Positions 1-64,000 of a stretch of 64,000 bases of DNA are shown here, piece after piece. This DNA is from Nostoc sp. RI_552. GTDB taxonomy: Bacteria; Cyanobacteriota; Cyanobacteriia; Cyanobacteriales; Nostocaceae. Below the pieces are notes generated by a model. It made no database searches and had not been told where the DNA came from. It saw nothing but the letters and a program-made list of their open reading frames with translations. The stretch lies in the NCBI GenBank assembly GCA_016124525.1, contig WGNO01000006.1, forward strand, positions 1-64,000, read 5' to 3'. Position 1 is the stretch's first letter, and each line of letters begins with the position of its first letter. The translations under genes and the position numbers were made by a program.

Positions 1-2
1 AA

Positions 3-59
3 GTTAGCACATCTAAAGTAATGGATTATATTAACGATCCACATCATGATAGACATTGA
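3..59 (+). CDS. possible 3' end of a gene cut by the window edge
   Basis: The third frame is open from the window edge to a TGA at 57-59 and reads VSTSKVMDYINDPHHDRH. It is followed by a terminator-like hairpin about 30 bases on, which fits a real gene end, but 18 residues are too few to identify a family. It could equally be chance. Confidence 0.2.
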   Translation, partial: VSTSKVMDYINDPHHDRH

Positions 60-91
60 ATGCAGATAAATCTGCTTGAGTCGGTTTTCCA

Positions 92-112
92 CCCCGGTTT
101 AAAAACACGGGG
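92..112 (+). terminator. weak terminator-like hairpin
   Basis: CCCCG at 92-96 pairs with CGGGG at 108-112 around an A-rich loop. It lies just after the possible gene end at position 59. There is no U tract, so the call is tentative. Confidence 0.25.
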
Positions 113-144
113 CTACCAACCTCCCATATTATTTACGTGTGGAT

Positions 145-253
145 ACAGCAACTTCCGGTGTGGTGATATACGGTATTGGCGGGCAAGATGCTGACCCCAC
201 AAAAGTTTCATGATTATGATTTGTACTTCATAAGAACGAAATCTGGTGCGTAA
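145..253 (+). repeat. family A repeat, copy A1 (diverged)
   Basis: Begins ACAGCA and carries the family A core (ACTTCCGGTGTGGTGATATA, then a block like AAAAGTTTCATGATTATGAT). The end has drifted (CTGGTGCGTAA instead of CTGCTGTAA). It abuts the adenine methylase gene and may supply part of its leader. Confidence 0.75.
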
Positions 254-297
254 GCATGAAAATATAATGCCAATTCGGTTACTCTGTGGAAAACATA

Positions 298-1179
298 ATG
301 TTCCACAAATATGACACCCCGTTCCAAATGCTTAAAAGTCCATTACGTTATCCCGGTGGTAAACAAAAGGCAATTCCTCAAATTGCTCACTACCTGCTTC
401 CTAAATTTAAGGAGTTCCGCGAACCTTTTGTTGGCGGAGGTTCTGTATTTTTTCATGTGTCACAGAAGTACCAGTATATGCATTGCTGGGTGAATGATCT
501 GAACCGAGAATTATATTACTTTTGGCATCAGGTCAAAACCAACTTGCCAGAGCTAGTTGAGTCGGTGTGGAAAGTAAAAAAACAGACAACAGATGGACGT
601 ACATTGTTTAAATCTCTCGCCACCGCAGATACAAGTACCATGAGTCCACTATATCGTGCGGTGCGGTTTTTTGTTCTTAACCGGATTACCTTTTCGGGAA
701 CGATTGAAAGTGGTGGTTATAGTAGTGCTTCTTTCAAAGGTCGGTTTACAGATTCTTCCATTGAGCGGTTAGCAGCCTTGGATGGTTGTTTTATTAATAC
801 TCGTGTGACTAATTTTGACTACAGCACCCTACTTACTGAACCAGGGGAAGATGTATTTATATTTCTAGATCCACCTTATTTTAGCAAAAGTGAATCTAAG
901 CTTTATGGTAAGAAAGGTGATTTGCATAAGAGTTTTGACCATTCTCGCTTTGCCAAGCTAATGGCGGAGTGTTCACATAAATGGTTGATCACTTACGATA
1001 ATTGTGAACAAGTGCGGCGTAACTTTGCCTTTGCCTACATTTATGAATGGGAGCTACAATACGGCATGAACAACTACAAGCAGCAGAAGGCAGGCAAAGG
1101 TAAGGAACTATTCATTACCAACTACCCTGTTGAATCATACAATTTGCCTACAATCATGGAGGTTATAAGAGGAAAGTAA
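298..1179 (+). CDS. D12-class adenine-specific DNA methyltransferase (Dam-like)
   Basis: An N6-adenine DNA methyltransferase that uses S-adenosylmethionine. The family hallmarks are visible: PLRYPGGK near the N-terminus, FVGGGSVFF as the SAM-binding motif I, and FLDPPYFSK as the catalytic DPPY motif IV. At about 290 residues it is normal for the D12 class. The reading frame stays open upstream to a GTG at 286; ATG 298 and ATG 328 (giving MLKSPLRYPGGK) are alternative starts and none has a good Shine-Dalgarno, so the start is uncertain. No restriction endonuclease gene is visible next to it, so it looks like an orphan methylase, although the gene ending at position 59 is unknown. The target site cannot be read from the sequence. 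It is 21 kb from the DISARM locus and probably unrelated to it. Confidence 0.9.
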   Translation: MFHKYDTPFQMLKSPLRYPGGKQKAIPQIAHYLLPKFKEFREPFVGGGSVFFHVSQKYQYMHCWVNDLNRELYYFWHQVKTNLPELVESVWKVKKQTTDGRTLFKSLATADTSTMSPLYRAVRFFVLNRITFSGTIESGGYSSASFKGRFTDSSIERLAALDGCFINTRVTNFDYSTLLTEPGEDVFIFLDPPYFSKSESKLYGKKGDLHKSFDHSRFAKLMAECSHKWLITYDNCEQVRRNFAFAYIYEWELQYGMNNYKQQKAGKGKELFITNYPVESYNLPTIMEVIRGK

Positions 1180-1358
1180 AAACGAGTTTATCGTCCCAAT
1201 TTGGAAGAAACTCTTGCACGCGAGAATCTACCAGTATTTAAATAGTTAAGTCTTCAAACCCATTGTCTTTATTTTTTAAACATAACCTTAGTTAAGATAT
1301 CTCTAGTTTAAAAATTTATGGCACGGTTTGAGTAAAAAAAATCTGGAACACCCTAAAT

Positions 1359-2042
1359 ATGTATGAAAAAAATCAGTATAAATCTAAAAAGCTTAGATTG
1401 AAAAAATGTAAGGCTTACCAATATTGGTTGCGTTTATTAGCCGCAGCCAATTTAACAGTGTCTATTGTTGTGCAACCACAAATGGCTACAGCAGCAGGAA
1501 GTGCAGGGGCAAGAAAAATTAGTGATAACACACTCTATAAATGTTCTGGAATTGCCTATGAAATTCTCTTTGAGCAAGGAAATGTTTTTAGTGCTAGGAA
1601 TGAACTAACTATTGTTTGTTTAACATCAATAAATCAAGCCAGATGGATTATTAAAGCCAGTTCAGAATGTGATCTGAATCAGCCAACTAATGGTTTGTGT
1701 AAAGGAAATGTTGGGCTATCCTTAGAATCATCCGTTACCTATCCTAGAGATGCCTCAAATTTCCAACCAGGATCTCTAATTCGACATAGCTATCGCTTTC
1801 GCAAGGGAATACTTGGAGAGTTTTGTAGGCTTGAGCCTCCTATTATTCATGATCTAACGGATAATGACCAAGAGGAAAAAGTCTGGATATGTGAAAAACA
1901 TAGAAATCTTGGACGCACTTCTTTATCTACTACGGGAGATAATTTCCTTATGGAAATTGGAAGTTTTGAAGAGCAAGAGCAAAATTTTAGTGCACACTAT
2001 CCTTATAGTGCCATCCACAAAGAAAAGCGATCGCGTCGGTAG
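1359..2042 (+). CDS. secreted protein of unknown function
   Basis: The family is not recognised. The N-terminus is strongly basic (KSKKLRLKK), followed by a hydrophobic stretch at about residues 25-40 and an ATAAGS-like signal peptidase site near residue 46, so export is likely. The mature part has four or five cysteines that could form disulphides, consistent with a periplasmic or extracellular location. No catalytic motif can be seen. A HIP1 octamer overlaps the 3' end (KRSRR), showing it is resident cyanobacterial DNA. It stands alone: the methylase upstream ends 180 bases before, and the next gene is convergent. Confidence 0.6.
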   Translation: MYEKNQYKSKKLRLKKCKAYQYWLRLLAAANLTVSIVVQPQMATAAGSAGARKISDNTLYKCSGIAYEILFEQGNVFSARNELTIVCLTSINQARWIIKASSECDLNQPTNGLCKGNVGLSLESSVTYPRDASNFQPGSLIRHSYRFRKGILGEFCRLEPPIIHDLTDNDQEEKVWICEKHRNLGRTSLSTTGDNFLMEIGSFEEQEQNFSAHYPYSAIHKEKRSRR

Positions 2043-2215
2043 AGAGAGAATTCAGAACTTGGTTAAGATTTTTTTTAAATTCATTTACCCATATTGTGTC
2101 ATTTTCCGGAATAAGCAAGTAGTAAAGAAGCTAAATCATGCAGAAGCATAACAGGGTTGAAATTGATTTATTGCGGCAATTAAATGATTGAATTCCAGTA
2201 AGAAATCAGTATCCC

Positions 2216-2794
2216 TTAGTTAGAAGGGGGTGTCAACTCATTCCATAAACGCTCTAACTGACGCTGCCAAGCTGTTAATATTTGTTCTCTGGCTGCTGAG
2301 GTTTGGTCAATTTCACCTAATAATCCTTCTGCATAGAAACGTTCTAGGTTTTGCATGGTGGCTTGAAGAGTTTGTCCTTGCTGTTTTGCTGTCTGGATAA
2401 TTTGCCGGATGCGACTTTCAGTCAGACGATGGAAAACATGATCTAAACCAGCTTCAAATAAGGATACAAGTCGAGCGATGGCGCTGACAAAATCTTGATT
2501 GACCAAGGTTTCACTGTTGTGTTGATAAACTGCCCAAACTACAGTGTCAAAAAAAGCATAGCGGACTTCTTGGGTGTCATCAAAGTTGGCTTCTAAAAAC
2601 TGTGCTAAAAACGGTTGGGCTTCTTGGATGGGGGCAATGGGGAGTAGCACTCGTAACCAAGTATTATCTTCAGACAAGAGTACCAACAGGCGAAAGCTAG
2701 AAGTGTCTACTTGCCAGGACCCAGGGGCTATGGCTGTTACTTGTGCTGTACTAAATAATTCTGTGAGGGTATCTGCAATTTGTTCTGGTGTCAT
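2216..2794 (-). CDS. CesT/YbjN-like conserved cyanobacterial protein
   Basis: A 192-residue soluble protein. The first 125 residues look like the alpha/beta fold of Tir-chaperone/YbjN-type domains (an N-terminal helix with MTPEQIADTLTELF, then alternating strands such as FRLLVLLSEDNTWLRVLLPI). The last 65 residues are helical and charged and may form a coiled coil (RQIIQTAKQQGQTLQATMQN). The assignment is by pattern only; no function is known. It is convergent with the secreted protein and divergent from dprA, with about 115 bases between the two starts. Confidence 0.6.
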   Translation of the reverse strand: MTPEQIADTLTELFSTAQVTAIAPGSWQVDTSSFRLLVLLSEDNTWLRVLLPIAPIQEAQPFLAQFLEANFDDTQEVRYAFFDTVVWAVYQHNSETLVNQDFVSAIARLVSLFEAGLDHVFHRLTESRIRQIIQTAKQQGQTLQATMQNLERFYAEGLLGEIDQTSAAREQILTAWQRQLERLWNELTPPSN

Positions 2795-2909
2795 GGTGTG
2801 TTATGAATTTTCAGTTTCTAGGGTAACGGTTTGGGACTTCTACAGGTAGCGATGGCACAGTTGAGTGCCAGATAATTGAATACAATTGAGTAGGTGTGAG
2901 GATAGGACA

Positions 2910-4028
2910 GTGGTAGAAGAAAGAGCATATTGGCTAGCTTGGGGGGGAATTTCTGGAGTTGGACCGGTGTTAATACAACGGCTACAAAAGCATTTTGGCA
3001 CATTACACGAGGCTTGGAATGCTACCAAAGTTGAATTGGCAAAAGTTGAAGGTTTTGGTGTTCAGACATTAGAGAAAGTAGTTCAACAGCGATCGCGTTT
3101 GCATCCTGAAGAACTACTGAAACAACACCTGGTGGAAAACCCCCATTTCTGGACACCAGCGGACGGAGATTATCCCCGAGCACTGCTAGAAATTACCAGT
3201 CCACCGCCAATTTTGCACTATCGGGGTGAGGTGGACTTATTAGAAAATCTGGGGCAAAAGTCATTGGTAGCCATTGTGGGGACACGCCGACCTTCAGAGT
3301 ACGGTATTCGTTGGACGCGTCACATTAGCACAGCTTTGGCTAAAAATGGCTTTACAGTTGTTTCTGGGATGGCGGAGGGGATTGACACAGAAAGTCATTT
3401 TGCCGCCATGAAAGCAGGGGGAAGAACAATTGCGGTTTTAGGGACTGGTGTAGATGTGATTTATCCCCAAAAAAATCGAGATTTGTACAAGCAGATTTCT
3501 AGTCAAGGGTTAGTGGTGAGTGAATATCCGGCGAAAACCCCCCCTGATCGTACTCACTTTCCCCGGCGTAATCGCATTATTGCGGGTTTAAGCCGTGCTG
3601 TTTTAGTAATGGAAGCGCCTGAGAAGTCTGGGGCTTTGATTACGGCTGCTTATGCCAATGAATTTGGCAGAGATGTTTATGCTTTACCTGGAAGAGTAGA
3701 TGACTATCCATCTCAAGGGTGTTTACAACTACTGAATCAAGGTGCTTCTCTGGTTCTCAAAGAATTAGACGAACTGCTCAAAACCTTGGGAGCAATACCA
3801 AAACTGGATACAATTTACCCTGCACCAATTCTAGAAGCAATGAAGTCGCGGAATTTATCCCCAGAACTGCAACAAGTCATGGATGCAATTGATGGTGATA
3901 TTTCGTCCTTTGATTTGATTGTCCAAAAAACAGGGCTGGATACTGGGTTAGTTTCCGGTGGATTATTAGAATTGGAACTCATGGGGTTAGTTTCGCAACT
4001 ACCGGGAATGCGATACCAAAAAAATTAA
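2910..4028 (+). CDS. dprA: DNA-processing protein DprA/Smf
   Basis: DprA binds incoming single-stranded DNA during natural transformation and loads RecA on it. A helical N-terminal region with a helix-hairpin-helix (WGGISGVGPVLIQRLQKHFG) is followed by the Rossmann-like DprA core: VAIVGTRRPSEYG, VVSGMAEGIDTESH, AVLGTGVDVIYPQKN and FPRRNRIIAGLS are all family signatures. A small winged-helix C-terminus follows (LSPELQQVMDAIDGDISSFD). The frame is open to a TTG at 2886, but GTG 2910 is the better start because GAGG and AGGA lie just upstream and because the protein then begins VVEERAYWLAWGGISGVGP as in relatives. The gene is monocistronic and convergent with the beta-lactamase-fold gene, 8 bases away. 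Confidence 0.95.
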   Translation: MVEERAYWLAWGGISGVGPVLIQRLQKHFGTLHEAWNATKVELAKVEGFGVQTLEKVVQQRSRLHPEELLKQHLVENPHFWTPADGDYPRALLEITSPPPILHYRGEVDLLENLGQKSLVAIVGTRRPSEYGIRWTRHISTALAKNGFTVVSGMAEGIDTESHFAAMKAGGRTIAVLGTGVDVIYPQKNRDLYKQISSQGLVVSEYPAKTPPDRTHFPRRNRIIAGLSRAVLVMEAPEKSGALITAAYANEFGRDVYALPGRVDDYPSQGCLQLLNQGASLVLKELDELLKTLGAIPKLDTIYPAPILEAMKSRNLSPELQQVMDAIDGDISSFDLIVQKTGLDTGLVSGGLLELELMGLVSQLPGMRYQKN

Positions 4029-4036
4029 TTTTCTCC

Positions 4037-5560
4037 CTACCTGGAGGGAAAACTTTGTGGAGTGGAGAATTGGGGTGGAATGGGATTTGGGGTGATGGTG
4101 GTGCTCGTATTTTGATTTCCAGGGAGATTCATGACTGAATTAGGTACATTTTGGCTGAATTGTTCATAGGCTGTGCGAGAAATAGAGCTAATTAGTTTTT
4201 CCGCTCCGGGGTCATTGTTGGAGCGTTGTATCATTACAACGGCGATGTAACGTTTGCCGGTGGGGATATCAATTAAACCAACATCACCCAACATTGTGGC
4301 GATGTCGCCGGTTTTATGGTGTATTGTTGCTTCTACTCCTAAACCTGAAGGTAGTAGATGATTGCGCTCTGTACGGCGCATAATATCCAAAATCAAATCT
4401 CGCGATCGCATGGTGACCAAATTACCTTGATTGACCATAGCCAGCAAATTTCCCAATTCTTTGGGGCTAGTGGTGTTTGTTCCTGTTAAATCTGGCAAGG
4501 GGTTACGAAGTGCTGTAGCTGACAATCCCCAACTTTGGAAACGCTGGTTTAGTGCCTGTATACCTCCCAGTCTGGCAATGAGCATATTGGTTGCTGTGTT
4601 ATCGCTGGTGGTACTCATGAGGGTAGCCAGTTCTAGGGCGCTGTACTGGGTACCCACTTGTTGGTGTTGCAGATTTCCCGAACCAGTGGCCACCATATCT
4701 TTTTCCATAGTCAGCATTTCATCGAGGCGGACTTTACCGGCATCGACATCTTGGAAAAAGGCGATGAGAATGGGCACTTTGATTGTACTAGCTGCGGGGA
4801 AGCTGATGGAGCTATTGACATCTACATAACCACCAGTTTCTAAATCCACAAAGAAAACTCCTGGTTTAAGATTGGGGTTTGCAGTTGCCAAATTTTGCAC
4901 CGCATCTTTTAGGGGGGTAATTTCCTGGGATAAATATAAACCACCAGGGGCAAGGTTGGCCATGGGTTGTGGCTGATTTTGTCCTGTGTTTTGTCCTGTG
5001 TTATGAGATTGTGCTACAGAATTACTGGACATACGAGTGGCCGGGTCAAAGACTGACAAAATTGTGCCCACAATGGCACCAACACCAACCCCGACAATCA
5101 ATAAGCGCAGAGCATATAATGCAGTTCTGGCCATTGGTTTCAAACGAGTTTTACGGGATATTCGTTTGACAAGTTTAGGGTTTAGTTGTTTCTCTACCCC
5201 GGGGGTTTTAAACCTAACTGTTTTTGCAGGTAGTGGTGGTGTCATTTTATTGACATAGGCAATGGGTTTCACCCCTGGTGGCATGACTGGTCTTGATTTT
5301 AACCTCCCTACCTCAGCAGGAGATAGCCCAGGGATGATGTTACTGTGGCTCCTGGTTAAGGCTACTTCTTTTTTGATGGGGCGTTGCTGCTTTAGTGGTA
5401 CTTTGATTTTTTTCTTGGTCACTTTTTGACCTTGACTGTGAGCTTGGGGGGGTTTTGTTGGTTGACCCCGGGATAAATTTCTGAGGTTTTTAGTTGATTC
5501 TGACACTGTTACTCCTTGTGACTTACTCCCATGTTTAACCGCCGACTCCCGACCCAACAT
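4037..5560 (-). CDS. membrane-anchored class A beta-lactamase-fold serine hydrolase
   Basis: The protein has three parts. Residues 1-140 are very basic and rich in Pro, Lys and Gln, with low complexity, and are probably cytoplasmic. A transmembrane segment follows at about 150-171. The periplasmic part is a class A beta-lactamase/DD-peptidase fold at about 215-480. The serine-hydrolase motifs are present: STIK (258-261), SDN (319-321) and KTG (416-418). The omega-loop glutamate motif (ExxLN) of true class A beta-lactamases is not evident; the corresponding stretch reads LRNPLPDLTGTNTTSP. The enzyme is therefore more likely a peptidoglycan-acting or penicillin-binding protein than a resistance beta-lactamase. 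The last 30 residues are Pro/Ser/Thr-rich. The 140-residue basic cytoplasmic tail is unusual and may bind DNA, the membrane or a partner; that is inference. Confidence 0.8.
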   Translation of the reverse strand: MLGRESAVKHGSKSQGVTVSESTKNLRNLSRGQPTKPPQAHSQGQKVTKKKIKVPLKQQRPIKKEVALTRSHSNIIPGLSPAEVGRLKSRPVMPPGVKPIAYVNKMTPPLPAKTVRFKTPGVEKQLNPKLVKRISRKTRLKPMARTALYALRLLIVGVGVGAIVGTILSVFDPATRMSSNSVAQSHNTGQNTGQNQPQPMANLAPGGLYLSQEITPLKDAVQNLATANPNLKPGVFFVDLETGGYVDVNSSISFPAASTIKVPILIAFFQDVDAGKVRLDEMLTMEKDMVATGSGNLQHQQVGTQYSALELATLMSTTSDNTATNMLIARLGGIQALNQRFQSWGLSATALRNPLPDLTGTNTTSPKELGNLLAMVNQGNLVTMRSRDLILDIMRRTERNHLLPSGLGVEATIHHKTGDIATMLGDVGLIDIPTGKRYIAVVMIQRSNNDPGAEKLISSISRTAYEQFSQNVPNSVMNLPGNQNTSTTITPNPIPPQFSTPQSFPSR

Positions 5561-5669
5561 TCATTTCTGAAGCAAGCTGGATGGGGAAGTCACTTTTTGT
5601 TGCTTACTGGCTTTTTGTGTTTAGTTTAAGCTATGTTAGGTGTTTTGGGACAAATAATTAAAAGTTAAA

Positions 5670-6407
5670 TCATAAGTTTTCATGATTAAGTCGGTTTTTA
5701 ATGGCCCATCCTATTTGTCTCAAAATGCCTCGCAGCATAGCCACTTCTTTAGTTTGTAGGTGAGCGCGATTGTACAATTGCCGGAATTTAGCCATGCGAT
5801 GGTTGGCTGTATGGGGATACAAATAACCAATATCCAGTAGTAGAGATTCTAATTGCTGGTAGTAATTTTCCATGAGATCCAAAGTTGCCAGTTTTGTTTC
5901 ACTGGGGGGTGGGGTGTCTGGTGTTATGTATTGTGCGAGTTCATAGCAACAAATCCCCACGGCTGAAGCTAAATTCAGGGATGAATAATTTTCACTGGTG
6001 GGAATGCGAACAAATCTCTGGGCGTAATTTAATTCTTCATTACTTAAACCTCGGTTTTCCCTGCCAAAAATCAGTGCGCTTGGTTCCTCCGGTGACTCCA
6101 GTAACCAAGGTAAAGCTGTGCGGGGATTTTCTAAAGGTGCTTCCCAATCACGTACAATAGCCGTGGTGGCCATGGCTCTGATACATCCCTGTAATGCTTC
6201 TGGTAGTGTGGATACTAATAATGCTGATTTTAAAATTTCTTTGGCATGAACTGCCATTTTCAAAGCTTCTTCCGCCAGTGGATTGCATTGGGGATTGACT
6301 AATACTAAGTTATGTAAACCGAAATTTTTCATTACCCTGGCAATTGACCCTACATTCATAGGGCCTGCTGGTTCCACCAACACAATTCTTAATTGAGTTA
6401 AGTTCAT
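5670..6407 (-). CDS. SpoU/TrmH-family tRNA/rRNA methyltransferase (TrmJ type)
   Basis: A 2'-O-ribose RNA methyltransferase of the SPOUT superfamily, probably the TrmJ-like tRNA Nm32 enzyme. Motif 1 is LVEPAGPMNVGSIARVMKNFG, motif 2 is LIFGRENRGLSNEE and motif 3 is YSSLNLASAVGICCYEL, which together make the knotted SAM-binding site. A helical C-terminal extension of about 80 residues is typical of TrmJ. The frame stays open to 6521, but the real start is ATG 6407: it gives MNLTQLRIVLVEPAG and has GGAG nine bases upstream. The longer form would run through a 39-bp palindrome and is rejected. The gene diverges from the small cysteine-rich gene at 6564. Confidence 0.9.
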   Translation of the reverse strand: MNLTQLRIVLVEPAGPMNVGSIARVMKNFGLHNLVLVNPQCNPLAEEALKMAVHAKEILKSALLVSTLPEALQGCIRAMATTAIVRDWEAPLENPRTALPWLLESPEEPSALIFGRENRGLSNEELNYAQRFVRIPTSENYSSLNLASAVGICCYELAQYITPDTPPPSETKLATLDLMENYYQQLESLLLDIGYLYPHTANHRMAKFRQLYNRAHLQTKEVAMLRGILRQIGWAIKNRLNHENL

Positions 6408-6483
6408 TTTTGGTTTCTCCACTCCCATCTGAAAATAGTTTATTTTTTCCCAAAACTTACCAGATGGCTGTGTGGCATTGCAA

Positions 6484-6522
6484 TGTGACAGAAATTTTCC
6501 CAGTGGGAAAATTTCTGTCACA
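6484..6522. promoter_or_regulatory. perfect 39-bp palindrome between divergent genes
   Basis: A fully matched inverted repeat: 19-base arms TGTGACAGAAATTTTCCCA and TGGGAAAATTTCTGTCACA around one central G at 6503. It sits between the starts of the divergent TrmJ-type and cysteine-rich small genes, 77 bases upstream of one and about 42 bases upstream of the other. It could be an operator, a cruciform or an end of a mobile element; which one cannot be told here. Confidence 0.8.
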
Positions 6523-6563
6523 GCATAAAATAGCAGTCAGAGCATAGAAGAGGGTAAGATGAG

Positions 6564-6869
6564 GTGTTGAAGACGCTGTTAATGATTATTGTTAGTTTAT
6601 TGCCGTCATTGTTTTCCCTGTGGGTAATTCGTAAAACCTCTTGGCGTAGACCCTTGGGGATGAGACAAGCAGCCATGAATTTGTCAGAAAGAGCGGTTGG
6701 GGAGGGGGCGGGGCCTAGGGCTGGAGGCGAGGGCTATTATTTGGAAGGTGTGGGTTATCTCATTGGTGATATTAGTTGTAGATTTAATGCTCGGTCTGGC
6801 TATGTGCGCTGTGCTGTTAACCCCTGTGGTCCTTGTGAGGGTTGTCGTTACTATGAACCCAAGGAATAG
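6564..6869 (+). CDS. small cysteine-rich membrane-anchored protein (DUF6464-like)
   Basis: About 100 residues: a hydrophobic N-terminal helix (MIIVSLLPSLFSLWVI) that is a signal anchor, a variable linker, then a conserved-looking C-terminal block CRFNARSGYVRCAVNPCGPCEGCRY with five cysteines, which could bind metal or form disulphides. The RCAVNP-GPCEGC pattern matches my memory of the cyanobacterial DUF6464 family; function unknown. The start may be GTG 6564, TTG 6567 or ATG 6582. The family B repeat B1 begins 26 bases after the stop. Confidence 0.65.
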   Translation: MLKTLLMIIVSLLPSLFSLWVIRKTSWRRPLGMRQAAMNLSERAVGEGAGPRAGGEGYYLEGVGYLIGDISCRFNARSGYVRCAVNPCGPCEGCRYYEPKE

Positions 6870-6895
6870 ACTGCTAGTGAGGAGTTATGTTAAGG

Positions 6896-7034
6896 GTTGA
6901 CTGTTGACTGTCCGAGTTGTGCGTCGGTGATACAAAATTTGAGCAATTAATGAGTCTATTCTTAATAGACAATGAACTTTATCTGGGTAAAACGCAAAAA
7001 TTGTAAGTTTTTATTGCAGGATTCAACACTTCTG
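6896..7034 (+). mobile_element. family B short mobile repeat, copy B1, with 9-bp flanking duplication
   Basis: A 139-bp element starting with two GTTGACT heptads and ending TCAACACTTCTG. ATGTTAAGG occurs immediately before (6887-6895) and immediately after (7035-7043), a target-site duplication. Near-identical copies lie at 20.0, 38.0 and 61.0 kb. No coding capacity is seen. Confidence 0.85.
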
Positions 7035-7151
7035 ATGTTAAGGCTATTTTAGGGATGAGCATATGGAAGTATTGTTGGGTGGAATTGTGAATGAAAGAAT
7101 GATTACAGAGTATAAGAATCTAGGACTTACCCATTGACAGGATGATGATAA

Positions 7152-7256
7152 AGCACTTTCCGGTGTGGTGATATACAGTATTGGCGGGGAAGATGCCCAT
7201 ACCACAAAAGTTTCGTGATTATGATTTGTACTTCATAAGAAGGAAATCTGCTGTAA
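7152..7256 (+). repeat. family A repeat, copy A2
   Basis: About 105 bp, from AGCACTTTCCGGTGTGG to GGAAATCTGCTGTAA, matching the copies at 14.5 and 45.3 kb almost base for base. No flanking duplication is obvious. Together with B1 it fills most of the 520-base gap between the small cysteine-rich gene and sufS. Confidence 0.85.
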
Positions 7257-7368
7257 AGTAGGGGATTTAGAAACGGTGTGGTTTAGATTTTTAGTATTTT
7301 TTATGTGGGTAAGTGCTAAAGTTAATTAAAACAAAATAATTTAGTTAAAACAGTTCAAATTTCTAGGT

Positions 7369-7389
7369 CAGGTGGGAACGACCCACCTG
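7369..7389 (-). terminator. terminator of the suf operon
   Basis: CAGGTGGG (7369-7376) pairs perfectly with CCCACCTG (7382-7389) around a 5-base loop. It lies just downstream of the sufS stop; on the minus strand it is followed by a T-rich stretch. Confidence 0.7.
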
Positions 7390-7393
7390 GTAT

Positions 7394-8656
7394 TTAACTA
7401 AGGAAGGGAGCAAAAAAGTCTAGGGTTTCTTTCAGGGCTTTGATGAAAATGTCAATTTCCGCAAGGGTGTTGTAAAAAGATAAACTTACCCGTGCGGTTC
7501 CCGGTAAACCTAAGTAACGGTGTAATGGTTGGGTGCAGTGGTGTCCAGAACGAATAGCTATGCCTTCTTGGTCTAATAGTGTGGATAAGTCGTTGGGGTG
7601 AATATCTGGGATTGTGAATGCAGCCAAAGCAGCTCTACCTTCGCCCTTGAAGTTGGGTTTTGGTCCGTAGAGTTGAATTTTGGGAATTTGCTCTAGTTGT
7701 TGAAATAAATAAGCGGTGAGTTCGGCTTCGTAGGCGTGGATTTTATCCATACCAATGGTACTGAGATAATCTACCGCAGCTCCCAGGGCGATGGCTTCAG
7801 CAATTGCAGGTGTACCAGCTTCAAATTTATGGGGTAATTCTGCGTAGGTAGAATAATCCAAATACACATCTGCAATCATTTCTCCACCGCCAAAAAATGG
7901 TGGCATTGATTCTAACAGTTGTAATTTACCATACAAGAATCCTATGCCGGTGGGGGCGCACATTTTGTGACCGGATGCAACTAACCAATCACAGTTGATT
8001 TGTTGAACATCCACTGGCATATGAGGTATGCTTTGACAGGCATCAATTAAGAATTTCGCATCGTATCTGTGAGCAATGGCGCCGATTTCTGCCACTGGGT
8101 TAATGCAACCCAAGGTGTTAGAAACATGGCTGACTGCAACCAATTTTGTCTGGTGGGAAATCAGTTTTTCCAACTGTGGTAAATCAAAACAGCCTTCTGG
8201 TGTCAGTTCGACAAACTTTAATACTGCACCGGTTTTTTGTGAGACGAATTGCCAAGGAACAATATTACTGTGGTGTTCCATGACGGAGAGAATAATTTCA
8301 TCTCCTGGCTGCAAGTTGTTCATACCCCAGCTGTAGGCTACCAAATTAATGGCTTCACTGGCGTTGCGGGTATAAACGATTTCCTGACGTGATGCAGCAT
8401 TAATGAATTTGGCGATTTTATTTCGAGCTGCTTCATAAGCATCAGTGGCTTTAGCACTTAGGCTATGGGCGCCGCGGTGGACATTGGCATTATATTGTTC
8501 GTAGTAGTGCTGTAAGGTGTTTAATACGAACAAAGGTTTTTGGGAAGTGGCTGCGTTGTCGAGATAGACCAAAGGTTTTCCGTTTACTTTTTGATGTAAA
8601 ATCGGGAAATCATGGCGAATTTCATCAGCTAGGGTTTTGGTAGTGGTGAAGGTCAT
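7394..8656 (-). CDS. sufS: cysteine desulfurase SufS
   Basis: A PLP-dependent group II cysteine desulfurase that takes sulphur from L-cysteine as an enzyme persulphide and feeds it to the SufBCD scaffold. The PLP lysine is Lys231 in [11 protein letters not shown] and the catalytic cysteine is Cys374 in [11 protein letters not shown]. At 420 residues it has the usual SufS length. It is the last gene of sufBCDS, starting 10 bases after the sufD stop, and a strong hairpin terminator follows. No sufE or sufU gene is in the window. Transcription should be controlled from the SufR operators upstream of sufB. Confidence 0.97.
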
Positions 8657-8666
8657 GGGTAATTAA

Positions 8667-10007
8667 TTAGTCACTAGATAAAGACTGGAGACTATTGACT
8701 ATGTGGAAGAGAATTTGTTGGAGAGACTTGACTGGTACTTGGTTGATGATTTCCGCAGCAAAGGCGTTAATCAATAACTTACGCGCATCATTTTCGTTAA
8801 TTCCCCGACTTTGGAGATAGAAGATTTCATCTTCTTCCAACTGGCTAACGGTGGCACCATGGGCACATTTAACGTTATCTGCGGTAATTTCCAGCTGGGG
8901 TTTGGTGTCTACTTTAGCTTTTGATGATAAAAGTAAATTTTGATTTAACTGACTTGCATTTGTTAACTGGGCTGGTTTGGGTACAAACACTTTACCATTG
9001 AACACGGCATGGGCGTGGTGGTCTACAATGCACTTATGTAGTTGAGTGCTGGTACCATGGGGATAATTGAGTGCAATGGCGCTGTGGGTGTCGGCTAGCT
9101 GTTTTTTAGTAATCATAGTCAAACCGTTGAGGGTGGTTACGGTGTCCTCGCCGGCTTGAAAAATCTCTAAGTTGTGGCGGGATAACTTAGCGCCAAAAGT
9201 CAGAGCATGGGAGGTATATTGACTATGACGACTTTGGGTAACGGCTGTTTTGCCTATATGGAAAGCTTGTGGATGTTCCCGTTCAATTCTAGTATGACTG
9301 ATTTGAGCATTGTCACCCAGCCAAATTTCCGTAACTGCGTTGGTGAAGTAAGGTTTTGGTGTTGTTGTGCTTTGGAGGTGAGTAAAATCTTCCACCAAAG
9401 TTACACTACTATTAGTTTCCGCCACTACCAGACAACGGGGCTGGGAAATAATTTCTTGGTCACCAGTAACGGAAATAAACAAGAGATGAATGGGGGTTGT
9501 GACAATTACATTTTTAGTAACCCAAACCACAGCAGCATCAGATATACCAGCAGTATTGAGGGCTGTAAAGACTTCCTGTGAACCTTCAGCTTGTGCTAAG
9601 TATTGTTTGATATTTTCTTGCTGAGAGGGGGAAAAATTAGCCAAGTTACCCACCACTACCCCAGGGGGTAACTCTCCAACTGCTGATAAGTGGGGGGTAT
9701 AAATGTTATTGACAAACACTAAACGACTATTAGCAGCTTCGGGTAAAATCAAGGCTGAGATGTCAACTGATTGTGGTTGTGTTTCTAGATGAAACTGCAC
9801 CTGACCCAGGGCTGATAAATTGGTAAAACGCCATTCTTCTGCGCGGGTTGTGGGGATGGTTGAATGACGTACCCAATTAACAGCACCCTGGCGTAATTCT
9901 TGCAACCAAGCCACGGATGTTGGTGTGGTTACTTGAGCTAACAAGTTGGTTAGATAAGTATCTTTATCTAAGGAAGGGGCTGGAGTAGGAGAAACTGAAA
10001 TTGTCAT
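8667..10007 (-). CDS. sufD: Fe-S cluster assembly protein SufD
   Basis: A beta-helix scaffold subunit that pairs with SufB in the SufBC2D complex on which Fe-S clusters are built. The C-terminal half has the SufB/SufD family core (HKCIVDHHAHAVFNGKVFV, LEITADNVKCAHGATV, LQSRGINENDARKLLI). The N-terminal 150 residues are variable, as expected for SufD. At 446 residues the length is normal. The ATG overlaps the sufC TAA by one base (TAATG), so translation is coupled. Confidence 0.95.
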   Translation of the reverse strand: MTISVSPTPAPSLDKDTYLTNLLAQVTTPTSVAWLQELRQGAVNWVRHSTIPTTRAEEWRFTNLSALGQVQFHLETQPQSVDISALILPEAANSRLVFVNNIYTPHLSAVGELPPGVVVGNLANFSPSQQENIKQYLAQAEGSQEVFTALNTAGISDAAVVWVTKNVIVTTPIHLLFISVTGDQEIISQPRCLVVAETNSSVTLVEDFTHLQSTTTPKPYFTNAVTEIWLGDNAQISHTRIEREHPQAFHIGKTAVTQSRHSQYTSHALTFGAKLSRHNLEIFQAGEDTVTTLNGLTMITKKQLADTHSAIALNYPHGTSTQLHKCIVDHHAHAVFNGKVFVPKPAQLTNASQLNQNLLLSSKAKVDTKPQLEITADNVKCAHGATVSQLEEDEIFYLQSRGINENDARKLLINAFAAEIINQVPVKSLQQILFHIVNSLQSLSSD

Positions 10008-10789
10008 TACACACCCACCTCAGCAGTTTCTAACACCCAGTCATAACCGCGGGATTCTAATTCCAAAGCCAAATCTTTACTACCACTGGTGATGATTCTG
10101 CCATTGGCCATGACATGGACAAAATCCGGCACGATATAATTAAGTAAACGTTGGTAGTGAGTAATCATGATTGTGGCATTTTCTGGAGTTGTTAATTGAT
10201 TTACGCCATTAGCCACAATTTTGAGAGCGTCAATATCTAAACCTGAATCTGTTTCGTCTAAAATACTTAATTTTGGTTCTAGCAAAGCCATTTGCAGAAT
10301 TTCATTGCGCTTTTTTTCACCACCAGAAAAGCCTTCATTGAGACTGCGGCTCAAAAATGCGGGATTCATTTTGACGATATCTAACTTTTCTGCAATTAAA
10401 TCATCAAAATCAAACGCGTCTAATTCTTGTAAACCTTGGGCTTTGGCGCGGGAATTGTAGGCTACCCTTAGAAAATCTAAGTTGGTGACACCGGGAATTT
10501 CCAGGGGATATTGAAAGGCTAAAAACACACCTGCTCTGGCCCGTTGTTCTGGTTCCATTTCCAGGAGATTTTGACCTTGGAAAATCACCTCTCCGCCGGT
10601 GACCTCATAGGCGGGGTGTCCGGCTAAGATTTTGGAAAAAGTACTTTTACCAGAACCATTGGGTCCCATAATGGCATGAATTTCGCCGTAGCGAACTTCC
10701 AGGTTTAATCCTTTTAAGATGTCAGTTCCGTTGACATTGGCTGTCAAATTTTTAACCGACAGCACTACTTCACTATTTTCAATAATCAT
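10007..10789 (-). CDS. sufC: Fe-S assembly ATPase SufC
   Basis: The ABC-type ATPase of the SufBC2D scaffold, soluble rather than membrane-bound. Walker A is GPNGSGKST (42-50), the signature is [11 protein letters not shown], Walker B and D-loop read [12 protein letters not shown], and the H-loop is ITHYQR. The FSGGEKKR signature is the SufC-specific form. Length (260) is standard. It lies 59 bases downstream of sufB and overlaps sufD by one base. Confidence 0.97.
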
Positions 10790-10848
10790 CCTTGGTGTTT
10801 TCTCTCTGCTTTTTTAGGTTATGTTGATTGGGGTTTTTTGATTGAGAA

Positions 10849-12288
10849 TTAGCCAACACTACCTTCTAACTTGAGACTCAAGAGCTTGTCTGCTTCCACA
10901 GCAAATTCCATTGGTAGCTGATTAAAGACATCTTTACAGAATCCGCTAATCATCATGGAAATGGCATCTTCTGTAGAAATGCCTCGTTGAGCGAAATAAA
11001 ACAATTGTTCTTCTCCAATTTTGGAGGTGGAAGCTTCATGCTCTACTTTGCTGGTATTATTTTGTACTTGGATATAGGGGAAAGTATTGGCATGGGCGTT
11101 ATCTCCAATGAGCATGGAGTCACATTGAGAATAATTTCTCGCGCCTTTAGCGGTGGGATTGATTTTGACTAAACCACGATAACTGTTACTGGATTTACCT
11201 GCTGATATACCTTTGGAAATAATGGTGCTGCGAGTATTTTTACCGATGTGAATCATTTTTGTACCTGTGTCAGCTTGCTGCATGTTGTTAGTCAGAGCCA
11301 CGGAGTAAAATTCACCTACGGAGTTATCACCTACTAATACACAGCTGGGATACTTCCAAGTAATTGCTGAACCGGTTTCTACTTGGGTCCAGGAAATTTT
11401 AGAATTAACGCCTTGACACAAGCCCCGCTTGGTAACGAAATTATAAATTCCGCCTTTACCATTTTCATCACCGGCGTACCAGTTTTGAACAGTGGAATAT
11501 TTAATTTCAGCATTATCTAGGGCTACGAGTTCTACTACGGCTGCGTGTAGTTGGTTGCTGTCGTACATGGGGGCGGTACAACCTTCTAGGTAGGAAACAT
11601 AGCTACCTTCATCAGCAACAATCAAGGTGCGTTCAAATTGTCCGGTATCACCGGAGTTGATGCGGAAATATGTGGACAGTTCCATTGGGCATTTTACCCC
11701 TTTGGGAATATAAACAAAAGAACCATCACTGAATACAGCACCGTTTAAAGCAGCAAAATAATTGTCGGCTGAGGGAACGACGCTACCCAGGTATTTCTGC
11801 ACAAGTTCGGGATATTCTTGTAGGGCTTCGGAAATTGAACAGAATATGACTCCATCTTCCGCTAGTTTTTCTTTAAATGTGGTGGCGATGGAGACGCTGT
11901 CAAAAATCGCGTCAACGGCGACGTTGGCTAGGCGCTTTTGTTCTGATAGGGAAATACCCAGTTTTTCAAAGGTTTCTAGCAGGGTGGGATCTACTTCGTC
12001 TAGACTGTTGAGCTTGGCTTTGTTTTTTTTGGGCGCGGAATAGTAGATAATATTTTGATAGTCCACAGGGGGGTACTTGACCCTTGGCCAAGTTGGTTCC
12101 GTCATTTTTTGCCACTGGCGATAGCATTTGAGGCGAAAATTTAACATGAACTGTGGTTCGTTTTTCTTGGCGGATATTAAGCGAATAACGTCCTCGTTTA
12201 GTCCAGGAGGAATTGTGTCGGTTTCAATGTCAGTGATAAAGCCGTACTTGTAAGGTTGGTTGACTAGGGTTTTGACAGTGGCGCTCAT
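10849..12288 (-). CDS. sufB: Fe-S cluster assembly scaffold SufB
   Basis: The main scaffold subunit of SufBC2D, about 479 residues. Characteristic stretches are [56 protein letters not shown] and the C-terminal [23 protein letters not shown]. The cysteines of the conserved core (CTAP, and CDSMLIGD near the C-terminus) are intact. It is the first gene of the operon; the 266-base gap to the divergent sufR carries two SufR-type operators. Confidence 0.97.
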
Positions 12289-12435
12289 GGGTGTTAGTGT
12301 CTTGTGTTCGGGACTAAAATCTAGAACTTTCTGAAAAAAATCTCTTTAAGGATGGGAGACGGGGAATGGATCGGATTTTTTTTCTCCTGTGGCCGCGTGC
12401 TTGTGGGGCTGTTAGAATGGGACTTGGAGGGTAAA

Positions 12436-12451
12436 ACAACTTTCGGGTTGT
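12436..12451. promoter_or_regulatory. SufR operator 1
   Basis: ACAAC-TTTCGG-GTTGT is an exact match to the CAAC-N6-GTTG sites bound by SufR in Synechocystis, with one extra matched base on each side. It lies about 150 bases upstream of sufB. Confidence 0.8.
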
Positions 12452-12480
12452 TCAATTTATTTTCATTTTACGCTAAATTA

Positions 12481-12496
12481 ACAACAACAATGTTGT
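12481..12496. promoter_or_regulatory. SufR operator 2
   Basis: ACAAC-AACAAT-GTTGT is a second exact CAAC-N6-GTTG palindrome, centred 45 bases from operator 1 and about 60 bases from the sufR start. Two sites in a divergent promoter fit repression of sufBCDS together with autorepression of sufR. Confidence 0.8.
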
Positions 12497-12554
12497 TAAA
12501 GTCAAATTTTCTAAAAAAATTTTGGGGACGTTCGCGCAGCGTCTTGTGGAGAAA

Positions 12555-13238
12555 ATGGAGATTACTCACCAGACCTCAACAAAGCAAGATATTCTGGAGT
12601 ATCTGCTCAAGGGCTCACAAGCAACTGCTTTTGAGTTAGCGGAAGTTTTGGATGTCAGCAAGCAAGCCATTCGTCGTCACCTCAAAGATTTGGAGGTGGA
12701 GGGGCTAGTTTTTTATTCTTCTGTACAAGTGGGTATGGGCCGACCACAACATATCTATCAATTGAGTCGCCGGGGACGAAGTTACCTGCAACTAAGTTTA
12801 AATCACCACCAAAGCGATCGCTACGGGGAGTTTGCTGTTTCTTTGCTGGATACTTTAGCAGAAACCGTGGGACGTGACCAAGTAAGTTCAATTTTACAAA
12901 AACAGTGGGAGCGTAAAGCGGAAGAATATCGCTATCGCTTGGGTAATGGTTCACTAAAAGAGCGTGTGGCTAATTTAGTGGATTTGAGAAAAGGGGAAGG
13001 TTTTATGGCGGAGTATTACGCTGTGGAATCTTCACAGGACCATAGTTTTATTTTCATTGAACATAATTGTGCTATTTCTGATGTTGCTGAGTCTTTCCCT
13101 AGCATCTGCGGTCATGAGTTAGAAATGTTTGCTGCTGTACTACCGGATTGTCAGGTGGAGCGTACCCATTGGATTATTAATGGTGAACATCGTTGTGGTT
13201 ATTTGCTGCAAGCTCGACTACAAAAATCTCATGAATAA
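12555..13238 (+). CDS. sufR: Fe-S-sensing repressor SufR
   Basis: A DeoR-like winged-helix repressor that binds a [4Fe-4S] cluster and represses suf genes when clusters are plentiful. The helix-turn-helix is at about 22-48 (ATAFELAEVLDVSKQAIRRH). Four C-terminal cysteines at 172, 185, 199 and 214 give exactly the C-X12-C-X13-C-X14-C spacing reported for cyanobacterial SufR. The frame is open to a TTG at 12522, but ATG 12555 (MEITHQTSTKQDILEYL) has GGAG just upstream and is preferred. It is divergent from sufBCDS, the normal cyanobacterial arrangement. Confidence 0.95.
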   Translation: MEITHQTSTKQDILEYLLKGSQATAFELAEVLDVSKQAIRRHLKDLEVEGLVFYSSVQVGMGRPQHIYQLSRRGRSYLQLSLNHHQSDRYGEFAVSLLDTLAETVGRDQVSSILQKQWERKAEEYRYRLGNGSLKERVANLVDLRKGEGFMAEYYAVESSQDHSFIFIEHNCAISDVAESFPSICGHELEMFAAVLPDCQVERTHWIINGEHRCGYLLQARLQKSHE

Positions 13239-13334
13239 ATTTTGTTGTTAAATTTAGTTTAAATTCTGGAAGCAATAAGAGTAAATAAAAGTAAATAAAA
13301 TTAAAAAACCAATTAACAAGAATTAATTAAATAT

Positions 13335-13595
13335 ATGGATGCACCTTTGCAGCAACCTTCAACACAATTCCTTTCTTTGGAAGAGTCAACACAAGTTGAT
13401 GGGGCTTTGTTGTCTTCTGCAGAAAAGTTTTTAACTAGATTAACAATTTCCTCTCTGAAACTATTGAAGCATATTGCTGCGGATTACGGTGTTGCTGTGG
13501 AAGATTTGACAACACAGCAACTAATTAGTTGGTTTGAGAAGGATGCTAAAATTAGGCGAGAGGAAGGAATTGAGGCTTCATATTTAAAGTGGTAA
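13335..13595 (+). CDS. small conserved-looking protein, function unknown
   Basis: An 86-residue soluble, acidic and mainly helical protein with no Cys and no recognisable motif. The stretch SSLKLLKHIAADYGVAVEDLTTQQLISWFEKDAKIRREEG looks like a compact helical domain. The ATG follows an AT-rich leader without a clear Shine-Dalgarno. The codon usage resembles the neighbours, which favours a real gene. It may be co-transcribed with sufR (96 bases upstream), but nothing ties it functionally to Fe-S assembly. Confidence 0.55.
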   Translation: MDAPLQQPSTQFLSLEESTQVDGALLSSAEKFLTRLTISSLKLLKHIAADYGVAVEDLTTQQLISWFEKDAKIRREEGIEASYLKW

Positions 13596-13714
13596 TGGTT
13601 TTTGGTTGGTTATTGGGGGCGAATAAATTCCCTTTGTGGTAATTCCTCCACCCCTTGAAGTTAAGTTGCTTCTATTTTTTTTGGTATTTTATTGTGAATT
13701 AGTGTGTGTTTGCT

Positions 13715-14341
13715 TTAAGTACGATAGTTGTTAGTTCGAGGGGTGCGAGCGCCCACAACTGCTCCTATGAGAGCAGCAGCTAAACTTAATAAAGAACCAA
13801 ATACAAACCACCACAATGCTCTGGAAGTAGCGGCTGCAATTTGGCGAGCTTGGTTTGGGGTGATGGTGGTAGGGGGTATTGGAGCTAATGGTTGTGTTCC
13901 AGGGGGTAAACCTATGGCAAAACTGGGGGCTACAATGCCAAAAGTGCCCCATACTCCACTTGCTAATAACCAAGAACTAAGTGCAAGACTGGTGGCCCAG
14001 AGAATTGCTCCGTTGAGTAGGGCTGTGTTGCGGTTCATTGGTCCACAAGCACGAGTTGTTACCCAACCACCAACGAATAGAGAAATTAACAAGGCCAGAG
14101 TTGACCAAATTCCCACGTTACCAGCAATGTCAGGTGTTATGGTTCTGGGTGCGCCTGATGTGGCAATTGTACTTGCACCAATGGCTCCAAACAAGGAGCT
14201 TAAGATTAATTGAGTGGCTAAAGCAACTAATACACCGGCAATTATTGGCCCCCAGCGTACTCGGTCATGATATTCCGCTAATCTGGCTGGTACGTTGGGT
14301 TCATTAATAACATCTTCCCCTAGGCGATTTATGTATGACAT
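13715..14341 (-). CDS. four-helix membrane protein of unknown function
   Basis: A 208-residue integral membrane protein. After a 30-residue cytoplasmic-looking N-terminus there are four hydrophobic helices at about 30-55, 72-95, 106-130 and 175-200, rich in Gly and Ala, with a Pro/Thr-rich loop between helices 3 and 4 (GLPPGTQPLAPIPPTTITP). Helix-packing motifs such as GAVVGA are present. No catalytic residues are evident. It is monocistronic, and its leader opens onto a 550-base intergenic region with a family A repeat. Confidence 0.65.
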   Translation of the reverse strand: MSYINRLGEDVINEPNVPARLAEYHDRVRWGPIIAGVLVALATQLILSSLFGAIGASTIATSGAPRTITPDIAGNVGIWSTLALLISLFVGGWVTTRACGPMNRNTALLNGAILWATSLALSSWLLASGVWGTFGIVAPSFAIGLPPGTQPLAPIPPTTITPNQARQIAAATSRALWWFVFGSLLSLAAALIGAVVGARTPRTNNYRT

Positions 14342-14527
14342 AGTTGATTTTTCTCTCAGGTATATTCATTTCATGATTCATGCTTATGCTTAAAATTAAA
14401 TTCCCAGATATGATTTTTCATATCTACCGAGGGAATGAGTTAATTACTCTATCTACAGTAGGATTAAATAAGGGTGAACCACTTAGATTTATTGATTTTT
14501 TTGACAATTATAGGCTGAAGTTTATAG

Positions 14528-14632
14528 AGCACTTTCCGGTGTGGTGATATACAGTATTGGCAGGGAAGATGCCCACCCCAGAAAAGCTTCATGATTATGA
14601 TTTGTGCTTTATAAGAAGGAAATCTGCTGTAA
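14528..14632 (+). repeat. family A repeat, copy A3
   Basis: AGCACTTTCCGGTGTGGTGA to GGAAATCTGCTGTAA, about 105 bp, nearly identical to A2 and A6. It is the only recognisable item in the 14342-14890 gap besides AT-rich sequence that must hold the two promoters. No flanking duplication is seen. Confidence 0.85.
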
Positions 14633-14890
14633 GGTAATCTTATTAAGTTTTTGTGAAGTGAAGAGAAAATTAAAAAGCGTTTTTTGTGGTTGATGAAATA
14701 GAGGCATTTTGTCTATTCATGAAGAATTTGACTGTATATAATTGAGAGGTAAAATGAGATTTTTAAAATAAGACATTGGTAGTGGGGGATGGGAAATTTG
14801 ATGAATGTAAATAAGTGAAGTTTTTACAACGGAAAATTTTTGTTTTAATATGTATAAAAAAAGTTCCTCTAAAAATTCAGGAAGTTTGCT

Positions 14891-15571
14891 GTGTATAAAC
14901 ACATATCAGTTTTAGTTGGTGTTGTGTGGTTGGGATTTAGTACGGTGAACATACCCTCGGTGGCTCAGGCTTCGGTACTGATGGCGCAAACCACGAACCC
15001 ACAATTAAAGAGACTGTTTGAGGAAGGAGAGAAACTGGTAAAAGCTAACGACTATGATGGAGCGATCGCTATTTATCAAGAAGCGGCTGAGATAGACCCA
15101 AGGAATGCTAGAATACATTCTGGTATTGGCTACCTTTATGCACAACAAGGAAATTTTCCTTTAGCGTTGGAATCCTATGGTAGAGCCATTGCTATTAACC
15201 CTAACAATAGTGATTTTCACTATGCTATGGGTTATATTAAGGTTAACTTGAATGACATTAAGGGTGCTAAGGAATCTTACCGTCGTGCTGTGCGGCTAAA
15301 CCGTAATAATTTGAATGCTTATTTGGGACTGGGTATTACTCAAGCGCGGTTGGGTGATTTTACATCAGCTAGTTGGGCTTACGAAGAAGCAATTAAGTTA
15401 GACCCAAACAATCCCGAAACTTATGAGTTTATGGCTAAGATGTATAAGCAGCGAGGACAAATTGCACAGGTGAATAAATTGCTGCGAAAAGCACGTAACT
15501 TGTATGAACGGCGCAATGATTCCGCTGGGGTTAATAGAATTAATGGTATGCTGCAGGATTTAGGGGGTTAG
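14891..15571 (+). CDS. exported tetratricopeptide-repeat protein
   Basis: An N-terminal signal peptide (ISVLVGVVWLGFSTVNI, cleavage near AQA at about residue 26) precedes five or so TPR units from residue 40 to 205. Examples are YDGAIAIYQEAAEIDPRNARIHSGIGYLYAQ and FPLALESYGRAIAINPNNSDFHYAMGYI. TPR arrays are protein-protein interaction scaffolds, so this is probably a periplasmic or thylakoid-lumen adaptor; the partner is unknown. The start is GTG 14891, with AGGA seven bases upstream. A clear hairpin terminator follows the stop. Confidence 0.85.
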   Translation: MYKHISVLVGVVWLGFSTVNIPSVAQASVLMAQTTNPQLKRLFEEGEKLVKANDYDGAIAIYQEAAEIDPRNARIHSGIGYLYAQQGNFPLALESYGRAIAINPNNSDFHYAMGYIKVNLNDIKGAKESYRRAVRLNRNNLNAYLGLGITQARLGDFTSASWAYEEAIKLDPNNPETYEFMAKMYKQRGQIAQVNKLLRKARNLYERRNDSAGVNRINGMLQDLGG

Positions 15572-15588
15572 AATTTTCACTTTAAGGT

Positions 15589-15611
15589 TCCCCGGTGTTG
15601 TGAACCGGGGA
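15589..15611 (+). terminator. terminator after the TPR gene
   Basis: TCCCCGGT (15589-15596) pairs with ACCGGGGA (15604-15611) around a 7-base loop and is followed by TTTAT. It lies 18 bases after the TPR gene stop. Confidence 0.75.
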
Positions 15612-15625
15612 TTTATGAAAAGGAT

Positions 15626-15650
15626 ACAGCATTTACTTGAAAAGTGCTGT
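15626..15650 (+). repeat. family A end-only remnant
   Basis: ACAGCA at 15626 and TGCTGT ending at 15650 enclose only about 13 bases, so this looks like a family A element reduced to its two terminal inverted repeats. The same AAAAGTGCTGTAGG tail ends copy A4. Confidence 0.5.
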
Positions 15651-15673
15651 AGGTTGGAAAAATGTGGTGAATG

Positions 15674-17383
15674 CTAATTGAGGTGTTGGGGGATGATTTG
15701 ATTTTGATGGGCATTTTTAAGAATAGCCCAATCACTGGCTATGGGCATACGCCAACCTGTACCAAAGGCGCGGTCAGTAATTTTTAATCCTGGGGGAGCT
15801 TGTCGGCGTTTAAATTCAGCACCTGCGACCATTTGAATTACTCGATTAACAATTGCTGGGTTATGACCGGCGGCGACAATTTGGGTTGCTGATTGGTGGT
15901 TGTGAATGAAGCGCTCCAAAATGTCGTCTAAAATTTCGTATGGTGGTAGGGAATCTTGGTCAATTTGTCCGGGTCTGAGTTCTGCACTGGGTGGTTTAAT
16001 AAAAATGTTTTCGGGAATAATTTCGCTATTTCGATTTAACCAGTGGCATAGTGAGTAGACGCGGGTTTTGGGAACATCAGCAATTACAGCCAAGCCACCG
16101 TTCATATCACCGTAAAGGGTGCAGTAACCCACGGCTATTTCAGATTTGTTGCCGGTGGATAACAACAGATAACGGAATTTGTTGGCGATGGCCATTAATA
16201 AATTACCACGAATGCGGGACTGGAGGTTTTCTTCAGCGATGCCAAATTCAGTATCAGCAAACAAATCGGCTAAGGTGTGGTCATAGCTTTGCATTAATTC
16301 GCCTATTTTTAAAATAGTAGTTTGAATACCAAGATTTTTTGCTAAGGCTAAAGCATCGTTGACAGAATGTGAAGAACTGTAAGGAGAAGGCATTAAAACA
16401 CCTAGGACATTTTCTTTACCAACAGCCGCAGATGCAATAGCAGCTACTAATGCAGAATCAATTCCTCCACTTAAACCCAGGACAATTTGAGAAAAGTGAC
16501 ATTTGCGGGCATAATCTCGCACTCCTAACACCAAAGCTTGCCAAATTTCTTCTTCATGTGACTGATATGCAGGGACTACAGAACTCAAGTGTAAATCTCG
16601 CCTTTGCTCATCAAATTCAACTATTAGCAAATCGGTACTAAAACCATTAGCACGACAGACAATTTCACCTTGACGATTTAAGGCAAAACTGCGTCCATCA
16701 AAAATTAAATCGTCATTTCCTCCCACTTGATTGGTATAAATCATGGGTTGTCCAAAGCGTATGGCACTATGTTTGAGCATGGATTCTCGATAGTGTTGCT
16801 TACCAACGCTGTAGGGTGAAGCGGATAAGTTGACAATTATATCAACACGCAAAATTGCTAAATCAGCAATGGGATTGACAGGATAATTGCGTCTACCTAA
16901 AAAATCTTCATCGTTCCATAAATCTTCACAAATTGTCACACCAATATCAATATTGTCTATGGTGAAATAATTAGCTGTGAGCCCTGGTTCAAAATAGCGG
17001 TTTTCGTCAAATACATCATAGGTAGGTAAAAGGCGTTTGTGAAAGAATTGCTTAACTTTGCCATTTGCTAACAAAGCGATGGTGTTAAATAAACTTTTAC
17101 CACCGTTGCTATGGGCTTTTAAATTGTGGGAAACGGTTCCCACCAACACCGTTAAATTTGGGGGTAAATCCGTGGCTAGGTTTTGTAATGTTATCCCCAT
17201 TGCTTCCACAAAAGTAGGATTTAGTAGTAAATCCCTGGGGGGATACCCACATATAGAAAGTTCTGGTGTTAATAATAACCTAGCACCTTTAGCTGTGGCT
17301 TGGTGGGCTGCTTCTAGAATTTTTTGAGCATTTCCGGGCAAATCACCAATGATTGGATTTAGTTGAGCGACGGCTATTTTCAT
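15674..17383 (-). CDS. nadE: glutamine-dependent NAD+ synthetase
   Basis: Converts nicotinate adenine dinucleotide to NAD+ using glutamine and ATP. The N-terminal nitrilase-type glutaminase domain (1-270) has the Glu41 (PELSICGYPP), Lys116 (HKRLLPTYDVFDE) and Cys152 (TICEDLW) triad. The synthetase domain from about 290 has the ATP pyrophosphatase P-loop SGGIDS (305-310). At 569 residues this is the long two-domain form. It lies 327 bases downstream of the NrtR-like regulator and nadD, in the same direction, so the last step of NAD synthesis is grouped with the previous one and a probable regulator. Confidence 0.97.
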   Translation of the reverse strand: MKIAVAQLNPIIGDLPGNAQKILEAAHQATAKGARLLLTPELSICGYPPRDLLLNPTFVEAMGITLQNLATDLPPNLTVLVGTVSHNLKAHSNGGKSLFNTIALLANGKVKQFFHKRLLPTYDVFDENRYFEPGLTANYFTIDNIDIGVTICEDLWNDEDFLGRRNYPVNPIADLAILRVDIIVNLSASPYSVGKQHYRESMLKHSAIRFGQPMIYTNQVGGNDDLIFDGRSFALNRQGEIVCRANGFSTDLLIVEFDEQRRDLHLSSVVPAYQSHEEEIWQALVLGVRDYARKCHFSQIVLGLSGGIDSALVAAIASAAVGKENVLGVLMPSPYSSSHSVNDALALAKNLGIQTTILKIGELMQSYDHTLADLFADTEFGIAEENLQSRIRGNLLMAIANKFRYLLLSTGNKSEIAVGYCTLYGDMNGGLAVIADVPKTRVYSLCHWLNRNSEIIPENIFIKPPSAELRPGQIDQDSLPPYEILDDILERFIHNHQSATQIVAAGHNPAIVNRVIQMVAGAEFKRRQAPPGLKITDRAFGTGWRMPIASDWAILKNAHQNQIIPQHLN

Positions 17384-17710
17384 TATGGGTCCTAGATGTG
17401 GGATTTGACAAAAGAGATTAATGGTTCCCCTGGTTATATTTATGTTTTCCTATATTACTTAATGACCATGGCAATTTTTAAATTCTTCATCAAGAAAATA
17501 ACTAAGTAAATATGGATATAAACTTGCTGGTTGAGGTGCAAAGTTTTCTTGGGTGTAACATATTATTAAAAGTTTATGTTTATGTTGGTTTTACATATGG
17601 CAGCATTGAGGAAAGTTAGTAAAAATTTAGTTATTAGTTGTATCATTAATTATATCAATTTGACGAGGTATTTATTAAATAGTTGTACGGAATGCTCTGG
17701 AGTTGGCTGG
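17384..17710. other. intergenic region upstream of nadE
   Basis: AT-rich sequence of 327 bases with no open reading frame of note. It must hold the nadE promoter if nadE is not read from nadD. I looked for an obvious palindrome that could bind the NrtR-like protein and found none strong enough to report. Confidence 0.4.
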
Positions 17711-18457
17711 TTAAATAAAAACTAAAGGTTTATCTTTAAAAGCAGCAAAAGCATCGGCATCAAACTTATATAAACTGGCTGGACGACCGGCACCTCTTGA
17801 TACCTTAATTCCAGTATCAGATAAAAAACCTAATTTAAGTAGTCGTGCCCGAAAGTTAGAATAATCGGCAAAGTTTTCGCCTAAAACTGTAGTATATAAT
17901 TGATACAAGTCATTTAATGTAAATCTAGCCGGCAACACATCAAAGGCTAGGGGACTATACTCTAATTTGTTTCGTAACCGTCTGTATCCATAGGCCAAAA
18001 TTTTATTATGGTCAAAGGCTAATTGAGGTACTTCCTTAACTGGATACCAAGCAATATCACTAATTTTATCAGCAATTAGTTCTGCGTCTTCAAACCTCAC
18101 CAAAGCAAAGTAACTAACTGAAAGATAACGTATCTCGTAGGTGTCATAAACTGGTTTTAAGTTGCGATGAAGTCCGCCAAAAGTGTATAGTTGCTCGAGG
18201 TAGAGATTGTTCACCTTAATTTTCTCTGCCATGGTGCGATAAGCAGCATCTTCTAAGGATTCTCCCTGGCGTACCAAAGTACCGGGAAGACTCCAAGAAT
18301 TTAAAAATGGTTCTTGCTGTGCTGTGACTAACAGAACTAACAGCCGATTTTGAGCAGTGTCTACGGAAAAAATTACATTATCGACACCAACCTTAAAGTC
18401 AGCTAAAGGTTGTTGATTTAACGGAATTGATAAGTTTTTGTGGTTGTGTCCTGGCAT
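17711..18457 (-). CDS. NrtR-like Nudix-related transcriptional regulator
   Basis: An N-terminal Nudix-fold domain (about 20-150) and a C-terminal winged helix (about 170-245, including LNDLYQLYTTVLGENFADYSNFRARLLKLG and GRPASLYKFD). This is the architecture of NrtR, which represses NAD genes and senses ADP-ribose. The Nudix box is degenerate: in the span 60-83 the first Gly is Thr60, the RE pair is Arg74-Thr75, the EE pair is Glu78-Lys79 and the following Gly is Lys81. Several metal-binding glutamates are therefore gone and hydrolysis is unlikely, as expected of a ligand-sensing regulator. It overlaps nadD by 40 bases and precedes nadE. Residual or different Nudix activity cannot be excluded. 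Confidence 0.85.
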   Translation of the reverse strand: MPGHNHKNLSIPLNQQPLADFKVGVDNVIFSVDTAQNRLLVLLVTAQQEPFLNSWSLPGTLVRQGESLEDAAYRTMAEKIKVNNLYLEQLYTFGGLHRNLKPVYDTYEIRYLSVSYFALVRFEDAELIADKISDIAWYPVKEVPQLAFDHNKILAYGYRRLRNKLEYSPLAFDVLPARFTLNDLYQLYTTVLGENFADYSNFRARLLKLGFLSDTGIKVSRGAGRPASLYKFDADAFAAFKDKPLVFI

Positions 18458-19020
18458 TTGTACAAATGCTCTTGGTGAATATAGGCCATAATGGGGGGGG
18501 TGAGGGCTTGAGTGTCTCCATGTTCACGATATGCTGTGGAAGAAACATCCATACCGGTTAAAGTAGCGATGGCAATTTTGCCACCTAGATTTTCTATTGC
18601 TTCTAAGCTATGGTTAGCTATGGGATGTCCCGGACGTGGTACTACGAGCAGCTGAACTTGGTGTAACAAGTTTTCTATGCGATACCAACGGGGTAATTGA
18701 GGTAATAAGTCGGAACCAATGACTAAGGTAAACTGAGTATCGTCACCCCAACGAGATTTAGCTTTTTCCACTGTTTCCAGGGTTCTAAGGCTACTCAAAT
18801 CCTGTTCTAAAGCAATATTGTGGTTGGGGGTATCCACATCTTCAATCAACAATTGCAGCATTGCGGCTCGATGTTGCAAAGGTGTTTGGTGGGATTTAAA
18901 AGGGTTATCAGCAGCCCAAACTGCTACCCAATCATAACCCTCAGATAACCATCTGAGTATTTTTTGATGTCCAGCGGTGGGTGGGTCAGCACTAGTACCA
19001 AATAAAGCAATTCTCATCAT
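18418..19020 (-). CDS. nadD: nicotinate-nucleotide adenylyltransferase
   Basis: Adenylates nicotinate mononucleotide to deamido-NAD, the substrate of the NadE encoded downstream. The nucleotidyltransferase signature GTSADPPTAGH is at residues 8-18 (the (T/H)xGH motif), with the second ATP-binding motif near the C-terminus (VSSTAYRE, the ISSTxxR type). Length is 200, normal. Two adjacent ATGs (19020 and 19017) can start it. Its 3' end overlaps the regulator gene by 40 bases, so the two are surely one transcript. Confidence 0.93.
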   Translation of the reverse strand: MMRIALFGTSADPPTAGHQKILRWLSEGYDWVAVWAADNPFKSHQTPLQHRAAMLQLLIEDVDTPNHNIALEQDLSSLRTLETVEKAKSRWGDDTQFTLVIGSDLLPQLPRWYRIENLLHQVQLLVVPRPGHPIANHSLEAIENLGGKIAIATLTGMDVSSTAYREHGDTQALTPPIMAYIHQEHLYKCQDTTTKTYQFR

Positions 19021-19063
19021 CTACCCTCACAGTGAAAAACAAATCAACTTTGCTAAATCCTAA

Positions 19064-19300
19064 CTATCTTTGCTTTGGTTGTTGAGTCAATTTTTGCAAA
19101 TTAGCAGAAAGTTTCGCCTCTACCCCAATGGGATTATGGGATGGTGGAGTTTTCTGGGTTGATACTTCCCACAGCTAGAAGCTGGGGAGAACTGTTTTTT
19201 GCCCACTTCCATTGTACAATTAGGGCAAATGTAAGAAGTCTTTCTACTATCTACTTTCTGGAAATATACGCCACCTTTGAAACAACAGTGATGCACAATG
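19064..19300 (-). pseudogene. remnant of the C-terminal part of an IS200/IS605-type TnpB
   Basis: On the minus strand, one frame reads GGVYFQKVDSRKTSYICPNC followed by TMEVGKKQFSP, which is the zinc-ribbon region of TnpB/OrfB proteins. After a frame change the sequence reads SHNPIGVEAKLSANLQKLTQ and ends at a stop at 19064-19066. There is no intact reading frame and no start. It is a decayed insertion-sequence gene, now only the 3' quarter. The exact 5' edge is uncertain. Confidence 0.6.
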
Positions 19301-19641
19301 TGAAAGAATTGTTTCCTTAATGAGTTACACTGAATTGAGTAGGTAGGAGGTGGTGTATGTGGGGGATAATGTGGTCAGAATGCAATGAATAAGCATTGAT
19401 TTGATATGGGGTTGATTTATAATAGACTTTAAGGCTGGTTATGGACTTTGGGGTTAATTTTTAATGGGTGTTGAAGGATTTATATTTGGTGTTTAGTTGG
19501 TTTTAGTGGAAAGTTATAGGTCAAAGAAAACACTTATTTATCACCTCCTGAAAGAAATTATACAGTATATTTATATTTTACATAAGCTCAAGGGGGAAGA
19601 TAAACTCTTTGTGACTAAAGCTACAAATTCCCTACATCCCG

Positions 19642-19845
19642 GTGGCTAAAGCCAGGAGCTTTGGCTGGTTTTCGGGTAAATTACCTCAAAGACAATGTGG
19701 GGATTTAATGTTGTTGGAGGGTATCCACGGGGGTGCTAAAGGTTGGTTAGTTCTTTTTTATCAGTTTCGCCAAGGTATAATTAAGGGGGATGGCAAAAAC
19801 ACCAGGGAGAGAGTAAAAAAATGGTTGGAACAGTATTGTGAATAA
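19642..19845 (+). CDS. doubtful small ORF in a decayed region
   Basis: 67 codons reading MAKARSFGWFSGK and ending RVKKWLEQYCE. Its start overlaps a hairpin (GGCTAAAGCC with GGAGCTTTGGCT nearby, 19640-19667) that resembles the imperfect stems at IS200/IS605 ends. It has no recognised family and no clear ribosome binding site. It may be the 3' end of a broken gene. The rest of the 19301-20016 stretch holds AT-rich sequence with nothing else I can support. Confidence 0.2.
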   Translation: MAKARSFGWFSGKLPQRQCGDLMLLEGIHGGAKGWLVLFYQFRQGIIKGDGKNTRERVKKWLEQYCE

Positions 19846-20032
19846 TCTTTGTTTGATACTTTAACCATTTGTACTATTTAATGTAATTTAACCTTGGGTG
19901 GAAGTTTTTACAGTGCCTATTTTTACAGTTACTAAATTATCTGACGGTTTTTTAAGGTTCAAATCCTTGTCAATAATCTAAAGCCTTGAATTTTTTAAAA
20001 CTGCTGACCCCTGTACCTTAAATTCTAGAAAT

Positions 20033-20171
20033 GTTGACTGTTGACTGTCCAAGTTGTGCATCGGTGATACAAAATTTGAGCAATTAATGACTTTATTCTT
20101 AATAGACAATGAACTTTATCTGGGTAAAACGCAAAAATTGTAAATTTTTATTGCAGGATTCAACACTTCTG
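20033..20171 (+). mobile_element. family B short mobile repeat, copy B2, with flanking duplication
   Basis: The GTTGACT heptads start at 20033 and the element ends CACTTCTG at 20171. CTTAAATTCTAG occurs at 20017-20028 and again at 20172-20183 (12 identical bases; 9 if the element begins TAGAAAT). The right copy contains the stop codon of the neighbouring minus-strand gene, so insertion happened exactly at that gene's end. Confidence 0.85.
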
Positions 20172-20179
20172 CTTAAATT

Positions 20180-20683
20180 CTAGTTGTTTTTTAACTTCTT
20201 GTATTCTTGAATCATGGTTTTGAAAAAATCATAATCTTCTTTGAAATTCTGGTGTTTTACTTCCCAGTTTATTTTTTTGTTTTCCACTTTAAACATATCA
20301 GGTTCTAGGTCTTCTAGATAAAAGTTCAAAGTACGTTCTTTAAGAAACTGAAAGTACTCTTCCCTTATTTCTATGGCTTTTAACCGACTATCTTTTAGTA
20401 TTTTTAACCCTTTTTTATATGTAACAAACTGGTGTTGATGAGCATCAGAATCTTTGATAACTTGAGTTAATGATTCAATTTTTTGAATTTCACTATTCAT
20501 GTTAACAAATTCTTTATACAAAGTTTTTAAGTAACTTATTTCCGTAATTCTGTAGTTATTATTGGATATAATTAGTCTTCGAGGAACCATGTTAATAAAA
20601 ATTGTGGATTCTATACCAATAATTGATTCTACAAAAATCTCGAATAGTTCTTTTAAATTATAATTAATATTAGTATCACCCAT
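20180..20683 (-). CDS. AT-rich hypothetical protein with helical, coiled-coil character
   Basis: 167 residues, not recognised. It is rich in Lys, Glu, Ile and Asn, with long charged helices (for example NSEIQKIESLTQVIKDSDAHQHQFV and QNFKEDYDFFKTMIQEYKKL). No membrane segment or catalytic motif is visible. Base composition is clearly more AT-rich than the housekeeping neighbours, suggesting acquired DNA. The surroundings are decayed mobile DNA. A family B element sits at its very 3' end with its duplication spanning the stop codon, but the coding frame is not disturbed. A perfect 19-base palindrome lies 77 bases upstream of the start. Confidence 0.5.
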   Translation of the reverse strand: MGDTNINYNLKELFEIFVESIIGIESTIFINMVPRRLIISNNNYRITEISYLKTLYKEFVNMNSEIQKIESLTQVIKDSDAHQHQFVTYKKGLKILKDSRLKAIEIREEYFQFLKERTLNFYLEDLEPDMFKVENKKINWEVKHQNFKEDYDFFKTMIQEYKKLKNN

Positions 20684-20759
20684 GGTAAACTTACCTTATT
20701 ATAGTCAAATATGACTAAATGTTCAGTAACTAGGTTAGCTTAGTAACAGCTTTGTTGTT

Positions 20760-20778
20760 AAACTAAACGGTTTAGTTT
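20760..20778. promoter_or_regulatory. perfect 19-bp palindrome upstream of the AT-rich hypothetical gene
   Basis: AAACTAAAC-G-GTTTAGTTT, fully self-complementary around one base. It is 77 bases upstream of the minus-strand gene start, so an operator is possible. A second short stem, TAGTCA/TGACTA, lies nearer the start at about 20701-20716. Confidence 0.45.
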
Positions 20779-21512
20779 TATATAACTTTTGAACCGTTGC
20801 CACAATGCAACCACAATGTACAATAACCGTATAAGTGTTAGGGTAAAACTGGGGCAAGGACAAGATAGGTGCAAAGTTGATCACGACGTAAAATTTTGTA
20901 AACTAGCGTTAAAGGGAGAGGGGAAATATTTCTGTCCAAAAGAAGTAGAGGCGATGCTCAAAGCAGCGCGTTGAATTGCAAGGTACAAAGTTTGAGATGC
21001 AGCGATTATTTTACTGATGTTTCCCCATGGGCTAGGTACCAATAAAGTTAAATTATTGCAAACATAGCGGAAGAAGTATTGCAGATATTTACAATATGTT
21101 GCGGTTTTCAGTTACAGCGCATTTTATCTGAGTAGGTAGGCGGGGAAGATGCCATTAATGTCAAGTTAAGAAAAATGAATTTATGCCAAGAGTGGGAAGC
21201 TAAATGGTAAAAGTCAACACAAAGACGAAATAAATGGTGTTGAGCATTGGTGGTGACAATTAAAAGCATTCCTGAAACTATTTTCTCCAAAAACTGCATC
21301 TGGAGTCCATGGTCTAATTAAAATAGCACTTGAATTAATTAGTACTGAGCATCTCAGAAATGGGTTTACAAATTCCCGCCATTATACCTTATAAACCTCG
21401 AATTTGACATAATTTTGGTGTTTGTTGTAACATAGATTTTAGTTAAGCGGGTTGAATATGTAAATTTTCACACCGCAGACACTATTAATTTTACCAATTA
21501 AGGATTGACTTT
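20779..21512. other. degenerate region with small ORF scraps
   Basis: No intact gene is supported. A 61-codon plus-strand frame at 20789-20974 is unrecognised. A block with GGCGGGGAAGATGCC at 21139-21153 is a worn family A copy. A plus-strand frame from about 21267 to 21391 reads well (SGVHGLIKIALELISTEHL) but has a stop just upstream and no start, so it looks like the 3' end of a lost gene that I do not recognise. Confidence 0.4.
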
Positions 21513-22445
21513 ATGGTTACCCTTGCAGGGAATTACAATACCTCTGGCTCTGCTTTGGGTGTGCAAGTATTGGGGAACTACGCCTATGTGGATGATGAGA
21601 GTGCAGGATTGCAAATTATCGATGTGAGTGAGTTTATTCCCTCAATAGGAATATTCGCCCCCACCAACATCACACAATTGGAAGGAAACATCGGAACCAC
21701 CCCCTTTACCTTCACAGTGACCCGCACTGGAGACACCACAGGTATCACCACTGCTAACTGGGAAGTCACAGCTACAGGAGCCAATGGCGTTAACGCCGAG
21801 GACTTCGGGGGAAACCTCCCCACGGGTACTGTCACCTTTGCACCTGGGGAAACATCTCAGGTAATTACAGTGAATGTCAGTGGTGACACGGTGGTGGAAC
21901 CGGATGAGACTTTTACTGTTACTTTATCTAACCCCAGTAACGCCACTATTAGCAACAGTACTGGTACGGGAACCATTAGTAATGAGGATACACCACCAGT
22001 GGTGAGGGATGGCCAACAAATTACATCATTAGATAATTTAATGGTCTTTCCCGGTGGTAATGTATCTATTCCCCTGTTCTACAACACCTCCACTGGTGAC
22101 AACACCCTGACCGGCATTAGTCTGCGGTTGCACTACAATTCTAATGAATTGAATTTTCAAACTGTAGAAAATCTGTTTAATAACAATCTATTCGTTCCAG
22201 TGGAAGACCTAGCTGATGGTAGTAACCTAGACAAGGATTCCCAAAGCGATCGCTATATTCAATTTGGCTATGCTGACTTTGGTGGTAACTGGCCTAACCA
22301 AACCCTACCGTTAAAGTTAGGGGATTTTAAGTTTACCACCACTGAAAACTTTGCTGGAACTCAACTTAATCTTACTTCCGATAATTTAGCCCCTGATTAT
22401 GGCCTAGAAGCAGACCCGATTTTAGTCAGTAAGCAGTGCTTATAG
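21513..22445 (+). pseudogene. fragment of a Calx-beta-containing surface or calcium-binding protein
   Basis: 310 codons. Residues 1-40 are one LVIVD-type beta-propeller repeat (GNYAYVDDESAGLQIIDVSE), which normally occurs in long arrays. Residues 48-155 are a Calx-beta domain (FTVTRTGDTTGITTANWEVT ... VEPDETFTVTLSNPSNATIS). Residues 165-300 look like a cohesin-type beta-sandwich (GGNVSIPLFYNTSTGDNTLTGISLRLHYN). The protein starts in mid-repeat with no signal peptide and stops abruptly in what should be a longer C-terminus. I read it as an internal fragment of a large extracellular protein. AAGGA upstream of the ATG means residual translation is possible. Confidence 0.6.
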
Positions 22446-22477
22446 TTTATGCTTGTATTACCTTTGCGCTTGCTACA

Positions 22478-22523
22478 TTTATGATATTAAGGTTTGTAAT
22501 TTATTTACTTAAAAAGTGCTGTA
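22478..22523 (+). repeat. worn 3' half of a family A repeat
   Basis: TTTATGATATTAAGGTTTGTAATT and the tail AAAAAGTGCTGTAA follow the second half of family A, most closely copy A4. The first half is absent. Confidence 0.4.
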
Positions 22524-22587
22524 AGTAACAATATTGATATTAGATTAGATACATCACTATTCAAGCGGCTCGAATAAGGAGTCTTTT

Positions 22588-22749
22588 ATGGCTATTACCA
22601 AAGTATTAGCGGAGATGACGAAATCAATTTCCGAAGGTTTGCGGATTGTAGTGACAGATGTGATGAGGATTTTTAGTCCCAGCGATGATGAGTATCCCAT
22701 GATTGGTGTACAGCCTTTTAGCGGTGAAATTTATAGGAAAATAGGCTGA
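22588..22749 (+). CDS. 53-residue small protein with a strong ribosome binding site
   Basis: ATG 22588 is preceded by AAGGAG at seven bases, the best Shine-Dalgarno in this part of the window. The product begins MAITKVLAEMTKSISEGLRI, has an amphipathic N-terminal helix, then an acidic Ser/Asp turn (SPSDDEYP) and the tail IGVQPFSGEIYRKIG. It looks like a small conserved cyanobacterial protein, but I cannot name it. It stands alone on the plus strand, convergent with drmB, 105 bases from the drmB stop. Confidence 0.55.
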   Translation: MAITKVLAEMTKSISEGLRIVVTDVMRIFSPSDDEYPMIGVQPFSGEIYRKIG

Positions 22750-22854
22750 AAATCCTTGGGGTATTGTGGTGGAATTGTGAAAAAGTCTCTTTGTACTGGT
22801 AACCATGGATGTGGCTGTGGGTGTAAGTTCCAAGGAGATGTGAATGCAGGGATA

Positions 22855-24705
22855 TTAGTCAAAGAACTCTGCGCCTAGTTTTTCTACGGTGGATATTACT
22901 AAGGCTCTGTCTAGAAATTCGTTGCGGCGTTCGCAGGATGTTTCTGCAATGAGCAAGCATCCGTGACAAGCACAGCCGTGTAAAAAGCGTTCTTCTTCTT
23001 CGTTATCTGGTCGGTGTTGGGCGCATACTGGGTCGTTGGAGCATAATTTTCCTTGCTCTAGGGCTAGTTCTAGATGGTGTTCAATGCGTTTACCAACTTC
23101 TACTAGTCCGCCTAATGTTCCTTCTGATCCGGATGAGCCTGTGTATAATAGAATGCCGTAACCTGCGTTGCTGGCATAAATGCGTTCGCGGATGGAGCTA
23201 GCAGCGTAGCCACATTCTAGGGATACTGCCATAATTAGTAGGTGTGATAACGAATGGAGCATGGTATACTGAACTCCAGGGAATTTGATTTTTTGTTTTT
23301 CTTGGTCTATGCCTTTACGGGCACACCAAATGTCAAATCCTCTGGAAAGTTCTCTGGCGCGCTCTTTCACTGGGGGGCGATGAAACCAACGGTCAATTGC
23401 TTGTTGACGAAAGGCAATGAATATGCCTTCCCCTTTGTTTTCTATAGCTGGAACCCAGTTGTGTTGTGTGTCTAGGGCTGCTCGGCGGACGTTAATATCA
23501 AGTTCGCCGTCTATGTCTGGCATTTCGGCTTCAAAGCGGGTAAAGCCTACTTGAGCAATGACTTCTCGTAGGCGGTGGACTAAAACAATTCTTTCAATAC
23601 AAGCAGAAAATTTGGGCTGTAGGTGATCCAAGGTGCGTGATGTGGCATAAAAGTCGCTTTCTGGTATGTCTTCGCCAACTTCCACCGGGCTGGAAAGTAG
23701 TGTTTCAATTTCTACTTGCTTAATGCTTTTAAGTATTTTTACTTGCCCGCTTTGTCGCCGTTGCACTTCTTGCCAAACTGCTTCATTGCTGAATTTTTCC
23801 AGGGCTGCGGCTACTTTGTGTTTTTTGCGCTCTTTTTGAATTTCGCTGGTGCTTTCTGCATATTGGAGAAAGTCATCATACACTGCATTGACGGCTTGTT
23901 GTAAAGGTGCATCGGAGTCAGGAAGGGAAATTACGCTGAGATGTTGAGAAAAGTAAGCGTTGCTGGCTGACCTGACTAATAAACGATTGTATTCTGGTTC
24001 GCCGGTGGATTGACGAATACAGTAAGGTTCCTGGGAACCTGGGTCAGGTTTTAGCCAGGGGCGATGGCCTTGACATGGACCTAAAACTTTACCGTTGGGG
24101 ACTTTAGCATTGGCTAGGGGGCGGCGCTGTCCGCAACTTTCGCAACGGACGTAAATTTCAGCGAAATCATTACCAGAACCGGCTTCGTCTAACCACAGGG
24201 GACCTCTGCATTGTTTTTCTGTATTGGAATGTAGGAAGTAAATCCAATCAATATCGCTGATATGTCCGTTGACGCAGGCTTGGACAAAGCGGATGGGTAC
24301 AACCGGGACTTTCTTTCTGCGAGAATCGAGATATTGACCATTGGTTAAATTAGACCAGGGTATTAGGGGACGGGTGCGGTATGTTTTTTTGGTTTTGGTA
24401 TCTTCCCAGGTTTTTTTGACTTGGGCTAAAAACCAGGTGGGAAAGATGAAAACATCAATTCCTGTGGGGGTACCTTGAAAGTCTTGTTGGTCTATGGGGG
24501 GTGCATATAATTTGATTTCGGGAACTTGCAAAACCTCTGCAACTCTAGCTGCTAAACGTTCTTCGTGGATGAGTTTTTTTTCACCACGCCAATGACTTAA
24601 GCCACCAATTAAAACGGAATGTTTAGGTAAATCTACCATGGCACCTGGTCCAAAGGAAGAAAGCATTTGACTTTGGCGTAGTTGTCCGACTGGGGGATTA
24701 CTCAT
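22855..24705 (-). CDS. drmB: DISARM protein DrmB (DUF1998 domain)
   Basis: One of the core DISARM proteins; with DrmA it forms the complex that engages unmethylated or single-stranded-end phage DNA. The N-terminus is the family opening (GQLRQSQMLSSFGPGAMVDL). Mid-protein CxxC pairs (CESCGQRRP) and the C-terminal DUF1998 block (LHSLSHLLIMAVSLECGYAA, YTGSSGSEGTLGGL, then the cysteine-rich CSNDPVCAQH and CACHGCLLIAETSCERRN) suggest bound zinc. Length is 616 residues, as expected. The start is ATG 24705, with GAGGAA nine bases upstream, and overlaps the drmA stop by four bases, so the two are translationally coupled. It is the last gene of the operon; drmC, which often follows, is absent. Confidence 0.92.
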   Translation of the reverse strand: MSNPPVGQLRQSQMLSSFGPGAMVDLPKHSVLIGGLSHWRGEKKLIHEERLAARVAEVLQVPEIKLYAPPIDQQDFQGTPTGIDVFIFPTWFLAQVKKTWEDTKTKKTYRTRPLIPWSNLTNGQYLDSRRKKVPVVPIRFVQACVNGHISDIDWIYFLHSNTEKQCRGPLWLDEAGSGNDFAEIYVRCESCGQRRPLANAKVPNGKVLGPCQGHRPWLKPDPGSQEPYCIRQSTGEPEYNRLLVRSASNAYFSQHLSVISLPDSDAPLQQAVNAVYDDFLQYAESTSEIQKERKKHKVAAALEKFSNEAVWQEVQRRQSGQVKILKSIKQVEIETLLSSPVEVGEDIPESDFYATSRTLDHLQPKFSACIERIVLVHRLREVIAQVGFTRFEAEMPDIDGELDINVRRAALDTQHNWVPAIENKGEGIFIAFRQQAIDRWFHRPPVKERARELSRGFDIWCARKGIDQEKQKIKFPGVQYTMLHSLSHLLIMAVSLECGYAASSIRERIYASNAGYGILLYTGSSGSEGTLGGLVEVGKRIEHHLELALEQGKLCSNDPVCAQHRPDNEEEERFLHGCACHGCLLIAETSCERRNEFLDRALVISTVEKLGAEFFD

Positions 24706-27700
24706 GTTTGTGATTCCTCTATTTCTTGTCCGTGGAAATTAATTAACCGTAAATTAACCATTGGTTCTACGTCGCGCAAGCTACGCTGGGCTTTGAATCT
24801 TTTTTTGATTTCTGGGGGTTGGTTATCTAGCTCTGGGTCTAGGGGGTTGAATATCAGTGGTGGTGCTTCTCCCACTTCTCGTTGATATTGGAGGCGGTTT
24901 TTTTCATCAGCAGTACTGTTCCACAGGTCGAGCAATTCTTTTACTCGTGCTGCAACTTTTTGACGTGTTTGTTCAGAATCATTTTCTTGGTTTTTACACA
25001 ATTGTGCTCGTTGGGCTATGGTATCAATAACAAAATTTAATTCTTGGCGATATTTAGTAATATTGAAGGCGTGGGTGGGTGCTGTCATTCCTGGATGTCC
25101 CAGTCGGGCTAAAGCAACAGTAATGGCTGCAAGACCTCGGTCAATGGCCCGGGGTGAAAAAGGTGTGACGCTACTGGCTTCTACGTCTCGGTAGAATGTT
25201 GCGTGCCAAGCACAAAAGCGTTCATAATGGGAGCGATCGCGTGGACGATGAATGTTGAGTAAAGTAATTACTAATCCTGGTTTCTGGTCATCTCGTCCTA
25301 CACGACTGGTGGCTTGGATATATTCAGCGGCTGTTTTAGGTTGACCGAGAACTACCATTAAACCGAGGCGGGTAATATCCAAACCGACGGAAATCATGTT
25401 AGTGGCTAAGACAACATCGATTTTTTCTTGTTGGCTAAAGGTTAATTCCATGCGTCGTTTTGTGTTTGCAATTTGATTCGTGGTAATACGAGAGGTTAAT
25501 TCTTCTGGTTCGTCGTCTATTTCTCGGTCTGCAAATAAACCTGATGTTTCATTAACTCGCCGACGACGGCTATGGTAAGCAAGGCGAGATTTAACTTCGT
25601 CTTCAACAATTCGCCGACTACCACCAAGTTCCTGCAAGGAGTTAAAGTAGCCTAGTAAGGTCATGTAGGGGTCTGCTGGGTTTTCGGGATTTTTATTTCC
25701 TCCTAGATTTAACCATTGTTTTTGGGCTGCGCCTAATAATGCTAAATAAGTTCGTAGTAATACCACTTTAGCGCTGCGTCCTTGGGCTGCGATTCCTACA
25801 TAGGTGCGGCCGTTTTTTTCAGTGATGGGGACGGTTTTGGCAAAAAATGAGTCGCGTCTGTCTGGTCCTGGTGGGGGAAATATGCTGACTTCGTTACGTC
25901 CAAATAATGCTTGAATTTGTTTGTTGGCGCGGCGAACTGTGGCGGTGGAAGCGATTATTTTGGGAAGAATTTTGTGATTGTTTTTTTGTTGGGTGGATAA
26001 AGCATCTATGGCGGTTTCGTAGAGTCCGACCATTGTTCCTAGGGGGCCAGAAATTAAATGTAATTCGTCTTGAATAATTAAATCTGGTGGTGGTAAATGA
26101 TTCCCTAGAGGTTTCCCTTTGTTGAGTTGAGTAGGTCCATAGAAACCATCTTGATCGTGGCGGTCTACTTTTCCAAATAATGTACCTGTTTCTCCTACCC
26201 AAGGTAACATAGCAAATTTATCCACTGTGGAAATGATAAAGCAAGGCAAGCGGCGATATATGACTTCATCCACCGCTACTATTGGTAAAGAAGAATCTCC
26301 ATGAAAATCACAGCTGCGATTACAACAGGTTATTTCTAAATTAATTGGTCGCTGAGGAGTGGGTTTTAACTGAAAACAAATGGGTTTTAATTTTGTCCCA
26401 CACCAAGGACAATTTTCTATGGGGATGGGTGATGGTGCTTTGGTGGAGTTGTCGCGTTGAAAAGCAATGGTTCTTTCTCTAGCGCTGTTTTCGTTTCTTT
26501 CTCCTGCTTTACCCATGCGGTTAGGGGTGGCTTTTTCTCCTACCCATAGGCCAATTTCAAATGGCCAGGTTCCCAATTGCTGAGGATTTTTACGTCTTTC
26601 TAACTCTAGGGCGCAAATCATTGTGGCTCCTCGTCCTAATTGGTCGAGAGTTAACAACCGCAGTGTATAGCGCATTAAAACGCTTACTCCAGCTGATTTG
26701 ACTCCAGGATAACGGAGTCGGCGTAAAACTAGGGTAAAAGCAGCGATTCCTAAATAGGCTTCGGTTTTTCCACCGCCTGTGGGAAAAAACAATAAATCTA
26801 CTACAGGGCGATGGCTGCTTTCCCCTTGGGCTATTCCTACTAAGTTCATTAGCAAAAAGGCTAATTGAAAGAGTCGCCATTGAGGTGGTGCTACTGATGA
26901 AGGGGTGATGTTTTTGTTGTGGGTGTTACGTTGGCGAATGGCTGTGGCTATGGCTTTGTTGGCCATGGAAAAAGCAGTGAATATTTGGGGGTCTTGTAAT
27001 GCTAGGATACCTGCGTGGATTCGCTGGTTGGCGATTTGACAATTGCGGATAAGCAAATTAAAAGTTTCATCTTGTCCTGTGCTTTGTGTGGAAAACTCAC
27101 TGGTTTGTTGAGCAATCCACTGGTTATAAGCATCTACCAGGGGAAAAAGCATTTTTTGTAATGCTTGTGGAGTGGAAGCGTGGGCTAGGGCTTCCATGTT
27201 CAGTTCTACGTTATTAACTTGGGTGGGTATGACCTTTTCTACATCAGCTTTAGGTATCCATGCGGTGCTTACTTGTTGACAGTTACCGTTAGTGTCGGTA
27301 AGAGCAATAACAGAAACATTGTGACCTACAGCATATTCATAATCGTGACGGTATTGTAAATCAGCTACGTTTTCGTCCCAATCTTCGTTGTTACCACCTC
27401 GGAGATTAGGACGGGGTACTAATGGTTGGGGAGTGTGGATGGTTAAACAAGTTTGAAAGGTGTAGGTGGTATCTTTGTTGTTTTCTGGGGTAGAAAAGCG
27501 ATTATTAACCAAAAATACAGAAACGGAACCTGTACCAGGGGGTATTAAGTTATTATTACTGACGGGACGAAGGGAAACTACGAGCTGTAAGCCGTCGGTG
27601 TCTGGTATGGGAATTATTTTTGGTAATTGATTGTAGTTGGAAAATAATTCTGTTAAAGAAACAGGGATTTTTGCTTCACGGGGAATGCGTTTCCAGGAAC

Positions 27701-28181
27701 CTGATAAATTAACTGGCTTTTGGTGGTGGGTGTTGGGGGGTTGTTTATCTGAAGAAGTTGTTTCTTTTTCATTGAGGTGGTTTTCTGTTGGGGTGGGGTT
27801 GTGTTTTAGTTCTAAATAGTCACCCCATTGAATTGTGACATCAAGGAAATTAACATTTTCTTGCAAGAGAAAGCTTAACCCAATGGAGGAAGGAAAATAA
27901 GCTTTTTTTGCAAAGGTTTTTTCAGGAATATTTTCGTCTTCACTGCTAATTTTATCTGAAATGAGGTCTATGTCATCATCGCTACTATCATCACTGCGTT
28001 GTGATATGGGTACACCATGGGGGACTAAAAAACCTGTAAGATAGTACTTTGATGGTGGTTGGTCGAGAATTTCTTCAGCATAGTCTTGGTTTTGTGGTGT
28101 GGGTCCGATGAGGTCAAGCTCTAAAACTTCAATTAAATGCGATCGCACTTGTGGGGAGGTGGTATATTTTTCTTTGTTCAT
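24702..28181 (-). CDS. drmA: DISARM helicase DrmA
   Basis: A superfamily 2 helicase of 1159 residues, the DNA-translocating core of DISARM. Walker A is PTGGGKT (467-473), the DEXH box is DELH (705-708), and motif VI appears in the C-terminal RecA domain as QATSRVGRDDQ after ATNMISVGLDITRLGLMVVL. Between the motifs lies a zinc ribbon (CPWCGTKL ... CCNRSCDF). The N-terminal 400 residues are a less conserved domain. Its start is only 4 bases after the stop of the Y1 transposase-like gene, and its end overlaps drmB by 4 bases, so all three are presumably on one mRNA. No strong Shine-Dalgarno precedes ATG 28181, which fits coupling to the gene before it. Confidence 0.93.
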   Translation of the reverse strand: MNKEKYTTSPQVRSHLIEVLELDLIGPTPQNQDYAEEILDQPPSKYYLTGFLVPHGVPISQRSDDSSDDDIDLISDKISSEDENIPEKTFAKKAYFPSSIGLSFLLQENVNFLDVTIQWGDYLELKHNPTPTENHLNEKETTSSDKQPPNTHHQKPVNLSGSWKRIPREAKIPVSLTELFSNYNQLPKIIPIPDTDGLQLVVSLRPVSNNNLIPPGTGSVSVFLVNNRFSTPENNKDTTYTFQTCLTIHTPQPLVPRPNLRGGNNEDWDENVADLQYRHDYEYAVGHNVSVIALTDTNGNCQQVSTAWIPKADVEKVIPTQVNNVELNMEALAHASTPQALQKMLFPLVDAYNQWIAQQTSEFSTQSTGQDETFNLLIRNCQIANQRIHAGILALQDPQIFTAFSMANKAIATAIRQRNTHNKNITPSSVAPPQWRLFQLAFLLMNLVGIAQGESSHRPVVDLLFFPTGGGKTEAYLGIAAFTLVLRRLRYPGVKSAGVSVLMRYTLRLLTLDQLGRGATMICALELERRKNPQQLGTWPFEIGLWVGEKATPNRMGKAGERNENSARERTIAFQRDNSTKAPSPIPIENCPWCGTKLKPICFQLKPTPQRPINLEITCCNRSCDFHGDSSLPIVAVDEVIYRRLPCFIISTVDKFAMLPWVGETGTLFGKVDRHDQDGFYGPTQLNKGKPLGNHLPPPDLIIQDELHLISGPLGTMVGLYETAIDALSTQQKNNHKILPKIIASTATVRRANKQIQALFGRNEVSIFPPPGPDRRDSFFAKTVPITEKNGRTYVGIAAQGRSAKVVLLRTYLALLGAAQKQWLNLGGNKNPENPADPYMTLLGYFNSLQELGGSRRIVEDEVKSRLAYHSRRRRVNETSGLFADREIDDEPEELTSRITTNQIANTKRRMELTFSQQEKIDVVLATNMISVGLDITRLGLMVVLGQPKTAAEYIQATSRVGRDDQKPGLVITLLNIHRPRDRSHYERFCAWHATFYRDVEASSVTPFSPRAIDRGLAAITVALARLGHPGMTAPTHAFNITKYRQELNFVIDTIAQRAQLCKNQENDSEQTRQKVAARVKELLDLWNSTADEKNRLQYQREVGEAPPLIFNPLDPELDNQPPEIKKRFKAQRSLRDVEPMVNLRLINFHGQEIEESQT

Positions 28182-28185
28182 TGTC

Positions 28186-28599
28186 TTAATTAATGTTGGT
28201 TTTTTCTAATTCCACTTTGAGGGTGCCTTGTAGGTGGTGTTTTTTTTGATTTTTGACGTAACTTACGGTTTGTTCTAATTGTTTATAACTAAGGGAACAA
28301 ACACTATATCCTGAATCCCAAAAAAATTTGGTTGGGGTGAAAAAATTGTTTTCATAAAAATGACATGAACTGCTATATTTGATGTTTTCTATTAAATTAG
28401 CGATAGCGATGGTGGGGGGAATAGATATGACTAAATGAATATGGTCTTCCATTCCACCAATACCATGGATTATGCAATTAACTTCATTGGCTTTGCGAAT
28501 AATATAGTTATGAAGGATAAACTCCTGTTGAGGAACAATCAAAGGTAAATGTTGTTTAGTTCCCCAGACAATATGATAATAAAGTTGCCATAAGCACAT
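28186..28599 (-). CDS. Y1/HUH transposase-like protein (IS200 TnpA type) inside the DISARM operon
   Basis: 137 residues from ATG 28599 (the frame is open to TTG 28611). It is a complete single-domain Y1 nuclease: the HUH motif is His53-Ile-His55 in GGMEDHIHLVISIP and the nucleophile is Tyr114 in VSYVKNQKKHH, both intact. The N-terminal YYHIVWGTK is also typical of the family. After the YxKNQxxHH helix only about 15 residues remain, so the usual longer C-terminal tail of IS200 TnpA is missing. The gene lies 71 bases after the drmMI stop and 4 bases before drmA, in the operon direction. There is no tnpB, and no room for normal IS ends on the drmA side. Either it is a captured operon member or a trimmed insertion; I cannot decide. 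Confidence 0.88.
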   Translation of the reverse strand: MCLWQLYYHIVWGTKQHLPLIVPQQEFILHNYIIRKANEVNCIIHGIGGMEDHIHLVISIPPTIAIANLIENIKYSSSCHFYENNFFTPTKFFWDSGYSVCSLSYKQLEQTVSYVKNQKKHHLQGTLKVELEKTNIN

Positions 28600-28670
28600 A
28601 GGTTTTCTCAACTATTAATTACATTGGGAAGAAATGTTGGGAGTTAGGAATTCCTTGGGATTGATTGTTT

Positions 28671-31600
28671 TTATTTAGGGGGTGGAAATTTTCCACCTAA
28701 AATTTCTGCTTCGCTTTGTTGTTGGTTCAATTGAAGTAAACGAGCTAAAATTTCATCGCGAATTCCTTCGCCCCAACGATATCGCCAGGGTTTTTTCTTT
28801 TGTGGTTTTGTGTTATGTTCAACTTCTTCTTCTTCTTCATAATCAAGAAGAAAATCGCAATCAATGGAAATATCGCACCAACCATAAGCATTGAGCACTG
28901 CTTTATCCATTTCTTGATGAAGTTGGCGCAATTGCAATATTTCAGGACTCCATTCATCTGGGTCGTGGAAGCGGTTATATGTGGTTGTTAATCCTTGGTT
29001 GTGGCGAACCATCATAGCAGCGCGGTATTCATAATATTGTTTTCCCGCAGCTTCTAGGGTGGAGTTAATTTCCCAGTTTTCAGGGAAGGGGAAGGTTTCA
29101 AAGCAGTCTGAGGGAGTGTAACGAAGGTCATCTTTCATGGATGAACTGAAAAATCTAGCCCATGTTTCATGGATACGTGATTGAAGGATGCAAAATGCTG
29201 AGTAGGTGGGAAGTGCGAAAACAATTAAAGTATTTGCATATACCATTTTTGGTGGTAAGAATGTAAATGCTACATAAGCAGTTGCACCACAGCTAATAAC
29301 TAACACCCGTTCAAGAGGTGCGATGGCTTTTACTAAACCAGGTCTTTTTTCAACATATTGCCACCATTTGATACGATAAGCATCTCTTTTTTGCTTATCT
29401 CTTTCAGGCTTAACTTTTTCCTCAACAATGTGCATTAAATCAGGATATTCCCTAGCCTCCTCCTCAGTCATATCACCAAAATTGATGACATAGCGACGAT
29501 GTTCATGGGTGGGACTAGAATTAACTTCCTCACCACCAATATAAGGAAAAATCCGCTCTTGATTTTTAGAATCTTTTTCAATCAAACGGTGCATATCTGC
29601 AATGGGTGTTGCATCTAGATTATCATCATCGAAAGTAAAACCCATGCCTAAAACATAGCTACCAACAAAACTTTTATCAGCATTTGCTAACAAGGGAGGG
29701 GGGTTATCATGTTTACCAGATTTAAATAAAAACGCTGAAATAAAGGGAACTTCTTCACCATCTAGAATGGGTTGTAAACAAAGACTATTTTGCGAAGGAA
29801 CTACACCAGGATTTGCTCTTTGGGGATTTTGTTTAATAACATGAACTACGCTCACCACCACCGCAGCTAAACCAGGCCACTTTAACCGTCTTTGAGCATT
29901 GTAAATAATTCCTCCATGGTGACAGATATATGTTAAACCGGTGCTACGGGTGTCACCCTGGGCAATAGTATTAGTTGCGATTAAACCAAAACAACCTGAT
30001 TGGCGTAACAAACTAAAAGCGCGGCGAAAAAAATGAGCAGCTAAATCAGCATTACCATGACATTGCGGGTTGATAACTTTTAACCAATCTAAATAACCGG
30101 GAATATGAGCATTAATTAATGTATTTTTTCCTGCAAATGGTGGATTACCAACAATTACATCAAAACCGGGATTATTCCTATTAAAAATTTCAGGAAATTC
30201 TATTTCCCAATTAAAAACTGGTATGGGTTTATGGCTAAAACCCAGGTGTTCAAGAATTTGTTTGATTTCTAATTTTTTTTCTGGATAACTGCGCCAATGG
30301 TCTAGCTTTAACCGATAATTATTTAATTCGTCTTTTCTTTTTTTGTCTTTATCGTGAGCAAAAAAGGCTGCAACAACTAAATTACCTTGCAAGCGAATAT
30401 TTTCTAAATTAACTTCTATTTTTCTATAGATGTCTTGTTTGATTTGATAATTATCAATACCTAAACTATAAATTTCCCATCGGGATTTTTCTGTTTGATT
30501 TAAAGTTTGGTGAAACAAAGGAAGGTTAGAGTCGTTATAGGTAGTGTCTATATTCCAGTTAAAATTTTTAATTTGTTCTGATGTTAATCCGACTAAAGAA
30601 TCTCCCCACTTAAGAGCATGGTCTAGAAAGGTAAAAGCTTTGGTTTTGGCTAAAGTGACTAACCACAAAGATAGTTTAGCTAAGTTGACTGCAAAAGGGT
30701 TTTTGTCTACTCCATACAAACATTGTTGAGCTACAATGCGCTGGGCGTATAATAAAGGTTCTTCGTTGTGGGGAATGTGAACTAAGGTATTGTGCTGATT
30801 CCATGCTGTAACTAATTTCTCAGCTAATTGACGACAACTTTCTACCAAAAATGCTCCGGACCCCATTGCTATATCACAAATCTTTAAATCTAAAATTTGC
30901 TGTGGTGTGGGATTTTTTCCTAAAGCTGCTAAAACAGGTTTTAAAGTTTCTTTAACGATGGGTTCTGTTAATGCACGAGGGGTGTAGTGACTACCAGTGG
31001 TACGTCGTTCCTGTCCTGGTTGTAAATACAAACATCCACGGGGTATTAAGTTTGGTGTTTTTGGTGATATCTTCGGTGCTAGGGCTGCTAATATTTCTTG
31101 TTCTGTGTGGGCTGCTTTGAGGTCTGTTAAAATTTTCCCTGTGACCTCACAACCGGCTATGTTTTTTAAAAGTTTAGCTCGCTCTGGTGGTTTAGCTTGT
31201 ATGATGTCCTGGAGCTCAACAACAACGGTTACGGATGTTTTAGCTCCTTGGGGTTTACTCCAAAGTCCAATGGATGGATTTTTGGCTATTTCCACTTGGT
31301 AGCCCATGATGGCTTCGTACACTGAGCCAATGTGCTCCACATCTAAGGAACGATAGGATAAACGCTCTCCATCTAATATGAGTAATTTCTGCAATACTCT
31401 GTAAATTACTCCATCAGCAAGTCGTGGAGGCTCTATTGTTTGGTTTGGTTGATATTTGCTATTGAGTGGACGATTTTCTAAAAAAGGATATTCCTCTGGG
31501 TCAAATAATTGTCCGTGACGTGGTGGTAAAAATAACTCTCCATGACTAGCACCGTTGTAGACTAAGCGAAATAAACTCAGCAATGAAGACCAAGCGCCAT

Positions 31601-32600
31601 ACCTTTGGTCTATGGTGTCTGGATAATTACCTGCATCTGACCGTAAACGTTGATACAAACCAGTGACGGAATAATAATTTGCATACACCTTATCTTGAGA
31701 CATTAAGTCACGGTCTTCGGCGTAGAGCAAAAATACCAACCGCATTAAAACAGTAATTAGCCCGCCGTAAATATGTTGAGGTGCGGTGGTGGCTATTTCT
31801 GTGAGTAATAAGTTATTGGTGATAGCGTATGCTGTTTGAAAACCAAGCAATAATTCCCACAATGCTTCTAAAACTTGTTCGGATAATTGGGTAGAAACTT
31901 GGTTTTGATACTTGCGGCTTTTTTCTAAAATAGCAGGTAAACGGCGATGGCTGGGAACAATAAATAGTCGGTCAGCGGAAAGAAGCATGACCATTGCACC
32001 TAAAATTATCCGACCAGATACTTCAGTCATGGCTGTTACAGGAAAAGTCAGATGTCCTGAGGATTCTCCCGGTGGCGCATATACCAAGCGCAATTCTTTA
32101 CCATTACACAAAAGCCCTGTGTAGATTTTTGTTTCTTTTAACAATCGTTCAAACTTGGCTTGGGGAGAAAGTGTGCTATGGGAATAATTAGTTTTAGTAT
32201 CTTGGTTTTTGATTTTGTCAAAATTTATCCCTGGTTCTAACTCTTGAACCAACATCATCCACTGGCCATTTTCTTTAGGTACTGCATAGGTAGGAGTTAA
32301 TATTTCGTGATAGTCTGGCAGGGAGACAGTTAATTCTGTTGGACTTTCTACCAGGTCTTGGGGTTGCCAATCTAAAATATTAAGAGCGAAGGTGCGAAAA
32401 TCTTTGATGTAACAGCTATTGTCTTGTTGGTTGCTAGAATTTCTATAAACAATTGCTGCTAATTTTTGTTGCAATTCCACTGGGTTGCGGTTAATTACAA
32501 CTTGTGATTCTGATAATGCTATTGGATAAACTACCAAACCCACGGGCTGAAGAAAGCCAAGCCATTCTTTGTGTGATTTAATTTCTGAGTCTTTTATCAT
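28671..32600 (-). CDS. drmMI: class 1 DISARM adenine methyltransferase DrmMI
   Basis: A large N6-adenine DNA methyltransferase, 1309 residues, that marks host DNA so that DISARM spares it; this methylase defines class 1 DISARM. Motif I is DIAMGSGAF (576-584) and the catalytic motif IV is NPPF (819-822, in VIVGNPPFAGKN). The long regions on either side resemble the BREX/type IIL-like methylase-specificity architecture, with the C-terminal 400 residues probably carrying target recognition. A run of acidic residues (YEEEEEVEHN) precedes a basic tail. AAGGA lies eight bases before ATG 32600, and the gene starts 11 bases after drmD. A perfect palindrome overlaps its last codons. Confidence 0.92.
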   Translation of the reverse strand: MIKDSEIKSHKEWLGFLQPVGLVVYPIALSESQVVINRNPVELQQKLAAIVYRNSSNQQDNSCYIKDFRTFALNILDWQPQDLVESPTELTVSLPDYHEILTPTYAVPKENGQWMMLVQELEPGINFDKIKNQDTKTNYSHSTLSPQAKFERLLKETKIYTGLLCNGKELRLVYAPPGESSGHLTFPVTAMTEVSGRIILGAMVMLLSADRLFIVPSHRRLPAILEKSRKYQNQVSTQLSEQVLEALWELLLGFQTAYAITNNLLLTEIATTAPQHIYGGLITVLMRLVFLLYAEDRDLMSQDKVYANYYSVTGLYQRLRSDAGNYPDTIDQRYGAWSSLLSLFRLVYNGASHGELFLPPRHGQLFDPEEYPFLENRPLNSKYQPNQTIEPPRLADGVIYRVLQKLLILDGERLSYRSLDVEHIGSVYEAIMGYQVEIAKNPSIGLWSKPQGAKTSVTVVVELQDIIQAKPPERAKLLKNIAGCEVTGKILTDLKAAHTEQEILAALAPKISPKTPNLIPRGCLYLQPGQERRTTGSHYTPRALTEPIVKETLKPVLAALGKNPTPQQILDLKICDIAMGSGAFLVESCRQLAEKLVTAWNQHNTLVHIPHNEEPLLYAQRIVAQQCLYGVDKNPFAVNLAKLSLWLVTLAKTKAFTFLDHALKWGDSLVGLTSEQIKNFNWNIDTTYNDSNLPLFHQTLNQTEKSRWEIYSLGIDNYQIKQDIYRKIEVNLENIRLQGNLVVAAFFAHDKDKKRKDELNNYRLKLDHWRSYPEKKLEIKQILEHLGFSHKPIPVFNWEIEFPEIFNRNNPGFDVIVGNPPFAGKNTLINAHIPGYLDWLKVINPQCHGNADLAAHFFRRAFSLLRQSGCFGLIATNTIAQGDTRSTGLTYICHHGGIIYNAQRRLKWPGLAAVVVSVVHVIKQNPQRANPGVVPSQNSLCLQPILDGEEVPFISAFLFKSGKHDNPPPLLANADKSFVGSYVLGMGFTFDDDNLDATPIADMHRLIEKDSKNQERIFPYIGGEEVNSSPTHEHRRYVINFGDMTEEEAREYPDLMHIVEEKVKPERDKQKRDAYRIKWWQYVEKRPGLVKAIAPLERVLVISCGATAYVAFTFLPPKMVYANTLIVFALPTYSAFCILQSRIHETWARFFSSSMKDDLRYTPSDCFETFPFPENWEINSTLEAAGKQYYEYRAAMMVRHNQGLTTTYNRFHDPDEWSPEILQLRQLHQEMDKAVLNAYGWCDISIDCDFLLDYEEEEEVEHNTKPQKKKPWRYRWGEGIRDEILARLLQLNQQQSEAEILGGKFPPPK
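28681..28697. other. perfect 17-bp palindrome at the drmMI 3' end
   Basis: GGTGGAAA-T-TTTCCACC, fully self-complementary around one base, lies within the last codons of drmMI (Gly-Gly-Lys-Phe-Pro-Pro). It may form a stem that stabilises the drmMI part of the mRNA or partly stops transcription before the transposase-like gene and drmA. Confidence 0.5.
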
Positions 32601-32611
32601 TGCTTTTTTCC

Positions 32612-35600
32612 TTAACCAGAAATTGGATATAAGTAAGTCAAACCCACTGGTTCAACTCGAGTGGCTTTAACTTTGTAAGCAGATTCAATGCGAGCTGGCT
32701 CGGAGGTCATTTCTGTAGCAATGGTTTCCAGGCGTTTTTCCCAATGGCGACGGTCTGCTTCTTGTTGGCGCTTTTCTTCTAATAACGACAATTGCAGTAC
32801 TTGAGATTCTTGCTGACATTTCAAGATTTGCTGTTGTTGTTGCTGGAGAATTTTTTTCATTTCTCCTGCTTCTTTTAAGCCTCGTTGGGTTAGCTTTTTT
32901 TCAGCATTTTGTTTTAATATCTGAGCTTGGTGTTGTAGGTGAGGAATTAATTCTGCTATGTCTTGGGGGGCGCTGTTTTGCAATCTTTGTTTGACTCCTG
33001 GGGGAATGGGTGGGGATTGGGGAGAAGCTATGGAACTTTCTAATAGGTCTAGTACTTTGTCTTTTTCTGTTTGTTTTAAGATTTGAAGCCTTTTTTTTCC
33101 TGGACTGGGGTTGTCAGTCCAGGAAGCTGCTATGGCTATAATTTCATCGTGAAGACGGGAGGCTCCTTCTCCATACAAAGCTAATCTTCCTAAAGCGATG
33201 ACTTTGGGTACAGGGTCGTCGGTGAAACAAATACAAGCACGGGTTAATTCGTTGTGCAAAAATCCTTGTGCTAAAAATCTGCTTAATAACCGTTGAACAA
33301 GTCTATGTTCTAGGTGCAAATGCACCACCTCACTGTCTAAAGTTCCTAGGTCACGAAATACCACAGGACGAGGGGGGGTTTGTTTGCGCCATTCCCAGGG
33401 TTTTTGTCCGATTTTACGCGGTGTTCTCAGGCTGTCTAGGGTGGTGGCCCAGGTGGGGTCTGCTCCGGTGTGTTGGTCTAGGGGAGGAATTAACCAACGA
33501 GCGGTGAGGGGGTTCTTAGCGACTTCGTTGATGTCTAGGGGTTTAAGGGAGGAAACTCCCAATATTTCTAGGGCGGCGGAGATGGCTTCTCGGAAGTGCA
33601 GGTCGTTGAGTTTTAACCAATCTCGGGCGTTTTTCAACATTAGTTGTAGATGCTGGATTTGTTGGCTCAATTGTTGTTGGCGCAATCTTCCTTGTTCTAG
33701 TTCTAGGTTGATTGTTTGTTTGTTGTGGCTGTTTTGGTGGTGTTGTTCTATGTTGTTGATGGAATGGGTTAGGTGGTTTATTTGGTGGTGATGAATACCG
33801 TTGGCGAGTAAATAAGAAACATTTTTTTGTACCACTGGTGCTAAACTACCTAGTTCTTGTTGAATGGTTGTGGTTTTTTTCACTAAGATGTCTAACACTT
33901 TGTCCTCTGCTCGTTGGGGAAAAATAAAGTAATAGCAGTTGACAATGGGACATCGCTGTAATTTGCGGTCTATTCGGCCGTTGCGCTGTTCCATGCGGGA
34001 GGGATTCCAGGGAATATCAAAGTGAAATAAATCAGCACAGTAATTTTGCAGGTTTACTCCTTCCCGTGCTGCATCTGTGGCAATTAAAATCCGTAGGGGA
34101 TGACGGGCCGGGTCGCTGTTAAATGCAGCTTTAATGGCTTCTTGACGTTCTTCTCCCATACCACCGTGAAAAGTCTCTATTCGTTGGTTTGCACGGTTGG
34201 AGTGGGCGATGGCAGCTTGGAGTTGCTGGTGTAGATAAGTTTTAGTATCTGTATATTCTGTAAAAATAATCACTCGCCTATTTAACCAGGCTGCGTCGGT
34301 TTGACCTAGTTCTGGGCAGAGGTGTGTACGAATCCATGCTACTAATCTTTTAATACGAAGGTCTGGCTCATGGCGATAACGATTAGCTATGTTTGTCATG
34401 GTGGTCAAAATTGCTAATTCCTCGGGGGTTGGCTGGCAGTTTTGCTGAGAAGCAAGTATCATTTGAGTCTCTTCTTCTTTTTCTACTTCTTCTTCGGGTA
34501 GGTCTGCTCGTTCGTCATCGGCTCCGGGGGTTTCTATTAATAAAGAAAGATGGGTTTGTTCTGTGGAAACTGAGGGGGTGGTTTGTTTTTCTATGGCACT
34601 TTGATGTACTTTTAAGGTGCGGGCAAAGGCTTCTATGGATGACAAAAGACGCTTTTGCAGAGAAGTAATGATTAATATTGCGTTGGTTTGGGCTGATTTG
34701 GTTGCGTTTTTAAGTCTGGCTTCACGTAGGTGGCGATATTGTTGGAGCCATTGGGATAATTGTATTTCCGGGGCGTTGTCTGGGAGATTGTCAATGATGA
34801 TGGGGGTTACATGACGTTGGGGAAATTCTTCTCCTATATCTCGCAAGTCTTGTTTTAATCGCCGCACCATTACTGTATCTAGAAGTTTAAGGTCTCTGAC
34901 GGGTACTCCTCGACAAAAACGCTGGGGGTCAAGAATTTCTAGTAGGGCTGCAAAGCTGTTGGAGTGTCCGTTGTGGGGGGTGGCGGATAGGAATAGTTTG
35001 TGTTCAAAGCGCCTGGCTAGTTCCCGCACTGTTTTGGTTAGTTGAGAGTCAACAGCATATTTGGCTCCACTAGCGGGGGCTGCGTGGTGGGCTTCGTCGA
35101 GGATGAACATGGCTTTGGGACAAAAATCACCCAGCCAATCTCGTAATGGTGCTGCATAGGTTTCCTCTCGCAGTAAAGTGTGGGAAATGATGAACCGGGT
35201 GTGTGTTGTCCAAGGGTTAATTCCATATCCCCGTTCTTGACGGCGGGCTATAATGAATTCACGGTTAAGAATGACAAATGTCAATCCAAAGCGATTTTCC
35301 ATTTCTTCTAGCCATTGCCTTGTTACTCCCGCAGGACAGGAGATTACTACTCGTTTGACTTTTTGGCGCATTAACATTTCCCGCAGTATTAGCCCTGCTT
35401 CGATGGTTTTGCCTAAACCCACGTCATCGGCAATGAATAAATTAACCCGGGGCATTAATAATGCTTTCCGTAGGGGTTCTAGTTGGTAGGCTTTGACTTC
35501 TATTCCGGCTCGATAGGGAGCTTGAAATAATGTGGCATCTGTGGAAGTTACGCAATTCCAACGTAATGTGTGCAAGTAGGCGGAGAATAAATGGGGGTCA

Positions 35601-35818
35601 TCAAAACCTCGGTGGGCAATTGTGTTCCATGAAGTTCTTTCTACAATTTTTGCGTCTATTTCTTTTTCCCAGAGAATTTCTAGTGGTTCTCCTAGGGCAT
35701 CATCTTCCAAGCAGGAAAGACTTACTTTGGTATCTTGTCCTGGGGATGGTGGATTGACAACTTCCTCTACAAGATACTGCCGTGTTCTCACCTGCACTAT
35801 TTGTCCGGTTTCAATCAT
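32612..35818 (-). CDS. drmD: DISARM SNF2-family helicase DrmD
   Basis: The class 1-specific SNF2-like helicase, 1068 residues and first gene of the operon. Walker A is GLGKT (134-138, in DDVGLGKTIEAG), the Walker B box is DEAH (241-244, in LDEAHHAAPASG), motif III is LSATPHNGHSNSF, and the C-terminal RecA lobe has FTEYTDTK, ATDAAREGVNLQ and WNPSRMEQRNGRIDR. The rest of the protein has long Gln-rich coiled coils (about 690-760 and 990-1040). Together with DrmMI it makes this a class 1 system. The ATG at 35818 has no strong Shine-Dalgarno. Regulation is unknown; a 14-bp stem-loop lies 84 bases upstream. Confidence 0.93.
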   Translation of the reverse strand: MIETGQIVQVRTRQYLVEEVVNPPSPGQDTKVSLSCLEDDALGEPLEILWEKEIDAKIVERTSWNTIAHRGFDDPHLFSAYLHTLRWNCVTSTDATLFQAPYRAGIEVKAYQLEPLRKALLMPRVNLFIADDVGLGKTIEAGLILREMLMRQKVKRVVISCPAGVTRQWLEEMENRFGLTFVILNREFIIARRQERGYGINPWTTHTRFIISHTLLREETYAAPLRDWLGDFCPKAMFILDEAHHAAPASGAKYAVDSQLTKTVRELARRFEHKLFLSATPHNGHSNSFAALLEILDPQRFCRGVPVRDLKLLDTVMVRRLKQDLRDIGEEFPQRHVTPIIIDNLPDNAPEIQLSQWLQQYRHLREARLKNATKSAQTNAILIITSLQKRLLSSIEAFARTLKVHQSAIEKQTTPSVSTEQTHLSLLIETPGADDERADLPEEEVEKEEETQMILASQQNCQPTPEELAILTTMTNIANRYRHEPDLRIKRLVAWIRTHLCPELGQTDAAWLNRRVIIFTEYTDTKTYLHQQLQAAIAHSNRANQRIETFHGGMGEERQEAIKAAFNSDPARHPLRILIATDAAREGVNLQNYCADLFHFDIPWNPSRMEQRNGRIDRKLQRCPIVNCYYFIFPQRAEDKVLDILVKKTTTIQQELGSLAPVVQKNVSYLLANGIHHHQINHLTHSINNIEQHHQNSHNKQTINLELEQGRLRQQQLSQQIQHLQLMLKNARDWLKLNDLHFREAISAALEILGVSSLKPLDINEVAKNPLTARWLIPPLDQHTGADPTWATTLDSLRTPRKIGQKPWEWRKQTPPRPVVFRDLGTLDSEVVHLHLEHRLVQRLLSRFLAQGFLHNELTRACICFTDDPVPKVIALGRLALYGEGASRLHDEIIAIAASWTDNPSPGKKRLQILKQTEKDKVLDLLESSIASPQSPPIPPGVKQRLQNSAPQDIAELIPHLQHQAQILKQNAEKKLTQRGLKEAGEMKKILQQQQQQILKCQQESQVLQLSLLEEKRQQEADRRHWEKRLETIATEMTSEPARIESAYKVKATRVEPVGLTYLYPISG

Positions 35819-35901
35819 GGGTGTTTTGTAATTCTTAGTTGGGAGTTGTTTGCTTTTTAATAAGGGTTTGCTTGGGTCATGGGGACGGATGAAATTATAT
35901 A

Positions 35902-35933
35902 CCCCATGTGGAAGAGGTATCTTCTACATGGGG
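35902..35933. terminator. stem-loop between ubiD and drmD
   Basis: CCCCATGTGGAAGA (35902-35915) pairs with TCTTCTACATGGGG (35920-35933), 14 pairs with one wobble, loop GGTA. It lies 115 bases after the ubiD stop and 84 bases before drmD, all on the minus strand. It most likely ends ubiD transcription and insulates the DISARM operon. Confidence 0.6.
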
Positions 35934-36048
35934 CCATGGTTAGTTATGGAATTTTTGATGTATCTTTATCCTAGGTTCGCACTCATGTCTGAAGTGGGGT
36001 TTGATGGAGTTGTTTGACCAGGAAAATTACCTTACCAGGAAAGTTTTT

Positions 36049-37572
36049 TCATCTGGAAGGGGGATGGTGCATATCATACCCGAACAAATTGGGATCTACT
36101 TCCCCTAACTTTAAATCTGCTAAACCATATTCAGCCCACCGTCTATCTACCATGGCTGCTGTATCTGGATGTGATTCCAAAGGTAAACCCCATTGATGAT
36201 CGGTTTCTGGGGGAATTTTGGTGGTGGCGTCAATTCCCATACGTCCACCTAAACCAATTTTTTCACTGGCAAAGTCTAAGCTGTCAAAGGGTGTATTGGG
36301 TAAAATAAATACATCTCTGGTGGGGTCAACTTTGGAACTAATGGCCCACACTACTTGACGTGGGTCGCGAATGTTAATATTTTTGTCTACCACAATGACA
36401 AATTTGGTGTAGGTAAATTGGGGTAATGCACTCCAAAATGCTAAAGCAGCTCGTCGCCCTTGTCCTGGATATGCTTTGTCAATGGAGATAATGGCTGCTT
36501 TGTAACTCAAGGCTTCCATTGGTAAGAAGAAATCCACAATTTCTGAAACTTGTTGTCGCAAAATAGGAGTGTAAATTCGATTGAGGGCGATGGCCATCAT
36601 GGCTTCTTCTTTAGGTGGACGACCGCTAAATGTGGTGAGATAAATGGGATTTTTGCGGTGGGTCATACATTGAAAGCGGATTAATGGGGAATCTTCCACA
36701 CCACCGTAGTAGCCCATATGGTCACCAAAGGGACCGTCAGGTAGTACTTCTCCTGGGGTGATGGTGCCTTCTAAGACAAATTCTGAATCTGCGGGTACTT
36801 CTAAATCTACAGTTTTACATTTTGCTAAGTTGACACCGGAACCGCCATAAAGTCCAGCAAACAACCATTCTGATAAATCTACAGGAATGGGTGTGGCAGC
36901 TGCCATGATAATTAGAGGATCTACACCCAGTGCAATGGCTACTTCTAATTTTTTCCCACATTGGGCAGCTTTGCGTAAATGCCTAGCTCCCCCCCGCACT
37001 GATAACCAGTGAACGGTCATGGTATTTGGAGATTGCAGTTGTAATCGATATACACCTACATTAGGTGTACCTGTTTCACAATCTTTTGTAATTACTAATC
37101 CTAGGGTGATAATTTTGCCAGCATCACCGACATAAGGACGTATTAGGGGTAACTTATTTAAATCCAAATCATCGCCAGAAATTACCACCTGCTGACAAGG
37201 CGGGAAAAAATCTCGTCCTGGTTTAGCTTTAATGACATCAAATAGGACTTTGCCGAAGTCTATGGCTTGGGAAATCTTTTTTGGGGGTTTTGGTTGTTGG
37301 AGCATACTGAGCTTTTTACCCAAAGTTTCTAATTCCTGTGGATGCTCCATATTCATGGCCCAGCATATTCTTTCCACGGTTCCCATCAAGTTTACCGCCA
37401 CTGGGAATGATGCTCCTTTGACATTCTCAAAGAGTAACCCTGGTCCGCCTTGTTGCAACATCCGGTTGCAAATCTCGGCAATTTCTAGCTCTGGGTCAAC
37501 TAAAGCCGAAATTCTCTTTAATTGTCCTCTTTCTTCTAAAATTTTAATGAATCCTCGTAAGTCTCTGGCCAT
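36049..37572 (-). CDS. ubiD: UbiD-family decarboxylase
   Basis: A prenyl-FMN-dependent aromatic acid decarboxylase, probably 3-octaprenyl-4-hydroxybenzoate decarboxylase or its plastoquinone-pathway counterpart in cyanobacteria. Family hallmarks are visible: MARDLRGFIKILEERGQLKRI at the start, VGVYRLQLQSPNTMTVHW, DGPFGDHMGYYGG, and NRIYTPILRQQVSEIVDFFLP with the Glu-Arg-Glu-type active-site surroundings. The frame opens with GTG 37581, but ATG 37572 gives the conserved MARDLRG start. Length 507 fits. No ubiX is in the window. It is monocistronic; a family A repeat lies about 95 bases upstream. Confidence 0.93.
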   Translation of the reverse strand: MARDLRGFIKILEERGQLKRISALVDPELEIAEICNRMLQQGGPGLLFENVKGASFPVAVNLMGTVERICWAMNMEHPQELETLGKKLSMLQQPKPPKKISQAIDFGKVLFDVIKAKPGRDFFPPCQQVVISGDDLDLNKLPLIRPYVGDAGKIITLGLVITKDCETGTPNVGVYRLQLQSPNTMTVHWLSVRGGARHLRKAAQCGKKLEVAIALGVDPLIIMAAATPIPVDLSEWLFAGLYGGSGVNLAKCKTVDLEVPADSEFVLEGTITPGEVLPDGPFGDHMGYYGGVEDSPLIRFQCMTHRKNPIYLTTFSGRPPKEEAMMAIALNRIYTPILRQQVSEIVDFFLPMEALSYKAAIISIDKAYPGQGRRAALAFWSALPQFTYTKFVIVVDKNINIRDPRQVVWAISSKVDPTRDVFILPNTPFDSLDFASEKIGLGGRMGIDATTKIPPETDHQWGLPLESHPDTAAMVDRRWAEYGLADLKLGEVDPNLFGYDMHHPPSR

Positions 37573-37666
37573 TGTTATCACAAATTAGAATATTGAAGAA
37601 ACGTAAAGCATCTTCTTAATTAATTGTGGAGTATTGAAGCTTTCCGCGCTACAGAAGAAAGGAATT

Positions 37667-37771
37667 ACAGTATTTTCCGGAGTAGTGAGGTACAGTATTG
37701 CCGGGGAACATAGCCACCCCCGAAAGTTTCATGATTATGATTTGTACTTTATTTGTTTGAAAAGTGCTGTA
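37667..37771 (+). repeat. family A repeat, copy A4
   Basis: ACAGTATTTTCCGGAGTAGT at the start, the block AAAGTTTCATGATTATGATT and the variant tail TTTGAAAAGTGCTGT at the end. It is more diverged than A2, A3 and A6. Confidence 0.75.
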
Positions 37772-38036
37772 GGTTGGTTTAACAGTAACTTAACCTATTA
37801 ATACATTGACCTTAACTATTAAGTTGCGCTGATTTAGCTATGCTAATTCCAGATAGGCGTTATTTGTTACAAATAAGCACTACCTCGTCAAACATGGCTA
37901 TTATCAGTATGCACTTTCGGCAGGTGTGTGTATTAATATACACCTGCTAGGTTTCCTGTTTGAGGAAGCAACTAATGTGATTGCTGGTTCTAGTGGGGCT
38001 TTAACCCTTCCGGTAAAGTATGGTAAAAGCCGTAAA

Positions 38037-38176
38037 TGTTCACTGTTGACTGTCCAAGTTCTGCGTCGGTGATACAAAATTTGAGCAATTAATGACTCTA
38101 TTCTTAATAGACAATGAACTTTATCTGGGTAAAACGCAAAAATTGTAAATTTTTATCCCAGGATTCAACACTTCTG
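38037..38176 (+). mobile_element. family B short mobile repeat, copy B3
   Basis: Starts GTTCACTGTTGACTGTCC and ends TTCAACACTTCTG, about 140 bp, otherwise nearly identical to B1 and B2. No flanking duplication could be found for this copy. It lies in the pstS upstream region between repeats A4 and A5. Confidence 0.85.
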
Positions 38177-38251
38177 GGCATCTAGCCAATAGTCAAATTT
38201 TGCTATAAAAATTCACTTGTCAGTCAAATATCGGTTTCTTTTTCTATAAGT

Positions 38252-38357
38252 ACAGGGGTTTTTGGTGTGGTGAGTTACACTAATGGCGGGCAAGATTCCT
38301 AATGCACAAAGTTTTCATGATTATAATTTGTACCTCATAAGAACAAAATCCACTGCA
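38252..38357 (+). repeat. family A repeat, copy A5 (diverged)
   Basis: ACAGGGGTTTTTGGTGTGGTG, GGCGGGCAAGATTCC, GTTTTCATGATTATAATTTG and a tail AAAATCCACTGCA follow the family A order with many changes. It ends about 75 bases before the Pho box of pstS. Confidence 0.65.
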
Positions 38358-38432
38358 ATAAAGTTAGTTATTGAGAAAAAATTAGTCCCGATATTTTTAT
38401 ACCGATAAGTTTTAACTATAAATTACCCTAGT

Positions 38433-38473
38433 GTTAAGTAAAGCTTAATCTAGCCTTAATTATAAATAAATTT
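38433..38473 (+). promoter_or_regulatory. Pho box of the pst operon
   Basis: Octamers GTTAAGTA (38433), CTTAATCT (38444) and CTTAATTA (38455) follow one another with exactly three bases between them, and a weaker ATAAATTT (38466) continues the 11-base period. This is the cyanobacterial SphR/PhoB box (PyTTAAPyPy(T/A) with 3-base spacers). It lies 56-96 bases upstream of the pstS start, so the operon should be induced by phosphate starvation. Confidence 0.85.
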
Positions 38474-38528
38474 ACTTAGTCAAAGGTGTGAATTAAACAA
38501 AAAGTTAATGCTCACAATCCGAGGTAAT

Positions 38529-39578
38529 ATGAATTTTTCAACCACCACTTTGCACAGAGCATTTACCACTTCAGCGCTAACAGCTGCTGTGGCCATTGGT
38601 TCTGTTTTGGCTGCACCTGCTCAAGCTCAAGCTCAATCTATCAATGGTGCGGGAGCAACTTTTCCAGCGCCTTTGTATGAAAGATACGCTCGTGAAGTAA
38701 GAAAGAAATTTCCAAGTATGAAAGTCAACTACCAAGCAATTGGTAGTGGCGGAGGTATTCGTCAAACAATTGCAGGAACCGTTGACTTTGGTGCTAGCGA
38801 TGCTGCTATGACAGATGCTGATATGGCTAAGGTCAAAAATGGTGTGATTTTAGTACCTACAGCAGGTGGTGCGGTTTCTGTGGTTTATAATGTGCCGGGT
38901 GTTAATAATCTCAGATTATCTCGTGGTACTTTACCGGCTGTTTTTTCTGGTCAAATTACCAACTGGAACGACCCCAAAATTAAAGCTGATAATCCTGGTG
39001 TAAATTTACCCAACCAGCCAATTAGATTTGCTGTTCGTGCGGATGGTAGTGGTACAACTTTCATTTTTACTAACCATTTGAGTTCAATTAGTCCTTATTT
39101 TAAGGGTAGAATTGGCACCGGCACTGCTCCTAAGTGGACTTTGCCTAATGTTCTTAAAGGTAAGGGTAACCCCGGTGTAGCTGCTATAGTAGCTCGTACT
39201 CCAGGTTCCATTGGTTATGTGGAATATTCCTACGCTACCCAAAACAGGCTGAGATCAGCACAGTTGCAAAATAAGTCAGGGGAATTTGTGTCTCCTTCTT
39301 TGCAGTCTGCAAACACAGCTTTGTCATCGGTTAATTTCCCTAGTAACTACCGCACCTTTGTGGGAGATCCAGAAAAAGGTTATCCTATTGTGGGTCTTAC
39401 CTGGATGATGGTTTATAAACAATATCCTAATGCCGCTAAGTCTGAGGCTGTTAAAAAATGGATTAACTGGGTATTGACAGACGGTCAACAGTTCAATGAT
39501 GACCTTAACTACACCAGAATTCCTTCTGCAGTGGCTAATCGGGTATTACAAACAGTGAATAGTACTGTTAAACCATAA
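38529..39578 (+). CDS. pstS: phosphate ABC transporter substrate-binding protein PstS
   Basis: A periplasmic high-affinity phosphate-binding protein. A signal peptide of about 34 residues ends APAQAQA. The mature protein has the family motifs GAGATFPAPLYERY, IGSGGGIRQ, DFGASDAAM (ligand contacts) and RADGSGTTFIF. Length is about 349 residues. The frame also opens at ATG 38508, but ATG 38529 has GAGG about six bases upstream and starts directly with the signal peptide. A Pho box lies upstream, and a 9-bp hairpin between pstS and pstC probably lowers read-through so that the binding protein is made in excess. It could also be called SphX; the two are close relatives. Confidence 0.93.
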   Translation: MNFSTTTLHRAFTTSALTAAVAIGSVLAAPAQAQAQSINGAGATFPAPLYERYAREVRKKFPSMKVNYQAIGSGGGIRQTIAGTVDFGASDAAMTDADMAKVKNGVILVPTAGGAVSVVYNVPGVNNLRLSRGTLPAVFSGQITNWNDPKIKADNPGVNLPNQPIRFAVRADGSGTTFIFTNHLSSISPYFKGRIGTGTAPKWTLPNVLKGKGNPGVAAIVARTPGSIGYVEYSYATQNRLRSAQLQNKSGEFVSPSLQSANTALSSVNFPSNYRTFVGDPEKGYPIVGLTWMMVYKQYPNAAKSEAVKKWINWVLTDGQQFNDDLNYTRIPSAVANRVLQTVNSTVKP

Positions 39579-39641
39579 TTACAACAAAATTCCTCCTAAA
39601 GTACCAAGGCTAATTGGCTTTAGCTAGTGGAGGAAGTACCA

Positions 39642-39670
39642 GGGAGCGAACTTGTTTGTTATTCGCTCCC
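39642..39670 (+). terminator. intra-operon stem-loop between pstS and pstC
   Basis: GGGAGCGAA (39642-39650) pairs perfectly with TTCGCTCCC (39662-39670), loop 11. A second small stem TTCGGT/ACCGAA follows at 39693-39710. There is no U tract, so this is more likely an attenuator or RNA-stabilising stem than a full terminator. The remaining 39711-39915 shows nothing else. Confidence 0.5.
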
Positions 39671-39915
39671 AAGGACTGATTTTGTGCCTAAATTCGGTGA
39701 AAAAACCGAAGGTGGACACCAGGGAGTAAGTGGCGGAGTTTATAAAACTTCTGATGGTTTCAAGATTAATGCAGACTCTAAGGGTGATGCTAGGAGTTGA
39801 TGTTGGCAAAATCCCTGGGAACTGTTTAAGTCAACCTAAGAAAGTTTGTTTATGGACTATCCAAAAAGTAAATTTAACTTAATCAGAGAAAAAACTGTAA
39901 TATTCTGAGTTTTTC

Positions 39916-40908
39916 ATGAAAAATTCGTTTAATTCCCCTGAAGATGAATCATTATCAAATGATGAATACATCGAATTGATAGCTAAGGAAAATATTAAGG
40001 GTTGGTCTGACCAAGGATTTACATGGCTGGTGTATGCTTCCGCAGCTATTACTGTGGCGGTGCTATTTGTAATGAGTTGGATTCTTTTTCAAGAAGCTCG
40101 CCCGGCTATTGCTAAGTTTGGCATTAGTTTTTTGTGGGGTAGGGATTGGGATGTGGGTAATGAGATATTTGGTGCTTTACCTTATATTTATGGCACCTTG
40201 GTGACCAGTGCCATCGCAATTTTACTTGCTTTCCCTGTGGGTTTAGCAGTGGCTTTAGTAACTAGCGAAAATTTTTTACCTGGGTCAATACAAACAATTC
40301 TGGCATTGATGATTGAATTAATTGCCGCAATTCCCAGTGTGATTGTTGGTTTATGGGGAACTTTTATTTTTATTCCGTTTTTAGAACCATTACAAGCCGG
40401 GCTAAGTGAATATTTAAGGTGGATACCGCTATTTAATACAGAATTCCCCGTGGGAACAAATATGTTAACGGCGGGAATTATTCTAGCCATTATGATTTTG
40501 CCCACAATGGCAGCAATTAGCCGTGATGTATTACTGGCTACCCCTAAAGAATTACGTAGTGCATCTATGGCTTTGGGTAGTACTCGTTGGGAAACAATTT
40601 TTAGAGTGTTGCTACCTGCTGCATTTTCCGGGATTATCAGTGCAGCAATGCTGGCTTTGGGTAGAGCCTTGGGGGAAACAATGGCCGTGACTATGGTGAT
40701 TGGTAATTCTGCTCAAATTAGTGCTTCTTTATTAGATCCGGCTTATACCATACCTTCTGTCATAGCTAATGAGTTTGCAGAAGCTGAACAGGGGTTGCAC
40801 ATTGGTGCTTTAACTTACCTGGGATTAGTTTTGTTTGGAGTGACTTTAGCGGTGAATATTGGTGCTGTTCTGCTGATACAGTGGGTGCGTAATAAAAATC
40901 GCTCTTGA
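39916..40908 (+). CDS. pstC: phosphate ABC transporter permease PstC
   Basis: An inner-membrane permease subunit that forms the phosphate channel with PstA. Six hydrophobic helices lie after a 35-residue cytoplasmic N-terminus; the permease coupling motif is SMALGSTRWETIFRVLLPAA (EAA loop), followed by ALGRALGETMAV. The length of 330 is typical. It lies 337 bases after pstS and 50 bases before pstA. ATG 39916 has no strong Shine-Dalgarno. Confidence 0.95.
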   Translation: MKNSFNSPEDESLSNDEYIELIAKENIKGWSDQGFTWLVYASAAITVAVLFVMSWILFQEARPAIAKFGISFLWGRDWDVGNEIFGALPYIYGTLVTSAIAILLAFPVGLAVALVTSENFLPGSIQTILALMIELIAAIPSVIVGLWGTFIFIPFLEPLQAGLSEYLRWIPLFNTEFPVGTNMLTAGIILAIMILPTMAAISRDVLLATPKELRSASMALGSTRWETIFRVLLPAAFSGIISAAMLALGRALGETMAVTMVIGNSAQISASLLDPAYTIPSVIANEFAEAEQGLHIGALTYLGLVLFGVTLAVNIGAVLLIQWVRNKNRS

Positions 40909-40958
40909 TGGGATGAGTAAATTGAAATCAAAATAGTCATAAACAAATATTCATAATT

Positions 40959-41840
40959 ATGGATAGTTCTCAAAAATCGGCAATAAATCAATCTTTAGCT
41001 AGGGAGTTATTTAGACCGTTACCACAGTCCAGGCAGTTTTTTACTTATTTAATGAATGTCCTGGCCTTGGGATTAACATTGTTAGCTTTAATTCCTTTAG
41101 TATCTATTTTGTGGGAAATCCTCGCCAGGGGATTATCTGGTATCAAGGCGGAAATGTTTGTCAATTCTGTAATTGATTTTGGATTTGGCAATGCTATTGT
41201 GGGAACAGCAAAAATAGTTGCCATTGGCGCGGTATTAAGTGTTCCCCTAGGTATATTAACGGGGGTATTTTTAGCGGAATTTGGACGTACTCACCCAGCA
41301 GTGAATTTTGTTCGCTTTATCACCAAGATTCTCACTGGTGTTCCTTCTATTGTTGTGGGTGTATTCGCTTATGGTGTTATAGTTTTATTGACCAAAAAAT
41401 TTAGTGCGGTGGCTGGTGGGTTTGCTTTAGCCACAATTATGTTACCTGTGATTGTGCTGACAACGGAAGAAGCGTTAAAGTTAGTACCGGTGGAGCAGCG
41501 TTTAGCTTCCGCAGCTTTGGGGGGTAATCGTTTTCAAACTACCTTTCGTGTGGTAATTGCTGCTGCTATTCCTACAATTACCACAGGTGCTCTTTTAGCC
41601 GTGGCTCGTGCTGCTGGGGAAACAGCGCCTTTACTATTTACGGCTTTGTTTAGCTTAGATTGGTCATCGGGATTACTCAACCCAACGGCTTCCTTACCAG
41701 TATTGATTTTTAACCTTTATAATGACCCCGACCCGCAAAAACATGAATTGGTTTGGACTACTTCCATAGTGTTACTCAGCTTGGTTTTGTGTGTCAATAT
41801 TGTCTCTCGCTTAGTTACTCGTAAGAGAAAAAGTAGGTGA
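40959..41840 (+). CDS. pstA: phosphate ABC transporter permease PstA
   Basis: The second permease subunit, 293 residues with six hydrophobic helices. The EAA loop reads SAALGGNRFQTTFRVVIAAA and is followed by ALLAVARAAGETAPLLFTA, both family signatures; KILTGVPSIVVGVFAYG is also typical of PstA. It lies between pstC and pstB with short gaps of 50 and 55 bases, in one transcript. Confidence 0.95.
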   Translation: MDSSQKSAINQSLARELFRPLPQSRQFFTYLMNVLALGLTLLALIPLVSILWEILARGLSGIKAEMFVNSVIDFGFGNAIVGTAKIVAIGAVLSVPLGILTGVFLAEFGRTHPAVNFVRFITKILTGVPSIVVGVFAYGVIVLLTKKFSAVAGGFALATIMLPVIVLTTEEALKLVPVEQRLASAALGGNRFQTTFRVVIAAAIPTITTGALLAVARAAGETAPLLFTALFSLDWSSGLLNPTASLPVLIFNLYNDPDPQKHELVWTTSIVLLSLVLCVNIVSRLVTRKRKSR

Positions 41841-41895
41841 AAGTTAAAGTTTTAACCTTTGATAGTAAGTTAATCTCAAAAATTTAACCTAGAAG

Positions 41896-42675
41896 ATGAA
41901 CGCATTAATTCCTGCTATTCAAGTCAAAAATCTGAGCTTTTACTACGGCACTACTAAAGTAATTGATAAAATTTCATTAGATATTTATCAAAATCAAGTG
42001 ACGGCGCTCATTGGCCCTAGTGGTTGTGGTAAATCAACTTTCATTAAAAGTCTAAATCGCATTGGCGAATTAGAGGGTTCGGTGAAAGTAGAAGGAAGTG
42101 TGGAATTTTTTGGTCAGAATATTTATGACCCCCGCATTAACTTAAATCGACTACGGCGCCAAATTGGTATGGTATTTCAGAAACCAAATCCTTTTCCCAT
42201 GAGCATTTATGAAAATGTGGCTTATGGGATGAGAATAGCTGGAAAATCTTCCTCAAGACAATTAGATGGGGTGGTTGAAACAGCTTTGAAAGGAGCTGCT
42301 CTGTGGGATGAAGTTAAGGATAAGCTGAATAAATCAGCTTTAGGTCTTTCTGGTGGTCAACAACAGCGCCTATGCATTGCTCGTGCTTTAGCTGTTAAAC
42401 CAAAGGTGTTGCTAATGGATGAGCCTTGTTCGGCTCTTGACCCCATTGCTACCATGAAAATTGAGGAACTAATTCATAGTCTGCGCTCTGAATTTACTAT
42501 TGCTATTGTGACCCACAATATGCAGCAAGCTACTCGTGTTTCAGATTTCACAGCTTTTTTCAGTACCGATGAAAGTCGTATTGGTCAAATGGTTGAATTT
42601 GGTGTGACAAATCAAATATTTCATAATCCGCTAGATTCTCGTACTAGTGACTATGTTTCTGGACTTTTTGGCTGA
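41896..42675 (+). CDS. pstB: phosphate ABC transporter ATPase PstB
   Basis: The ATP-hydrolysing subunit that powers PstCA. All motifs are intact: Walker [10 protein letters not shown] (40-48), Q-loop Gln95 ([20 protein letters not shown]), signature LSGGQ (151-155), Walker B VLLMDE (171-176), D-loop SALD (179-182) and H-loop His207. The length of 259 is standard. It is the last gene of the operon and is followed by a strong terminator. It is the reference for the degenerate paralogue at 43211. Confidence 0.96.
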
Positions 42676-42739
42676 ACTAACCCGCCTTGGCTTCTCCTGA
42701 AGGGAAGCTTAAATGTATTAAAGCATAAAGCTTACTGGC

Positions 42740-42781
42740 AACACCTTGGAAACCCGAAAATTTTCGGAGTTTCAGGGTGTT
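42740..42781 (+). terminator. terminator of the pst operon
   Basis: A long imperfect hairpin: AACACC (42740) pairs with GGTGTT, and CCGAAAA with TTTTCGG at the tip, about 18 pairs in all, followed by ATTTCTTTT. It lies 65 bases after the pstB stop and separates pstB from the second pstB. Confidence 0.75.
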
Positions 42782-42975
42782 ATTTCTTTTAGGGGTGGAC
42801 ATGGTGGTTGCCTTTGTACTTACTCAGATGAAGGCTGATTTATCTATTCTAGACATGTGGGCTACTAATGTTTACACTACAAACATACTGTTACTCTAAT
42901 CTGCCATTAATGAAGAATAATCCGCAAATATATTGAAGTATAGAGGTAAAAGTTTACAAATGAGGTGTGAGGTAA

Positions 42976-43005
42976 GTTAATAGGCTAATTTAAGAGGAGT
43001 TTAAG
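42976..43005 (-). promoter_or_regulatory. Pho-box-like repeats in reverse orientation
   Basis: Read on the minus strand: CTTAAACT, CCT, CTTAAATT, AGC, CTATTAAC, three octamers with 3-base spacers. This resembles the Pho box but points away from the pstB paralogue and its third unit is poor. The rest of the 42782-43210 gap is AT-rich with nothing I can support. Confidence 0.35.
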
Positions 43006-43210
43006 GTTTAAGGCCAAGATATTGCCATAACATATTTCTTTGATTATTAAATGAGGAGTTACCTTTAATGCAACACAATTATGGGTTTTAACACAAGAGT
43101 AAGACAAGGAAGTGGAAAATAAGTTGATGGGCCAGTGATACATCACCAAATATCACTACTTGCTTTTGTCGCTTTGTTTAGTGGATATTTTTTATACATT
43201 TTTTTAGAGC

Positions 43211-43996
43211 ATGAATCAACTAGTTCCAGCTATTAGAGTTAAAAATCTCAGTTTTTACTACAATAACTGCAAAATATTTGAAGATATATCAATGGATATT
43301 TACCAGAACAAAGTCACTGCGATTATTGGCTCTAGTGGTTGTGGTAAATCTACTTTTATTAAATGTCTCAATCGCATGATTGAATTAGAAGCGGAAGGAA
43401 GGGTAGAAGGAAGGGTAGAATTTTTTAATCAAAATATTTATGAGCGTCGGGTCAACTTAAATAGGTTACGCCGCCAAGTTAGTATGATACTGCCTAAGCC
43501 CAATCTTTTTCCCATGAGTATTTACGATAATGTGGCTTATGGGGTGAAAATAGTGGGGTGGCGACCAAAAGCAGAATTAGACGCAATTGTTGAATCTGCT
43601 CTTAGGGATGCTGATCTGTGGGATGAACTGAAACATAAATTGCATAAATCAGCTTTAGACCTTTCTATTTGTCAACAACAACGACTTTGCATTGCTCGTG
43701 TTTTAGCAGTAAAGCCAAAAATTATCATGATGGATGAGCCTTGCTTTGGTCTTCAAACTACGGCTACCATGAAAATTGAAGACTTAATCCAAAGTTTACG
43801 TTTACGCTGTGACATAACAATGGTAATTATTAGTCACAACTTGCAGCAAGTTAGCCGCTTGTCTGATTTTACAGCTTTCTTTCAGACTAATGAAAATCGG
43901 ATTAGTCAAATGGTTGAATTTGGACTGACAACAAAAATCTTTACTAACCCTGGGGATTCTCGTACCCGTAACTATATTTTTTCTCGTCTTGATTGA
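43211..43996 (+). CDS. degenerate PstB paralogue with broken ABC motifs
   Basis: 261 residues, aligning with the PstB at 41896 position for position to about residue 200. Walker A (GSSGCGKST, 40-48), Walker B (IIMMDE, 171-176) and the H-loop His209 are kept. Three other motifs are lost: the Q-loop Gln95 is Pro (SMILPKPN), the signature LSGGQ is LSICQ (151-155), and the D-loop SALD is FGLQ (179-182). The protein should bind ATP but can hardly close and hydrolyse it with a partner in the normal way. The frame is full length with no stop, so it is either kept for another role (for instance a dimer partner or regulator of PstB) or a recent duplicate that is decaying. It lies 535 bases after pstB, behind a terminator. 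Confidence 0.85.
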   Translation: MNQLVPAIRVKNLSFYYNNCKIFEDISMDIYQNKVTAIIGSSGCGKSTFIKCLNRMIELEAEGRVEGRVEFFNQNIYERRVNLNRLRRQVSMILPKPNLFPMSIYDNVAYGVKIVGWRPKAELDAIVESALRDADLWDELKHKLHKSALDLSICQQQRLCIARVLAVKPKIIMMDEPCFGLQTTATMKIEDLIQSLRLRCDITMVIISHNLQQVSRLSDFTAFFQTNENRISQMVEFGLTTKIFTNPGDSRTRNYIFSRLD

Positions 43997-44211
43997 GTGG
44001 TTGGATTGATTTTTTATCTAATGGTTATGCCTAGATTTTTGCTAAATTCAAAATGTTTTGTTGGGGATTTTTACAGTTATTAGTTGTTTGATGTAGATAA
44101 AATCTAGTGTATATTGCCATGTTGATTGATGAAAAAGGAAAAACTTGATAATCTAGCAAAAAAGAGAAAAATTACAAACAGGTAAGCTGTTGTGCTGGAT
44201 TCTCAGGATTT

Positions 44212-45252
44212 ATGAAGATCGATCACGTTCATTTTTATGTAGAAGATGCCAAAGTCTGGCGGGATTGGTTTGTAAACCACCTGGGGTTTACAGCAATACA
44301 TAGTAGAATGACTTCCCAGCACACTTGTACGGAAGTAGTGAGCAGTGGTACGATTCGCTTTTTGCTATCTTCAGCTTTATTACCTAAAAGTCCGGTGGCT
44401 GAATTTCTTAACCAACATCCACCAGGGGTAGCAGATGTGGCTTTTGCAGTGGAAGATGTGGAAGGTGCAATGGCCTTAGCTCAAAAATACGGTGCTAGGG
44501 TAATCCAACCCATAAAGTCACAGCAGTATGGTGATGTCTCCCGCAAATGGGGGAAAATTGCTCCTTGGGGGGGGTTGAGTCATACCTTGGTTGAAGTCTC
44601 AGGGGTGACAAGGGATTATGTACCACAAACAACAGACCATACTTTTACTGCTATAGATCACATAGTGCTGAATGTCCCTGGGGGTGAGTTAAAAACCGCT
44701 GTTGCTTGGTACGAAAAAGTTCTAGATTTTCAACCCCAGCAAAGTTTTAAAATTCAAACTGAGCGTTCTGCTTTATATAGTCAAGTGATGGTTTCCCGTA
44801 ATGGCGGCGTACAGTTACCTATAAATGAACCAGCTTCTAGTAATTCCCAAATTCAAGAGTTTCTCAATGTCAACCGGGGACCGGGAATTCAACACATCGC
44901 TTTGGGGACACCTAATCTTGTCAGTGCGATCGCTCAATTTCGGGCTCGTGGTCTATCTTTACTTTCGGTTCCCCAAAGTTACTACTCACGGATTCAACAG
45001 CGCCGAGGATTCCCCCTTTCCATGGTAGAACTAGAAGCCATTGCCCAGCAGGAAATTTTGGTGGATTGGAAAGAAGATACCCAAAATTCAGTACTGTTAC
45101 AAATCTTTACCGAGCCGATTTTTGGACAACCGACTTTTTTCTTTGAGTTTATTGAGCGTCGTTACCAAGCTAAAGGTTTTGGGGAAGGTAATTTTCGCGC
45201 TTTATTTGAGGCTATGGAAGGTGAACAAATTAAACGAGGTACTTTGCAATAG
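44212..45252 (+). CDS. hppD: 4-hydroxyphenylpyruvate dioxygenase
   Basis: A non-haem Fe(II) dioxygenase that converts 4-hydroxyphenylpyruvate to homogentisate, the head group of tocopherols in cyanobacteria. It has two vicinal-oxygen-chelate domains (about 1-130 and 145-330). The iron ligands are His150 (AIDHIVLNVP), His228 (GIQHIALGTPN) and Glu312 (FFEFIERR); the C-terminal helix GFGEGNFRALFEAME that caps the site is present. At 346 residues it is the short bacterial form. AGGA lies a few bases before ATG 44212. It is monocistronic, and the family A copy A6 lies 39 bases after the stop. Confidence 0.93.
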   Translation: MKIDHVHFYVEDAKVWRDWFVNHLGFTAIHSRMTSQHTCTEVVSSGTIRFLLSSALLPKSPVAEFLNQHPPGVADVAFAVEDVEGAMALAQKYGARVIQPIKSQQYGDVSRKWGKIAPWGGLSHTLVEVSGVTRDYVPQTTDHTFTAIDHIVLNVPGGELKTAVAWYEKVLDFQPQQSFKIQTERSALYSQVMVSRNGGVQLPINEPASSNSQIQEFLNVNRGPGIQHIALGTPNLVSAIAQFRARGLSLLSVPQSYYSRIQQRRGFPLSMVELEAIAQQEILVDWKEDTQNSVLLQIFTEPIFGQPTFFFEFIERRYQAKGFGEGNFRALFEAMEGEQIKRGTLQ

Positions 45253-45291
45253 CTGTGGATTTCTCCTTTGGGGTTGGGAAACAAATCAAAT

Positions 45292-45396
45292 ACAGCACTT
45301 TCCGGTGTGGTGATGTACAGTGTTGGCGTGCAAGATGCCCACCCCACAAAAGTTTCATGATTATAATTTGTACTTTATCACAAGGAAATCTGCTGT
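45292..45396 (+). mobile_element. family A short mobile repeat, copy A6, with 13-bp flanking duplication
   Basis: ACAGCACTTTCCGGTGTGG to GGAAATCTGCTGT, 105 bp, with imperfect terminal inverted repeats (ACAGCA/TGCTGT, then TTTCC/GGAAA). AAACAAATCAAAT occurs directly before (45279-45291) and directly after (45397-45409), a perfect 13-base duplication. This shows the family is, or recently was, mobile. Confidence 0.88.
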
Positions 45397-45499
45397 AAAC
45401 AAATCAAATATTAGTCATGAAAATACACTTGGACAGATTTTAAACATTGGGTTAGTCAACAAATGAGATAATTGTCATAAAAATTCACAATTTCCGCCG

Positions 45500-46189
45500 A
45501 TGCTAAGACTAATCACTGACTTCGACGGCCCGATTATTGATGTGTCTGAACGGTATTACCGTGTTTATCAATTTTGCTTGGAAAAAATCCGATATCCAGA
45601 ACAATCTGTACGACAACTTTCCAAAGGGGAATTTTGGCAAATGAAGCGATGTCGGGTTCCTGAAAGACAAATTGGCTTAAACTCTGGTTTGGATGCTAAT
45701 CAAGCACAAGAATTTGCCCAGTTGCGCCGAAAAACAGTACACACAGATAGTTATTTTCAGTATGACACCCTTACCCCTGGTGCTGTGGAAGCACTGTTAA
45801 AAGTTCAACAAGCTGGAATTGATTTGGCTGTGATGACAATGCGTCGGGTACGGGAACTAGATTACGCTGTGAAAAAATACAACTTAGACAGTTTTTTCCC
45901 AAAAAATCGCTGTTATTGCCTGACAAATGACTATGTTAAAACCAGTGACATTGAAGATAAGCCCTTGTTAATGGAACGGGCATTAGGGGAACTTCCCCAT
46001 GCAGAAGATACTTGGATGGTGGGGGACACTGAAGCGGATATCGCTGCTGCTAAAAAGTACAATATTAAGGTGATAGCTGTGGAGTGTGGTATTCGCCATC
46101 GCTCTCAATTAGAAATTTACGAACCCGACTTAATTGTTCAGGATTTAAGTGCGGCTGTCAAACTTATCCTTGAATCGCCGCTAAATTGA
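45500..46189 (+). CDS. HAD-superfamily hydrolase
   Basis: A haloacid-dehalogenase-fold phosphatase of 229 residues. Motif I is DFDGP near residue 7 with the nucleophile and acid/base aspartates, motif II the VMTMRR stretch, motif III a Lys in the KTSDIEDKPLL region, and motif IV is GDTEADIAAAKKYN. The cap domain is helical (about 20-85). The substrate cannot be told; relatives act on small phosphorylated metabolites. It stands alone and converges with the CPP1-like gene across a shared hairpin. Confidence 0.85.
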   Translation: MLRLITDFDGPIIDVSERYYRVYQFCLEKIRYPEQSVRQLSKGEFWQMKRCRVPERQIGLNSGLDANQAQEFAQLRRKTVHTDSYFQYDTLTPGAVEALLKVQQAGIDLAVMTMRRVRELDYAVKKYNLDSFFPKNRCYCLTNDYVKTSDIEDKPLLMERALGELPHAEDTWMVGDTEADIAAAKKYNIKVIAVECGIRHRSQLEIYEPDLIVQDLSAAVKLILESPLN

Positions 46190-46197
46190 ACTACATG

Positions 46198-46236
46198 GGT
46201 AATAGACAAAGGGTTAAACCCAAGTTATCTATTACC
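46198..46236. terminator. shared terminator between convergent genes
   Basis: GGTAATAGA (46198-46206) pairs with TCTATTACC (46228-46236); inside, GGGTT/AACCC forms a second stem. It is followed by TTTAATC on the plus strand. It lies between the HAD hydrolase and the CPP1-like gene and could serve both. Confidence 0.65.
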
Positions 46237-46270
46237 TTTAATCAATCCAGAATGGAAAAACCTCATGGCC

Positions 46271-46897
46271 TTAACGCAGAAAACTGCTAATTAGCCACAA
46301 CAATGTAAACGTTAGGATTGTGGAAAATTGTTCATTTGATAATTGCCCAAAGTTGATCTGGGGCAAAAGGAAACCAGCAAGTAGGCCGCCGAGGATTAAA
46401 CCAACAATTAAACCAACCAGGGTTAATAAAATTGCTCTACCAAATTTACCTTCCTTGCGTTGGAGGAAATAAATACTAATTCCTGTACCCACTATCAAAA
46501 TTAACTGTAAAACCTGGTCCCCTGGGGATTGAGCAAATATACCAACGGCGCTTAAACCCAAATACCAAGCTCCAGGTAAGAGTATATCTGTGGGGGCGGG
46601 TTTATCCATGACTCGTTGTAGCCATGGAGGGGACTGCTCCCGGGGGGCGGAATTTTCTTTTGGCGATAATTGTACTCGCAGTTCGGGAAACCTGATGCGT
46701 TCAGGCACTTTAATTTTACCTTCCTGGCGCATCCGTAGGCGATCCATTAAAATCGCATCGTAAGCGACTTCGATGAGTTCTAAAGTTTTTGCATCGCCAA
46801 TGTGTCGCTCCAATTGGCGATTACGAGCTTCCTGAATTTCATCAAAGCTAGCATCTTCTGATACCCCAAGTTTCTCGTAGGGATTTTGATCGCTCAT
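46271..46897 (-). CDS. CPP1-like J-domain-related membrane protein
   Basis: 208 residues. The N-terminal 70 residues are a J-like domain (NPYEKLGVSEDASFDEIQEA) lacking the HPD tripeptide that activates Hsp70. The C-terminal half has three or four hydrophobic helices from about 110 to 207. This is the architecture of CPP1, the chaperone-like protein that stabilises protochlorophyllide oxidoreductase in plants; cyanobacterial relatives are probably thylakoid or plasma membrane proteins. The linker is Pro/Arg-rich. It is monocistronic and faces an 820-base intergenic region. Confidence 0.8.
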   Translation of the reverse strand: MSDQNPYEKLGVSEDASFDEIQEARNRQLERHIGDAKTLELIEVAYDAILMDRLRMRQEGKIKVPERIRFPELRVQLSPKENSAPREQSPPWLQRVMDKPAPTDILLPGAWYLGLSAVGIFAQSPGDQVLQLILIVGTGISIYFLQRKEGKFGRAILLTLVGLIVGLILGGLLAGFLLPQINFGQLSNEQFSTILTFTLLWLISSFLR

Positions 46898-47720
46898 GGG
46901 AGTTTATATTTTCTTTAGCCTTAGTCAGCTATGGTCTTTAGGTTTTATCTTGTTAAAACTAACAAATTAACCCATTTTTGTATCCTACAAGGATACTAAC
47001 ACGGGCTAGTAGAATTGATTTAGAATTTTCAACTATGTCAACTTTAACATATTGTGATGACTCTGTGTATGGGATCACGCCCTTAGATAGTGAGACCCCT
47101 GGTTTATAATTTTAGCTGGAGATACCTAAAATGCATTTTTGATGAAAAGATTAACTTTTATGTTTCAAAACTTTGCAATTTGGGAGATGTTAAGGAAATC
47201 TTTAGGCATTAGCTTCATAATAGGTTGTGGTGCATAGCCACATCTGGATTGAAAATTAAAAAGTTTGCAATCCCCAGTTAACTGGGCAAGTTAACTTTAC
47301 TATGGGACTCCTATTTGATTTTCCATAGCTTGGGTAGCCCAGCCATACAGAACTCCGTACATATTCAAAGCATTGTTTCCTGTTCACTGTTCATTGTTCC
47401 CTAGCTCTAGGAAAAATTCACTAATCAAATCACACCACTATGGTTGACAAACTGCTGTAGGGAATGTTGAAAACACGAATAATCTCCTACACATCAAGTT
47501 TAATAATTACAATATTTCTACTTAGCTATAGGTGTTACCAGGAAAAATTTTCTGACTTTCATTTGCCGAAATTTTGATTACACCATTATTTTATTTTGGA
47601 TAATCAGGAAATACATTCCTTAGTGCTGTAGAGTCTTAAATAACCCCCTAAGTTACAAACGCGTTTTTACGCAATTCTGCTTCCTGTTAATTTTACGAAC
47701 TTTTGTGTAAAGTGATGGTC
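46898..47720. other. long intergenic region before the response regulator
   Basis: About 820 bases that carry the divergent promoters of the CPP1-like gene and the response regulator. I find no credible ORF, no tRNA and no repeat of families A or B; a worn AACTGCTGTAGG at about 47450 may be a family A end. A non-coding RNA could be here but nothing shows it. Confidence 0.4.
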
Positions 47721-48440
47721 ATGGCTCCCGCCAAGATTCTTGTAGTTGATGACGACCCTGCGGTCCGTAATTTAATCCAACGCTTTTTGATGAAGCAGAC
47801 CTATCAGGTAGAGGCTGCTGAGGATGGCAAAACAGCCTTAGCCATGTTTGAGCAATTTAACCCAGATTTGGTAATTTTAGATGTGAACTTACCAGATGTT
47901 ATTGGGTTTAACCTCTGCCAGGAAATGCAAAGTCGTAATGGCGTTTTTGTGTTGATGCTGACTAGTCGCACCGACGAAGCCGACAAAATTCGCGGCTTTT
48001 CTAAAGGTGCTGACGACTATCTCACCAAGCCATTTGGGCTAGGTGAGTTGGAAGTGAGAGTAGCAGCAATTTTGAGACGGCAACGAATTGTAACCAGTAC
48101 TGAACAAAAACGTCTAGTGTTTGAAAAGTTAATGATTGATCCCACGCGACGGGAAGTCGCACTTAACAACCAATCAATACCCTTAACTGCTCTAGAATTT
48201 GACTTGCTGCATTTTTTAGCCAGCCATCCTGGTAGAGTCTGGCGACGGGCAGAACTGATTCAAGAGGTCTGGGATTATGAATATGTTGGGGACCAACGAG
48301 TTGTAGATGTACACATCGGTCAAATTCGTAAGAAGATTGAAGTCGATGCTAGCCAACCAGCACTAATTCAAACTGTACGTGGAGTAGGGTATAAGTTTGA
48401 GTGCCCCACTCATTCGGAACGGTTGAAAACTCATTCCTAA
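47721..48440 (+). CDS. OmpR/PhoB-family response regulator
   Basis: An N-terminal receiver domain (about 5-120): acidic pocket in VVDDD, phospho-acceptor Asp in LVILDVNLPD, Thr/Ser switch in MLTSRTDEADK and Lys in YLTKPFG. The C-terminal winged helix of the OmpR type (about 135-235) has LTALEFDLLHFLASHPGRVW and VVDVHIGQIRKKI. Length 240. The frame is open from TTG 47703; ATG 47715 or 47721 (MAPAKILVVDDD) are more likely, with no strong Shine-Dalgarno for either. No histidine kinase is adjacent, so this is an orphan regulator. I cannot tell which named cyanobacterial regulator it is. Confidence 0.9.
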   Translation: MAPAKILVVDDDPAVRNLIQRFLMKQTYQVEAAEDGKTALAMFEQFNPDLVILDVNLPDVIGFNLCQEMQSRNGVFVLMLTSRTDEADKIRGFSKGADDYLTKPFGLGELEVRVAAILRRQRIVTSTEQKRLVFEKLMIDPTRREVALNNQSIPLTALEFDLLHFLASHPGRVWRRAELIQEVWDYEYVGDQRVVDVHIGQIRKKIEVDASQPALIQTVRGVGYKFECPTHSERLKTHS

Positions 48441-48638
48441 GTGCATGGTTTTTATTGGAGATTTTTTGATGATTAATTCACTGTTGTTAACAATTTCAGG
48501 GTTTAATATATTTCCCCTGTAAGAGCGCCAAAAGCACAGGTATTCACATAGCTCTTTTTTTAGTCGGTGTTTAAATTTCCCTATGTAACAGGTTTGATTT
48601 TTGATTTTATCCCTTGGTGGCTTTAATTAATATGGATC

Positions 48639-48665
48639 CATGGGGCACGGTTACCGTGCCCCATG
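48639..48665. terminator. perfect 12-bp stem-loop downstream of the response regulator
   Basis: CATGGGGCACGG, loop TTA, CCGTGCCCCATG. GC-rich and perfect but with no U tract, 200 bases after the response regulator stop. Such GGGGCACGG/CCGTGCCCC stems recur between genes in Nostocales, so it may be a repeat rather than a terminator. Nothing else in 48441-48927. Confidence 0.5.
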
Positions 48666-48927
48666 CTCAGACGGCAACCAGGTTGACACAGCCTTTAAGT
48701 AAGTTGGAGAGAATATCTACCACTACATGAACAAATATCAACCTGATGGGGGGAAGGTAACAAGGAAAAAAAGCCTTGTAGGGGTGTAAATGTTCTTCGG
48801 GCTTGATTGCTGTACTTTGTGGAACCACACACCCTACCATAAAATCTTTTCAACATAGTTAAACATTCTTTTTCACCTACTTACAGGGACTTTGGTGTTT
48901 CTCGTTAATTGGTGTCGGCATTTATAT

Positions 48928-49125
48928 CTAACAACGTTGAAACAAAGTTTCTAGATATACACGCGCGGCACGGCGATCGCTATCGCCATTTTGGAGTAAA
49001 AACAGGGATAAGGCAGCTGTTAGCACTCGGTTTTGATCCCAATCTGGGTGTGTTTCGAGGTAATTTTTGAGGGATTCATGTAGTGCTTCTGGAATTTCTG
49101 CGAAGATACTAACTGTTGCGTTCAT
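48928..49125 (-). CDS. DUF2811 small protein
   Basis: 65 residues: MNATVSIFAEIPEALHESLK, NYLETHPDWDQNRVLTAALS and a C-terminal segment ending LFLLQNGDSDRRAARVYLET. The short strand plus two helices resembles a ribbon-helix-helix DNA-binding fold, and the sequence matches my memory of the cyanobacterial DUF2811 family. Function unknown. It overlaps a HIP1 octamer and is monocistronic. Confidence 0.75.
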   Translation of the reverse strand: MNATVSIFAEIPEALHESLKNYLETHPDWDQNRVLTAALSLFLLQNGDSDRRAARVYLETLFQRC

Positions 49126-49625
49126 GAGTTTTTCCTTCTCTGAGGTTAATCAAGAGAGACAAGTTACTTGCAAAGGAGATTTGCTTTAAATAGTTTTGAG
49201 CTTACCTGACAATCCACAGCAGCATCTCAGGTGACTTTTGGTGTCAGTGATGGAACAGACTATAAAAAGCTAGTCGCATCATTGTGCGACAAGAGGGGGT
49301 GGGTTTGTCAATGCTGCGAAATATTAAATTCCTTGGTATAAAACACAAATCCTGACGTAAGAATAAGGGTTATAGCCGATTTTTTGTTACTCAACTTCAC
49401 AAAAACTCAGTGCACCATGCTCCTTGCTATTCTTAATGAACAATCCCCAAGAAGACGGCAAGTGCCTATTAACTCGTAGAACATTTGTGGAAAACTACCA
49501 AAACACCTGTGGAAACCTTGTGGAATGGGTGAGGAAAATTTGAGGTAATAATAAGAATTACAAAAAAATTTAGCCATTGGTGGTTGGGAAGGGTATACTT
49601 CCATATAGTTTCGTTGTCACCATTC
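49126..49625. other. intergenic region with a cluster of DnaA-box-like sites
   Basis: TGTGGAAAA at 49486-49494 is an exact reverse match to the DnaA box TTTTCCACA; TGTGGAAAC at 49508-49516 and TTGTGGAAT at 49518-49526 are near matches, all in one orientation. An AT-rich stretch follows (49535-49575). A small stem GTCGCA/TGCGAC lies at 49273-49290. No gene is supported. Whether this is a replication origin or chance cannot be decided here. Confidence 0.4.
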
Positions 49626-50303
49626 CTAGCGGCGACGTTCTTGCAAGTGGCGATACACTGACTTTAAATCCACTTGATGATGAGCCAAGGCCACCAGAGT
49701 GTGGTAAAGTAAATCTGCAACTTCACCGGCAATGGCTACTGGGTCGTCATCCTTGAAGGCCATTACAACTTCGGCGCTTTCTTCACCGATTTTTTTTAAA
49801 ATTTTGTTATCGCCACCTGCCAATAACTTACAGGTGTAAGAACTCTCAACTGGATGGTCACGGCGGTGGCATATGACTTGAAACAGTTGAGATAATGTAT
49901 CCCCTGGGGGTGCAACAATTGCCCCTTCTACACGATGAAAACAGCTACGTTCACCAGTGTGACAGGCAATATCTCCCAGCTGCTCCACTCCAATGAGCAG
50001 GGTATCACTATCACAGTCATAACGGACACTTTTCACTTTTTGAATATGGCCAGAAGTGGCCCCCTTATGCCATAATTCTTGACGGGAACGACTCCAAAAC
50101 CAAGTTTCTCCAGTTTCTAAAGTCTTTTTTAACGACTCCTGACTCATCCAAGCCATCATTAAGACAGTACCATCTAGATAATCTTGAATAATGGTCGGTA
50201 CTAAACCTCGTTCATCGTAGGAAATCTGCTCAACAGGAATGGAGTGTGGTAATGAATGGGAATGGGTAGAAGACATACCAGTTAATTTGTTGTGGTTAAA
50301 CAT
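49626..50303 (-). CDS. hisIE: bifunctional histidine biosynthesis protein HisIE
   Basis: Phosphoribosyl-AMP cyclohydrolase (HisI, about 20-125) fused to phosphoribosyl-ATP pyrophosphatase (HisE, about 130-220), steps 3 and 2 of histidine synthesis. HisI motifs are [27 protein letters not shown]-like (split here: [11 protein letters not shown] and [14 protein letters not shown]), DCDSDTLL and the metal site [11 protein letters not shown]; HisE has [17 protein letters not shown] 50303 or 50276 (MSSTHSHS) may start it; neither has a clear Shine-Dalgarno. A chimeric A/B repeat sits 7 bases upstream of 50303, so it forms the gene's leader and may carry its promoter. Confidence 0.94.
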
Positions 50304-50309
50304 TATTCG

Positions 50310-50407
50310 CAGAAATGTTGACTGTTGAATGTTGACTGTCCAAGTTGTGCATTGGCAAAAGTTTCATGATTATAATTTGTACTTCATAAAAACGAAATCT
50401 GCTGTAA
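50310..50407 (+). repeat. chimeric repeat: family B start joined to family A end
   Basis: Positions 50310-50351 read as the left end of family B (three heptads, then GTCCAAGTTGTGCA). From about 50350 the sequence switches to the second half of family A (TTGGC, then AAAAGTTTCATGATTATAAT ... GAAATCTGCTGTAA). The junction is at about TGTGCATTGGC. Confidence 0.75.
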
Positions 50408-50440
50408 GACTATTCCCATCTTAATGGAGCAAGGGAACTT

Positions 50441-50820
50441 ACGTTACAGTGGTCAAACTTGAGGGGATGTAGTTGCTAAAGTTCAGGAGAAAATAACAAA
50501 TACAAGACAAGATTTTCTCCATAAACTCTCAGGAAAGTTATGTGAGGATAACCAAGTTATAGTAGCTCAAAACCTTTGGGTTAAAAAATTGCCACCTACC
50601 AAATTAGCTAAGTCAATGTTGATGGTGGGGTCATAGGAATGATTTCCTGGATTTAAGCATCAGTGAGTGGATTTTTCCAAATTTCTCAGGAAATCTAAGA
50701 CCAGAAGGGATGAGAATGGTGTGAACAGATACTGTGGGACACACAGAATTTCAACCTTGTGGAGAAACAGTAAGACTCGTTGGTATTTGTACTAAAAAGC
50801 GTGTTTCTAAGAATCAATAA
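50441..50820 (+). pseudogene. remnant of an IS200/IS605-type TnpB
   Basis: The frame starting at 50475 reads AKVQEKITNTRQDFLHKLSG, then KLCEDNQVIVAQNLWVKKLP and KLAKSM, the conserved region before the RuvC-like core of TnpB (compare typical NTRKDFLHKLS and LAKAISD). After a stop at the TAG near 50635, another frame carries SGNLRPEGMRMV and VGHTEFQPCGETVRLVG, the family's C-terminal tail. The middle with the catalytic residues is deleted. It is a dead insertion-sequence gene. Confidence 0.75.
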
Positions 50821-50823
50821 TTT

Positions 50824-50852
50824 CCCGCTACAATGCAAATCATTGTGGCGGG
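50824..50852. other. stem-loop at the 3' side of the TnpB remnant
   Basis: CCCGCTACAATG (50824-50835), loop CAAAT, CATTGTGGCGGG (50841-50852): 12 pairs with one wobble. It lies right after the TnpB remnant's last frame, where IS200/IS605 elements carry their end hairpin and guide RNA, so it is probably the old right end. Confidence 0.6.
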
Positions 50853-50959
50853 GGAATGTCAAGTGCAGCAGCCCACTGGATTTTCACAGGACTTAAGGCT
50901 ACAAAGCTCTTGGTAAGCCTCAGATAAAAAGCCGAAACTATTACTTATTTTTTTTATAC

Positions 50960-51004
50960 ACAAAAAGGTACTTGAGGTTTTATTTTACTCAAGTACCTTT
51001 TTGT
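50960..51004. terminator. perfect 17-bp stem-loop
   Basis: ACAAAAAGGTACTTGAG (50960-50976) and CTCAAGTACCTTTTTGT (50988-51004) are perfect reverse complements with an 11-base AT loop. U/A runs flank the stem, so it could stop transcription in either direction, for example of the cupA operon (stop at 51447). The stretch 51005-51446 shows nothing else. Confidence 0.6.
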
Positions 51005-51446
51005 AAAAGTTTATACCATTTTACTTGTTGAGTGCAACATTTAAACACGGTAACCCCACTCTTACATGAGTGTTGCCAGAATTAGTTGTAACAAACTTTG
51101 GGTGAAATGGTACCACTCCTTGCACTATATTAATAGTAGCTCTTATGGGATAAAATGAAACATTTTATTCATGACACTTTATTAAATAAGGTTAGTGATA
51201 AATAATGCTGATTACTTAGTATTAAGTAAAGCATTTTGTACTTAGACATGACCATGAGTAACTGGCAACCATTAACTTCTCCCTGGGATAGGATTTCCCA
51301 GGTGGTTATTGCCCTTGGGTCTAAGGAAGGACAATAAGCTTGTTATTTTGTTAGGACAACGGGAGAAGTTGGCCTAAGGTAGTTAAAAATTCTGGGAAGC
51401 TTAAGTTACTGTGTGGCTGCTGTGGTGCAAGATAACCAAGGTAAGT

Positions 51447-52760
51447 TCAACGATAATCTTGTCTTTGAACATCACGTAAACGGGCAGCATCACGCATATT
51501 GTATTCAGGGCGAGTGAAACGATTTAACTGAGACTCAAAGAATTGCCTATTAGCTTGTAAATGCTCAGGATCGGGGTCATCTAAGGGATGACACAGTGCA
51601 GTCCGCAATGCTTGAATAACGGCAGAGGTAACATTGTACATTGACCGTTGGAAACTAATTCCTAACTGAATCAACATATCTTCTTCTCCGCGACAATAAC
51701 TGTTGTAGTAATCAACAAGATATTCTGGTAAGAAGTGCAGCATATCTTGCATGAGCAGTGTTGGTGGAATACCCGCAGTACCTACGGGAAATACATCTGC
51801 ATAGAGAATTCCATAGTGAAAGTCTTTTTGCTGTGTTGGCACTTGTCCGGCTTGAGCGTTATATGATTTTGTTCCTCGGAAAGGAGCTGTGCGATAAAAA
51901 ACAGCTTCCACATAAGGTAATGCAGCTTCATAAAGCCAAACAAAGCCTTTAGATTTAGGAACAATTTCGTAGCATTCACCACGAATATAAACATGATGGT
52001 AAATAGGACGATTTGCCACTGCAAAAATGCCGTTGACTAGAAAATTCATCGCCTCTGGGACAGTGGTAATTTTCCCCTCATCATACAAATCAGACATTTC
52101 AAAGAATACAGGAGCCATGACTTCCCAAAATAGCCCCAAATTGGCATAGTAAGACATTTGGCGGCACTGTTCTATAAACATATCTGGGAACAGATTATAA
52201 AGCCCTAACATCAATGGATTACTTTGGAAATAAGCTTTAATTGCTTGATGAGCATTAGCTTTATATTCTTCAGTATCCAAGTAAGGGTCAAATTTACCAC
52301 CCATACCTCTATGCCAAAGCATTGCCCGCATACAGGCTTCTGCAAATTCCATATTGATACGGTCATGGAATAAGTGATGCAATAGCTTGGGCATTTTCAT
52401 GGTTTCACCCTTTTGTATAAATGCCAAAAGTTCTGGATGAGCAGTAGCTTCACCGCGCCAAACTCTCAACTCGGCATCATCACCAGCATAGTGATTATGC
52501 CGTTGCAAATATTCTTGGGGAAGAAAGTATTTAAAAAAGGGTAATGGTTGTAAAAATACCTGTTCAGCAATGTACAGTAAATCCCGCCAGTAGAAATCCA
52601 TTGGCACGGCATAAGCTTTATAAATGCCGATAATTTGCATTAAATTTTCTGGGGTATCTGGCAACATGGAGCCCCCAGCTTCTAGCCGATGAATTATGTC
52701 AGCAAATTCGTGTTGGGAAGGAGGTAATTTCCCAGTGGGATGATTCGGAACTTGTACCAT
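51447..52760 (-). CDS. cupA: CO2-hydration protein CupA (ChpY)
   Basis: A soluble subunit of the NDH-1MS complex that hydrates CO2 to bicarbonate on the thylakoid. 437 residues; the family is recognised from YKAYAVPMDFYWRDLLYIAE, WRGEATAHPELLAFIQKGET, MPKLLHHLFHDRINMEFAEA and MRAMLWHRGMGGKFDPYLDT. I call CupA rather than CupB because it lies directly behind an ndhF-ndhD pair, because of its length, and because the adjacent flv4-flv2 operon is also induced by low CO2. GAGG lies eight bases before ATG 52760. The partner CupS is not found downstream or elsewhere in the window. Confidence 0.88.
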   Translation of the reverse strand: MVQVPNHPTGKLPPSQHEFADIIHRLEAGGSMLPDTPENLMQIIGIYKAYAVPMDFYWRDLLYIAEQVFLQPLPFFKYFLPQEYLQRHNHYAGDDAELRVWRGEATAHPELLAFIQKGETMKMPKLLHHLFHDRINMEFAEACMRAMLWHRGMGGKFDPYLDTEEYKANAHQAIKAYFQSNPLMLGLYNLFPDMFIEQCRQMSYYANLGLFWEVMAPVFFEMSDLYDEGKITTVPEAMNFLVNGIFAVANRPIYHHVYIRGECYEIVPKSKGFVWLYEAALPYVEAVFYRTAPFRGTKSYNAQAGQVPTQQKDFHYGILYADVFPVGTAGIPPTLLMQDMLHFLPEYLVDYYNSYCRGEEDMLIQLGISFQRSMYNVTSAVIQALRTALCHPLDDPDPEHLQANRQFFESQLNRFTRPEYNMRDAARLRDVQRQDYR

Positions 52761-52799
52761 TGTAATCGCCTCTAAATTTTGATTTAGACATTCTTCTAA

Positions 52800-54302
52800 C
52801 TATTTGAGAGCAACTTGAGAAAGTAAGGTTTTTTCACCAGGGTGAATTGTCGCTACCATTGCCGTACTTGTTGGTTCAGTCCAACGTACTAACCAAGTAG
52901 GTTGTATGCCCAAAAAGATAATTAGAGTTGCCAAAATTAAAGCCGGTATTTTTTCAGACCATAAAACCTTGGGGTAGTAAGCTAAATTATTATCCAACTT
53001 GCCAAAACAGGTGCGGTTGAGGAGGATAACGAAATAAACTGCCGTTAAGCCACTAGATGCGACACATAATAGGGTGGGGAAGGGAAAAACAGAGAAACTA
53101 CCTTGGAAGACAATAAATTCTGCCACAAATCCTGTTAAACCCGGAATACCAGCACTGGCCATACCACTGAGAACCAGTAAGGCGCTGATTAAAGGTAAAC
53201 CGCGAATGGGACTCATTAGACCATTGAGTTTATTTAATTCACGAGTTCCCACTTTTGTCTCCACCACTCCTACGAGATGAAAGAGAATTGCCAAAATCAA
53301 ACCGTGGCTGAACATTTGAGCCACTGCACCCACCAATGCCAAAGCCGTACTAGAGGCGCTGGCTAGCAATACATAACCCATGTGACCGATGGAACTGTAT
53401 GCTACCATACGCTTAATATCTGTTTGGGCAATGGCAACTACTGCTCCGTAAATTGCACTAATTGCACCCCAAATTGCCAAGGTGGGAGCTAGGACATTCC
53501 AAGCATGGGGAAACATCCCCATGGCAAACCGTAACAGTCCATAAGTTCCCAATTTCGCCAACACCCCACCCAACAAAATAGCAATGGGTGCAGAAGCTTC
53601 AACATAAGCATCAGGTAACCAGGTATGGAAGGGAACCAAGGGAATTTTAATGCCAAAACCTAAAATAATTCCCACCAAGAGCAGGAATTGCAAACCTGCG
53701 GATAGTGTTTGTGTGGATATAGTGTTGTAAGCAAAGCTGGTAGAACCAGTGAGAAATACCATGCCTAGGAAGCTGGCTAAAATCAAAGTCCCGGAAACAG
53801 CAGTATAAATCAAGAACTTGGTGCCGGCATAGGCTCGTTTTTCTCCTCCCCAAATGGAAATTAATAAATAGAAAGGAATTAATTCCAGTTCATAGAACAG
53901 GAAGAATAACAACAAATTCTCCGCTAAAAATGCTCCGGCAACGCCACCACTAACTAATAAAATTAGTGAGTAAAAAAGTCGTGGGCGTTCAGTTTCTTGG
54001 TTACTGCTGTAAATAGCAATCCAGGTGAGTAAACTATTGAGGAGCAACATCAAAATTGATAAGCCATCAACACCAATGTGATAACTCAAACCCAAAGTTT
54101 CATTCCAAGGTAGATATTCTTCAAACTGCATTCCTGGATTACTGATATCAAATTTCAGCAAAATAAAGAAATTCCACAGTAAAACTATCAATGCTGCCGT
54201 TAAAGCTACTAACCGAATCCCACTGGCTGAAAAGGCTTTACCGGGTAAAAAGGCAATAATTACAGCACTTACAATTGGTATTAAAATTAGAACACTGAGC
54301 AT
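52800..54302 (-). CDS. ndhD3: NDH-1 subunit NdhD (NdhD3 type)
   Basis: A proton-pumping, antiporter-like subunit of cyanobacterial NDH-1, 500 residues with about 14 transmembrane helices. Typical stretches are YELELIPFYLLISIWGGEKR, PLVPFHTWLPDAYVEASAPI and DIKRMVAYSSIGHMGYVLL, including the conserved Glu of transmembrane helix 5 and Lys residues in the channel. It sits between ndhF and cupA (gaps of 39 and 73 bases), so it belongs to the CO2-uptake form of the complex. The D3 rather than D4 label follows from the operon context. Confidence 0.9.
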   Translation of the reverse strand: MLSVLILIPIVSAVIIAFLPGKAFSASGIRLVALTAALIVLLWNFFILLKFDISNPGMQFEEYLPWNETLGLSYHIGVDGLSILMLLLNSLLTWIAIYSSNQETERPRLFYSLILLVSGGVAGAFLAENLLLFFLFYELELIPFYLLISIWGGEKRAYAGTKFLIYTAVSGTLILASFLGMVFLTGSTSFAYNTISTQTLSAGLQFLLLVGIILGFGIKIPLVPFHTWLPDAYVEASAPIAILLGGVLAKLGTYGLLRFAMGMFPHAWNVLAPTLAIWGAISAIYGAVVAIAQTDIKRMVAYSSIGHMGYVLLASASSTALALVGAVAQMFSHGLILAILFHLVGVVETKVGTRELNKLNGLMSPIRGLPLISALLVLSGMASAGIPGLTGFVAEFIVFQGSFSVFPFPTLLCVASSGLTAVYFVILLNRTCFGKLDNNLAYYPKVLWSEKIPALILATLIIFLGIQPTWLVRWTEPTSTAMVATIHPGEKTLLSQVALK

Positions 54303-54375
54303 AGATTTGACATAGTTAATTGGTCATTGGCGTTGGTCAGGTTTCCCCTAAATTGGGATGAATTTTGGTGGTGAT

Positions 54376-56235
54376 TTAATAAATCAGACTTAAAAAGTTT
54401 ACTCCCCAAAATGGCCAAGTTACCCATGCGCCTAAAATCCCCACTGCCATAAGCACAGTGAAAGCATAAAATTGGGTTTGTCCATTGTTACTGTATTTCA
54501 AACCTTCCCCACCTAATAGCGAAAACAAGCCCACAAAGTTGACGATGCCATCAACTACAAACCTGTCAATCATGTCAGCAAACTTAGAAAGTTGGGCAAC
54601 ACTGAAAATGACGGTCATACGATAGAGCTTGGGTGTGTAAAAGTCGTAAGCCAGCAAGTTTTGTAGACCTTGCCAAGGTAGGCGCACTGGTTTGGGAATA
54701 TTGCCTAAATAAATTACCCCGCTAATGCTGCAACCAACAATACTTGACCCAATCAGTAATAAAGCCACATCTTTGTTCAGGGTTGCCCAGTTTGGTAGTA
54801 GTGATAAGCTTTCTAACACTAAGGGCAAATGCAACACAAAGCCAAATAAAATCATCATGGGCAATACCATGGGCCAATGAACTTCAGGCGATCGCTCACT
54901 CATTGGTTTAGCTTTACCACCAAAGATTAAGCCAAATTCTCTAGTTAAACTTACAGATGTTAAGAGATTGACTGCGATGACGACTACCACTAACCAAGGG
55001 GAGGTTTGCCAAAGTCCATCAGCTAATTTCAGCAAAGCCCAAAAGCTACCCAAAGGTGGGAAACCAATTAAACCGAAAGTTCCAACGATAAAAGCTAACC
55101 CGGAAATAGGGCGACGTGTCCACAAGCCGCCAAGTTGAGTTACATCTTGGGTAATGCTATTCCAGACGATACCACCAGTGCTCATTACCAATAATGCAGA
55201 TGCGAGAGCGTGGGTCAGTACTAACAACAGTGCTGTTTCGTCTTGTTGTACCCCCACCGCAATGAACACCAAGCCCATGTAAGCACTAACAGAGTAAGAT
55301 AGGCAGCGTTTAACATCAATTTGAGCGATGGCAATTAACGATGCGCCTACAGCAGTAACGACACCAATGGCTACAATAAATGACGAAACCACAGGGGATA
55401 AAGTCAATACGGGCTGGAGTTTAATCAGTACCCATGCGCCACTAGCAACTACCACTGAGTTCCGCAAAATTGTACTGGGAACAGGGCCTTCCATTGCTTC
55501 ATCTAACCACAAATGCAAGGGAAATTGGGCGCATTTACCCATGGGCCCGGCAACTAATGCTAAACCTACTAATGTAATCACCGTGGGGTCTACTTCAGGG
55601 TTGGCGGCCCATTGTGCCAAATCTGTGTAATTCCAAGTCCCTGATAAAGTCCATAAACCCAACACTCCCATTAGCAGGAATAAATCTCCTACCCGTTTTG
55701 TTAAGAAAGCATCTCTTGCGCCAGTTACCACCAAAGGTTGACTAAACCATAAGCCCACCAACAGGTAAGTTCCTAGTGTCAAAACTTCCAAAATTACATA
55801 ACTGAAGAACAGATTATTGCACAAAGCTAGGGCACATAATCCCCCTTCAAATAATCCTAATAAAGAATAGAAGCGTCCCCAACCCCAATCCATTTCCATG
55901 TAACCAATCGCAAAAATTTGCGCTAGCCAATTTAAGCCAGTTACTATTACCATTGCCCCTATATTGACGGAAGAAATCTCTAAGGACAAGGTGAGATTTA
56001 AGCCTGCGGTTGATAGCCAAGGAATAAATATTTCTTGAGGTGCTTGATTCCAGCTGACTTGTAAAGCTAAGGCACTATGAACTAATGCCAAAAATGTCAT
56101 GATTAAGTTGACATAACCTGCTGGTCTTGGTCCCGTTCTGCGAATGATTCCTGGTGACCAGGGAATGGCCAAAAGTCCACCTATTAAGGCGTAGCAAGGA
56201 ACCAGCCAAACAGTCTCTAGGAGAAACTGAGCCAT
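54376..56235 (-). CDS. ndhF3: NDH-1 subunit NdhF (NdhF3 type)
   Basis: An antiporter-like subunit that, with NdhD3 and CupA, makes the inducible NDH-1MS. About 619 residues with 15 or so membrane helices; family marks are FPLHLWLDEAMEGPVPSTIL, RNSVVVASGAWVLIK and QIDVKRCLSYSVSAYMGLVF. The frame is open to 56283, but ATG 56235 (MAQFLLETVWLVPCYALIGG) has GAGG eight bases upstream and is preferred. The complex acts in the thylakoid membrane, where it uses ferredoxin-driven electron flow for CO2 conversion. A LysR-type palindrome (56393-56404) lies about 160 bases upstream. Confidence 0.9.
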   Translation of the reverse strand: MAQFLLETVWLVPCYALIGGLLAIPWSPGIIRRTGPRPAGYVNLIMTFLALVHSALALQVSWNQAPQEIFIPWLSTAGLNLTLSLEISSVNIGAMVIVTGLNWLAQIFAIGYMEMDWGWGRFYSLLGLFEGGLCALALCNNLFFSYVILEVLTLGTYLLVGLWFSQPLVVTGARDAFLTKRVGDLFLLMGVLGLWTLSGTWNYTDLAQWAANPEVDPTVITLVGLALVAGPMGKCAQFPLHLWLDEAMEGPVPSTILRNSVVVASGAWVLIKLQPVLTLSPVVSSFIVAIGVVTAVGASLIAIAQIDVKRCLSYSVSAYMGLVFIAVGVQQDETALLLVLTHALASALLVMSTGGIVWNSITQDVTQLGGLWTRRPISGLAFIVGTFGLIGFPPLGSFWALLKLADGLWQTSPWLVVVVIAVNLLTSVSLTREFGLIFGGKAKPMSERSPEVHWPMVLPMMILFGFVLHLPLVLESLSLLPNWATLNKDVALLLIGSSIVGCSISGVIYLGNIPKPVRLPWQGLQNLLAYDFYTPKLYRMTVIFSVAQLSKFADMIDRFVVDGIVNFVGLFSLLGGEGLKYSNNGQTQFYAFTVLMAVGILGAWVTWPFWGVNFLSLIY

Positions 56236-56379
56236 GAAATTAACCTCTGGATTTGTAGCAGACACTAATCCTACCGGGAGCAAAGTTAGCTATGCTCTCG
56301 GTCAGACGATTATCGTAAATAAAGAAAATTTATTTTTGCTTAATATTATTATTATCTTACGTCATATTCACCAAAAAGG

Positions 56380-56404
56380 AATTGATTAACAACATCAATT
56401 GATG
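56380..56404. promoter_or_regulatory. overlapping palindromes upstream of ndhF3, candidate LysR-type (NdhR/CcmR) site
   Basis: AATTGAT-TAACAAC-ATCAATT (56380-56400) overlaps the perfect CATCAATTGATG (56393-56404). Both contain ATCAAT/ATTGAT half-sites like those reported for the LysR regulator NdhR (CcmR), which controls ndhF3-ndhD3-cupA. The site lies about 145-170 bases upstream of the ndhF3 start. Confidence 0.45.
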
Positions 56405-56449
56405 ATGTCTACTCTAACTAATTCTTATATCATGATTTTATTTGCTTAA

Positions 56450-56509
56450 CCATAGACTCTAATCTATGGTGGATGATTTATGATCCAATACATAGATTAA
56501 AGTCTATGT
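56450..56509. other. two matching stem-loops between flv2 and ndhF3
   Basis: CCATAGACTCTAATCTATGG (56450-56469) and ACATAGATTAAAGTCTATGT (56490-56509) each form a 7-bp stem with a 6-base loop, and the two are near reverse complements of each other. They may be back-to-back terminators or a regulatory pair in the ndhF3 leader. Confidence 0.5.
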
Positions 56510-56708
56510 GTAGACTTGACGTTTAGCTTAAATCCCCCTTGATATAGTAGACTACAAGTAACAAATTACACAGATGAATGATGGAAATATTGTAGTGTGG
56601 GCATACTATAGCTACACTACAAGTGTTGGGTGCTATGGGTGTACCTCGCCGAGTGAAATAGTGAAATTAAGCAATTGCAAATACTCCCAATGACCAGAAC
56701 AAACTTCC

Positions 56709-56733
56709 TAGAGACGTTCATGGAACGTCTCTA
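56709..56733 (-). terminator. hairpin after flv2
   Basis: TAGAGACGTTC, loop ATG, GAACGTCTCTA: a perfect 11-bp stem 20 bases after the flv2 stop. It fits a terminator for the flv4-flv2 operon, though the following U tract is weak. Confidence 0.6.
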
Positions 56734-56752
56734 TATTCTTTGTGGGAGATAT

Positions 56753-58483
56753 CTAATAATGACTACCTGATTTGCGATGTTCAACGGCAGTCATACCATT
56801 ATGTTCCAACAGTTCACCTTGATGGACAACAGCATAAATTAAGCATCTGTCGCCACATTCTAGTAAGTTTGTCACAGTACATTCCAGATAAGCTAATGCT
56901 TGAGTTAAAATTAGACAACCATTATTAGCAACCTGTGTCTCAAGATTGTTAAAGGGATTTTCCCCTATTGTGGTTTGACGGCAGAAATAACGTCGTAAAT
57001 TTCGATTTTCTTCGAGAATATTCACCACAAATTGGTCACCAGGTTGACGCATTAAATCTGCATTTTGGTCTTGACCAATGGCAATTATAATTCCTGGTGG
57101 GTGAAACGTTGCCTGAGATATCCATGAAGTTAAAATGCCTTTATGGCTTTCCATATCACGAGTGGTCACCACACATAAGGAACCAATAATCCTTCCTACA
57201 GCTTGTTCAGTACGATCTATTTTCGCTTCTGTCACCACTTGGCGGAAGGTTCGCAGTTTCTTTGTTTTCTTTAAGTTTTGGGCAAAAGTCGCAGCTGCGG
57301 CTTGACATTGTTCAAGGGTTTCTGGTGTGGGACTAAATCGCACCCGAATAGTTTCAAAGCCTAAACTGTAGTTAGCATCTTTGAGTTTGCCTTCAATTAA
57401 ATCTATAGCTTCACCACTCCAACCGTAGGAACCAAACACCCCTGCTAACTTGGTTTTCCCTCCCGTTGAAAGAACTATCCCTAAAGCAGTTTGAATTTGG
57501 GTTGGTGGATGTCCCCCTAAAGTGGGGGAGCCGATAATAAAACCATCGCTAGCTTCAATTATACGGGTAATTTCTCTGGGGTCTGCCAATTCACAATTGA
57601 TAGACTCCACACTGACATGATTTGCAATCAAACCTTGGGCCATAGCATGAGCTAAAATTGCGGTGCTACCATAAGCAGAGGTATAAAGCAAGGCAACCTT
57701 TAAATCTTGAGATTTCTGTCCTTGACACCAGTGACGGTAATCATAAGTAAAACGACTCACACTGTAACGCACCACTGGTCCATGACCAGGAGCATAACAT
57801 CTAGCCGGCACAACAGCCAATTTATCTAAAACTGCTTCAACTTGTTTCCCTTGGGGTGCATGAAGACAGTGAAAGAAATAATGACGTTCTAGGTCTAATT
57901 TTTTCCAATCTTGATCAAATAAGGTATCTTCGCAAATATGAGCGCCAAAAAATTTGTCTGTGTATAAAATCTGGGTTCTAGGGTCATAGGTACAAAGACC
58001 ATCAGGCCAACGAGGAGTAGGAACTGTAATAAATGACAGGTGATGTCTTTGTCCTAAATCTAAAGTATCTTCAAAACCCACAGCTTGAATGGGTGATTCC
58101 CACTCAGGAAAAGCACTTTTTAAAGCATTTGCAGCAGGACGAGAGCAAATTAACTTAGCTTGGGGTGCAAGGGAAAGCAACTCTTTGAGGGTAACTTGGC
58201 GGTTAGGATTCACGTGACCGAGAATAATGTAATCAAGGCTAGTGAAGTCCAGATATTGTTGCAGTTCCTTTAAGTAAATAGCTGTAAAAGATTCACCAGG
58301 AGGGTCAATTAAAGCTTTTTTGTCAGCCTGAATTAGATAGGAATTGGCTGTAGTGCCTTTTTGACGGGAGTACTCAACTTCAAATTTTAGGCGTTCCCAA
58401 GTACGCGATCGCAAAATGAGTGTATTTTCGCCAATATTTGCCACTTGTACATCTCTGGGACGATTGAATGTTGCAGTATTCAT
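56753..58483 (-). CDS. flv2: flavodiiron protein Flv2
   Basis: Partner of Flv4 in the heterodimer that takes electrons from photosystem II and protects it in low CO2. Three domains: metallo-beta-lactamase-like (about 30-265), flavodoxin (270-405, VALLYTSAYGSTAILAHAMA) and C-terminal flavin reductase (435-576). The diiron motif HxExDH is replaced by HVNPNR (90-95), so the canonical ligands are missing; this is the known state of Flv2-type proteins and identifies which of the two genes is flv2. AGGAG lies five bases before the ATG. It is the third gene of the operon, 19 bases after the sll0218-like gene. Confidence 0.93.
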   Translation of the reverse strand: MNTATFNRPRDVQVANIGENTLILRSRTWERLKFEVEYSRQKGTTANSYLIQADKKALIDPPGESFTAIYLKELQQYLDFTSLDYIILGHVNPNRQVTLKELLSLAPQAKLICSRPAANALKSAFPEWESPIQAVGFEDTLDLGQRHHLSFITVPTPRWPDGLCTYDPRTQILYTDKFFGAHICEDTLFDQDWKKLDLERHYFFHCLHAPQGKQVEAVLDKLAVVPARCYAPGHGPVVRYSVSRFTYDYRHWCQGQKSQDLKVALLYTSAYGSTAILAHAMAQGLIANHVSVESINCELADPREITRIIEASDGFIIGSPTLGGHPPTQIQTALGIVLSTGGKTKLAGVFGSYGWSGEAIDLIEGKLKDANYSLGFETIRVRFSPTPETLEQCQAAAATFAQNLKKTKKLRTFRQVVTEAKIDRTEQAVGRIIGSLCVVTTRDMESHKGILTSWISQATFHPPGIIIAIGQDQNADLMRQPGDQFVVNILEENRNLRRYFCRQTTIGENPFNNLETQVANNGCLILTQALAYLECTVTNLLECGDRCLIYAVVHQGELLEHNGMTAVEHRKSGSHY

Positions 58484-58502
58484 AATACTCTCCTGTGTTG
58501 GT

Positions 58503-59000
58503 TTACTTCTTAATGACTAACTTTTGCTCATAGCGATTGCGATATTGTTTTTCCGGGTCTATACCTTCAAAATTAGGGGGTATCCAAACTCGCAAAACTA
58601 ACAGTATCCCCAGTACCAATAAAAAGGCACAAGTTGCTAAAACTTGGCTCCAATTAGTTTCTAGTACACCTTTGACAATGACTTCTCTTAAAGCAGAGAC
58701 AATAGCAACTTCTACGGCTACTCCAATAGATATGCGTTGTTCTTGGAGGTAAATAATCAGCAGCCGGAATAATTCCACTAAAATCAGCAGAAACAAAATA
58801 TCTGCGGTAACCACATGGAAATCCAAAGGAGGAAGCAACGACAGAAACATATCCCACACTTGCATTACCATGAAGCTAAATAAACCAATACACAAGGAAA
58901 CCACAATTACATCTTGAATAAATTCCAATGTGCGGACGATGCGACCCCGATTGATTTCGTAAACAGAAATTTCATTATCTTCCACAACAGGTTTGTACAT
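58503..59000 (-). CDS. Sll0218-like membrane protein of the flv4-flv2 operon
   Basis: 165 residues with four hydrophobic helices (about 28-50, 65-85, 95-112 as an amphipathic segment, 122-140), PsiE-like. In Synechocystis the equivalent Sll0218 is made with Flv2/Flv4 and helps assemble or stabilise photosystem II. The position between the two flavodiiron genes is the same, which is the main support for the name. It lies 51 bases after flv4 and 19 bases before flv2. Confidence 0.88.
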   Translation of the reverse strand: MYKPVVEDNEISVYEINRGRIVRTLEFIQDVIVVSLCIGLFSFMVMQVWDMFLSLLPPLDFHVVTADILFLLILVELFRLLIIYLQEQRISIGVAVEVAIVSALREVIVKGVLETNWSQVLATCAFLLVLGILLVLRVWIPPNFEGIDPEKQYRNRYEQKLVIKK

Positions 59001-59051
59001 ATCAACGAAAATTGGGGATTGGGCTGTAATTGAAAATTCTGAGTCAGTGAT

Positions 59052-60800
59052 TTAGTAATGATTGCCCATTTTGCGGTGATGAACAGCAGTTAAAGCATTA
59101 ACATTGGCTACTCTGCCAGTTTTAACAGTGCTGTAAATAACCCAATGGTCACCACAATCCATACGGCTAGTGATTTCACATTCCATATAGGCTAAAGCAT
59201 CTACCAAGATGGGAGAACCATTACTTGCTGGATAAGTTTTTATTCCTTCAAAGCGATTAGCACCGGGAGGAAAACGTTTAAGGAAATGTTTCATTAATCC
59301 TTGATAGTTGTCTTCTCCCAAAACATTTAAAACAAAGCGATCGCCGAGTTGCATTAAAGATGCAATAGCTCGTTCCTTGGACACAGCAATGGCAACTCCT
59401 AAAGGTCTTAAACTTGCTTGTGTCACCCAAGATGCCAACATTGCACTTTTAACTTCTCCTTTTTGTGTAGTAACAATATATAGTCCTGAGGTAATTCTGC
59501 CTAAGGCTTGTTCTAAGTTGCGGTTAATGGATTGAATTTTCTTACTGGTGAGATTGCTAGCGGGGCTTTGTGGGTCACGGGTCAACCATTGACCCATATC
59601 TGTACCTGCTTCTTCACACAATTTTTCTGTTTTTTCTCCTGGAATATCTTTAATTAAAATCGGAGGGAATGCTTCAACTAATCCTAATTCTTGAAACTTA
59701 TTGCGTAAGGGATAAACAGGCTCATCTTCTCCACCACCAGATTCTAATAAACCTATAGCCTGCTTCTGATGTACAGCGGCTAGAATAGTATTTAAAGCAC
59801 ATTGAGCCGTCACTGAATATTGGGATGGCATAGCAATCACTATCCCTGCAGCTTGAGATACCAATTCTCTAACTTCTTGTAATTCACCACTATTAATGTC
59901 TATTAATTCTACAGCTACACCTGTTTTAGTACATCCATGTCCCAAAGTATGCACTAAATGTTCACCATAACCGTAATCTTCAGCATAAAGTAAAGCAACT
60001 AATATCTCTGTTTTAGCTTTGGCTAAACTCCAAGTTTTATAATTATCGAAACCATGGGAAATATGATGCCTTAACAAAGGACCGTGACCTGTAGCTACTG
60101 TATTTATTTCTAAATTTTCAATTCGTTTTAACGCTGCTAAAACAGACCGGTAATTGGGTGCCATCAGACAGTCATAGTAATACTTAAAATCTGCTGCAAT
60201 GGTAGAGAAATATTCATCATAGGTATGGTCATCACAATAATGCATTCCAAACACATCGCAGGTATAGAGAATCCTTGTTTTGTGATCGTAGGTCAAAATT
60301 GTATCAGGCCAGTGTAAGTTAGGAGCGGATATAAACTTTAATTGGTGACCATTACCTAAATCTAAACCCTCTCCGCTTTTGACCAACAAAGATTTAAATG
60401 GCTGGTGAACCATGTTTTCGAGAAACTGAATTGCTACCTTAGAACCAACAACAGTAATCCCAGGGGCTAAGTGCAAAATATCCTTAACTAAACCACTATG
60501 GTCTGGTTCGGTGTGGCTAATAACCAAATAATCTATTATATTTAAATCAATTAAACCTGCCACTATCTCAAGATATAGTTTCTGAAATTTGCGATGTGAG
60601 GTGTCAACTAAAGCAATTTTTTCACCTTGAATTAAGAAAGAGTTATATGTTGTTCCGTTTCTTAAACCAAATTCCACATCAAAACGTTCTCTATCCCAAT
60701 CGAGACAACGAATAGCAGTTGTTTTAGAGGCAATTTCTACCGTTTGAACAGTCAAACGTCCTACATTAATAGCTTGAGCATCTTCTGCAAGTATGACCAT
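59052..60800 (-). CDS. flv4: flavodiiron protein Flv4
   Basis: First gene of the flv4-sll0218-flv2 operon. 582 residues with the same three domains as Flv2: beta-lactamase-like (about 30-265), flavodoxin (268-410, VALLYAEDYGYGEHLVHTLG) and flavin reductase (430-582). The diiron motif is canonical, HTEPDH (96-101), with further ligands in CDVFGMHYCDDH and TGHGPLLRHH, so this is the catalytic partner. GAGG lies nine bases before ATG 60800. The operon is induced by low CO2 and high light in relatives. The upstream region is shared with bicA. Confidence 0.93.
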   Translation of the reverse strand: MVILAEDAQAINVGRLTVQTVEIASKTTAIRCLDWDRERFDVEFGLRNGTTYNSFLIQGEKIALVDTSHRKFQKLYLEIVAGLIDLNIIDYLVISHTEPDHSGLVKDILHLAPGITVVGSKVAIQFLENMVHQPFKSLLVKSGEGLDLGNGHQLKFISAPNLHWPDTILTYDHKTRILYTCDVFGMHYCDDHTYDEYFSTIAADFKYYYDCLMAPNYRSVLAALKRIENLEINTVATGHGPLLRHHISHGFDNYKTWSLAKAKTEILVALLYAEDYGYGEHLVHTLGHGCTKTGVAVELIDINSGELQEVRELVSQAAGIVIAMPSQYSVTAQCALNTILAAVHQKQAIGLLESGGGEDEPVYPLRNKFQELGLVEAFPPILIKDIPGEKTEKLCEEAGTDMGQWLTRDPQSPASNLTSKKIQSINRNLEQALGRITSGLYIVTTQKGEVKSAMLASWVTQASLRPLGVAIAVSKERAIASLMQLGDRFVLNVLGEDNYQGLMKHFLKRFPPGANRFEGIKTYPASNGSPILVDALAYMECEITSRMDCGDHWVIYSTVKTGRVANVNALTAVHHRKMGNHY

Positions 60801-61925
60801 TGATTTCTACCTCAGAAATATGGGAAATTCACTATTCTTTTATTTTTAACTAAAAACCACTATTAGTAAAATTTCAATTTCTCAAGCTATTGATTAGTAA
60901 TATTTATTGTTTATTTACATCCCAACAGCATTGAATCTGATTAATAGCAATCATCAGTTTGATGCCAGAAGTGTTGAATCCTGCAATAAAAATTTACAAT
61001 TTCTGCGTTTTACCCAGATAAAGTTCATTATCTATTAAGAATAGAGTCATTAATTGCTCAAATTTTGTATCACCGACGCACAACTTGGACAGTCAACAGT
61101 CAACAGTCAACAGTCAACAGTCAACGTTTGATGCTGTATGTTTTGTATATTTAAGAATTTACTGAAAAATCAGCCCCAGCTAACAGCAAGTTACCAAGGG
61201 CTGAAAATCAGTACACCAAAGTGCTTGACAAAGTTTTTCTCATTTTTCCTGGGAAGCTTATCTTTTCCACCAGGGAACTGTCAATGACACAACCATGTGG
61301 GATCCAACATCACCTATCTTAGTTGAAAACCTTTTTAATTCCCAGGGGGACTCAGTTGACTTCTCCCATAAATGAGTTTAATTATTTTTACTTATACTTA
61401 ACTAAATGTTATTTTATACTTCAGATCATAGCAGCTCAATTAAAGGCTCTCTGGCTCAATTTTTATTTCATCTTTTGGTGAAATAATTTTTTTAATAAAA
61501 CTTCATATAAGTTTTACATATCTTATTAATTATTGTAATCAAAGTCAGACAACAGGTATAGCCTTTTATCTATGGCAATAATTTAATCTTTATTTAAAAT
61601 CCGGGTTAATGAGTGAACAATATTCACCTAGGAGGCTGTAAACTATTGTTAACTCTATTAAATTTGGTTATCAACAAAACTTGCAAACCATGTAAGTTTT
61701 TTTAATCAAAATTTTGAACTCTCTTTGACATCAGTCATTTCTAGCCGCGATTCGCAACCAACGATTTCCCCTGTAGAAATGCACAATATTCTGGTGGGTT
61801 GCAAAAAAATTTAATTTTTTTGCTCGACTTTCCATGCAGATGAGATAAGCAACTTGCTCAAAGTGAGTAGCAATTATTGCCTGTCATCAGTTTGATTTTG
61901 CTGTTTTTGTAACCACAACTCGAGT
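60801..61925. other. divergent regulatory region between flv4 and bicA
   Basis: 1.1 kb holding the flv4 and bicA promoters and repeat B4. No ORF is supported. ATTGAT-type half-sites occur near 60890, but no clear paired LysR site stands out. AT-rich from 61380 to 61720. Possible antisense RNA to flv4 (known in Synechocystis) cannot be judged from sequence. Confidence 0.45.
60966..61125 (-). mobile_element. family B short mobile repeat, copy B4, with 9-bp flanking duplication
   Basis: Reverse-oriented copy: CAGAAGTGTTGAATCC at 60966 to five tandem AGTCAAC heptads at 61091-61125. GTTTGATGC flanks it exactly on both sides (60957-60965 and 61126-61134). It has five heptads where B1 and B2 have two, so the heptad number varies between copies. 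Confidence 0.88.
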
Positions 61926-63617
61926 ATGACATTTACCAATACCATCCATTTTAGAAACTTAAGAGGAGATATATTCGGTGGTGTAACTGCCGCCATCGTC
62001 TCCCTACCCCTAGCTTTAGCCTTCGGTGTGGCCTCTGGTGTAGGGCCTGGGGCTGGACTTTACGGTGCGGTTTGCGTGGGCTTTTTTGCCGCCTTATTTG
62101 GTGGGACACCAACACTGATTTCCGAACCTACGGGGCCAATGACGGTGGTCATGACTGCTATTGTTAGTTCCATGATAGCCAAGAATCCAGAAAACGGCTT
62201 GGCAATGGCATTCACAGTGGTCATGCTTGCGGGGATATTTCAAATCATATTGGGGGTATTCAAGCTGGGTAAATATATTACCCTCATGCCCTACAGCGTG
62301 ATTTCCGGTTTCATGTCTGGGATTGGCATCATCCTGATTTTGCTGCAAATTGCGCCTTTTGTGGGACAACCCAGTCCCAAGGGTGGCGTATTAGGAATGG
62401 TACAAAACTTGCCGGATTTGTTAACAAAGGTTAATCCTGTGGAAACAATTCTCGGAGCAATGACCCTGGCCATTATTTTCTTGATGCCATCTAAACTCAA
62501 GCGCTTTGCTCCACCCCAACTAGTAGCATTAGTAGTAGTCACAATAGTTTCTCTGGTATTTTTCGGGAATTCTGAAATCAGAAGAATCGGCGAAATCCCC
62601 ATGGGACTCCCAACATTGCAATTACCAACCTTTACCCCATCACAAATCACTGCCATGTTGGTGGATGGGGCAATGCTGGGGATGTTGGGTTGTATTGATA
62701 CCTTATTAACAGCAGTGATTGCAGATAGTTTGACTCGTACTGAACACAAGTCTAATAAGGAATTAATTGGCCAAGGTCTGGGTAATTTAGCATCTGGCTT
62801 ATGTGGTGGACTCCCGGGCGCTGGTGCAACTATGGGTACAGTGGTTAATATCCAGACAGGTGCTCAAACAGCTTTATCTGGTTTGACTCGTGCCTTAATA
62901 TTACTAATTGTAGTGTTATGGGCAGCTGGTTTAACTCAAAGTATCCCCATGGCAGTACTGGCTGGTATTGCCCTCAAAGTAGGGATTGACATTTTAGACT
63001 GGAGCTTCTTGAAACGCGCTCATAAAGTGTCCCTCAAGGGTACACTGATTATGTACGGTGTAATGTTCTTAACCGTATTTGTTGACTTGATTGTTGCTGT
63101 GGGTGTGGGAGTTTTCATTGCTAACATTTTAACTATCGAACGTCTTTCTGAATTGCAATCTCAGGATGTGAAGACAATTACCGATGCCGATGATGCTATC
63201 ATCCTGAACGATGAAGAGAAGGAACTACTCAATCAAGCTAACGGACGGGCACTGTTATTTTACTTGAGTGGGCCAATGATTTTTGGAGTTTCCAAAGCGA
63301 TCGCCCGTGAACATTCAGCAATGAAAGATTGTGATGTACTGATTTTAGACCTGAGTGATGTTCCTATGATGGGTGTAACGGCTTCTTTAGCAGTTGAAAA
63401 TGCCATCCAAGATGCTCATGATCAAGGTCGTCAAGTACTAATTGCTGGTGCAACTGTCAAAGTGAAGCGCCGCTTAGAAAAACTTGGTGTTTTGAACTTT
63501 GTAGCCCCACATAACTGGTACATGACCCGTTCAGAGGCACTGAAGCAAGCAGTTGAGTTAGTTAATTCCTATCCAGTGGGCAGCAATAACCCTGGAACTA
63601 GTCAATATCGTTCCTGA
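61926..63617 (+). CDS. bicA: sodium-dependent bicarbonate transporter BicA (SulP family)
   Basis: A low-affinity, high-flux Na+/HCO3- symporter of the carbon-concentrating mechanism, in the plasma membrane. 563 residues: a membrane domain (about 10-410) with the SulP hallmarks LRGDIFGGVTAAIVSLPLAL, FGGTPTLISEPTGPMTVVMT and IGQGLGNLASGLCGGLPGAG, followed by a cytoplasmic STAS domain (about 437-550, RALLFYLSGPMIFGVSKAIA, DVLILDLSDVPMMGVTASLA). Length and N-terminus match BicA; a sulphate transporter is less likely given the neighbours. A gene for a Na+/H+ antiporter follows after 94 bases. Confidence 0.92.
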   Translation: MTFTNTIHFRNLRGDIFGGVTAAIVSLPLALAFGVASGVGPGAGLYGAVCVGFFAALFGGTPTLISEPTGPMTVVMTAIVSSMIAKNPENGLAMAFTVVMLAGIFQIILGVFKLGKYITLMPYSVISGFMSGIGIILILLQIAPFVGQPSPKGGVLGMVQNLPDLLTKVNPVETILGAMTLAIIFLMPSKLKRFAPPQLVALVVVTIVSLVFFGNSEIRRIGEIPMGLPTLQLPTFTPSQITAMLVDGAMLGMLGCIDTLLTAVIADSLTRTEHKSNKELIGQGLGNLASGLCGGLPGAGATMGTVVNIQTGAQTALSGLTRALILLIVVLWAAGLTQSIPMAVLAGIALKVGIDILDWSFLKRAHKVSLKGTLIMYGVMFLTVFVDLIVAVGVGVFIANILTIERLSELQSQDVKTITDADDAIILNDEEKELLNQANGRALLFYLSGPMIFGVSKAIAREHSAMKDCDVLILDLSDVPMMGVTASLAVENAIQDAHDQGRQVLIAGATVKVKRRLEKLGVLNFVAPHNWYMTRSEALKQAVELVNSYPVGSNNPGTSQYRS

Positions 63618-63666
63618 GCAAATGGCCATGACACCTAGGAATATCAAGCTTAATTAAGTTAACCAA

Positions 63667-63684
63667 GGTGGGTAACCACCCACC
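63667..63684 (+). terminator. small stem-loop between bicA and the antiporter gene
   Basis: GGTGGGT, loop AACC, ACCCACC: 7 pairs. It is followed by ATTTCCC only, so partial read-through into the next gene is likely. Confidence 0.45.
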
Positions 63685-63711
63685 ATTTCCCTGAATATAA
63701 CCATAGAAACC

Positions 63712-64000
63712 ATGACTTTCTCACAATTAATAGTTAACTTGTGGCATAATCCTTTACTCGCCACCACAAACGAAGCGGAAAATGCCCCCATAGTCTTAGC
63801 TGGTGTATTACTTAGTTTAGTAGTCATTTATTTAGCCAGTAAAATTGGCGGTGAATTGTCTAAAATGGCAGATTTGCCCCCTGTTTTAGGTGAACTAATT
63901 GGGGGTGTGGTTGTGGGTGCTTCTGCTCTCCATTTAGTCGTATTTCCCGACGGTGGTGCAGGAGCTTCGGATTCCATGATTATGACCATCCTGGAATTTA
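63712..64000 (+). CDS. Na+/H+ antiporter, N-terminal part (NhaS3-like)
   Basis: Starts ATG 63712 and runs off the window with 96 codons. The N-terminus has two hydrophobic helices (IVLAGVLLSLVVIYLASKIG and LIGGVVVGASALHLVVF) with the CPA2 antiporter pattern LPPVLGELIGGVVVG between them. In other cyanobacteria bicA is followed by a NhaS3-type antiporter that exports the sodium BicA brings in; the same order here supports that reading. The rest of the gene is outside the window. Confidence 0.8.
   Translation, partial: MTFSQLIVNLWHNPLLATTNEAENAPIVLAGVLLSLVVIYLASKIGGELSKMADLPPVLGELIGGVVVGASALHLVVFPDGGAGASDSMIMTILEF

Follow-up and report, generated by a model that had tools for sequence, protein, structure and literature searches.

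A TnpA-Y1 endonuclease gene in a Nostoc DISARM operon looks like a conserved passenger of a variable cargo slot

The window, that is, the whole stretch of 64,000 nucleotides of Nostoc sp. RI_552 analyzed here, contains a class 1 DISARM operon with a gene for a Y1/HUH transposase-like protein inserted between two of its core genes. The features of the locus, with the tools used for their assignment, are as follows.

22855–24705, minus strand: drmB, without drmC after it (PADLOC, NCBIfam)
24702–28181, minus strand: drmA, DISARM helicase of the DrmAS type (PADLOC, NCBIfam)
28182–28185, minus strand: 4-bp gap from the Y1 stop to the drmA start, without a REP-like palindrome
28186–28599, minus strand: intact Y1/HUH transposase-like gene, assigned to TnpA-Y1 subclass 1.2, 137 aa (Pfam, NCBIfam, fold model)
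28600–28670, minus strand: 71-bp gap from the drmMI stop to the Y1 start
28671–32600, minus strand: drmMI, class 1 DISARM adenine methylase with a truncated C-terminal tail (PADLOC, NCBIfam)
28681–28697, strandless: 17-nt perfect palindrome GGTGGAAAATTTCCACC within the 3'-terminal codons of drmMI
32612–35818, minus strand: drmD, SNF2-like helicase (PADLOC, NCBIfam)

The Y1 gene is co-directional with drmD-drmMI-drmA-drmB. The initial annotation had described a complete Y1/HUH gene in this orientation within a DISARM operon, separated by 71 bp from drmMI upstream and by 4 bp from drmA downstream, and this layout was confirmed by the 137-codon reading frame, its Y1_Tnp match, and the PADLOC and NCBIfam matches of the Drm genes. 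The DrmD, DrmA and DrmB reading frames were full length, as was that of DrmMI except for its trimmed tail, and for drmA, spaced 4 bp from Y1, a separate ribosome site was not obvious. Like class 1 DISARM (drmD-drmMI-drmA-drmB-drmC), the window has the four core genes, intact and ordered, but it carries the additional Y1 gene between drmMI and drmA and lacks drmC. The latter had also been stated earlier, and indeed no drmC was found after drmB, a position occupied in most relatives by a gene of ~265 aa.

The Y1 protein matched Y1_Tnp in Pfam (E = 2.9e-23) and the IS200/IS605 transposase in NCBIfam, and the top matches of its AlphaFold model (pLDDT 85.6) were the TnpA proteins of IS608 and ISDra2. 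The catalytic residues His53, His55 and Tyr114 are intact, as first reported; in an alignment with IS608 TnpA, the HIH motif and Tyr114 correspond to its HUH motif and Tyr127. The C-terminal tail had been called shorter than in IS200 TnpA, which is true but modest, with 23 residues remaining past Tyr114. Subclass 1.2 is a low-copy TnpA-Y1 group of Cyanobacteria and Bacteroidetes (Quentin et al. 2018, PMC6006769), characterized by the motifs Y---Q--HH, DH[IV]H and W-Q and generally devoid of IS200 terminal structures and shared IS properties (PMC6006769). Since the window protein has the DHIH (residues 52–55) and Y---Q--HH signature (YVKNQKKHH, residues 114–122), a length of ~140 aa, a low copy number and a cyanobacterial host, it was placed in subclass 1.2 as a single-strand HUH endonuclease with predicted nicking activity. 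W-Q is listed in the table of PMC6006769 as a consensus motif, with no stated requirement for the subclass; the window protein reads W94-D95 where 65/65 others have Q, and despite this its tree position is inside the subclass 1.2 group. It also shares with the subclass the lack of IS200-type ends, and differs in its short C-terminus and in its site in a defense operon. A further difference from the published description is that relatives bear double-hairpin flanks, which PMC6006769 lists as absent.

The copy count proposed with the initial annotation returned no identical or near-identical Y1 copy elsewhere in the source genome by protein search. The sole other relative found by this search was 45% identical and carried a stop, leaving one intact and one broken copy, and an ordinary multi-copy IS was rejected on these grounds. 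Across the source genome (G000), the Y1_Tnp model of Pfam matched 31 times, nearly always to short or stop-containing pieces, indicating extensive transposase decay; the DISARM Y1 copy is among the few intact ones. With IS200/IS605 TnpA (IS608, ISDra2) the window protein has the fold, the HUH motif and the catalytic Tyr in common, but it lacks both multiple near-identical copies and subterminal hairpins: none were present at the two ends of the gene, where flank folds did not exceed those of shuffles. The earlier statement that IS ends are missing thus held and extends to REP-like ends, none of which appeared in the repeat count. These missing ends had been taken to imply capture by DISARM, an argument that loses force because their absence is recorded for subclass 1.2 at large (PMC6006769). 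RAYT/TnpA-REP genes (REPtrons) resemble the family in being single-copy Y1 genes adjoining palindromic repeats, and the RAYT structure 4er8 was a fold-model match, at rank 30. Membership of RAYT class 2 was nevertheless rejected: the window Y motif is YxxNQ..HH where class 2 has YI..NP, and the NCBIfam REP_Tyr_transpos score of 20.8 lies far under the cut-off of 80. In addition, the GTAG tag was not seen in the double-hairpin repeat consensus, and flanking REP palindromes are absent at the window copy, whereas REP-like units occur at 58/76 genes of the group.

Next, we mapped 45 DISARM loci of the window's DrmA type, window included, in 193 Nostocaceae genomes. A Y1 gene was present upstream of drmA in 10/45 loci, in all cases co-directional with the operon, which bears out the recurrence at this position that had been proposed for checking. 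By a rough random-placement estimate ~0.007 such cases would be expected. As Y1 relatives recur in the slot of nine other Nostocaceae loci, the arrangement is not due to chance. Nine of the ten genes lie between drmMI and drmA, and in the tenth locus (L091) the short sequence left up to the contig start gave no drmMI. Only one of the ten, in L090, is frameshifted. A DISARM component would be expected to be consistently present, but the gene occurs in 10/45 loci, and operons that are otherwise near-identical differ in whether they have it. The suspected correlation with drmC loss did not materialize, with full-length drmC in 5/10 loci with Y1 vs 23/34 without (p = 0.46). Sampling of DrmA-positive genomes from other families of the order turned up no subclass 1.2 Y1 in the drmMI-drmA slot. 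In a divergent DISARM (L209 in G329; DrmA 37% and DrmMI 33% identical to the window), a co-directional subclass 1.2 Y1 gene lies upstream of the methylase gene, at a distance of 487 bp. The one same-genus genome in the collection (L107 in G016; DrmA 66%) has drmD, drmA and drmB and no Y1 in the slot; drmMI was not found there by tblastn and a PIN-type gene fills the interval. Plasmid relatives were limited to distant matches. In L088 (12504–18327), drmD is split, with ~3.6 kb of other DNA inside and its middle part missing.

The drmMI-drmA interval is a variable cargo slot, or hotspot, in Nostocaceae DISARM. It exceeded 600 bp in 27/40 loci, compared with 8/38 for drmD-drmMI and 1/44 for drmA-drmB, and it may also be empty (156–268 bp). 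Apart from Y1, its cargo comprises PIN toxins, a HigB-type toxin with an HTH/IrrE-type protein, PemK/MazF, AAA_15 ATPases, DUF4351 proteins, and proteins of 379–480 aa that had no Pfam match in those tested. The initial annotation had seen the gene as sitting in the usual slot of an operon member, a reading at odds with the unrelated genes in the same interval of other loci. The slot ORFs of 379–480 aa in L089, L103, L106 and L118 are alike, starting with 'SLI..E.RRVIVGK...YGIF..CYSQ'; the L089 protein is one of those with no Pfam match. In five closely related loci (L108, L109, L110, L112 and L113), the slot carries a conserved pair, possibly a nested defense module: an AAA_15 ATPase of the OLD-like kind, 352 aa long, and a protein of 288 aa that matches DUF4435 weakly. 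The L105 slot contains a duplicated drmA 5' fragment (codons 8–66) at about −2026 to −1838 from drmA; an HTH antitoxin gene and Y1 lie downstream of it, and it looks as though this slot had grown through a duplication event.

On the DrmA tree, Y1 must have been gained or lost at least seven times. Related operons precisely lacking the gene had been named beforehand as evidence against a captured DISARM nuclease, and among relatives of the window such a pair is provided by L086 and the near-identical L128: a 1,358-bp segment at L086 slot positions 284–1641, comprising tandem palindromes, Y1 and a right palindrome, is missing from L128, and the right junction is sharp, at a palindrome. Similarly, L090 and L127 have 1,083 bp in common at 96%, followed by Y1 in L090 and HigBA in L127.

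The DISARM Y1 genes cluster on the family tree, with 2 to 3 label changes compared with ~9 in shuffles, and fall into one branch that also holds a few non-DISARM copies beside housekeeping genes. The backbone of the Y1 tree is poorly resolved; on it, a single clade of all ten DISARM copies, as in a single arrival, was marginally rejected (AU p 0.046), and a clade of eight of them with the Nodularia copy L135 was allowed (AU p 0.28). In eight loci Y1 identity roughly follows DrmA identity. L086 and L092 have a clearly different Y1, with 66% identity vs ~94% for DrmA, which argues for a separate arrival and against their being vertical sisters of the L087/L088 copies, although the AU test did not reject that grouping (p 0.13). 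At least two arrivals of Y1 in DISARM are likely from these comparisons. Relocation is visible: L132 and L131/L133/L134 have a homologous Y1 segment in different surroundings, ~90% identical from about −100 bp to 0–4 bp past the stop. The 4 bp available on the drmA side had been taken to speak against an ordinary IS200 insertion, but here the homology of a relocated close relative ends within that very distance, so this spacing leaves room for a mobile origin.

In most relatives the Y1 gene is bordered by a double-hairpin unit, of consensus AGTCGGYTNNARCCGACTTNNGCTATNAGACNGGGAATTNNATTCCCTGGC and sequence form AGTCGGYTNNARCCGACTTNNGCTATNAGACAGGGAATTNNATTCCCTGGC. Both stems showed compensated pair changes (for example, hairpin 1, GC 49 / CG 15 and CG 34 / TA 30; hairpin 2, AT 47 / TA 18), and single-strand folds of the flanks of five relatives had z values of −3.0 to −5.5. 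Within 700 bp of 76 Y1 genes the unit density was 1.47 per kb vs 0.049 per kb elsewhere, the background being the rest of the fetched DNA. This ~30-fold enrichment close to Y1 genes is partly circular, as some of the counted flanks had served to derive the pattern by eye; whole-genome searches are less so, and in G101, G026 and G114 they placed most or all close copies of the unit at the DISARM locus. At least one unit was found at 58/76 Y1 genes and at 9/10 DISARM Y1 genes, and none at the window copy.

The window gene is accordingly the sole DISARM Y1 copy without ends; it lacks the double-hairpin repeats as well as the upstream ATGGGMAA...TAAATGTA block of its relatives. Window DrmMI ends with GGKFPPPK; in relatives a K-rich tail of ~25–35 aa follows, and because this tail is missing the drmMI-Y1 junction appears to have been trimmed. 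The initial annotation had seen no hairpin on the drmMI side, which needs qualifying in that a 17-nt palindrome does exist there, but the fold of this stretch is unremarkable (z −1.2). The palindrome may be a scar of the junction deletion. Of the 51 columns with a conservation of 95% or more, nine are altered in the window protein (R5Q, R17H, F69L, G75Y, N82Y, Q95D, G99S, G104S and A111T), the most of any full-length copy. The dN/dS comparison that had been called for was run with a codon model and gave omega ~0.10 for the window branch, which does not exceed background; the value is approximate owing to the long window branch, saturated synonymous changes and incomplete optimizer convergence. 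With omega = 1 rejected for this branch (2 delta lnL ~56), the codon pattern indicates purifying selection on the window Y1. Window DrmA likewise sits on a long branch, so the divergence is lineage-wide, and gene-specific acceleration was not favored.

Taken together, the Y1 gene in the window operon looks like a conserved passenger. The reading we prefer, with a probability of roughly 0.7, is that of a REP-like Y1 cassette resident in the DISARM cargo slot, immobilized here and still functional. The Nostocaceae subclass 1.2 family would move as a cassette with REP-like double-hairpin flanks, and one of its branches repeatedly takes the drmMI-drmA slot of class 1 DISARM operons. Deletions in the lineage of the window would have taken the flanking hairpins, trimmed the drmMI tail and left the gene packed in the operon, where it is probably immobile as a cassette and yet kept by purifying selection, probably co-transcribed, and putatively coupled in translation to drmA. 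Its predicted activity is the nicking of single-stranded hairpin substrates by Tyr114, held by the HUH metal site; it may act in trans on remaining repeats or on other hairpins. The retained nicking would be selected for the gene's own subclass 1.2 function, and an obligate DISARM role is presumably absent. Two observations count against this passenger reading, as a long-term partner of DISARM would equally fit the frequent return to one slot, always in forward orientation, and the rough tracking between Y1 and DrmA identities at eight loci.

Such a partner, a domesticated accessory nuclease that works with DrmAB and is kept for that work, is in our view unlikely, although it would account for the co-directional recurrence upstream of drmA in 10/45 loci, for the purifying selection, for the window alone among DISARM copies having lost its ends, and for the similar placement of Y1 upstream of the divergent DISARM of L209. 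It is also biochemically plausible because DrmAB needs a 5' single-stranded overhang (PMC9142583); Y1 might, for example, create or trim single-stranded 5' ends of phage DNA for DrmAB loading. On the other hand, Y1 is missing from most related DISARM loci, from near-identical operons, and from the slot in the sampled DrmA-positive genomes of other families; one copy is frameshifted, relatives beside housekeeping genes are equally constrained, and Y1 has no link to drmC. A slightly less probable variant is that a hairpin-specific HUH transposase, now repeat-free, was recruited as a DISARM nuclease for single-stranded DNA ends, with a specificity changed through the nine altered conserved residues. 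Were Y1 to act with DrmAB, it would to our knowledge be the first HUH nuclease in DISARM.

We also regard it as unlikely that the gene is an ordinary transposase stranded in the operon, its frame open only since a stop would uncouple the translation of drmA 4 bp downstream. The short spacing, the lack of an obvious drmA ribosome site, the record number of altered conserved columns and the broken state of most of the genome's other Y1 relatives are all in line with this, but coupling preserves a frame and not amino acids, whereas omega is ~0.1 and the HUH motif, the Tyr and most invariant residues are kept; the long DrmA branch, moreover, makes the divergence lineage-wide. Least probable by far is an intact mobile element with unusual, gene-overlapping ends that can still transpose from the window locus: a right end overlapping the gene could explain why the L132 homology stops 0–4 bp past the stop codon, but the window has lost the conserved upstream block and all repeats, and its genome has no second near-identical copy.

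The ingredients of the passenger reading are singly known; in the open-access literature searched we found no double-hairpin repeat tied to subclass 1.2, no recurrent cargo slot in DISARM and no Y1 genes in DISARM. If recruitment by DISARM were true, the drmMI-drmA slot would be a swap site at which the system gains alternative effector nucleases. Under the preferred passenger reading, a multi-gene anti-phage operon has a repeatable cargo slot in which a Y1 endonuclease takes turns with toxin-antitoxin pairs and ATPases, and a little-known HUH subclass recorded without terminal structures gains a specific double-hairpin repeat as its candidate substrate.
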